Below, one piece after another: positions 1 to 34,657 of a stretch of DNA of 34,657 nucleotides. The stretch comes from Deltaproteobacteria bacterium (GTDB lineage: Bacteria > Desulfobacterota > Syntrophobacteria > Syntrophobacterales > Thermodesulforhabdaceae): positions 1 through 34,657 of the forward strand of contig JAFDGW010000027.1 of assembly GCA_019309115.1 (NCBI GenBank). Reading direction: 5' to 3'. The translations under genes and the position numbers were made by a program. Every line of letters starts with the position of its first letter. The first letter of the stretch is position 1. The notes below the pieces were generated by a model, which saw only the letters and a program-made list of their open reading frames with translations, did not search any database and had not been told where the DNA came from.

Positions 1-44
1 GTCAAGTTGTTTAATTCCAAGACTATTGCTCTTTTTGTTTTCAT
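1..44 (-). CDS. 5' fragment of an unidentified minus-strand gene
   Basis: An ATG at 44-42 on the minus strand opens a frame of 14 codons that runs off the left edge (MKTKRAIVLELNNL). Its ATG overlaps the stop of a 42-codon frame (169-41) as ATGA. The N-terminus does not resemble FtsW, which often follows murD. It vaguely resembles the start of some TnpB (IS605 OrfB) proteins, and the hairpins just upstream fit that idea, but 14 residues are too few to decide. The ribosome site is poor (GCAGAG). It could also be a chance frame. Confidence 0.3.
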   Translation of the reverse strand, partial: MKTKRAIVLELNNL

Positions 45-84
45 CTCTGCGGTTGTAGCTTATATTTACGGTTGTTTAGTTTCA

Positions 85-145
85 AGGTGCTAACGCACCT
101 GCGGGCTTTCATCCTCTCCCTTACGGAAGGGGTCTTCCCGCCCGC
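85..145. repeat. nested inverted repeats, possible end of an IS200/IS605-like element
   Basis: Two adjacent hairpins are visible. The first is a perfect 6-bp stem with a 4-nt loop (AGGTGC 85-90, GCACCT 95-100). The second is bounded by GCGGGC (101-106) and GCCCGC (140-145) and encloses a 5-bp hairpin (CCCTT 118-122, AAGGG 127-131). There is no U-tract, so it does not look like a simple terminator. The compact outer-stem-plus-inner-hairpin layout resembles the structured ends of IS200/IS605 elements and TnpB-associated RNAs. That is recalled resemblance, not a match that could be verified. On the minus strand the element also lies in a 42-codon frame (169-41) just after murD, which may not be a gene. 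Confidence 0.35.
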
Positions 146-179
146 AAAAGATAAATCTATTGTAGGCATGGTTTCCGAT

Positions 180-1586
180 TTATTTTTTGCTCCGTATAAG
201 CTCGTCCACAAGTTGTCTGAAATGCTCGCCTCTTTCTACATAGCTGGTATATTGATCGAAGGAAGAACAGGCTGGAGAAAGCAACACCACATCACCTGGT
301 GTGGCATGAGACACAGCCTCAAAAAAAGCGTCTTCCATCTTTGTCTTTTTTATAACATACGGACACCTGTCACGTATGAACACCATGTGCTTATCCATCT
401 CCTGCCGGATAACTTCGTAAATCCTAGCACCTGCTTCTCCAAAGCATACCGCGCCAGCACACTTTTTCAAGACGGCCCGTGCCAAAGGCCCATAATCACC
501 ACCTTTATCCTTCCCACCCAGAAGAAGCCAGATTTTTCCACATTGGAAACACTCAATGGCCCTTAATACAGCTGAAACATTGGTAGCTTTGGAATCATTA
601 TAAAAGTTAACACCATTCCATCGCCCTATCCATTCGATCCTGTGTTTTCCCGGACGGAAATTCCAAAAAACTCGTTGCAGGACATCTTCGGGCAATTTCC
701 AGATCGCTGCCACCAGGGCAGCCGCCGCTATATTCTCCAAGTTATGGCGACCGAAAATCCAAGGGGCCCCAAATTTGAAATGCCATTGCTTACCATCGCC
801 AATGTTCACCACAATTTCACAATCGCCTACCCTTGCCTGAGCGTTCTTGTGCGGTTGGCAAGTCCACCGCCACGCATGGTCATCGATTTTAATGTAACGC
901 CAGATGACCGGATCATCACCGTTTATTACCACTGGAACGTTTGGTTTCTTCCTTCTGGCTTTTCCGATAAGAGAAATCTTCGATCGAGCATATTCTTCAA
1001 AATTTTCGTATCGATCTAAGTGATCTTCTGAAATGTTCAGAACAACTGCCGTGTCGGCAGCGAAGGTTGGGCTAGTATCTAATTGAAAGCTGCTCACTTC
1101 AAGAACAGCCAGATCAAACTCCTCACCCCTTTTGACTATAGAACTCAGTGGTGTTCCTATATTGCCCCCCACGAACACCCTGTAGCCGGCTTCTTGAAAA
1201 AGCTTGCCGGTTAATTCTGTTGTCGTCGTCTTCCCGTTGGTTCCCGTAATGGCAATAATGGGAATAGAAACTCTGCGCCATGCCCACTCAAGCTCGCTAA
1301 TTACCTCAATCCCTCGAGCCGTGGCCTCACGTACCAAAGGATTGTCCATGGGTACCCCAGGGCTAACTACGATCTCGTCAAAATCATCTACATTACCAAC
1401 ATCATGTGAACCCAAAACAAGCCTAACCCCTCTTTGCTGTAGTTCTTCCAAAACGTTGCAATCAAAAGCACTGGCGGGTTTGATGTCCGTAGCAACCACC
1501 TTTGCCGAAGTAGAAGCGCGACAAACTTCCAAACCCGAGCGGCCAAGCCCTATAACCAGTGTTTTTTTGCTGATGGTTCCATCCAT
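180..1586 (-). CDS. murD: UDP-N-acetylmuramoyl-L-alanine--D-glutamate ligase
   Basis: MurD adds D-glutamate to UDP-MurNAc-L-Ala in the cytoplasm, an ATP-dependent step of peptidoglycan precursor synthesis. The 468-residue product has the N-terminal nucleotide-binding motif (VIGLGRSGLE), the Mur-ligase P-loop GTNGKTTT near residue 115, the central NISEDHLDR motif, the NDSKATN motif and the C-terminal LLSPACSSFDQY signature. Length is normal for MurD. An upstream GTG at 1613 would overlap murF by 16 nt. I prefer the ATG at 1586, which has TAGGA about 9 nt upstream and gives the usual short N-terminus, 11 nt after the murF stop. It lies directly behind murF on the same strand and is probably cotranscribed. 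The mraY gene usually found between the two is absent. Confidence 0.96.
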   Translation of the reverse strand: MDGTISKKTLVIGLGRSGLEVCRASTSAKVVATDIKPASAFDCNVLEELQQRGVRLVLGSHDVGNVDDFDEIVVSPGVPMDNPLVREATARGIEVISELEWAWRRVSIPIIAITGTNGKTTTTELTGKLFQEAGYRVFVGGNIGTPLSSIVKRGEEFDLAVLEVSSFQLDTSPTFAADTAVVLNISEDHLDRYENFEEYARSKISLIGKARRKKPNVPVVINGDDPVIWRYIKIDDHAWRWTCQPHKNAQARVGDCEIVVNIGDGKQWHFKFGAPWIFGRHNLENIAAAALVAAIWKLPEDVLQRVFWNFRPGKHRIEWIGRWNGVNFYNDSKATNVSAVLRAIECFQCGKIWLLLGGKDKGGDYGPLARAVLKKCAGAVCFGEAGARIYEVIRQEMDKHMVFIRDRCPYVIKKTKMEDAFFEAVSHATPGDVVLLSPACSSFDQYTSYVERGEHFRQLVDELIRSKK

Positions 1587-1597
1587 ACGACTCGATC

Positions 1598-3025
1598 CTA
1601 CCTGGGCTTCCACTGCATAATCCGGTCTATTACCTTCTCGAACTCCATTGCCCTTGAAGCTTTAAACAAAAAAATTGCCCCGGCAATCCAATTCTTCTGC
1701 AACCACTGGGCGATCATACTGTGGTCTATCTTTCCGCCATCACCAGCATCAAAATGATAAGATAATGTCGCACACCCCTTTTGAAATTCCTCAAATATGG
1801 CTTTTGCTTCCCTCCCTGCCGTAACCACCATATGGGGATTCTTCGAAGCAGCAATTTTGCCAATTTTCCTATGTAGGCTCTCCGAATCTCGCCCAAGTTC
1901 TTTCATGTCACCCAGGACTAAAACCAGGGGCCTTTTGTGCTTTTCGGCAAGAAATGCCACCGTTTCAATAGCGCGGGTCATTGAACCGGGATTTGCATTG
2001 TAACAGTCATCGAAGATAATCGTACCGTCGGATAATTCCATCTTTTGCATCCTGTGTTCAACGAGAGTCCACGCTCTTAGAGCTTCTACCGCATCATCGA
2101 GTGAAACGCCGAGCTGGAGTCCGACGGCAACGGCACAAAGAGCATTCATAACATAATGTTCGCCAAAAGCCCGAAGATTGCAAGGAACAACCTTTTCACC
2201 GAAACGTACGCTAAAGGTCATGCCGTCGAGGGATAAATCAATTAGTCCTTCCGCATGAACATCTGCATTAACCGATCTGCCAAAGGTGATCCTATTTTTG
2301 GTCAGTCCGGCGGCATATTTCGCCAGCAGAGGGTCATCCAAGTTGATTACGGCGACACCGTCATTAGGAAGTTTTTGCCATAATTTCGTCTTTTCCCGGA
2401 GCACCCCTTCCAGAGAATCAAAGCCTTCCAGGTGAGCTGGCTGAATGTTGGTGATAACTCCAACGGTTGGTTCTACAACGTCCACAAGCTGGTCCATTTC
2501 GCCAAAGTGGTTTATGCCCAACTCAAGCACCACCGCATCCACATCATCGGGCATCTGAAAAATGGACAGGGACACGCCTATGTCGTTGTTCCAATTGGCA
2601 GGCGTCTTAAAAACCCTGTACTTGCGCCCCAGCACCAGAGCGATCATCTCTTTCGTTGACGTCTTACCATTCGATCCAGTAACACCTATCATCGGGCCGG
2701 GAAATTTACGCCTTCTGAAGCGGGCCAGATCTGCAAGCGCCTTTCTGGTATCTTCAACATAGACGAAATAAACACCTGGCACAGTGTGTATGGAATCAGT
2801 AATATCACTTCGACTGTACACAATGGCACCGGCCCCCTTTTTTATTGCCTCCATGATGAAATCGTGACCGTCAAACCGCTCCCCCTTTATAGCAACAAAA
2901 ACCGATCCGGGCTCAAGCTTTCTAGTATCCGTTTCGATAAAAGAAAAGAGGATTTCGTCTGAGTGCCTCCTACCCATTAAAATGCCATCGATGGCAACTA
3001 ATACATCGTCAAGAGACCAATTCAT
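1598..3025 (-). CDS. murF: UDP-N-acetylmuramoyl-tripeptide--D-alanyl-D-alanine ligase
   Basis: MurF joins D-Ala-D-Ala to the UDP-MurNAc tripeptide, the last cytoplasmic step before MraY. The 475-residue protein has the N-terminal Mur-ligase domain with TDTRK near residue 32, the P-loop GSNGKTSTKE at 117-126, the ELGINHFGEMD segment, and the DDCYNANPGSM motif followed by LVLGDMKELG in the C-terminal domain. The ATG at 3025 follows a purine-rich GGGGGAAGG. It heads the minus-strand murF-murD pair. No murE lies upstream; the next gene that way is divergent, so this piece of the division and cell-wall cluster is detached from its usual partners. Confidence 0.96.
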   Translation of the reverse strand: MNWSLDDVLVAIDGILMGRRHSDEILFSFIETDTRKLEPGSVFVAIKGERFDGHDFIMEAIKKGAGAIVYSRSDITDSIHTVPGVYFVYVEDTRKALADLARFRRRKFPGPMIGVTGSNGKTSTKEMIALVLGRKYRVFKTPANWNNDIGVSLSIFQMPDDVDAVVLELGINHFGEMDQLVDVVEPTVGVITNIQPAHLEGFDSLEGVLREKTKLWQKLPNDGVAVINLDDPLLAKYAAGLTKNRITFGRSVNADVHAEGLIDLSLDGMTFSVRFGEKVVPCNLRAFGEHYVMNALCAVAVGLQLGVSLDDAVEALRAWTLVEHRMQKMELSDGTIIFDDCYNANPGSMTRAIETVAFLAEKHKRPLVLVLGDMKELGRDSESLHRKIGKIAASKNPHMVVTAGREAKAIFEEFQKGCATLSYHFDAGDGGKIDHSMIAQWLQKNWIAGAIFLFKASRAMEFEKVIDRIMQWKPR

Positions 3026-3391
3026 CCTTCCCCCGGAAATGTTCTTTTACATGCAAAGGCTGGCTATTACCGTTCATTCCGATCAGTAACATCAACAATT
3101 TAGCAATGGGAAGATGAAAAAGTCCAGAAAAACTAAAAAATTGGAAAAAGGTCGGGTATTCTGAACACTATCCGACCCTGGGTTGAAAAGGAGGTCCACA
3201 CAAATCCCCACAAAAACATTTAACACATCCGAAGAGGAAAATAGCTTTTATGCGAAGGGCAAAAATTGTTAAGATTACCATACAGATGAATGCGACAGGC
3301 AAAGGGGCCTAAATGCTCGCGTGTGTTTGCAACGGTGTTGTTAAAGGCAACTTTTGATCAATTCCAATTTCACCATCACGGGGAGCATAAC
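3026..3391. other. intergenic region between divergent murF and DUF554 gene
   Basis: About 365 bp without a supportable gene. It should contain divergent promoters, but I see no convincing -35/-10 pair on either strand. The notable element is an interrupted palindrome at 3150-3177. A plus frame can be extended upstream of the DUF554 start to 3290, but that stretch does not look like family sequence. A 16-codon Lys-rich frame near 3106-3166 is not credible. Confidence 0.6.
3150..3177. repeat. interrupted palindrome in murF upstream region
   Basis: GGTCGG (3150-3155) and CCGACC (3172-3177) form a perfect 6-bp dyad. A further TA/TA pair follows after one mismatch, giving a 28-nt imperfect palindrome with a roughly 10-nt centre. 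It lies about 125 bp upstream of murF and about 215 bp upstream of the DUF554 gene. It could be an operator or an RNA hairpin. No T-tract follows on either strand. Confidence 0.45.
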
Positions 3392-4096
3392 ATGCTGGGC
3401 ACAATCATCAATGTCGGAGCAGTATCGACAGGAAGTCTCATAGGTATAGCATTGGGAAATCGCCTGAAAGAAAATGTTCGGAACATGGTTTTTGACTGTA
3501 TAGGTCTGATGACGCTTTTGATAGGTTTCCAGATGGCTTTTAAGACCAAGAATGTTTTGCTAATTCTTGGATCTCTTCTTGTTGGAGGCATAGTTGGTGA
3601 GTACTTTGATATTGAGGAAAAATTAAGGGGGATTTCGAGTAAAATCCAGGCAAGCTTTCATATGGAAGATCATAGCTATTTCGTAGATGGATTTGTGACA
3701 GCCAGTGTGTTATTTTGTGTGGGACCTATGGCCATACTGGGATCTATTCAGGACGGCCTAACTGGAGACTTCACAATCCTTGCCATAAAATCCGCACTTG
3801 ATGGATTCGCATCCATAGGACTTGCCACAGCTTTCGGGTGGGGTGTTTTCTTCTCAATATTGTCCGTTGCCCTTTTCCAAGGCAGCATTACCTGCACCGC
3901 TTCGTGGCTTGATCGTTTTATGAACGACCAGATGATCGCGGAAATGACAGCTGTTGGAGGGTTACTCATAGTTGCTATTGGAATTCGGTTGCTCCAGATA
4001 AAAGACATTAAGGTGGCGAACCTGCTGCCGGCACTTTTTTTTGCACCGATTGCTGTCAGGACCATTTCAGCAATAAGACACCTGATAGCCAATTAA
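3392..4096 (+). CDS. DUF554 family membrane protein
   Basis: A 234-residue hydrophobic protein of the DUF554 (YdfK/YqgA-type) family, expected in the cytoplasmic membrane; its function is not established. It opens with the characteristic MLGTIINVGAVSTGSLIG and then N-R-L-K-E. It has around six to seven membrane-spanning stretches and the conserved central VGPMAILGSIQDGL, which is followed by a segment containing KSALDGFASI. The ATG at 3392 is preceded by GGGGAG with 6-nt spacing and matches the family N-terminus. An in-frame codon at 3290 would add 34 residues unlike the family. It is followed 24 nt later by the release-factor-like gene on the same strand and may share its transcript. Confidence 0.88.
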   Translation: MLGTIINVGAVSTGSLIGIALGNRLKENVRNMVFDCIGLMTLLIGFQMAFKTKNVLLILGSLLVGGIVGEYFDIEEKLRGISSKIQASFHMEDHSYFVDGFVTASVLFCVGPMAILGSIQDGLTGDFTILAIKSALDGFASIGLATAFGWGVFFSILSVALFQGSITCTASWLDRFMNDQMIAEMTAVGGLLIVAIGIRLLQIKDIKVANLLPALFFAPIAVRTISAIRHLIAN

Positions 4097-4120
4097 AAAC
4101 GCAAACAGGGGAGGTAGAAA

Positions 4121-5287
4121 ATGAAAATTTTCGAACCGCAAACACTCCAGGCATTAAAGGAACACTGCGCCAGAGACGGTTCGCCTGTCCTTAGTGTTTA
4201 CCTGAACATTGATCCGACGCTGCCGGTTAACGCCCGAGGTGGTTACAAAACCATGCTTGGCAACATGTTAGAGAAAATCGAAAGGTCTGTCGAGAAGGAC
4301 GACCAGCTCATGAAACACTTTTCTGAGGATGCCGAATGGGTAAAGTCCCGGATCGATGTGTTAATACCTCGAGGGAAAACTTACGTCGCATTCTGTGACG
4401 TATCAGAAGATTTTTACTTTGAAGAAGAAATACCGATTCGTTTGCCCAATGCGATTTTCTACGAAGACACACCTTACGTTCGACCCATAATGGAAGCAAT
4501 GGATGAATATGAACGCTACGGCGTGGTTCTGCTGGACAGGGAAAAGGCCAGATTTTTCGTTGTCATGTTCGGTCAAATTGAAGAAATCGAAGATGCTATA
4601 AATATTCCCCCCGTACGGCATAGGAAAACGGCCGGCACCGATCACATGCGCTCCCAGATGGTCTTTCAGCGTCGCTCTGAAACGTGGAACACCTGGTTTT
4701 TGAAAGAAATTGGAGAACGCTTGCGAGATCTTGTGACCGAATATAATACTCCGCACCTGATCCTTATGGGACCTCATGAGGTAACGTCCGAATTCTACCG
4801 TCTTTTGCCAAAGGCCCTGCAAGAAAAGGTCATAGATCGCTTAAGAATGGCTGTAAAAGCCAAGGCACAAGAAGTTCTGGAAGCCATTGCTCCTGTAATT
4901 GAGTGTAGGGAACGTTTTATTGAAGACCAAACAGTCGAAGACTTGGTAACGGCGGCTCAAAAAAGTGGAGAAACCATGGAAAAGGCCCTGCTGGGTTTGA
5001 ATCCCGTACTCAGTGCAATCAACCAAGGAAGAGTGTATATGCTTGTTTACTCGTCCGGATTTACCACCAACGGATACTACTGCCCCAAGTGCGAGGTTAT
5101 TCTCGACCATGTCCCCGAAAACGAACTCTGTCCTTACTGTTCTTCATCTCTCGAAAGAACGGAGGACCTCGTGTGGCTGGCTTCTGAAAAGGTGCTCGCC
5201 TCTGGTGGGAAGGTAGAAGAGGTGAAATCCGAACAAGCCAAGGTAAAACTCGATGTAAACGGCCATATAGGGGCCTTTCTACGCTAG
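4121..5287 (+). CDS. bacterial aeRF1-type release-factor-like protein (baeRF/VLRF1-like)
   Basis: A 388-residue protein resembling the bacterial homologues of archaeal/eukaryotic release factor 1 (baeRF family, related to the Vms1-like VLRF1 domain). Visible features are an N-terminal domain containing PVLSVYLNIDP, a central HMRSQ followed by FQRR (Gln179 sits where eRF1 carries the GGQ loop and Vms1-like proteins keep a single Gln), a third domain with the LILMGPHEV strand, and a C-terminal zinc ribbon CPKC (321-324) and CPYC (337-340). The family is thought to act on stalled ribosomes or peptidyl-tRNA, but the bacterial members are barely characterised. The start has GGGAGG 8-12 nt upstream. 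The archease gene follows after 14 nt. The family is fairly sure; the activity is inference. Confidence 0.8.
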   Translation: MKIFEPQTLQALKEHCARDGSPVLSVYLNIDPTLPVNARGGYKTMLGNMLEKIERSVEKDDQLMKHFSEDAEWVKSRIDVLIPRGKTYVAFCDVSEDFYFEEEIPIRLPNAIFYEDTPYVRPIMEAMDEYERYGVVLLDREKARFFVVMFGQIEEIEDAINIPPVRHRKTAGTDHMRSQMVFQRRSETWNTWFLKEIGERLRDLVTEYNTPHLILMGPHEVTSEFYRLLPKALQEKVIDRLRMAVKAKAQEVLEAIAPVIECRERFIEDQTVEDLVTAAQKSGETMEKALLGLNPVLSAINQGRVYMLVYSSGFTTNGYYCPKCEVILDHVPENELCPYCSSSLERTEDLVWLASEKVLASGGKVEEVKSEQAKVKLDVNGHIGAFLR

Positions 5288-5301
5288 AGCAGGAGAATAC
5301 C

Positions 5302-5733
5302 GTGCCTTATCAGTACCTCGATATAGTAACGGCCGACGAAGCGTTTAGGGCGTGGGGCAGAACGAAAGAAGAACTATTCATATCCGCCGCCCACGCCCTC
5401 ACAGGCGTTATGGTAGAAAAGCCTGAAAAGTTGAGACCACTGATTAGGAAAGAATTGATCCTCGAAGAAGAATCGCTTGAATTTCTTCTATTTGCGTTTT
5501 TGAAAGAAATCCTGTTCCTTAAAGATGCAGAAAGAGTCCTGCTGATTCCCGAAAGAGTGAACATTGCTAAAAGTAGCCAATCATCGTGGAAGCTCAAAGC
5601 GGAACTTTACGGAGAAAACCTCGACGACCTGGGTGAAAATCTCCTGGTGGATGTTAAGGCCATAACATTGCATGAATTTTCTGTAGAAAGAAAAGACGAC
5701 TTGTGGCAAGCTACCGTCGTCGTTGATGTTTAG
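5302..5733 (+). CDS. archease family protein
   Basis: A 143-residue protein matching archease (SHS2-like fold), the small factor that in archaea and eukaryotes stimulates the RNA ligase RtcB by promoting its guanylylation. The N-terminal YLDIVTADEAFRAWG corresponds to the conserved Ala-Asp and aromatic-Gly segment. The C-terminal VDVKAITLHEFSVER and the closing beta strand ATVVVDV are hallmarks of the family. The start is GTG with AGGAG 6 nt upstream. It sits 14 nt after the release-factor-like gene and is probably cotranscribed. No rtcB is present in the window, so its ligase partner must be elsewhere or it works with something else. Confidence 0.85.
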   Translation: MPYQYLDIVTADEAFRAWGRTKEELFISAAHALTGVMVEKPEKLRPLIRKELILEEESLEFLLFAFLKEILFLKDAERVLLIPERVNIAKSSQSSWKLKAELYGENLDDLGENLLVDVKAITLHEFSVERKDDLWQATVVVDV

Positions 5734-5758
5734 TTTAATTCAACGAGGAGCATCAAAA

Positions 5759-6238
5759 ATGTTTACAGAAGCAGATATCGATAGGGAAATGAACCAGCTA
5801 AAAATTATATGGATTGCAATGTTGGGATCTATCGGAATTTACGTATTCGTGGCCATAAATTTTGGTGGAGAAATAAAGGCGCCGCTAGATCCATCTCTTT
5901 TAAAAACCATACGGCTTGTTCTTTATGCATTGTCAATACTTACGGTAGTGATCACCAAGCTAATCCGTAGCAAGATCATTGCCTCAATATCGGTTGGATC
6001 CGAAAGAACTGGGGTTCCACGGGAAATGATTGGCCAGGTTTTGCAAAAGTATCGGGTTGCGAATATTGTTTCCTTTGCGCTCTGTGAAACCATAGCAATT
6101 TATGGACTCCTGTTATTCCTTATGGGTGGGAGTGCAACCGACTTGTACATACTGATTGCCCTCTCGGCCCTATCCATGTTTCTTTTGCGCCCTCGGAGAG
6201 AGGAACTGGAGGAACTCATTGGGGATGGATGGACATAA
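5759..6238 (+). CDS. small four-helix membrane protein, unknown function
   Basis: A 159-residue integral membrane protein that I do not recognise. It has four hydrophobic stretches, roughly residues 14-35, 45-66, 98-120 and 122-140, an Arg/Lys-rich loop after the second, and an acidic C-terminus (RPRREELEEL). The ATG at 5759 has CGAGGAG 8 nt upstream; an in-frame ATG at 5723 lacks a ribosome site and would overlap the archease gene. It is 25 nt downstream of the archease gene and likely ends this operon. The function cannot be deduced from sequence alone. Confidence 0.75.
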   Translation: MFTEADIDREMNQLKIIWIAMLGSIGIYVFVAINFGGEIKAPLDPSLLKTIRLVLYALSILTVVITKLIRSKIIASISVGSERTGVPREMIGQVLQKYRVANIVSFALCETIAIYGLLLFLMGGSATDLYILIALSALSMFLLRPRREELEELIGDGWT

Positions 6239-6396
6239 AACAAGACATATGATCGGCATAAAACTATCTGAAATCTGAAACTGCCATCTTAAACCGGGCT
6301 TCCTTATTTTCTCTGATTGCATAATATGCTGGCAAAAGTTCTTCAAAAACAGCCATTTCCTTTCAATAGATTTTTCGGATACGTTCTGCTATTACC

Positions 6397-6425
6397 TTGA
6401 CCGTAAGATGGGATGACGTTATATT
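6397..6425 (+). promoter_or_regulatory. sigma-70-type promoter of the arsR operon
   Basis: TTGACC at 6397-6402, a 17-bp spacer, then TATATT at 6420-6425, close to the consensus. It lies 24 bp upstream of the arsR start codon, so the leader is very short. The A/T dyad at 6421-6432 overlaps the -10 box and predicted start point. Confidence 0.7.
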
Positions 6426-6432
6426 GCTATAT
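6421..6432. promoter_or_regulatory. candidate ArsR operator
   Basis: The short A/T dyad ATATTGCTATAT overlaps the -10 element and transcription start of the arsR promoter. ArsR-family repressors commonly bind imperfect A/T dyads at such positions and autoregulate. The dyad is short, so this is a candidate only. Confidence 0.4.
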
Positions 6433-6448
6433 GTGCATGGAGAGAATT

Positions 6449-6832
6449 ATGAAGGCTTTTATTAGAGTAATGAAGGCCCTTTCGGATCCAAACAGAGTCA
6501 AAATTATCAAGATGTTAAGCAGAAGGCAACTCTGTGTTTGCGAATTACAGGAGGCGTTAGGTATTGCCCAACCTACGGTGTCAAAACACCTAAGGATCTT
6601 GGAAGAAGCCGGGTTGGTTGATAAAGAAAAAGAAGGTCTTTGGATTAATTACAAACTCGCAGATGGTAGCAATAGCCCCTATGCTGCTACAATGCTGGGA
6701 AATTTGAAACACTGGCTCGATGATGACCCTGAAATAAAAGAATTATTAAACAAAGTTCCACATCTGGACAGGAACGCAATCTGTGCACGAAATAAATCAA
6801 ACCAACGGGGAGGGAAAAACAATGGAAATTAA
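6449..6832 (+). CDS. ArsR-family metal/metalloid-responsive repressor
   Basis: A 127-residue winged-helix regulator. It has the classic ALSDPNRVKIIKML start, the metal-site helix QLCVCELQEAL with Cys29 and Cys31 (the CxC motif of arsenic-type ArsR sensors), the recognition helix QPTVSKHLRILEEAGLV and the wing sequence KEGLWINYKL. The ATG at 6449 has GGAGA 5 nt upstream; upstream in-frame starts at 6413 and 6437 are less likely. It lies immediately behind a strong promoter with an overlapping dyad and overlaps the thioredoxin-like gene by 11 nt. It likely represses its own operon and is released by As(III)/Sb(III) or a thiophilic metal. The ligand is inferred from the CxC motif. Confidence 0.92.
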   Translation: MKAFIRVMKALSDPNRVKIIKMLSRRQLCVCELQEALGIAQPTVSKHLRILEEAGLVDKEKEGLWINYKLADGSNSPYAATMLGNLKHWLDDDPEIKELLNKVPHLDRNAICARNKSNQRGGKNNGN

Positions 6833-7061
6833 AGTTCTGGGACCGGGTTGTAAGCGGTGCCAGCAAACAGAGCAGGTTGTTAGCCAAGCACTGCAAGAGC
6901 TTGGAATTACTGCTAATTTGGATCACGTAAAAGACCCCATCGAAATCTCAAATTACGGGGTTTTCGGAACTCCTGCGGTTGTTGTTAATGGTGAAGTAAA
7001 ATGTGTTGGCAAGGTTCCGTCAAAAGATGAAGTAAAAAAGTGGTTGCAACAGGCAAAATAA
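6822..7061 (+). CDS. thioredoxin-like CxxC small redox protein
   Basis: A 79-residue minimal thioredoxin-fold protein of the type annotated as redox-active disulfide or thioredoxin family (MTH895-like). It has the active site GPGCKRCQQTEQ (Cys10, Cys13), the cis-proline segment GTPAVVVNG, and a final helix SKDEVKKWL. The start at 6822 has GGGGAGGG 8-14 nt upstream and lies inside the last codons of arsR, which suggests translational coupling. In many anaerobes such proteins sit beside ArsR regulators and a COG0701-type permease; no permease is present here. The likely role is thiol-disulfide exchange or metal/metalloid handling, inferred from context. Confidence 0.88.
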   Translation: MEIKVLGPGCKRCQQTEQVVSQALQELGITANLDHVKDPIEISNYGVFGTPAVVVNGEVKCVGKVPSKDEVKKWLQQAK

Positions 7062-7079
7062 AAACGGGAGGTTACATTC

Positions 7080-7505
7080 ATGAGTGAACAATGCTGTGAA
7101 ACTCCCTCTGGCTCCAGTGGAAATGTTATGATTTTGGCCTGCTCGGGAGGGTCCAACGTAGGTCAACTTTCAAACCAAGCCGCCGTTGAACTTACTAAGG
7201 AAGGGTTTGGCAAAATGTTTTGCCTGGCAGGTATCGGAGCCCATCTTTCTGGCTTTGTTCAATCGGCGAAGGATGTTCCGGCAATGATTGCCATTGACGG
7301 CTGTTCCATAGGATGCGCAAAGGCAACGCTAGAGCACGCCGGGGTACCCCTTAAGGCATATCTTGTGATAACAGACCTTGGTATTGAAAAGAACAAAAAC
7401 TTTGATTTGGACAGTGAAACCATAGAGAAGGTCAAGGCCGCCGTAAAAGAAGCATGCGAAGGTTTGCCGGTAGAAGGTGGGTCGAGTGTTGCCTGTTGTT
7501 CCTAA
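7080..7505 (+). CDS. DGC-domain putative zinc-binding protein
   Basis: A 141-residue protein of the DGC family (putative zinc-binding, PF08859-like). It has ILACSGGSNVGQLSNQAAVEL near residue 18, MFCLAGIGAH near residue 46 and the family-defining IDGCSIGCAK. These supply the four conserved cysteines, with additional Cys pairs at both ends (QCC near the N-terminus, ACCS at the C-terminus). The start has CGGGAGG 8-14 nt upstream and lies 18 nt after the thioredoxin-like gene, so it belongs to the ArsR-controlled operon. The biochemical function is unknown; the cysteine content and context point to soft-metal binding or trafficking. Confidence 0.85.
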   Translation: MSEQCCETPSGSSGNVMILACSGGSNVGQLSNQAAVELTKEGFGKMFCLAGIGAHLSGFVQSAKDVPAMIAIDGCSIGCAKATLEHAGVPLKAYLVITDLGIEKNKNFDLDSETIEKVKAAVKEACEGLPVEGGSSVACCS

Positions 7506-7527
7506 CGGAATTGCTTGTTTACCGCAT

Positions 7528-7551
7528 CCCCCTTCCATTGAGGAGCGGGGG
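7528..7551 (+). terminator. hairpin after the DGC gene
   Basis: CCCCC (7528-7532) pairs with GGGGG (7547-7551). After one bulged base, TTCC pairs with GGAG, closing a 5-nt loop. It falls 22 nt after the DGC stop and 22 nt before the ACT-domain start. No T-run follows, so an intrinsic terminator is uncertain; it may be a partial terminator or an mRNA processing or stability hairpin. Confidence 0.35.
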
Positions 7552-7573
7552 AATTCTGTGAGGTAAAACGCGT

Positions 7574-7999
7574 GTGAAAGCCTGTGTTCTGAAGATTTTG
7601 GAAAGTGAATTTTCTATCTGCCACCTTGATAACCGTAACGAAATCCCTCAATGGTTGAAAACCGCGAAGATTTTTTCAGTCACTCGGACAAAAGATGAAC
7701 TCTCCGTAGTATGCCCTACCTCTCTGGTACCGACTGGAGTTGAAAGCTCTTCCGGCTGGTCTTGCATAGAAGTGAAAGGTCCCCTTTCCTTCGATCAAGT
7801 AGGCATACTTGCTTCCATCGCTTCCCCTCTAGCCCGTGCCGGCATAAGCATTTTCGTCATCTCAACCTACCTGACGGATTACATTCTCGTCCGCAAAAAA
7901 CAGCTGAAAGCTGCCATATCTACCCTCAAGCAAGCAGGCCATACGGTAGTATCGCTTCGCAAAGTTACAATTTCAGATTCCGAAGATACTTCTGGATAG
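7574..7999 (+). CDS. ACT-domain protein
   Basis: A 141-residue protein resembling the COG3603-type paired ACT-domain proteins. The second half is a clear ACT fold (WSCIEVKGPLSFDQVGILAS, then LARAGISIFVISTYLTDYIL). The first half, with CHLDNRNEIPQWL and FSVTRTKDELSVVC, is the typical N-terminal partner. Such proteins probably bind amino acids and act as regulators; the ligand is unknown. The start is GTG at 7574 with GAGGTAA just upstream; an in-phase TTG or ATG alternative is not evident. The 3' end overlaps the convergent metallophosphoesterase gene by 35 bp. Confidence 0.82.
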   Translation: MKACVLKILESEFSICHLDNRNEIPQWLKTAKIFSVTRTKDELSVVCPTSLVPTGVESSSGWSCIEVKGPLSFDQVGILASIASPLARAGISIFVISTYLTDYILVRKKQLKAAISTLKQAGHTVVSLRKVTISDSEDTSG

Positions 8000-8765
8000 T
8001 GTTTATATTACGAAAATACCTGTGAGATCTAAGTTTCTCAAAAAGCTCGTCTCGATCGAAGGAACATCTGACGAAGATAACGGATTTTTCATCATCGTCG
8101 TACAGTAGGGCATTTGCCATGGCCACGCCGTCCCTGTAAGGCCCCCCCACAGCTCCGGCCTTGAACCAGTATTTTGATCCTGTCTCAAGAGACACCTTGA
8201 ATATATCAAAGTCTAGCGGTACAGGATGCCTAGTAACACTACCATCTTCCCTGAGTTCAAAGAGCATGGGGACATGATCATGACCAGAAAAGATTAACCG
8301 ATAATTGTACTGTTTCCACCTGGGAATGATGGATCTGACCTTATCGTCGTCAAGATAAGTAAAGTGTTCGATGTTCAATTCCTTGCGACTTTCAGGAAGC
8401 ACGAAGGGATCATGATGAACCAACACAAAGTCTTCTTCGGCAATGATAAGCGGAAAATCATCTAACTCAGAGAGCAGATTCTCTCGATGCCATAAAACCC
8501 CTGCTGTATAAGCAGTTGCCTGAATCCTATCCACGTTTTTCGGATCATCGGTAAAAATTCCCGCGACCAGCAATTCATGATTTCCGGCAATCGTCGGTAT
8601 CCCAAGATCAAGGACCATTTTTAGTGTCTCTTCACCCCACGGAAGCCACCCAATAATGTCCCCCAGACAATACAGACGATCCGCCTTTAATTTTTCGGCC
8701 TCCCGGAGACAAGCTTTCAGGGCATAGGGATTTCCGTGAATATCTCCGAAAAAATAATGGCGCAT
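7965..8765 (-). CDS. metallophosphoesterase (calcineurin-like)
   Basis: A 266-residue calcineurin-like phosphoesterase with all dinuclear-metal motifs: GDIHGN (7-12), GDIIGW (35-40), GNHE (61-64), VHHD (116-119) and GHDH (161-164). It resembles the small single-domain phosphodiesterases related to YfcE/DR1281-type proteins; the substrate cannot be assigned. A GGAGG ribosome site lies 9 nt before the ATG. The 3' end overlaps the ACT-domain gene tail to tail. The first 20 codons are about 75% identical in DNA to a relic at 10255-10317, so a second copy once existed nearby. Confidence 0.9.
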   Translation of the reverse strand: MRHYFFGDIHGNPYALKACLREAEKLKADRLYCLGDIIGWLPWGEETLKMVLDLGIPTIAGNHELLVAGIFTDDPKNVDRIQATAYTAGVLWHRENLLSELDDFPLIIAEEDFVLVHHDPFVLPESRKELNIEHFTYLDDDKVRSIIPRWKQYNYRLIFSGHDHVPMLFELREDGSVTRHPVPLDFDIFKVSLETGSKYWFKAGAVGGPYRDGVAMANALLYDDDEKSVIFVRCSFDRDELFEKLRSHRYFRNINTIQKYLRNLKL

Positions 8766-8792
8766 TGGTCATCCCTCCAAAAGATGGCATTT

Positions 8793-8896
8793 GTTTAACC
8801 TCATCGGCAAGTTAATCTCGGCACTTGGGCACCAAAGCCAAATTAATTGATCCAACAATAAAACACTGTTCAAAAAATTTGCAAATGTTTAATCTC
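8793..8896. repeat. three dispersed copies of a GTTTAAYCTC motif
   Basis: GTTTAACCTC at 8793-8802, GTTAATCTC at 8811-8819 (one base shorter) and GTTTAATCTC at 8887-8896 are all in the same orientation. The first and third share 14 of 18 positions, including a flanking GCA. They lie just upstream of the metallophosphoesterase start and could be a repeated binding site. The motif is A/T-rich and short, so chance is possible. Confidence 0.4.
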
Positions 8897-9013
8897 GTAA
8901 GTGCATTGCGACTTGCATCCCCACGGCTTCCAAAATTAGCTTAATTTGCCTTATAAATCTCGGCATTCCGGGTGAGTCCTAGAAACAAAAACCGAGGGGT
9001 TAGAAAAATTGGG

Positions 9014-9043
9014 TTGGTCCGTTAATTATGGTAATGTTATAAA
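9014..9043 (+). promoter_or_regulatory. promoter candidate for the coiled-coil nuclease-like gene
   Basis: TTGGTC at 9014-9019 is followed by TTATAA at 9037-9042 (17-bp spacer), or TATAAA at 9038-9043 (18-bp spacer). It lies about 80 bp upstream of the start codon at 9124. The -35 is a moderate match and the -10 a good one. Confidence 0.5.
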
Positions 9044-9123
9044 AAGTGTCGCAAGATTATGTTATGAGAAGATGAGTAACAGGCCTGTAAGCAACCAAGC
9101 TAAAGAGTTGTAGGGTGGGATTT

Positions 9124-10212
9124 ATGTCTGTAAGCGTTGGATTTATTAAAACTCTAGAAAACGTTGATCCTCAGCTCAGACGTGTTCTTCTGGAACTGCT
9201 GGAAGAACTCGAGCGCCAGAGGGAAGAATCCATTACAAAAAAGGAATTCAACGAGCTAAAAGAGGTAGTGCACGAACTCGGTACAACCGTCAAAGAACTC
9301 GTAGAAACCCAGAAACAAGCAAGGAAAGACCACGAAATCTTCAAAAAGGAAAATCAAGAAAATTTTGGGCGCGTGTGGCAGTCCATCAACGAACTAACCG
9401 AGGTTCAAAAAAGAATCGAAAAGGAAAGCCGCGAAAACTTCAACCGAGTCTGGCAATCCATTAGCGAACTCACTGAAGCACAAAAAAGAACCGAAAAAGA
9501 ACTCGAAAACTTCAAAAAAGAAACCCACGAAAACTTCAACCGAGTCTGGCAATCCATTAGCGAACTCACTGAAGCACAAAAAAGAACTGAAAAAGAACTC
9601 GAAAACTTCAAAAAAGAAACCCACGAAAACTTCAACCGAGTCTGGCAGTCCATTAATGAACTCACTGAAGCACAAAAAAGAACCGAAAAAGAACTCGAAA
9701 ACTTCAAAAAAGAAACCCACGAAAACTTCAACCGAGTCTGGCAGTCCATTAACGAACTCACTGAAGCACAAAAAAGAACCGAAAAAGAGCTTGGACGGCT
9801 TACGAGAGAAATGGTGATGGTGAAAGAACGCCTTGAAGGTATCTCCGACACCGTGGGATATACTATCGAAAATCGAGCATATAAAACCTTACCGCAAATC
9901 CTTGCCGACCATGGCATTAAGGTAGAAGGGCGTCTTATCAGGCGTTATTTGAAAATAAAAGGCACAGAACACCAGGTAAACATCTTTGGTTACGCACAGA
10001 AAAACGGCGAAAAAATTCTTATCCTTGGGGAGGCCAAGGTAAGGCCTTCTAAAAAGGAAATTGCTCGCTTTGAAAAACTATGTGAATACGCTTCAGAAGA
10101 ACTCAAAACCCCGGTGTTTAAAGTCTTTGTTGCCCATGATTTTCCACCAGTCATTGAGGCCTATCTCAAGGAGCACGATTTCTTACCCGTTTGGTCTTAC
10201 GAATTGGAATAG
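9124..10212 (+). CDS. coiled-coil protein with C-terminal DUF3782-like PD-(D/E)XK domain
   Basis: A 362-residue protein with two parts. Residues about 20-240 form a charged heptad-rich coiled coil containing tandem 32-residue units (ENFNRVWQSI.ELTEAQKR.EKELENFKKETH). The C-terminal roughly 120 residues resemble DUF3782-type proteins of the PD-(D/E)XK nuclease superfamily: IENRAYKTLPQIL, YLKIKG, a Val-Asn strand, then ILILGEAKVRPSKKEI with the Glu-x-Lys active-site pair, and a final PVFKVFVAHDF strand. Function is unproven; such proteins are widespread in thermophiles and anaerobes as orphan genes. The ATG at 9124 has GGGTGGGA just upstream; a GTG at 9115 is an alternative. It stands alone between two minus-strand genes, consistent with an acquired cassette. 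Confidence 0.8.
   Translation: MSVSVGFIKTLENVDPQLRRVLLELLEELERQREESITKKEFNELKEVVHELGTTVKELVETQKQARKDHEIFKKENQENFGRVWQSINELTEVQKRIEKESRENFNRVWQSISELTEAQKRTEKELENFKKETHENFNRVWQSISELTEAQKRTEKELENFKKETHENFNRVWQSINELTEAQKRTEKELENFKKETHENFNRVWQSINELTEAQKRTEKELGRLTREMVMVKERLEGISDTVGYTIENRAYKTLPQILADHGIKVEGRLIRRYLKIKGTEHQVNIFGYAQKNGEKILILGEAKVRPSKKEIARFEKLCEYASEELKTPVFKVFVAHDFPPVIEAYLKEHDFLPVWSYELE
9358..9792 (+). repeat. tandem 96-bp coding repeat
   Basis: Three full 96-bp units (9433-9528, 9529-9624, 9625-9720) and a partial fourth (9721-9792) are almost identical at the DNA level. A degenerate 75-bp unit precedes them (9358-9432). Each unit encodes 32 residues of coiled coil. Differences are few and mostly silent or Ser/Asn, so the array expanded recently by duplication or slippage and copy number probably varies. 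Confidence 0.95.
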
Positions 10213-10244
10213 TTATATCTAGTCTTAGGCTTCGTCCTTTGGCC

Positions 10245-12818
10245 TTAATGTTTTCTACAAACGGGCTTCCAGGACGTGGGGATTTCCCTGAATGTCTCCG
10301 AGAAAACAGTGCCACATTGATTTGTTGTCCAGTGCAACTTCTTGCCGTAAGTGCGATACATCCATTCCTTGCCGTTTGACTTCAAAAATATAGCTCCATC
10401 CTTGTCTGTCCTGGCAAGCAAAACTCCGTACTCTGAACACCATTTTACCAACCCCTGATACGGCAGTCGAACTTTTCCATAACTTCGACACGAAGCCACA
10501 ACCATACATGGATCTAGTTTTCTAAAAACGTCTGGGAGAAAAGAATATTTTGATCCATGATGAGGAGCAATCAAAACAATCCTGTCGCCATCTTTTACTC
10601 CTAAATCTAGAGTTTGCATAACTTGAGCGTCAACATCACTTGGAATTACCAGTACCGTTTTCCCGTAACGCACCACCAAAACGGTAGACGATCTGTTGAC
10701 GTCGGTACAAATGCGAGGCAAATCACCCGGGTCTGGATGGATTACTCGGACGGCAACATCTCCGTAGTGATGTGCGCCGAAAACTTCTCCGTAAGGTGGA
10801 ATATAAACCCCGCGTCTTCTGAACATCCCGTTAATATCAGGCACTCCATTTTCCCTTGCTATGCATGGGGCGTCCCAGAACGAATCTACGGGAAAAGATC
10901 GGGCGAAAAAAAACAAACCTTTTGCATGATCAGCATGATAATGGCTCAACACGACTGTATTCAGCCGAGTAACCTTCATTTCCGCAAGAAATGGATGAAT
11001 AACATACCGCCCTATATCAAAATTCCCAGTTCGAAAACCTCCACCGTCAACCAACATGGTATGCCCGTTGGGAAACCGCATAAAAGTCGAATTACCCTGA
11101 GAAACATCGATAACGACAGCTACAAAATCTGAATGGTCCTTCGAAATGGTGTCAAGCTGAAGCCCAGCCCAGAAAACCACCGGCAAAAGAGTTAAAATTC
11201 CCCATCTGATAAACAAATTGCTTTTCCTGAGGAATCTGACCATGCTGAGCAGTACCGCCCAGTACAGGATAACCGGCAGGAAAGAAAACTTGCCGCTCCA
11301 GATATTGGCCGAAGGGAAAGAGCCAAGAAATGCTAGAATTTTAAGTATGATGGAGACAACCCAGCCGTACCAGTGGAAAATCAATCCAGCTCCCTTTTCC
11401 CAGAAAAACCATAGGGTCATAATAAGCAATCCAGCTGGCAATACCACGAAAGTGACCAGCGGCACCAACAATGCATTGCCTACTAGGCTCATCAGCGAAA
11501 ACCGGTGAAAAAGGTAGAGACACAGCGGGAAAAGCCCAATCTGTACACAAAAATTTAGCCACAGGAAATTATAGGTCCAGAGTTTCAACCGCTGGAAAAA
11601 GTTATGAACGTCTCTTGTCGACATTCCAAAGGGCAGTGAAACAGCGAAGATAACGGCAACAGCTGTAAAAGAAAGCAGGAAGGAAAGCGAGAATGCCTGA
11701 CTCGGTGATGTCAGGATTATGGTTACTGCCGCTGCAATTAACAGTGTCATGGAGTTATATGGACGGTAGAAAAACAAAAGTGATGCGGGAAGAAGAACAA
11801 AAATGAAAGCTCGAAAGGAAGGTGGTGAAAGCCCCGTTAACAGGGCATAAAAGCCCAAAATCGGTATAGTCAAAAGAACTACCACGATCCTGTCAGGAAT
11901 TGAAACCAGAATATCCGGACAGCACAACCGGATAAACCATCTAATTAAAAAATAACAAAAAAAAGCCACTGTGGCAAAGTGCAATCCCGAAATTACAACC
12001 AAGTGACTGACGCCTGACGAAGCAATATCTTCCGCCAGGGAAGAAGTAAAGAATCCCCTGTACCCAAGCAACAGAGCTTGCAGAAAACCATTTACATCGT
12101 CGGGATTATTGCATTCTTGACGTACCTTTTTTTCAAGCCATTGGGAAAATCGTCGGCGCAGTCTTTCCGACGTCCGAAAAATTATCCGACAGAAAGAGAA
12201 AAAATTATGCCTTTCCAAAGCCGGCACAAGAAAAAGGTCGCTTTCCAGAAACGCTCGACCATAGATCCCCCTTCTTGCAAGGTAAGCTACGTAATCAAAG
12301 CTCCCCGGGTTGCCAAAATTTTCCGGTCTTCGTATTTTCAATTGAGCAAAAAATCGATCGCCGGGAAGCCATTCCTTGCCAGTACGTCTTATAGAAAGTA
12401 GTATTTTCTCGCCAATCTCTTCGCCGCGTCCATTCAGAAATACGCGATGCACTAAGACGGGAAAAACCACTTTGTCAAATCGCCGATCGGCAAAAGGCAG
12501 GATTTCTCCATCTACTATCACACCATGACAATCCCAGTAACGTGCAAGCTTGACCACCCGTCCAGCCGGGCTACTAACGTAACCAAAAAGGGCACCGGCG
12601 ATCCCAAAAAGAGCGAAGATGATCCATACTCGGCGATTTCTGCTCAAGATTATGAAACCGACAATCGTGAAAAGAGAAAGAAGGACAAGAATGGTCAACA
12701 CCCGACCGTAAAAACCTAGAATAAAGGCAATGCCACAGAAGGAAGCCGGTGTTGTCTTTGAAAAGGGATTATTCGCGAACTCGTTTAATGCGAGCCCCAA
12801 CCTTCCTGAGCTTTTCAT
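10245..12818 (-). CDS. comEC: ComEC/Rec2-family DNA internalisation protein
   Basis: An 857-residue polytopic membrane protein. The N-terminal third has hydrophobic segments and a DUF4131-like soluble part (VVDGEILP-type strands, then [14 protein letters not shown]). The central competence domain contains [20 protein letters not shown] and many membrane helices. The C-terminal metallo-beta-lactamase-like domain begins [20 protein letters not shown] and carries [12 protein letters not shown]. ComEC forms the inner-membrane channel for incoming single-stranded DNA in natural transformation; many bacteria carry it without known competence. The chosen ATG overlaps murA by 50 bp; a later start is possible. 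The last 25 or so residues are read from the relic of another gene in a different frame, so the C-terminal tail is not native. Confidence 0.9.
10255..10317 (-). pseudogene. relic of a metallophosphoesterase gene (first 20 codons)
   Basis: In a minus frame different from comEC, 20 codons from the ATG at 10317 read [20 protein letters not shown] and then stop (TAG at 10255-10257). They match the start of the intact metallophosphoesterase at 8765 (MRHYFFGDIHGNPYALKACL) in 12 of 20 residues and about 45 of 60 bases, with many differences at third positions. The metal ligand His of GDIHGN is Gln here. Weak similarity may continue about 20 nt past the stop after a small deletion. The rest of the gene is gone; the nuclease-like gene now occupies the space. 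It overlaps the comEC 3' end. Confidence 0.8.
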
Positions 12819-14022
12819 CCAGCACTTCGTATCCCCTATCCAGATGATAAATCCTGCTCACTTCCGTTTTGCCCTCGGCAGCAAGACCGGCAAGCACCAG
12901 GGATGCTGAGGCCCTAAGATCCGTTGCCATCACCGGAGCGCCCTGAAGCTCTGTAACCCCTCTTACTATTGCACTGCGTCCTTCAAGCCGAATGTTCGCT
13001 CCCATACGGTTCAGTTCTGGAACGTGCATAAAACGATTTTCGAATATTTGCTCGGTTATGACGCTCACCCCATTTCCCAGGGTCATTAGTGCCATAAACT
13101 GAGCTTGCATATCAGTGGGAAAACCAGGATAAGGCCAGGTTTTCACGTCCACACTGTGAATATTGTCAATCCCCCAGACCTCAATTTCAGAATTCCTTTC
13201 TTCAATTCGGAGTCCTGCAAGTTGGAGTTTTCTTGTTACAGCTTCAAGGTGGGCTGGTTGACAATGCCTTATGACTAAATGACCACCTGTTATTCCAGCG
13301 GCGACCATGTATGTTCCCGTTTCTATTCTGTCTGGTATGATTCGGCATTTCGACGGCCTGAGCTCGACCACACCATCAATGGTTATTTCATGAGTCCCTG
13401 CACCCGATATTTTGGCACCCATCCGGTTCAGATACGTCGCCAGAGCTTCAACTTCGGGTTCCCTTGCAGCATTTTCCAACACCGTTGTACCGTCTGCCAG
13501 TGCTGCTGCCATCATCACGTTCTCAGTGCCTGTTACCGTGACCTGATCGAAAGTGATAACCGTTCCCTTGAGGCGATTTGCCTCGGCGACGACGTAGCCA
13601 CGTTCAATCCTTACTCTGGCGCCCAGCAACTCCAACGCTTTTATATGAAGGTCAATAGGCCTGGCCCCTATGGCACAGCCACCAGGGAGAGAAACCCTCG
13701 CCCTTCCGTATCTGGCAACCAAAGGGCCAAGAACCAGTATTGAAGCCCGCATTGTTTTTACCAGATCATACGGAGCTTCAAGAACATTGACGCTCGTGGT
13801 ATCCACCGTAAGCTCACCGCCATCGTGTTCACTTACTGCGCCCATATGACTAAGCAGGATCCTCATGGTGGCAATATCCCTCAGGCGAGGGACATTGCTA
13901 AACTTATGAACTCCTGGAGCAAGAAGGGTCGATGCCATAATGGGTAGGGCTGCATTCTTTGCACCGCTTATTTCCACAACCCCATTAAGAGGTACTCCTC
14001 CCTCAATGATTAGCTTTTCCAT
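12769..14022 (-). CDS. murA: UDP-N-acetylglucosamine 1-carboxyvinyltransferase
   Basis: MurA transfers enolpyruvate from PEP to UDP-GlcNAc, the first committed step of peptidoglycan synthesis in the cytosol. The 417-residue protein is of normal length. It starts with [22 protein letters not shown], has the active-site loop [15 protein letters not shown] with Cys116 (the PEP- and fosfomycin-reactive Cys of fosfomycin-sensitive enzymes), and ends with the [15 protein letters not shown] segment. It is the fourth gene of rpmE-prfA-prmC-murA-comEC, a gene order recurrent in several bacterial groups. The 3' end overlaps the start of comEC by 50 bp. Confidence 0.97.
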
Positions 14023-14036
14023 GATATGACAACCTG

Positions 14037-14906
14037 CTATCTAATCTTTTCTATGCAGACCACCCTGGGAATATGGGCATAGTCATCGAAAATGTTTATG
14101 CTGACTTCCTGCCCCAGTCCACTGACAAAATCTCTTACCGCCTCTGCCTGACCATAGCCAATTTCAATAAATAGAAATCCACCAGTAGTGAGATGCGACA
14201 TTCCCTGAACAATTAGGCGCCGCACAACATCCAGGCCATCTGCACCGCCCAACAGGGCAATAGAAGGTTCAAAGTTTTTTATTTCACGATCGAGCTTACG
14301 ATATTCTTCAGAGGAAACATAAGGAGGATTAGAAACAATCACATCAAATTTAACGTCTGGTAGTAGCGATTCAAAAAGATTCATTACGATGAATCTTATT
14401 CGGTCGGCAACTCCGTGTTTTACAGCATTTCGACGTGCCACATTAATGGCCGATGAAGATATATCCGTTGCAAGAACGGAAATCCCATCAATTTCATGAG
14501 CAAGAGCAACGGCTATTACTCCTGCTCCCGTTCCGATATCAACAACCCTTCGAAACCTTCTTTCCTTGAGGTATTTGATAGCTATTTCCACAAGCACTTC
14601 CGTTTCAGGTCTGGGAATTAACACATCAGGTGTAACTTCAAAATCGAGCGACCAGAATTCACGGTGGCCTGTTATGTATTGAACAGGCTCTCCAGAAGCC
14701 CTCCTTCTCACAAACTCCCGGTAAACTGCTCGTTCGTCAGCTGTCAGAGGTTGATCATATCGCAGGTAAAGATCGATCCGCTCCACACCAAGGGCATGAG
14801 CCAACAAGACTTCTGCGTCAGTCCTGGGATTTGAAATACCCTTTCCCTGGAAATAACGACTCGTCCACTTCAACACTTCCAATATAGTCCACTTTTTTTC
14901 GGACAT
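14037..14906 (-). CDS. prmC: peptide chain release factor N5-glutamine methyltransferase
   Basis: PrmC methylates the Gln of the GGQ loop of release factors using S-adenosylmethionine, raising termination efficiency. The 289-residue protein has the N-terminal helical substrate-binding domain ([15 protein letters not shown]), the SAM motif [16 protein letters not shown], and the Gln-binding NPPYVSSEE motif (Asn193-Tyr196). Its ATG directly follows the prfA stop codon with no intervening base, so it is translationally coupled to its substrate gene. It lies 14 bp before murA. Confidence 0.96.
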
Positions 14907-15977
14907 TTACAGCTGAAGGCTTTGAATTTGTTCAGTTTGATAGTGGGTAATCAGGGGATCTATGATCTCGTCCAAGGCACCGTTGAGGACTTCCTCTAGC
15001 TTATAAAGGGTGAGGTTAATGCGATGGTCTGTTATGCGATTCTGAGGAAAGTTATAGGTTCGTATTCTTTCGCTACGGTCTCCAGTGCCCACCTGAGAAC
15101 GTCTCTCTTTGGCAATCTTTTCTTCTTGCTCACGCCTTTTTAGCTCAAGCAACCGTGCCCTAAGCACCTTCATGGCCTTGGCTTTGTTCTTATGCTGAGA
15201 CTTTTCATCCTGGCAGGATACTACAATGCCTGTCGGAATGTGAGTAATTCGGACAGCCGAATCGGTGGTGTTAACACTCTGCCCACCCGGACCTGATGAC
15301 CTGAAAACGTCGATCCTGAGATCATTCGGGTCTATTTCAATATCAACCTCTTCGGCTTCCGGTAAGACAGCTACTGTGACAGCAGATGTATGAATTCGGC
15401 CCTGGCTTTCCGTAACCGGTATCCTTTGAACCCTGTGAACGCCGCGCTCGTACTTTAACCGGCTGTAAGCTCCTTTACCGCTTATGTTTGCAATAACTTC
15501 TTTGAATCCACCCATCTCCGTCGGATGGCTATCAAGTATTTCAATCTTCCAACCCTGCCCTTCGGCATACCGGGAATACATGCGAAAAAGATCGGCCGCA
15601 AAGAGAGCAGCTTCCTCGCCGCCTGTTCCAGCCCGAATTTCGAGGATAACATTTTTCTCGTCGTTGGGATCTTTTGGAACGAGAAGTAGCTTGAGCTGTC
15701 GCGTAAGTTTTTCTTTCTGCCTTTGCAGCTCGTCAATCTCTTCCCGGATTAAATGCCGCATTTCGGGATCTTTTTCCTCTTTCAGTAGCTGCTCGTTTTC
15801 GGCTAGTTGTTGCTCCGTTTCTTTGTATTTTCTGTAAGTCTCCACAAGCGGTGCAATTTCCGCATGTTCCTTGGCAAGCTTCTGATATTCCTTCGGTTTA
15901 CTCAAAACCTGCGGATCGCCCAGAGCCTTTTCCAGGTCCGAAAATTTCTTTTCTACAGCTTCCAGTCGTTCTAGCAT
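14907..15977 (-). CDS. prfA: peptide chain release factor 1
   Basis: RF1 terminates translation at UAA and UAG. The 356-residue protein has the N-terminal helical domain, the codon-recognition motif Pro-Val-Thr in [14 protein letters not shown] (the PxT signature that distinguishes RF1 from the SPF-bearing RF2), and the peptidyl-hydrolysis loop [17 protein letters not shown] with GGQ at 231-233. It begins 22 nt after rpmE and is directly followed by prmC. There is no sign of an RF2-type programmed frameshift. Confidence 0.97.
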
Positions 15978-15999
15978 GGCTGAGTTTTTAAACTATTTG

Positions 16000-16215
16000 C
16001 TATTCTTGGATTTTGTAATCCTTATACTTTTTCAGAAACTGCTCCACTCTTCCCGTAGTATCAACAATTTTCTGCTTTCCTGTAAAGAAAGGATGACACT
16101 TCGAGCAAACTTCCACCCGAAGCTCTTTCTTGGTAGATCCCGCAACTATTTCATTACCACAAGCACATCGGATAACTGCATCGGTGTAATACTCAGGATG
16201 AATGCCTTTTTTCAT
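16000..16215 (-). CDS. rpmE: 50S ribosomal protein L31, zinc-binding form
   Basis: A 71-residue ribosomal protein bL31. It begins [20 protein letters not shown] and has paired cysteines in CACG and [13 protein letters not shown], the zinc-binding (C+) type, and a basic C-terminal tail. The ATG at 16215 follows GGGAGG; an in-frame start at 16233 is less likely. First gene of the minus-strand operon, just behind a near-consensus promoter. Confidence 0.96.
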
Positions 16216-16257
16216 TTCGTTTTTTCCTCCCAATCGCAGATTTCACCAAGGCAGCGT

Positions 16258-16285
16258 ATTATAATTGGAGACCAGAGTGTTGCAA
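16258..16285 (-). promoter_or_regulatory. promoter of the rpmE-prfA-prmC-murA-comEC operon
   Basis: Read on the minus strand: TTGCAA (16285-16280), a 16-bp spacer, then a perfect TATAAT (16263-16258). It sits about 43 bp upstream of the rpmE start, leaving room for a short leader. Confidence 0.75.
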
Positions 16286-16325
16286 GTTTTTTCTTATCAC
16301 ACGGTTTATTATTCATCGCTAGCTT

Positions 16326-16361
16326 AAACCTTGCGCAACAAGCGGAATTAAGGCAAGGTTT
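16326..16361. repeat. 9-bp inverted repeat between rpmE and the RNA methyltransferase
   Basis: AAACCTTGC (16326-16334) and GCAAGGTTT (16353-16361) are perfect complements separated by 18 nt. It lies upstream of the rpmE promoter and about 75 bp before the methyltransferase start. No T-run follows on the plus strand. It may be an operator or leader hairpin. Confidence 0.5.
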
Positions 16362-16436
16362 CGTCGCTGTGGTTACTACTTTGAATACTGTCACGCGTAT
16401 GGAATCTGAACATACGGCTAATTAACGGGTAAGGAA

Positions 16437-17879
16437 ATGAAACAACCTTTTCTCGAGAGATATCGGGACATTGTTGAAGATTGGAACCTCTTTTTGGAAT
16501 TCATCAATCGCCCGCTCGAGCCGGGTGTATGGGTTAATACTCTTAAAACGAGCGTAGCGTCTTTCATGGAGTTCACCAGAGCAATCGGTGTTGATCTAAT
16601 CCCCGTAAAATGGTGTCCCTTCGCCTTTCGTACCCCAGATTTTAGAAAGATCACCACATCGTGGACACATCTGCTTGGACTATGTCACGTTCACGACATA
16701 ATATCTATCTTGCCTGTGTTGCTTCTCAACCTCGAACCAGGCGACCTCCTCCTAGACCTCTGTGCAGCCCCCGGCAATAAAACGGCCCTGTCCGCAGTGC
16801 TTATGAACAACAAAGGTTTGGTGGTTGCCAACGATGCAGATCGCTTCCGCCTTCAAACAGTAGACCATATGACATCACGTATGGGAACATTAAATGTCGT
16901 AACAACTCGCCAGAATGGAGCCAACTTTCCAAAATGCACCGGCTACTTTGACAAGGTTCTCGTAGATGCACCTTGTAGTTGTGAGGGCACATCTAGGCGA
17001 GACCCATCGGTGCTAAGGTGGTGTAGTGAAAAAGTGTCCCAACGCATGAGCATACTTCAAAAAAGGTTACTAGAGAGAGCAGTGAAATTATGTAAGCCTG
17101 GAGGACGGATAGTGTATTCAACCTGCACGTATGCACCAGAGGAAAACGAGATGGTCATACAGCACGTATTAGACAATTTCGCTGACGAAGTGCGGGTCAT
17201 GCCGGTGGATGTCCCCGGCCTGAAATATAGTCGTGGCATTGACAGATGGAAGGGAAATAAATTATCGGAACAGCTCATCAATTGCGCCCGTGTGTGGCCA
17301 CATCAAAATGACACCGGAGGTTTTTTTGTAGCCGTGCTGGAAAAATTCAATGAATCGGACATCCAAACAACTGCTCCAACGAGCAATGCAGGGCAGTGGG
17401 TGAGAGAAAATCCTCACCGACTTCTGAAAGCACTAAAAGACAGATTCGGAATTGATACCGCCTTTTTCGATGATTATGTATTCTACCGAAAGGGTAAAAA
17501 GAAAATTAACATAGCATCGCCAAGTTTTTCACACTGGCCCGGAAGGGTGCTGGCGAGATCGGTGGGCATTCCATTTGTTACGACTCAAATAACGCCACCT
17601 AAACTGACCACAGGAGCGGCAACCCTTTTTGGGTCACTGGCTGAACGGAATTTTGTGGAGCTGGAGCGTGATTATTTTATGCGATACCTTGAAGGACAAA
17701 CGGTAGAATTGCAAGATATCGATATTGAAAGGTGTGACAGTTCTGGGCATGTACTTGTTCGTTACAAGGGAATAACTTCCGGATTGGGCATTCTCAAAAA
17801 AAACGAACCAGCTGGATATAAACTTCACAGCATGTTTCCCCGCAGATGGTTCAGAGCATACTCAATCAAACACGCGTGA
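16437..17879 (+). CDS. RsmB/RsmF (NOL1/NOP2/SUN) family RNA cytosine-C5 methyltransferase
   Basis: A 480-residue SAM-dependent RNA m5C methyltransferase. It has the SAM motif LLLDLCAAPGNKTALSAVL, motif IV DAPCSCEGTSRRDP with Cys180, and motif VI YSTCTYAPEENE with the catalytic Cys230, followed by a C-terminal extension of about 160 residues resembling the PUA-like/RsmF tail. That architecture favours an RsmF/YebU-like 16S rRNA enzyme over RsmB, which has an N-terminal NusB-like domain that is missing here; a tRNA target cannot be excluded. TAAGG precedes the ATG. The next gene starts 23 nt later. Confidence 0.88.
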   Translation: MKQPFLERYRDIVEDWNLFLEFINRPLEPGVWVNTLKTSVASFMEFTRAIGVDLIPVKWCPFAFRTPDFRKITTSWTHLLGLCHVHDIISILPVLLLNLEPGDLLLDLCAAPGNKTALSAVLMNNKGLVVANDADRFRLQTVDHMTSRMGTLNVVTTRQNGANFPKCTGYFDKVLVDAPCSCEGTSRRDPSVLRWCSEKVSQRMSILQKRLLERAVKLCKPGGRIVYSTCTYAPEENEMVIQHVLDNFADEVRVMPVDVPGLKYSRGIDRWKGNKLSEQLINCARVWPHQNDTGGFFVAVLEKFNESDIQTTAPTSNAGQWVRENPHRLLKALKDRFGIDTAFFDDYVFYRKGKKKINIASPSFSHWPGRVLARSVGIPFVTTQITPPKLTTGAATLFGSLAERNFVELERDYFMRYLEGQTVELQDIDIERCDSSGHVLVRYKGITSGLGILKKNEPAGYKLHSMFPRRWFRAYSIKHA

Positions 17880-17902
17880 ATGCTCATTGGAGGAAATTGT
17901 CT

Positions 17903-19321
17903 ATGAGTTCTCACAGACGCTTGTGGCAAATTCATCCACCGGAAAAAACAAGAAATGCCAGGTTACCCAGAGTGTTGGTAATCGGCGCGGGAATGGCGGG
18001 CCTTGTTGCGGCCAGGATCCTTCATGACAGTGGATTCCCCGTCATAGTATTGGAAGCTCGCAACCGACCGGGAGGAAGAATATGGACTGATACGAGCACC
18101 GGAATCCCCTGCGACCTGGGTGCCACATGGATCCACGGACTTAAGAACAATCCTTTAAAACTCTGGTGCGACCGAATAGGTGTAAGGTATGCAATCTGGC
18201 CGAGGCGAGACCCACTCTTTTACGAACACAAAAGGATCGTTGGGGCCTTTAATCAGTTACTGATTGAACTGGGTCAAAAAGCTTTTAAAGGAAGCATAAA
18301 AGCGCTTGGAATTATAGCCCGCCTTCACGGACGTCACCTGATCGGCCTGAACGGAGACACCCCTCTTTCCACAATTTTCGCGCAAATACAGAGGGGAAAT
18401 AATCTCCCGGAACATCTGCGACGCTTTATTTACTGGTGCAAAGGCATAGTGGAGGCTATCGAGGGAGGTCCATTGCAAAACATTAGCTTGCGTGAGTGGA
18501 ATCCACTGGAATATTGCCAGAAGAGTGCGATTATTCCACAGGGCATGAGTATTTTAATAGACGACGCACTGAATGACCTACAAATTGAATATAATCAAGT
18601 TGTTAAAAGAATATTTTATGGAAGTGGTGGAGTACGAGTGGAGACTAACAAAGAAACGTGGGAGGGTGAAGTTGCACTGATAACAGTGCCTCTGGGCGTA
18701 CTCCAAAGACATACTATAACCTTTGACCCACCCCTTCCTATGGAAAAAATAAAAGCCATCGAAACCATAGGATACGGGAACGGATTCGTACTGGACAAGA
18801 TCGTAATTCGCTTTCAGAAAAGGTTCTGGACACAAAACGGTGACCGAATGGGTTGGCTTCCGGATTGCGAAGCCAACAGAGGAAAGTTTTCTTTCTGGAT
18901 TGACCACGACCCTGCAGGTATAGAACCCGTACTGGGAGGTTATGCCAGCAGCGACTGGGCAGCTCGGGCAGATGTTGAAAAAAGCGACGACGAGATGTGC
19001 CATGCTTCCTGGGAAACGCTTAATGAAATGTTCGGACCCGGCGTGCCGAAACCGGAAAATTACGTGATCAGCCGCTGGTTACAGGACCCTTACGCACGAG
19101 GTGCCTACTCATATGGATCTCTCAAAAGCACAAAACACCACAGAGAAATACTCGCCGAACCAGTTATTAACCGATTGTACTTTGCGGGAGAAGCCTGTCA
19201 TCCCACCCACTACGGTACAGTCCACGGTGCACTTGAAACCGGTGAAAAGGCAGCACAGAAAATACACAATGATTTCTGTGGGTGTAACACTGTAATTGCA
19301 ACAATGCCATGGCACATGTAA
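17903..19321 (+). CDS. flavin-containing amine oxidase
   Basis: A 472-residue FAD-dependent oxidoreductase of the monoamine/polyamine oxidase family. It has the dinucleotide motif VIGAGMAGLVAARIL near residue 26, the following EARNRPGGRIWT, the GATWIHG segment of polyamine and histone demethylase-like oxidases, and the C-terminal YFAGEACHPTHYGTVHGA flavin-binding motif. The substrate (amine or polyamine) is unknown. The start at 17903 has GGAGG about 10 nt upstream; an in-frame start at 17846 would overlap the preceding gene. In an anaerobe the electron acceptor may not be oxygen. Cotranscription with the RNA methyltransferase is likely, but no functional link is evident. Confidence 0.87.
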   Translation: MSSHRRLWQIHPPEKTRNARLPRVLVIGAGMAGLVAARILHDSGFPVIVLEARNRPGGRIWTDTSTGIPCDLGATWIHGLKNNPLKLWCDRIGVRYAIWPRRDPLFYEHKRIVGAFNQLLIELGQKAFKGSIKALGIIARLHGRHLIGLNGDTPLSTIFAQIQRGNNLPEHLRRFIYWCKGIVEAIEGGPLQNISLREWNPLEYCQKSAIIPQGMSILIDDALNDLQIEYNQVVKRIFYGSGGVRVETNKETWEGEVALITVPLGVLQRHTITFDPPLPMEKIKAIETIGYGNGFVLDKIVIRFQKRFWTQNGDRMGWLPDCEANRGKFSFWIDHDPAGIEPVLGGYASSDWAARADVEKSDDEMCHASWETLNEMFGPGVPKPENYVISRWLQDPYARGAYSYGSLKSTKHHREILAEPVINRLYFAGEACHPTHYGTVHGALETGEKAAQKIHNDFCGCNTVIATMPWHM

Positions 19322-19335
19322 TCGCATACGATTAC
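19318..19335. terminator. palindrome shared by two convergent gene ends
   Basis: GTAATCG (19318-19324), a 4-nt loop, and CGATTAC (19329-19335) form a 7-bp hairpin. The arms contain the stop codons of both the plus-strand amine oxidase (TAA 19319-19321) and the minus-strand unknown gene (TAA 19334-19332). A bidirectional terminator is plausible, but the stem is A/T-rich and lacks a T-tract. Confidence 0.4.
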
Positions 19336-20741
19336 TTAGCAAAGGTGTTCGATTTCACCCAATTACAGGTGCCATTTGCTATAGTAACAACGGAAGGAAG
19401 TTCAACGTCCGAGCTTTTGATATTTTCAATAATGGAATTGACCTTGCTTTCTAACTCCCTTACAACCTCAGAAACCAACTTCAAATACTTCAACACCTGC
19501 TTGACATGATGGCCGTGAGGCACGTTTTCAGAAGCCCTCTCCAGAAAATCCAGAATTTCCTCAAGAACCTCCTGGTTATCCGGGCTGAACTTACTGTAGG
19601 CTAAACGACACCATTCATTTTTCACACTATCAGGAATGTGATTAATCTGAGACCGGATATGCTCGTCTAAACCATACCAGATCGCTCTACGCAACTCCCC
19701 GAGCAAATGGTTTATTTCCTCCTTCTCAGAACCCCACAACAGGGAATCTCGACCGAGAAGATCTTTCCACATCGGGAGTATTCGATTATTCAAGATTTCG
19801 CTGTTTTTTTCAGGATGAGGATAATGGGCTAACACCTCATTCTGGCTTTTCAACAGCGAACCCAAAACGCCTTTAATTTCCTGATCCCCATCAACAACTG
19901 CCATCTTCGTAGAAATGAACTCATTCAAACGTTCTATAATTTTTTCCTTGGTGAGCAGGTGAGGTAAACTCTGGGCGATATATTTTTCCCACTGTTCCCT
20001 CAAAAAGGCTATTTCTGCATTTACCGCAGAAGATACAAAGGCCAGCTTCATAATTGGATTGCGTAGCTGATCAGCTAGCTCGTTGCAGCTCTCCAGCTTT
20101 CGCTTTTCCAGATCTCGCTGAGTCATATAGTACACTTCTCGCAAGTACAAAGACAACAATTCGGAACCTATAAACTTGGACAAGCGCTTTATTAATTTAG
20201 TGGACTTGTCACCACGTCGTATTGAATTTGGAAGAAAATGAATCTTTATAACTGCAACAACCGCATAATCTGTATTCTGCCATATCGGCGTTCCGTCCCA
20301 ACGTTTAGGATACTCAAGATTATCTGACGTCCCGTAAATTTCCTTCTTCTTCACAAGGACTGGTTCCATATGATGGTAATCTTCTATCTCGCCCTTTACC
20401 TGTTTTCGTACACTCCGCTCATCTTCTCTCGGGTTATCTGCCGTCCAGCTTTTCTGGCGTTCCACACACCAACCCATCGCTTCCAGAGGTCTTCCCGGCT
20501 CGTCACGATACTGCAACCATGTTTTACCTGGATAGTTGTAATCAGAATTCCCAGGCAAGCCCCATTGTATTTCATCAGAACCTTCCACTCGAACGCCTGA
20601 CGTGACTCTGATAGCACGTAACTCTGGCACAGGACCTATCAAATATATTGTTCCCTTCGTGGCACAATCCAGACACCCGAGAATCGTTTCAATTATTTCC
20701 TTACAACTCTTCTCGAGGATCTCTTCTTGAACGATCCTCAT
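19332..20741 (-). CDS. unrecognised sensor-like protein, possible degenerate histidine kinase
   Basis: A 469-residue soluble protein that I cannot assign to a family. The first 200 or so residues look like a mixed alpha/beta, possibly GAF-like domain (GTIYLIGPVPELRAIRVTSG; TDYAVVAVIKIHFLPNS). Next comes a helix with ELADQLRNPIMKL (residues 221-233), which resembles the dimerisation helix of histidine kinases except that the phosphorylated His position is not His. The rest is helical, charged and Trp-rich, with no ATPase N/G boxes. The start at 20741 is preceded by AAGGGG with good spacing; an ATG at 20762 lacks one. It stands alone between convergent and tandem genes. A ligand-sensing or scaffold role is only inference. 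Confidence 0.7.
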   Translation of the reverse strand: MRIVQEEILEKSCKEIIETILGCLDCATKGTIYLIGPVPELRAIRVTSGVRVEGSDEIQWGLPGNSDYNYPGKTWLQYRDEPGRPLEAMGWCVERQKSWTADNPREDERSVRKQVKGEIEDYHHMEPVLVKKKEIYGTSDNLEYPKRWDGTPIWQNTDYAVVAVIKIHFLPNSIRRGDKSTKLIKRLSKFIGSELLSLYLREVYYMTQRDLEKRKLESCNELADQLRNPIMKLAFVSSAVNAEIAFLREQWEKYIAQSLPHLLTKEKIIERLNEFISTKMAVVDGDQEIKGVLGSLLKSQNEVLAHYPHPEKNSEILNNRILPMWKDLLGRDSLLWGSEKEEINHLLGELRRAIWYGLDEHIRSQINHIPDSVKNEWCRLAYSKFSPDNQEVLEEILDFLERASENVPHGHHVKQVLKYLKLVSEVVRELESKVNSIIENIKSSDVELPSVVTIANGTCNWVKSNTFAK

Positions 20742-20774
20742 CGTCAACCCCTTCCCCCTCATATGAAACTGTAA

Positions 20775-20791
20775 TTCAGGTTCATCCTGAA
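20775..20791. repeat. short hairpin in the leader of the unknown gene
   Basis: TTCAGG (20775-20780), a 5-nt loop, and CCTGAA (20786-20791), about 35 bp upstream of the minus-strand start at 20741. A promoter candidate on the minus strand lies just beyond (TTGACG 20839-20834 and TATAAA 20818-20813) with a short 15-bp spacer. The dyad could be an operator or a leader hairpin. Confidence 0.4.
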
Positions 20792-20934
20792 ATATTTCCT
20801 AAGTTTGGACCTTTTATAAACCTATCAAACCTTCGTCAAGAACATTGTTAACATATTTAAAAACAAATTTTCGAATGGATTAAGAGCAAGTTTCGTTCCA
20901 ATCACAATTTACGACTCCGACCAAAAGTTGATCT

Positions 20935-21537
20935 TCATCTCGTCAATTCCCGCCCGACCACGTATCCGAGATCAAAGGACTTTATGTTAACTTCCACCAG
21001 GTTGGGGGGAAGGAGTTTTTTTATGGTCTGAAAAAATGAATCCTTCTTTAAGGGCAAGCATCCCATACCAGCTACGATGCCTACCATCACGACATTCAGG
21101 GATCGCTCGGAACCTGCATCACGGGCAAGACGTAAGGCATCAAGCATAAATGTTTTCGAAACTAAGTCTTTCAAGTGCTTTTCTATTTCCTCAATTTCAG
21201 GATAAACTTGGCCCCCCTGAGTGACGGTAAAAGGCGGTATAGGAACAGAGTTTACGACTATCACGCTTTCACTGTGACATCTAGATATTCCTCTCAAGGC
21301 TTCCAGGGGCTCAAAAGCCAGCATAATATCAGCTTCCCCATCGGAAAGCACAGGACTATATCGTTTTCCCAAAACCACTGAAGTTTCAACAACCCCACCG
21401 CGCTGAGCCATACCGTGCACCTCGCTCATCGAAACCCGCAGTCCTTCCAACAAAGCTGTTTCGCCGATGAGCCTTGAAGCCAACAAAACCCCCTGCCCAC
21501 CTACTCCAACACAAAAAACCCTTACCATATCGTCCAT
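20935..21537 (-). CDS. iorB: indolepyruvate:ferredoxin oxidoreductase, beta subunit
   Basis: A 200-residue gamma-type subunit of 2-oxoacid:ferredoxin oxidoreductases. It has the GVGGQGVLLASRLIGE motif at the N-terminus and EVHGMAQRGGVVETSVV. With IorA it oxidatively decarboxylates aryl pyruvates from aromatic amino acids to aryl-acetyl-CoA, reducing ferredoxin. GGGAG lies 9 nt before the ATG. It is encoded 60 bp downstream of iorA on the same strand and completes the enzyme. Confidence 0.93.
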   Translation of the reverse strand: MDDMVRVFCVGVGGQGVLLASRLIGETALLEGLRVSMSEVHGMAQRGGVVETSVVLGKRYSPVLSDGEADIMLAFEPLEALRGISRCHSESVIVVNSVPIPPFTVTQGGQVYPEIEEIEKHLKDLVSKTFMLDALRLARDAGSERSLNVVMVGIVAGMGCLPLKKDSFFQTIKKLLPPNLVEVNIKSFDLGYVVGRELTR

Positions 21538-21597
21538 GATCGCTTTACTCCCAAATTGTTCAGAAACTTAGATTACCATCCACATTCCACTAAAACC

Positions 21598-23451
21598 CTA
21601 CTTTTTCTTAATTTTCACCGGTTTTATAGAATCACAGATTTGAGCACACACGGTACAGCCGATACAGAGCAACCTGTTTATACTCACCAAACCATCTTCC
21701 CTTACGAAAGCGGGACAGGCCAACTCATCTATGCACCTGCCACATCCATCGCAAGAATCATCAACGACAAAATAAACCATCTGCTTCTTTCGAGTAACCC
21801 TCCTCTCCAGCAAAGGACACGGGCTCCTGGATACAACCACATACACACCCGGTTCGTCTATCAATTCCTGCCTTAACACCTCAAAGGTTTTAATAGCTCT
21901 ACGGACATTTAAAGGATTAACTACTTCCAGTTTCTTCACCCTGCAGGCACCGATCACATTTTCCAATGGGACCTTGGGTTCACACCGACCTTCTTTTGTC
22001 ATGGACACGCCGGGATGAGGCTGATGGCCTGTCATGGCGGTAGTGGAATTGTCAAGCACGACAAGTAGGATTCTATGATCATTGGCAACGGCATTTATTA
22101 AACCAGGAATGCCGGCATGGAAAAAGGTCGAATCACCAATAAAGGCCACAACGGGCTTATCCTGAACGACACTGAAACCTCCGGCCGTGGAAACACTGGA
22201 TCCCATGCAAATGAGAAAATCTGCCATTTTAAGAGGTGGAAGCAATCCAAGGGTGTAGCATCCGATGTCGGTCGGATAAATAGCATCATCTCCAAAAACT
22301 TTCTTAACAGAGTAGTAGGTTGCCCGGTGGGGACAACCTGGACATAAATTTGGTGGCCTGGCAGGAAGCTCCGGAACGGCGAATATTTTCTTTTCCCCAA
22401 CATTCACATCGAAAAACCGAGCAATAGCCCTTTTGACAATGGGAACGTTAAGTTCAAACGCCCTAGGAATCACATCCTTTCCACAAACCACACCCTTCCA
22501 TCCCACCTCATGTGCGACCCCACGCACGTGCTCTTCGATGTACGGCTCAAGCTCCTCCACAACCAAAAGCTTATTAATCTCTTCGAGGAAACCCCCTATA
22601 AATCCGCTGGGGAAAGGGGATGTCATGCCGAGCTTTGCCACTTTTACTTTTCCAATCAGTTCGAGTTCCTCCAGAGCATCGAGTACGTACAGATAAGAAA
22701 CTCCAGACGTCACAATTCCCCACGATCCGTCTCCTTCCACAAAATTAAGCTCGCTACCTGAAGATTCCTCTTCCATAGCCTTCCACTTGTCCAAAAGTTT
22801 AAGACGCAACTGTCGTCCAACCATAGGAACGACAACGTACTTCATGGGATCTTTTTCGAACAATCCCGTCGCAGGCTTTATCTCGGCAGGCTTTGATTCG
22901 AACATCACCACTCCACGAGCATGGCTAACCCGGGTGGTCGTTCGAAGCAAACAGGGTACGCTAAACTTTTCGGACAACTTAAAAGCTGCTTTGGTCATGC
23001 TGTAGGCCTCTTGCGGTGTTGCCGGCTCCAGCAATGGCACAAGGGCCATGCGGGCATAAAATCTGTTGTCTTGCTCGTTCTGGCTAGAATGTAGTGACGG
23101 ATCATCGGCCGATACAATAACCATACCTGCCCTTACGCCCACATACGCCAAAGTCATAAAGGCGTCTGCCGCTACATTAAGGCCCACATGCTTCATCGCC
23201 ACGAGACTGCGAATCCCCGAAATGGCTGCGGCTGCAGCAGTCTCAACGGATACCTTCTCATTTACGGCATATTCAACCCGAAGCCCTGCCTCTTTTCTAA
23301 GTTCGTAAAAAGTGTCGATAATTTCCGACGAAGGAGTTCCCGGATAGGCAGATACAAAAGCGACGGAACTTTCCAGCGCGCCACGGACAATCGCCTCGTT
23401 GCCAAGCAAAAAAAGCCTCTCACCCTTACCCGCCGTAATCAATTCCCGCAT
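21598..23451 (-). CDS. iorA: indolepyruvate:ferredoxin oxidoreductase, alpha subunit
   Basis: A 617-residue catalytic subunit. It has an N-terminal pyrimidine-binding domain (FVSAYPGTPSSEIIDTF), a CPGCPHR motif at 370-376, the TPP-binding GDSTFFHAGIPGLINA from residue 439, and a C-terminal ferredoxin-like region with CDGCGRC at 567-573 and CIGCTVCAQIC near residue 600, consistent with two [4Fe-4S] clusters. GGAG precedes the ATG. The order is helical protein - iorA - iorB; the enzyme supports fermentation or use of aromatic amino acids, or runs in reverse for aryl-acid assimilation. Confidence 0.96.
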   Translation of the reverse strand: MRELITAGKGERLFLLGNEAIVRGALESSVAFVSAYPGTPSSEIIDTFYELRKEAGLRVEYAVNEKVSVETAAAAAISGIRSLVAMKHVGLNVAADAFMTLAYVGVRAGMVIVSADDPSLHSSQNEQDNRFYARMALVPLLEPATPQEAYSMTKAAFKLSEKFSVPCLLRTTTRVSHARGVVMFESKPAEIKPATGLFEKDPMKYVVVPMVGRQLRLKLLDKWKAMEEESSGSELNFVEGDGSWGIVTSGVSYLYVLDALEELELIGKVKVAKLGMTSPFPSGFIGGFLEEINKLLVVEELEPYIEEHVRGVAHEVGWKGVVCGKDVIPRAFELNVPIVKRAIARFFDVNVGEKKIFAVPELPARPPNLCPGCPHRATYYSVKKVFGDDAIYPTDIGCYTLGLLPPLKMADFLICMGSSVSTAGGFSVVQDKPVVAFIGDSTFFHAGIPGLINAVANDHRILLVVLDNSTTAMTGHQPHPGVSMTKEGRCEPKVPLENVIGACRVKKLEVVNPLNVRRAIKTFEVLRQELIDEPGVYVVVSRSPCPLLERRVTRKKQMVYFVVDDSCDGCGRCIDELACPAFVREDGLVSINRLLCIGCTVCAQICDSIKPVKIKKK

Positions 23452-23466
23452 GGCTTGTCTCCTTAT

Positions 23467-24003
23467 TTATGCCTCAACAGCCCTTAACCATTCCTGTTTT
23501 TTCTTTTCAAAGAAATCGGTAAACTCTCTGACCAGTTCGACAAAACGGCCGTTTTTTTCTGGAGCTAGCACAACAGCATCTCCAGAAATCTGCTTCCTTC
23601 TGAGTTTTTCTTCCGCTTCCTGGCGCAGTTCCGTTTCAAGCTGCGAAGTACTTTCGGACTTTTTCCTGCAAAGGGATTCCATATCGCTAACCACGGCTTC
23701 TATCTCCGAAACCGGCGCAACTTTCAATGCTTCCAATACCCTGTGGCAGTCGTCCAAACCAGCTCTTTCAAGGAGATGTTTCACGAAGCGCTTCCTTGCT
23801 TGATTTCGATGCTCCGACGGTATTGCATCAAGGGCTTTGACTAAATCAATTAGCTCCATTTGACCATCTAAGAACTTCTGAACATAGCCGGGGATCTTCT
23901 CTAGATATCCCTCTGCCTGCATCTGTTTCTTTTCTTCTTCCGACATTACCAAATGTTTTGTTCTTTCCAAAGCAAGTTCCAGAGTACTTTTAATTTCGGC
24001 CAT
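23467..24003 (-). CDS. conserved helical protein upstream of iorA, unknown function
   Basis: A 178-residue, highly charged, predominantly helical protein beginning MAEIKSTLELALERTKHLVM. It has no catalytic motif and no membrane segment; the C-terminal half has coiled-coil character. It resembles a conserved hypothetical protein seen in Desulfobacterota (DUF6657-like by recollection). The start at 24003 has GAAGGTG 6 nt upstream; an in-frame start at 24030 is weaker. It ends 15 nt before iorA and is probably cotranscribed. A link to IorAB is positional only. Confidence 0.72.
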   Translation of the reverse strand: MAEIKSTLELALERTKHLVMSEEEKKQMQAEGYLEKIPGYVQKFLDGQMELIDLVKALDAIPSEHRNQARKRFVKHLLERAGLDDCHRVLEALKVAPVSEIEAVVSDMESLCRKKSESTSQLETELRQEAEEKLRRKQISGDAVVLAPEKNGRFVELVREFTDFFEKKKQEWLRAVEA

Positions 24004-24235
24004 TTTTTCACCTTCTTGAACCAGATTCAAATCGACTTCATAACGATTACAAAAACCAACGAATAGATTTTCATTTTGTCCCTGCGAGACTTACTGAATC
24101 AAGGCATAAAATTCAAGAACAACTGGGCAACTCGTGCAGAACTTTCAGGGCTGCCTTGCAAATGCCCGGGATAAAAGGTATAGAGGTTTTTGAAACTCTA
24201 AGCTGTAAGCTTGTTTTTGGAAGAAGGAGAGCCCC

Positions 24236-25012
24236 TTGAAGAAGCATCCAATTATCTTTGTGGGAGCCGGCCCGGGAGATCCTGAGCTTATTACGGTAAA
24301 AGGCAAACGGGCAATTGAAGAGGCAGATATTGTTGTTTACGCCGGTTCTCTGGTTGCTCCTGAAATGCTCAAATGGGCAAATCCACGGGCTCAAAAGTAT
24401 GATAGCTCAGGCATGACCCTGGAAGAAACCCACAGGGTTCTGGCACAAGGATATCACAATGGTCACCGGGTAGTTCGCTTACATTCTGGAGATCCATCAC
24501 TATATGGGGCAATTTATGAACAAATGGTAAAACTCGCCGCCGATGACATACCATACGAAGTGGTACCAGGTGTATCTGCAGTTTTTGCGGCAGCAGCTAA
24601 GTTGAAAAGGGAACTCACAGTTCCAGAAGTTTCCCAAACGTTGATTATTACTAGGAAAGCAGGTAGAACACCCGTACCAGAACGAGAATCTTTGGCTTCG
24701 CTCGCTGCTCACAGAACAACCATTGCGCTCTATCTGAGCGTGGCAAACATAGATGAAGTCGTAAATGATCTGCTGACGGCCTATTCCCCGGACACACCTG
24801 TTGTGGTTGCCTACAGGGTTAGTTGGCCGGACGAGCAATTCGTGTTTGGTACACTAGAAAATATAGCCCAGGAGGTAAAAAAGCTGGGCATACGACGGCA
24901 AGCTCTTATTCTCACCGGCCCAGCATTTTCTGACACCTCCAAGGAAAAACGATCTAAACTGTATGACAAAAAGTTTTCACATGGCTTCCGAAAATCGGAT
25001 CTTCACCTGTAG
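24236..25012 (+). CDS. cbiF: cobalt-precorrin-4 C11-methyltransferase
   Basis: A 258-residue SAM-dependent tetrapyrrole methyltransferase. It has the N-terminal FVGAGPGDPELITVKGKRAI, the VVYAGSLV and RLHSGDPSLYGAI motifs, and VVPGVSAVFAAAA. It methylates C11 of cobalt-precorrin-4 in anaerobic cobalamin synthesis. The start is TTG at 24236 with GAAGGAGAG upstream; no ATG suits the family N-terminus. A preceding frame ends in TGA overlapping this TTG. No B12-type riboswitch box was seen upstream. It heads the cbiF-cbiG-cbiH set and overlaps cbiG by about 30 nt. Confidence 0.93.
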   Translation: MKKHPIIFVGAGPGDPELITVKGKRAIEEADIVVYAGSLVAPEMLKWANPRAQKYDSSGMTLEETHRVLAQGYHNGHRVVRLHSGDPSLYGAIYEQMVKLAADDIPYEVVPGVSAVFAAAAKLKRELTVPEVSQTLIITRKAGRTPVPERESLASLAAHRTTIALYLSVANIDEVVNDLLTAYSPDTPVVVAYRVSWPDEQFVFGTLENIAQEVKKLGIRRQALILTGPAFSDTSKEKRSKLYDKKFSHGFRKSDLHL

Positions 25013-26102
25013 GCCGGAGGAACACCCATCAGTTGCAGTATTTGCCCTGACATCTCCCGCGTTTAATTTAGCCAAACGCATTCAATCCCAAATTCCCAAT
25101 GTAATCTGTTACGTTAGCGAAAAAATTTTATACAACACCGAAGAGGCGTTGATTAACGGTGTACAGGCAATCCCGTTTAAAAATATCGGGGAAGGTATCG
25201 GCAAAGCTTGGAATGAAAAATTTTCCGTAATCGTGTGCATTATGGCAACCGGAATTGTGGTGCGATCCATTGCCCCTCTGATAAAGGATAAAAGAACCGA
25301 TCCAGCCGTACTGGTTATCGACGAAGCGGGGGCTTTTGTCATAAGCTTGCTGGCCGGGCACATTGGTGGAGCAAACTGCTGGGCAAGACGCATCGCCTCA
25401 GCAATCGGAGCTATCCCTGTTATAACAACGGCGTCAGACGTGAGGGGCAAGCCAGCCTTGGACGTTATGGCACTGCAAAAGGGATGCACTATTGTTGAAT
25501 CACAGAAGGGCTACGGATCGCTTGCCTGTGTTATGCGAAGACTTTTGGATGGTGAAAAAGTACACCTATATGATCCAGAAAGCTTGGTACTCCATGAGCT
25601 TGTTAAACATTATCCGTCCATTTCCCCTCTCCTGACCTCTGAAACCCTGTCGGACAAACAAAGTCCTGGAATATGGGTCTCAGAAAAGATATGTCCTCAC
25701 CCAAATTGGGTGGTCATCGTCCCCAGAAATCTGATAGTCGGCGTTGGATGCAACAGGGGAACAGAAGCCCAGGAAATAATCGACTTGATTACAAGGGTTT
25801 TCGATTCAGCGAAAATGATGACCGAGGCCATCAGGTGCATTGTCTCAATAGATATAAAGTCCGATGAACCTGGACTTGCTCAAGCAGCGCGTTACTTCGG
25901 CTGCCCTCTCTTTTTCCAAAAGCAGGCAAAATTGGCAAACGTCAGAGTTCCCAATCCATCTGACGAAGTAAAAAAACATATAGGAGTTACAAGCGTATGC
26001 GAAGCAGCAGCATTGACATTTCATCCCGAGGCTCAACTCGTAATTCCGAAACGAAAAACCAGAAACGTGACAGTGGCGGTGGCAAAGGTGCCGTTTCACT
26101 GA
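24981..26102 (+). CDS. cbiG: cobalt-precorrin-5A hydrolase
   Basis: A 373-residue CbiG. The N-terminal domain has VIVCIMATGIVVRSIAPLI and the characteristic LLAGHIGGANCWARRIA. The C-terminal domain begins with the typical LIVGVGCNRGTEAQEI and carries VTSVCEAAAL. CbiG opens the delta-lactone and releases the two-carbon fragment as acetaldehyde during anaerobic ring contraction. I chose the ATG at 24981; an ATG at 24963 is also possible, and either overlaps cbiF. Overlapping starts suggest translational coupling through the cbi set. Confidence 0.93.
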   Translation: MASENRIFTCRPEEHPSVAVFALTSPAFNLAKRIQSQIPNVICYVSEKILYNTEEALINGVQAIPFKNIGEGIGKAWNEKFSVIVCIMATGIVVRSIAPLIKDKRTDPAVLVIDEAGAFVISLLAGHIGGANCWARRIASAIGAIPVITTASDVRGKPALDVMALQKGCTIVESQKGYGSLACVMRRLLDGEKVHLYDPESLVLHELVKHYPSISPLLTSETLSDKQSPGIWVSEKICPHPNWVVIVPRNLIVGVGCNRGTEAQEIIDLITRVFDSAKMMTEAIRCIVSIDIKSDEPGLAQAARYFGCPLFFQKQAKLANVRVPNPSDEVKKHIGVTSVCEAAALTFHPEAQLVIPKRKTRNVTVAVAKVPFH

Positions 26103-26881
26103 TCAGCATAGGACCGGGCAACCCACAGTTTATAGCAGGAAAGGCATTGGAAGCGCTCAAATCAAGTGATTACATAGTCGGATACACGAAGTATGTTGAA
26201 CTAATCAAACCACTATTTCCCGAAAAGTCTTATATCGCAAAGGGAATGCGGCAAGAACTAGATCGGTGCAGGATAGCCGTTCGGCTGGCAAGAGATGGTA
26301 ACAGGGTTGCGCTAATTTCCAGCGGAGATGTCGGTATATACGGCATGGCTGGGGCATTGTTCGATTACTGCCGGATTGAAAACGTGCCTATAGCTTCACC
26401 AGAAGGTGTAAAAGGTGAGGAATTGATTATCGAGGTTATCCCAGGAGTATCGGCGTTGAACGCAGCGGCTTCTATCCTCGGTGCACCGCTTGGTCACGAT
26501 TTCGCCGTCATAAGTTTAAGTGACCATTTAACCCCATGGCAAACTATCAAGACAAGACTTGACGCTGCAGCAAAGGCAGACTTTGTCATCGTAATTTTCA
26601 ACCCCAGAAGCAAATCTAGACCATACATTCTAAAAAAAGCCATACATGTAATAGAAAAACATCTCGAACCCACTCGGCCTGTAGGAATAGTTAAGAGGGC
26701 TACCCGACAAGGACAGGAAAGGATAATAACGAGCATCTCTGCCATTCCATATATTGAAGTAGACATGCAAACCATTATAATTATTGGGAATAGATCAACT
26801 TACGTGTGGAATAACTGGATGATTACTCCCAGAGGTTACGAAGAAAAATACTATGGCGTGGATGCTCGAGAAACTTTGTAA
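25997..26881 (+). CDS. cbiH: precorrin-3B/cobalt-factor III C17-methyltransferase
   Basis: A tetrapyrrole methyltransferase with LISIGPGNPQFIAGKALEAL, the YIVGYTKYVELI motif, ALISSGDVGIYGMAG, VIPGVSALNAAASILGAP and VIFNPRSKSR, which are specific for the C17-methylating ring-contraction enzyme. The 294-residue frame starts at ATG 25997 inside cbiG (106-bp overlap). Its first 32 residues are low-complexity and unlike the family, yet no later ATG, GTG or TTG precedes the homology. The real start is therefore uncertain. It follows cbiF and cbiG and is overlapped by the binding-protein gene. Confidence 0.92.
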   Translation: MRSSSIDISSRGSTRNSETKNQKRDSGGGKGAVSLISIGPGNPQFIAGKALEALKSSDYIVGYTKYVELIKPLFPEKSYIAKGMRQELDRCRIAVRLARDGNRVALISSGDVGIYGMAGALFDYCRIENVPIASPEGVKGEELIIEVIPGVSALNAAASILGAPLGHDFAVISLSDHLTPWQTIKTRLDAAAKADFVIVIFNPRSKSRPYILKKAIHVIEKHLEPTRPVGIVKRATRQGQERIITSISAIPYIEVDMQTIIIIGNRSTYVWNNWMITPRGYEEKYYGVDARETL

Positions 26882-28025
26882 AGCTTGCACAAGGCCGTTG
26901 CAACTTAAAATATTCATTCAAAGATGTGCGTCTTTTTTGATGCTATGCTTCCTGTGCTTCTCTTGCTCTTCTTCGGTCACAAAGGTAGGTTTCGTGGCAA
27001 CCCTTTCAGGCAAATACTCAGATCTGGGAGTTGAAGCTAGAAATGGAGTAATGCTGGCTGTTAAAGAAATTAACTGCTCTGGAAAAACGAACACGAAAAA
27101 GCTCAAGGTAGTTTATAAAAATGCAGAAGCAGATCCTCACGTGGCGATAGCCAAATTGAGGGAACTCAAAGCCAGCGGAATAAACATTGTCATAGGTCCA
27201 ACCCTGAGCACCCTGGCAGTGCCAATGGTGAAATGGGCTAATGAAAACGGTGTTATATTGCTAAGTCCAACGGTTTCAACGTCACAACTTACGGGAAAAA
27301 AAGACAACTTCTTTCGCATAATACCCGACACTAGCACAAAGGCTAAAAAGCTGGGCAAATATGTTAAAAATTCGTTTCATGTATCTAAAATATGCGCATT
27401 TTTGGACATCGGAAACGAGGAATACACTCTCGACTTTCTTAATAGCTTTCTTTCTGTTTTTGATTTGAAGCCCGATGAATTAGAATGTCTTATAAAATAC
27501 AATTTCGAGCACTCCACGGTAGCCAGTTTTACAGGCCTTCACCTCATTATGAATCATGCTCCGGATCTAGTGGTTATAGCAACGCCAGCAATTGATGCAG
27601 CTATAATAACACAGTTAGTGCGCAATTTTAATCCCAATGCAATTATATGCGCAAATAATTGGGCAAAAACGGAAGAATTCATACTAAACGTCGGCCCCTC
27701 CATGAATCGAATATTTTTCGAAGACATAGATCCCTGTGTAGTTTCCGAAGCCATCTCGGAATTTAAAAAGAAATACTTCAAAAGCTATGGCCAGTTACCT
27801 AGCTTCGCTGCAATGCAGGGCTACGATTCCGTCAAAGTGCTTTACAGAGCTTTAAAAATATCGCAAGAAAATAACGAACCCCTTAGCAAGGCGCTAACGG
27901 AAATACGTGATTTCCCCGGAATTCTGTCACCGATATCCATCGACGAATATGGAGATTGTAAAAGACCTACTTACATATGTACAATTGAAAATGGTCAATT
28001 TATACCCCTGAGCAGGCAAAAATGA
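26853..28025 (+). CDS. type I periplasmic binding protein (branched-chain amino acid type), probable lipoprotein
   Basis: A 390-residue extracytoplasmic binding protein with the fold of Leu/Ile/Val-binding proteins (Peripla_BP_6). It has VGFVATLSGKYSDLGVEARN, GVMLAVKEIN, the INIVIGPTLSTLAVPMVKWA segment, LLSPTVSTSQLTG and FFRIIPDTSTKAKKLG. The N-terminus is hydrophobic with a lipobox-like CFSC at Cys38, imperfect at -3, so lipid anchoring is likely but not certain. No ABC-transporter permease or ATPase follows; instead the histidine kinase does, with an ATGA overlap. This suggests it delivers a ligand signal to the kinase. The start is uncertain and overlaps cbiH by 29 nt. The ligand is unknown. 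Confidence 0.85.
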   Translation: MAWMLEKLCKACTRPLQLKIFIQRCASFLMLCFLCFSCSSSVTKVGFVATLSGKYSDLGVEARNGVMLAVKEINCSGKTNTKKLKVVYKNAEADPHVAIAKLRELKASGINIVIGPTLSTLAVPMVKWANENGVILLSPTVSTSQLTGKKDNFFRIIPDTSTKAKKLGKYVKNSFHVSKICAFLDIGNEEYTLDFLNSFLSVFDLKPDELECLIKYNFEHSTVASFTGLHLIMNHAPDLVVIATPAIDAAIITQLVRNFNPNAIICANNWAKTEEFILNVGPSMNRIFFEDIDPCVVSEAISEFKKKYFKSYGQLPSFAAMQGYDSVKVLYRALKISQENNEPLSKALTEIRDFPGILSPISIDEYGDCKRPTYICTIENGQFIPLSRQK

Positions 28026-30673
28026 AATCAAAATCACAAAATACCCTACCGTTGGCAACCATCGTCAAAAAACATCTGGTTAAAAGCATCTTTATACCAC
28101 TCTTGCTTTTTGCTGTAATAATAAACACAGTTCTACTGACTCTGTTAGTTGAAGAAGCAATAAAAGACAACCAATTTCTGGCCCAAATTGGATGTGTTGC
28201 ACTGGACAAATATTTTGATACTGCATTTCGTATTGCAAAAAATTTTGCGTCAGAATACGAAAACGTGCCAGGGAAATCGGTTACAATTTTCCGCAAAATT
28301 TTGGAAATCGACCCGGTTTTTAATAACTTCTTTATCGTACAGGACAATAAAGCCATAGAAATATTTCCAACTTTGAACTACGGAGCTATCAGATACGCAG
28401 CCAATAAAATAGCAGAAGATCTAATTAATTCAAGTTCGAAAATCAAACAGATTATAACCCCTCCTTTCTACTCAGCCTACTCAAATGAGGTCAGTGTAGC
28501 TTTGGCTTATTTTGTTTCTAAAGATTCTTACGCTATAGGTGAATTAAATCTAACAAAGTTTCTCATCGACAAAATCTTCCTTTCAAAATTAGAAGGCACT
28601 ACCACGATGTTTATAGTAGATAGATATGGAAACTTTGTAATTCATCCCAACCCTAAGCTCGTGGCAGAGAGAAGGAATATCGGTGATGAAAACTGGTTTA
28701 TCAAAGCACGCCATAATAAGCATTTTTCGGGAATCGTTCATTCACATGGCCACTGGCAAATAGTGAGTACTATACTAAACCCTAATTCAAGCTGGTTTTT
28801 TGTGGTAACCACAAATTTAATAGCTGCATTAACACCTTTTGCATACTGGATACTGATCATGACCGGTATCTTTCTTGTCTTCTGTGTGTGGACTTTTTAC
28901 ACGATCAGAAAAGAGATGTCGTCCAGTGTGATATCTCCTATTGAACAATTGCAAACCCTATTGCAAAGAATAGAAGAGCTTCCAGAAGTTCCCTCCGAAG
29001 TATATACACAATTGGCCACGCAACAGGGGCCTATTGAAGAAATAGAATCCTTCCGAAAAACCTTTCTGAATACCTTCGGCTGGATCCTCAACCAGGAAGA
29101 TTCCCTAAAGGAAAGTAGCTTGCGATTCCAAACGCTACTTCATAATATCCCGGTAGCAGTACTTATATTCCAGGACAATCACTTCATATATGCCAACAAA
29201 GTAGCAGAGCAAATTTCCGGTTTTAAGCAAGAGGCACTCGTGAAAACTCCCTGCTGGGAACTCATACACCCTGATCACCGAGAAGAACTTATGCATATGA
29301 TCCAGATGAGACAACAGGAACTAAGACCCGCCATGCAGTATCCGGAGTTACCAATCATCACAAAAAGCGGTCAGATAAAATGGCTGCAAACAACGGTCGG
29401 TTCTATTGTTGTGAACGGCCGCCCGGCCGGTATTGTAATGGCTACAGACATAACGGAGCAAAGGAAAGCCGAACAAGAAAAAAAGGAGATGGAAAAGAAA
29501 TTTCAATACTTGCAACGAATGGAAGCATTGGGAATCCTAGCAGCTGGTGTAGCTCATGAGTTTAACAACATCCTACACGGCATTGGACTGAACATTGAGA
29601 TGCTTCGCTTTACCGGTATTTGCCCTACCGAAGCAGACAAGTATCTAAACACCATGGAACACCTTAAAAAAAGAGCGTCAATGCTTGTCGAAGCTCTGTT
29701 AACCTTCACTCGCAAAAAACAATCTTCAAAGCGGCTCATACATGCGCATTCGGAAATCCAGAGGGTGATAACTATATATTCAGAAACACTGCCGAAAACT
29801 ATCGAGGTAAAAACTAATCTTAAAGCCACTTCTGACACAATTGAAGCAGAAGAGGGACAAATAGAGCATATCATTATGAACCTGATAACAAATGCGAGGG
29901 ATGCTATAGGAAACGAGTTCGGGACAATTTCAGTGGAAACTGAAACGGTTATAATTGACGAACCAGAAAAGCTGAAACTTCCCCAAAAAGGCAAATACAT
30001 GAAAATCAAGGTAAGCGATACGGGTGAGGGGATACCGGAAGAAATTATGTCTAAGATTTTCGATCCCTTTTTCACAACCAAAGAAATTGGTAAAGGCACC
30101 GGTCTTGGACTCTCTATGGTTCTTGGCATAGTGAAGAGTCTAGGCGGTTCGATATTTTGTGATAGTGCGGTTCAAAGTGGAACAACCGTCAATGTGCTGT
30201 TGCCGCTGGTAGAAATAACAAAACAATCCACAACGAGCCAAAAATCTGAACTCGAAAAAACGATGATCACCCAGGATGCTCTACCAACACCACCAAGGAG
30301 TTTAGAAAAACCAAGGATACTAATCATTGAAGACGAAGAGATACTGGCCTCACTTATTCAAGAATGCTTGCAAAAAGAAGGGTACGAAGCCAGCACATTT
30401 AATACCCCCGAAAAAGCCATTGAACACCTGGGATCAATAAAGAGAACTCCTGACGTGGTCATTATGGACCTCGGCCTTCCGGGCATAGGAGGCGAAGCAT
30501 GTCTTGAACATATACGCAAGATGTACCCTACTCTGCCTGTAATCGTAATAAGCGGCTACCTTGACCACAAAATACTAAAACACCCTGAGAAATACGGAGT
30601 TAAAGCTTGCTTATCCAAGCCTTTTAGCACACAACAGTTTTTACAAACATTGAATGAAATATTAGCCAAATAA
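28022..30673 (+). CDS. hybrid sensor histidine kinase with periplasmic sensor, PAS and receiver domains
   Basis: An 883-residue membrane kinase. The domain order is transmembrane helix at about 23-45; periplasmic sensor at about 46-265 (Cache-like, with YGNFVIHPNPKLV); second helix at about 268-292; PAS at about 367-480 with ITEQRKAE after it; HisKA with GVAHEFNNILHGI (phospho-accepting His512); HATPase with NLITNARDA, VSDTGEGIPEE and the GKGTGLGLSMV box; and a C-terminal receiver from about 763 with RILIIEDEE and acceptor Asp816 in VIMDLGLPG. It overlaps the binding-protein gene as ATGA, so the two are a translational pair. No DNA-binding partner is encoded here, so output must reach another regulator. 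The 3' end overlaps squalene-hopene cyclase by 12 bp. Confidence 0.94.
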   Translation: MKSKSQNTLPLATIVKKHLVKSIFIPLLLFAVIINTVLLTLLVEEAIKDNQFLAQIGCVALDKYFDTAFRIAKNFASEYENVPGKSVTIFRKILEIDPVFNNFFIVQDNKAIEIFPTLNYGAIRYAANKIAEDLINSSSKIKQIITPPFYSAYSNEVSVALAYFVSKDSYAIGELNLTKFLIDKIFLSKLEGTTTMFIVDRYGNFVIHPNPKLVAERRNIGDENWFIKARHNKHFSGIVHSHGHWQIVSTILNPNSSWFFVVTTNLIAALTPFAYWILIMTGIFLVFCVWTFYTIRKEMSSSVISPIEQLQTLLQRIEELPEVPSEVYTQLATQQGPIEEIESFRKTFLNTFGWILNQEDSLKESSLRFQTLLHNIPVAVLIFQDNHFIYANKVAEQISGFKQEALVKTPCWELIHPDHREELMHMIQMRQQELRPAMQYPELPIITKSGQIKWLQTTVGSIVVNGRPAGIVMATDITEQRKAEQEKKEMEKKFQYLQRMEALGILAAGVAHEFNNILHGIGLNIEMLRFTGICPTEADKYLNTMEHLKKRASMLVEALLTFTRKKQSSKRLIHAHSEIQRVITIYSETLPKTIEVKTNLKATSDTIEAEEGQIEHIIMNLITNARDAIGNEFGTISVETETVIIDEPEKLKLPQKGKYMKIKVSDTGEGIPEEIMSKIFDPFFTTKEIGKGTGLGLSMVLGIVKSLGGSIFCDSAVQSGTTVNVLLPLVEITKQSTTSQKSELEKTMITQDALPTPPRSLEKPRILIIEDEEILASLIQECLQKEGYEASTFNTPEKAIEHLGSIKRTPDVVIMDLGLPGIGGEACLEHIRKMYPTLPVIVISGYLDHKILKHPEKYGVKACLSKPFSTQQFLQTLNEILAK

Positions 30674-32674
30674 TAGCGAAGTACTTTGCCCCCTTTTTTC
30701 GAAGTACCTACGGGCGCGTCCTAGGGCCATTAACGGGAAATAATGGCGGTACATGTTGTAATTAATCATAAACCCTCTGCCTAATTCTATCCCCTGATCA
30801 AGGGTTTCATCAAAACCGCCGGATGTAATTCTGCCGCCGTGCCCATAACCGGGAAAACCGGTAGCAGTGTACTGAGGCTCATCCCATGTTCCATCTTTCT
30901 GACATTTAATAAGAAATCTTATCCCCCTCTCGATGGCATCATTGTAATCTTCATTTTCCACAGACATCAACCCAAGGAGTGCCCATGCCGTCTGAGACGG
31001 CGTACTTTCACCTACACCTCGCAATCGCTTGTCCATGTACGAGGCCGGTGTCTCACCCCAACCACCATCTTCATTCTGATGTTGTACAAGCCATTCGGCA
31101 GCCCTGCGCACATAGGGCTGACTCATATTTTCACCAATCGCCCTTAAGGCCTGAAGTACTGCCGAAGTACCGTAGATATAGTTCACCCCCCAACGTCCAA
31201 ACCAGCTACCGTCTTCTTCTTGTTCCGAACGAATGTACCTTAAAGCCTTTGCCACATTCGGATCCCGCCGTGTGTAGCCCAGATAAGCCAAAGCCTCCAC
31301 CACGTGAGCCGTAACATCAACACTAGGAGGATCAAGCACTTCACCAAAATCACAAAATGGAATTTTTGTTACCAGAAGATTCATATTATCCTTATCAAAA
31401 GCTCCCCAGCCTCCATTGGACGATTGCATGCGTCTCGTCCACTTCTCCGCCCTAGCAAGTGCCCGAGATATCTGTCGAGAATCCCCATCAAGCTTCTTAA
31501 GAACCCTGGCCAGGACCGTCATTGCGACAGCCGTATCATCAACATCAGGGTAATACTTATTGGCCATTTCAAAAGGCCATCCTCCAGACTCTACACCCCT
31601 CACTTTCACCGACCAATCACCGTAGCAATCAAGAACCTGCTGTTCAAGCAACCAATCCAGGGCTTTTTGTAACATCCTGGATGAATTCACATCCTCGCCA
31701 CAATCCAAAAGGGCAACCATCGTTAGCACAGTATCCCACACAGGAGAGTTGCTAGCCTGAATGTGAAGGGAATCCCCAACCCAGTAAGACCAGTGCGGAG
31801 CGTCCAGCGCTTCCAGTCCCCTTTTCATTATGGGATGATCCAGATCGTAGCCTTCATTATAAAGAGCCATCAAACCATAAACCCAGGGAGGTTGAATGCC
31901 TCCCCAAGCGCCGTCTGCTTCCTGTCTGCGAATAATCCACTCAATGCAAAGTTTAATGGCCGTTTCTCGCCCTGGGTGGAAGGGAAAAGTCACATATCGA
32001 TTCATCAGCCAATCAGCCCAGTAAAAAAGGCTGTCCCATGAGAAAAAATTCTTTGGGCGATCGAGTTTGGGCCTCACAGATCTACGACCTTCGGGAAATA
32101 ATTCGTCAAGGCGACAGTTTTCGGGCAGGGGCTTTGCCGGCCTTCTAGCCGACAAGACTGTCAGCGGCACAATGGTTGCCCTGGCCCAGGAGGCAAATTC
32201 GTAAATGCTAAAGGGCAACCACCCAGGTAGGAAAATTATTTCAGGCGGCAAGGTTGGAGTGGACTCCCAGGGCCACTCTCCTATAAGAGCAAGCCAATAT
32301 TGAGTAAATACCCTAACACTATTTATGCCCCCGTGACGAAAAATCCACTCCCGAGCTGCCTTTAGTGCTTCATGCTCTGCAGGGAATCCTGCACATCTGA
32401 GAGCAGCGTAACATTCCACCGTCGTATTTATATCACCCTGCGGAGCATTATAGTAGACCTCCCACGACCCGTCAGACCGCTGGCTTTTCAAAATCGCATT
32501 AACCAGCCCCCTTTTTTTTGCTTGATCATCAATGCCGAGGAAATGAAAAGCCAAAAGCCATTCCGCTTCCATGCAAGCGTTAGACTCAAGCCATCCCATC
32601 CAGTAGCCCTCAGGTTTTTGATTCTCTCTGAGCCACTCCACCGCCTCGGCAATGCTTCGATCTAAGCTACTCAT
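30662..32674 (-). CDS. shc: squalene-hopene cyclase
   Basis: A 671-residue membrane-associated terpenoid cyclase making hopene or hopanol from squalene, the first step of hopanoid synthesis. It has the catalytic Asp-x-Asp-Asp motif VDVDDTA (Asp377, Asp379, Asp380, matching the position in the Alicyclobacillus enzyme) and repeated QW motifs, such as QRSDGSWEVYYN, SSNGGWGAF, EQEEDGSWFGRW and QNEDGGWGE. The start at 32674 (MSSLDRSIAEAVEWL) has GGTGG 6-10 nt upstream and lies 19 nt after the tetR stop. Longer in-frame starts run into tetR. It lies directly behind the TetR regulator in the same unit. Confidence 0.96.
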   Translation of the reverse strand: MSSLDRSIAEAVEWLRENQKPEGYWMGWLESNACMEAEWLLAFHFLGIDDQAKKRGLVNAILKSQRSDGSWEVYYNAPQGDINTTVECYAALRCAGFPAEHEALKAAREWIFRHGGINSVRVFTQYWLALIGEWPWESTPTLPPEIIFLPGWLPFSIYEFASWARATIVPLTVLSARRPAKPLPENCRLDELFPEGRRSVRPKLDRPKNFFSWDSLFYWADWLMNRYVTFPFHPGRETAIKLCIEWIIRRQEADGAWGGIQPPWVYGLMALYNEGYDLDHPIMKRGLEALDAPHWSYWVGDSLHIQASNSPVWDTVLTMVALLDCGEDVNSSRMLQKALDWLLEQQVLDCYGDWSVKVRGVESGGWPFEMANKYYPDVDDTAVAMTVLARVLKKLDGDSRQISRALARAEKWTRRMQSSNGGWGAFDKDNMNLLVTKIPFCDFGEVLDPPSVDVTAHVVEALAYLGYTRRDPNVAKALRYIRSEQEEDGSWFGRWGVNYIYGTSAVLQALRAIGENMSQPYVRRAAEWLVQHQNEDGGWGETPASYMDKRLRGVGESTPSQTAWALLGLMSVENEDYNDAIERGIRFLIKCQKDGTWDEPQYTATGFPGYGHGGRITSGGFDETLDQGIELGRGFMINYNMYRHYFPLMALGRARRYFEKRGQSTSLLFG

Positions 32675-32693
32675 ATGTTCCACCACCTGACAA

Positions 32694-33377
32694 CTAACTA
32701 TTGCCATCTTTTTCCTTTTCCTCCCCTTTATCGACGGGCGTTCTTGCCAGTGCACCGCACATAAGAATTTTGACGACATTGTCAAGATACCACCTATCAA
32801 GCTCTTCTGGAGATCTTCCCATTCTCTCAATAAGCTTCATCAGATTTGGTCTATACTGCCACCAAAAAAGTGAGGCCGCTTCAACCAGAAGAGTGAGCAC
32901 TGTGGCATCAACGTCGGAACGCAGAAAACCCTTGCCCTGTGCTTCAACAATCTCCGAGGACAAAGATTCAATAGCTTCCACCTCGCCCGGCCAAAGATCG
33001 GTATCACCCTCAAGACAGGCCCAGCAACTGAGGCGCATTATGGTCTCATTATCGCGCACAAACCAGAAAAATGTCTCAACACCTTCAGCAAAAAAATGGG
33101 GATGTTGAGGAATTTTTTGAGTCCTGCTGAGCCATCTGTGCCAAAACCGCTCTATCGCCTGCTTTTTGACCTCTTCATAAAGTCCATGCTTACTTCCAAA
33201 GTAGTGATGGATTAATGATTGTGAGACCCCCGAAGCATCCGAAATATCCCTCATCGACACTCCGGAAAATCCCCGCTCCGAAAAGAGCTTTTCAGCAGCT
33301 TCCAGTATCGCCTGCTTACTCCCCTCAGGATCTCTTGACTTTACTTTTTCTGTTAACACCAACTCCCCCACACTCAT
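32694..33377 (-). CDS. TetR-family transcriptional regulator
   Basis: A 227-residue regulator. It has the N-terminal TetR helix-turn-helix ILEAAEKLFSERGFSGVSMR, DISDASGVSQSLIHHYFGSK and HGLYEEVKK, followed by a helical ligand domain that includes an aromatic-rich segment. The ATG at 33377 gives a typical N-terminus, although the frame also has a TTG at 33398. It is upstream of and probably cotranscribed with squalene-hopene cyclase, and likely regulates that gene and its own. The sequence TGATCGACCAATCA just upstream (33383-33396) is an imperfect dyad and a possible operator. Confidence 0.9.
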   Translation of the reverse strand: MSVGELVLTEKVKSRDPEGSKQAILEAAEKLFSERGFSGVSMRDISDASGVSQSLIHHYFGSKHGLYEEVKKQAIERFWHRWLSRTQKIPQHPHFFAEGVETFFWFVRDNETIMRLSCWACLEGDTDLWPGEVEAIESLSSEIVEAQGKGFLRSDVDATVLTLLVEAASLFWWQYRPNLMKLIERMGRSPEELDRWYLDNVVKILMCGALARTPVDKGEEKEKDGNS

Positions 33378-33382
33378 TTTTA

Positions 33383-33396
33383 CTGATCGACCAATC
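33383..33396. promoter_or_regulatory. candidate TetR operator
   Basis: TGAT and ATCA arms flank a 6-bp centre, forming an imperfect dyad 6 bp upstream of the tetR ATG. The position suits autorepression. The arms are short, so it is only a candidate. Confidence 0.3.
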
Positions 33397-33423
33397 AATA
33401 CATAAGTCCATCACAAAAATCAA

Positions 33424-33437
33424 CCCCCAAGTGGGGG
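33424..33437. repeat. CCCCC/GGGGG hairpin upstream of tetR
   Basis: CCCCC (33424-33428), a 4-nt loop AAGT, and GGGGG (33433-33437). On the minus strand it lies in the tetR upstream region and is followed by a short T-rich stretch (TTGATTTTTG), so it could attenuate transcription or close off upstream transcription. No upstream minus-strand gene is visible for it to terminate. Confidence 0.4.
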
Positions 33438-33546
33438 TCATTGGCAAAACCATCTTTCTCTGCATATAGGAATGGATTTGACGTCTTTCAAAGTCCCCAT
33501 CAATATGGCCATAAACTGCTTGTCGCTTACAGAATCAAATTGATAG

Positions 33547-33576
33547 TTGTTTTGTTTAAGCATCATGAGTTAAAAT
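33547..33576 (+). promoter_or_regulatory. weak promoter candidate for the RseC-like gene
   Basis: TTGTTT at 33547-33552, an 18-bp spacer, and TAAAAT at 33571-33576, about 40 bp before the ATG. Matches are moderate and the region is A/T-rich, so confidence is low. Confidence 0.35.
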
Positions 33577-33615
33577 TTTTAAAACAATAATTTGCAAAAA
33601 TAGGGGAAAAGAATC

Positions 33616-34107
33616 ATGATTCGCGAACGAGCAGTGGTGCAAGAATTGACTGCTCCTGATAGAGCGCTAGTTCAGGTAAAACGGACTGAGGCATGCGCCG
33701 GCTGTGCTGCACGAGGCATGTGTCATGCTCTGGGTGGTCAAAGTAAGGATGTAGTTGTTGAGGTGCTCAACGACAAAACTAATGTAAAACCGGGTGACAT
33801 AGTGGAAATATCTATACCATCTAGCTCCTTCCTAAAAAGCATGTCAGTAATATACATGATTCCCGTGATGGCCTTAATGGCAGGTCTATTTATTGGGATA
33901 TATATTGCGAAAAACTTTTGCCACATCGATCCCTCGATTGGTGGCTTATTGGGTTCAGTTATCGGAGTAAGTATAGCCTTTGCTTTTGCTCGCTGGTATG
34001 ACAGGAAGGCTCACAACAAACCGGAATACTGGCCCAAAATAACAAGGGTAATAGAAAATAACAACGAATCAGCCTCGAGTACAATTAGCCGTGATTTTCC
34101 AGAATAA
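33616..34107 (+). CDS. RseC/MucC-family SoxR-reducing system protein
   Basis: A 163-residue inner-membrane protein. The N-terminal redox region carries ACAGCAARGMCHALGG with Cys27, Cys30 and Cys36, the RseC/MucC cysteine motif. Two membrane helices follow (about 78-99 and 110-128). Family members are linked to the sigma-E system and to reduction of SoxR through the Rsx/Rnf complex; in anaerobes a role alongside Rnf-type electron transport is plausible. No rnf/rsx gene is adjacent in the window. GGGGAAAAG precedes the ATG. Confidence 0.88.
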   Translation: MIRERAVVQELTAPDRALVQVKRTEACAGCAARGMCHALGGQSKDVVVEVLNDKTNVKPGDIVEISIPSSSFLKSMSVIYMIPVMALMAGLFIGIYIAKNFCHIDPSIGGLLGSVIGVSIAFAFARWYDRKAHNKPEYWPKITRVIENNNESASSTISRDFPE

Positions 34108-34183
34108 TTCGCCTAAATCTTACCAATAGTATTGTTGAAAAGCTGGGTAAAGGGCGGAGTAGTTGACTCGAGGAGGTTGTTTG

Positions 34184-34390
34184 ATGAAAAAACTGGGTAA
34201 GAGGAACGCAAATGAAATAAACCTCCCGCTTGATGTGTATTGGAACGACTTTGTTGATCTTTCCCGGGCATTATGTAAGAATCTCTTAATTCCCAAGGGT
34301 GTATGGCGTTTCGAAAGCTACGAGGAGGAAAAAGAGTGGGAAATACAGATGTTAGCGGGAAGAATTCCTCCTCAAGACCACCTACCGTAG
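34184..34390 (+). CDS. small hypothetical protein upstream of nucleotidyltransferase
   Basis: A 68-residue protein that I do not recognise. It begins MKKLGKRNANEINLPLDVYW and ends in a charged, Glu-rich stretch. GAGGAGG lies about 8 nt before the ATG, a strong ribosome site that supports real expression. It overlaps the nucleotidyltransferase-like frame by about 55 nt, suggesting a two-gene module. The pairing resembles small-protein plus MNT-type arrangements, but no specific toxin-antitoxin family could be assigned. Confidence 0.6.
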   Translation: MKKLGKRNANEINLPLDVYWNDFVDLSRALCKNLLIPKGVWRFESYEEEKEWEIQMLAGRIPPQDHLP

Positions 34391-34611
34391 ACGACCTTAA
34401 GCTGATATGTCGTCGTTTTAACGAACTTGGTGTCAAGTACATCCTTGTAGGTGGCATTGCAATGAATGTACATGGGCGACCCAGGATGACCCATGACTTA
34501 ATTGCCATCATTACTTCTTTTAGTGCGAGGATATATGGTGCAGGGTCTCAGAAGTTTAAAAAAATAGCTGAGATACTGAAAGATGAAACTGCACAGAACT
34601 GTTCTTCTTAA
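34336..34611 (+). pseudogene. truncated MNT-type nucleotidyltransferase (DUF6036/AbiEii-like)
   Basis: The start is a GTG at 34336 with GGAGG upstream. The frame encodes DDLKLICRRFNELGVKYIL then VGGIAMNVHGRPRMTHD, the start of a DNA-polymerase-beta-type nucleotidyltransferase fold. At the point where the catalytic Asp-x-Asp pair should follow (GRPRMTxDIDL), the sequence changes to LIAIITSF and then unrelated residues, and ends after only 91 codons. A deletion or frameshift has probably removed the active site. A genuine short variant cannot be excluded. It may have been one half of an HEPN/MNT-like or abortive-infection module. Confidence 0.6.
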
Positions 34612-34657
34612 AATTTCCGAGCCAAACAAAGGAAAGCTTAGGAAGCTGAAGCTCACA

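Follow-up and report, generated by a model that had tools for sequence, protein, structure and literature searches.

Why is an archease, the activator of the RNA ligase RtcB, encoded directly behind a gene for a release-factor-like protein? The locus that raises this question lies in the family Thermodesulforhabdaceae (assembly GCA_019309115.1, contig JAFDGW010000027.1), and the whole stretch of DNA that was analyzed, here called the window, comprises 34,657 nucleotides. A sequence-only reading had described a baeRF/VLRF1-like protein, an archease, and a four-helix membrane protein as one operon and had seen in them a combined ribosome-rescue and RNA-repair unit, possibly linked to the membrane, with a Vms1-type cutter as its release factor. 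The three open reading frames and the 14-nt gap between the factor and the archease gene were confirmed (Table 1).

Table 1. Genes of the locus, with positions in the window.
Gene	Position	Strand	Details
DUF554 gene	3392-4096	+	longest ORF from 3290; Pfam DUF554 E 5.4e-80
baeRF10 factor gene	4121-5287	+	388 aa; Pfam and NCBIfam profiles, PDB sequence matches
Archease gene	5302-5733	+	GTG start, 143 aa; Pfam E 4.6e-35
Small helical membrane protein gene	5759-6238	+	ORF 5723-6238 from TTG

For the membrane protein gene, ATG 5759 is a more likely start than TTG 5723; it follows the archease stop codon by 25 nt and has a Shine-Dalgarno-like GAGGAG sequence. The DUF554 gene, which was absent from the earlier account of the operon, ends 24 nt before the baeRF10 start on the same strand and probably heads an operon with it; murF and murD, on its 5' side, are oppositely oriented. 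A scan of positions 3000-6700 yielded 7 promoter-like sites versus 5.8 expected from shuffled sequences and 3 terminator-like sites versus 4.3 expected, with the plus-strand terminator-like sites falling within the DUF554 and baeRF10 coding regions. One transcript spanning 3392-6238 is plausible. The best promoter-like site of the scan (10/12) was found at 6397-6425, on the 3' side of the membrane protein gene. Behind the unit, positions 6413-7505 encode an ArsR-type regulator, an MTH895/ArsE-type thioredoxin-like protein, and a DGC-domain protein, which together with this promoter-like site probably form a separate metal or redox operon.

The archease is genuine, as had been proposed. It scored 121.3 bits against the Pfam profile, above the cut-off of 25, and matched the P. 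horikoshii archease 4n2p (E 9e-16). Residues necessary for RtcB activation have been defined in P. horikoshii (Desai et al., 2014), and the archease has counterparts of Asp12, Lys117, Asp141, and of the last residue (the Asp of TAD; C-terminal VDV). The conserved His9 is replaced; the rtcB-linked archeases from family f3 that we aligned lack it as well. The ligase gene itself lies outside the window, as the sequence-only reading had remarked, and was located in a single copy on another contig of the same genome (C66). An archease occurs in 50 of the 55 genomes of the class, and rtcB was matched in every one of these 50, in a few cases partially. A prfH match over the cut-off was not found in the window genome. 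Most likely, the archease still serves RtcB.

As a side aspect, the rtcB gene beside archease in family f5 contained one in-frame TGA in all 10 genomes that had an rtcB match (12 searched). In the two frames that we read (L073:5484-6938 and L074:5520-6974), this TGA replaces the Cys of GGVGYDIN-C-GVRL, which is present as Cys in the RtcB of the window genome and which we take to be the metal-binding cysteine of RtcB. Judged from the reading frames, the TGA looks like a candidate selenocysteine codon at this position.

The place of the archease gene is what distinguishes the family. In 41 of the 45 archease-bearing class genomes outside it, the archease and rtcB genes share a strand and are no more than 1.5 kb apart (with about 0.9-1.1 kb between the two matches in a number of f3 genomes), and the 4 exceptions had the two genes on different contigs. 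Within the family, this linkage was found in none of five genomes; instead, archease directly followed baeRF10 in all five, which belong to four genera. None of the 16 other class genomes carrying both genes had archease near baeRF10, and baeRF10 was near rtcB in none of the 22 class genomes carrying that combination. We extended the survey to a phylum sample of 297 genomes, in which baeRF10 was matched in 38 genomes outside the class, with 3 of these matches below the cut-off. Twenty of these outside-class regions, mostly covering about 5 kb to either side, were searched with a home-made archease profile, which recovered 7 of 7 control loci, and with one RtcB query, and neither archease nor RtcB was found near baeRF10. 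In the other 18 genomes, archease was on a different contig in 13 and gave no match in 5, where different contigs are not absolute proof of separation, as the assemblies are often fragmented. The pair is therefore not limited to the window genome, but the notion of a widespread unit is not supported, as the adjacency is found in one family only across the class and the phylum sample.

Comparison of the gene junctions delimited the conserved part. The baeRF10/archease junction of the window was present in 4 of 4 other family genomes (with the archease of G004 placed by separate searches) and the DUF554/baeRF10 junction in 2 of 4, whereas the murF/DUF554 and archease/membrane protein gene junctions were found in none; with the window included, a DUF554 homologue lies directly 5' of baeRF10 in 3 of the 5 genomes. 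The gaps between baeRF10 and archease range from 14 to 53 nt in the family, while the flanking genes on both sides change. The conserved core is two genes, baeRF10 followed by archease. In a tree built from 38 of the 50 archeases of the class, the five family archeases formed one clade (100/98) within a larger clade mostly from f3. As they are monophyletic, one relocation event suffices, and the simplest history is one move in the family ancestor followed by vertical descent. The best reading of these data is a lineage-specific partner swap that has placed the RtcB activator beside a putative Balon-type A-site factor.

Such a swap could quite possibly be neutral, with archease having moved behind baeRF10 once and having been retained there, and with both genes working independently; we regard this as nearly as likely as a functional coupling. 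The restriction of the adjacency to one family, its absence at the 20 loci from other phylum families, and the monophyly of the family archeases, for which a single event is enough, are all in agreement with a neutral order. In addition, a set of genes behind archease (in G004 MazG, CvpA, and pseudouridine synthase) is common to the other four family genomes and absent from this place in the window, and as these clusters have been kept as well, part of the conservation of the pair may be plain synteny. Less well explained by neutrality is that the pair was kept so tightly spaced across four genera while both flanks changed.

The membrane protein gene is, in the window, a hitch-hiker or local addition. 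Of the 54 other class genomes, 16 encode distant relatives of its product (E 5e-11 to 3e-4). The 16 include the four other family genomes, where the relative and archease are on separate contigs, which speaks against the proposed membrane link of the factor and the archease. The helical nature of the protein was recovered in a single-sequence model, but with five helices in place of the four described before and with a weak mean pLDDT of 63. Its Pfam ATP-synt_C match (25.9 bits, cut-off 24 bits) extends over 25 residues, and the likeness to ATP synthase subunit c is probably a chance likeness of one helix.

As to the factor, it scored 127.2 bits (E 7.6e-37) against PF18854 (baeRF_family10), above the gathering score of 27.1. 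The best NCBIfam model was that of ribosome hibernation factors of the MSMEG_1130 family (E 1.8e-31, residues 18-388), followed by aRF1 and then by two other hibernation-factor families, although the 109.5 bits reached with the MSMEG_1130 model are far under its equivalog cut-off of 480 bits. All 17 members of alignment A1 matched the same four NCBIfam models (E 0.01). Among solved structures, the single sequence matched the MSMEG_1130 chain 8v9j (E 9e-15), and the factor profile matched this chain over positions 1-388 (E 2.2e-27), followed by aRF1/eRF1 and pelota. These sequence matches secure the eRF1-like relation of the factor, which had been named beforehand as a point on which the proposal could fail; a structure model from a two-sequence alignment had a mean pLDDT of 37. 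Of the former assignment as baeRF/VLRF1-like, the baeRF part thus stands as family 10, but the VLRF1 part does not, as no VLRF1/Vms1 model matched the factor at E limits of 1 for Pfam and 0.1 for NCBIfam. Weak acVLRF1 matches were seen with 1 of the 17 A1 members in Pfam and with 2 of the 17 in NCBIfam. These profile results argue against VLRF1/Vms1 membership; a distant relative on a Deinococcus plasmid (25% identity, E 5e-7), annotated as 'VLRF1 family aeRF1-type release factor', points the other way. The closest named relative, from a Syntrophobacterales metagenome assembly (75% identity), was the sole locus in the named-genome scan. The plasmid search gave 2 matches with the factor and none with the archease, and the phage search with the factor gave none. 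From its sequence relatives, the likeliest role of the factor would be that of a Balon-type A-site factor and not of a Vms1-type cutter.

Active release is the less likely role, and we consider it rather improbable that the factor frees peptides by Gln179-dependent hydrolysis or Vms1-style tRNA cutting, after which archease and RtcB would mend the RNA. The loop on which this depends was analyzed in an alignment of 43 members, comprising 5 of the window's family, 18 from the rest of the class, and 20 from outside the class that were drawn from the 38 genomes with a baeRF10 match. In the factor, the loop reads G172-TDHMRSQ179; compared with the GGxSQ loop reported for VLRF1 families by Burroughs and Aravind (2019, PMC6514570), the GG pair is lost, SQ is kept, and the spacing is changed. 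The 'single Gln' of the sequence-only reading is real and conserved, being found in 29 of the 43 aligned relatives; among the 20 rows from the three families of the order (f1-f3), 19 have it. This conservation favors active release. A second Gln is nearby at position 183, and seven rows have Asp at position 179. Ten of the 43 relatives carry a GGW[SA]Q loop that resembles the GGxSQ loop; the subtype of the window (G-T/S-D-H-M-R-S-Q, with small variations) is three residues longer. Active release is further favored by the Deinococcus annotation, by the precedent of PrfH-RtcB, in which a release factor is paired with RNA ligation, and by the well-conserved Gln of family 10, whose members are named as possibly active peptidyl hydrolases in PMC6514570. 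On the other side are the missing VLRF1 model match, the scarcity of acVLRF1 matches in A1, and the lost GG pair. Moreover, in a single-sequence alignment, M-R-E-Q of MSMEG_1130 is placed opposite M-R-S-Q of the factor, and MSMEG_1130 and Rv2629 bind the A site without GGQ and NIKS motifs, as stated in PMC10901736; the 388-aa translation of the factor contains neither of these strings. Because a protein that binds the A site has the Gln at the aligned position, and yet hydrolase activity has been suggested for family 10, the Gln is not decisive between hibernation and hydrolysis. Vms1-type tRNA cutting is weakly supported, and with the near whole-length best matches in NCBIfam and PDB going to MSMEG_1130/Balon, a Vms1/VLRF1-type cutter is not the reading best supported for the factor.

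The zinc ribbon described before was found as CxxC...CxxC with C321, C324, C337, and C340, and this cysteine set is complete in 40 of the 43 relatives, the three without it being those of family f4. Balon carries a hairpin insert in its C-terminal domain (PMC10901736), which we take to be in the same place as the ribbon; the factor has the zinc ribbon there and not the insert.

The genes around baeRF10 relatives give some indication of a stress context. For Balon homologues, PMC10901736 describes stress-gene neighbors, with RaiA as the most frequent and RtcB among the others. A relative on an Azospirillum plasmid (26% identity) has a sigma factor, DnaJ, CbpM, and a universal stress protein as neighbors, and in G106, from another family of the phylum, baeRF10 lies 21 nt behind a gene that joins S30AE (HPF/RaiA-type) and sigma-70 region 4 domains. 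This gene (L107:4221-5210) is an unusual fusion of ribosome-hibernation and sigma-like domains. Other baeRF10 neighbors were Cys-tRNA(Pro) deacylase, a bifunctional nuclease, rhodanese, and NusG at 130 nt. An S30AE domain was present in 1 of 20 Pfam-scanned neighborhoods, two of which are at rtcB and several of which gave no match at all, and in 1 of 10 in a subset of ten relatives. In the window genome itself, a single S30AE match was obtained, and it is not on the contig of the window.

An RNase Z-like metallo-beta-lactamase gene lies 5' of baeRF10 in two genomes that belong to one genus (L058:5336-6109 and L059:9103-9879), with the L058 copy scoring below the RNase Z cut-off. ELAC1 is the tRNA-repair partner for ANKZF1, and this gene was considered for such a role. 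It was discarded as a conserved component, because in the other three family genomes its closest homologues are off the baeRF10 contig and because homologues abound throughout the class, with matches in 50 of its 55 genomes.

Among known systems, Balon, MSMEG_1130, and Rv2629 are similar to the factor in being aeRF1-type, in the near end-to-end match, and in the lack of GGQ; both MSMEG_1130 and the factor show an M-R-x-Q loop in the single-sequence alignment, and a stress-gene context around some relatives is shared with Balon. Unlike the Balon-type proteins, the factor is under the equivalog cut-off, has kept a zinc ribbon, and has archease and not RaiA as its partner, and its ribosome binding is putative. 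It agrees with baeRF family 10 in Pfam score and conserved loop Gln and differs by its longer loop from the GGW[SA]Q subtype in other phylum families. With Vms1/ANKZF1 of the VLRF1 clade it has the aeRF1 superfamily and the SQ in common, but neither a model match nor the GG. The archease, in turn, has the activation residues and a same-genome RtcB as in the RtcB-archease operon of Desai et al. (2014), but stands behind baeRF10 and apart from rtcB in all five family genomes. The PrfH-RtcB2 repair operon likewise links a release-factor-like gene to RNA-ligase function; there, however, PrfH is a bacterial-type release factor and rtcB is adjacent. That the pair is an independently evolved aeRF1-type counterpart of PrfH-RtcB within one family, in which the factor, with its unusual Gln loop, would open ribosomes stalled by cut RNA and archease would direct resealing by RtcB, seems to us improbable.

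We tentatively prefer a coupling of ribosome shut-down and RNA repair through the baeRF10-archease pair. According to this reading, archease left rtcB in the ancestor of the family and settled behind baeRF10. Under stress, the baeRF10 protein would bind to the A site of the ribosome as Balon and MSMEG_1130 do and would hold or protect idle or stalled ribosomes, while the archease, presumably produced from the same transcript, would speed guanylylation of the RtcB encoded elsewhere, which could then seal broken tRNA or rRNA during the translation pause. The MSMEG_1130/8v9j matches, the stress-type neighbors, the presence of the pair in 5 of 5 genomes, the changed neighbor of archease, the baeRF10/archease junction as the one junction kept in all 4 other family genomes, the single clade of the family archeases, and the universal RtcB among archease-bearing genomes of the class are in favor of this coupling, and the missed equivalog cut-off, the retained zinc ribbon and Gln loop, and the adjacency in one family count against it, as do the hydrolase suggestion, the VLRF1 annotation in Deinococcus, the rarity of S30AE neighbors, the shared genes behind archease that point to synteny, and the 0 of 22 genomes with baeRF10 near rtcB. 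From the combined rescue and repair unit first proposed, a close pair of an aeRF1-superfamily gene and archease with rtcB in the genome remains, without the Vms1 cutter, the membrane link, and the wide spread, and co-expression of shut-down or rescue with RNA repair is possible but unproven.

We saw no baeRF10-archease pair in the published literature, subscription papers and preprints aside; the word archease does not occur in the main text of PMC6514570 or PMC10901736, nor 'release factor' in that of PMC3973293. As a product of neutral shuffling, the arrangement would be a minor curiosity of gene order. If it is functional, ribosome shut-down would be tied to RNA repair in this family through the activator of a ligase and not through the ligase itself. 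The Balon work (PMC10901736) describes homologues bound in the A site, and Burroughs and Aravind (2019, PMC6514570) suggest possible activity. A functional pair would also offer a system in which to ask if baeRF10 proteins with a conserved loop Gln act as hibernation factors or as hydrolases.
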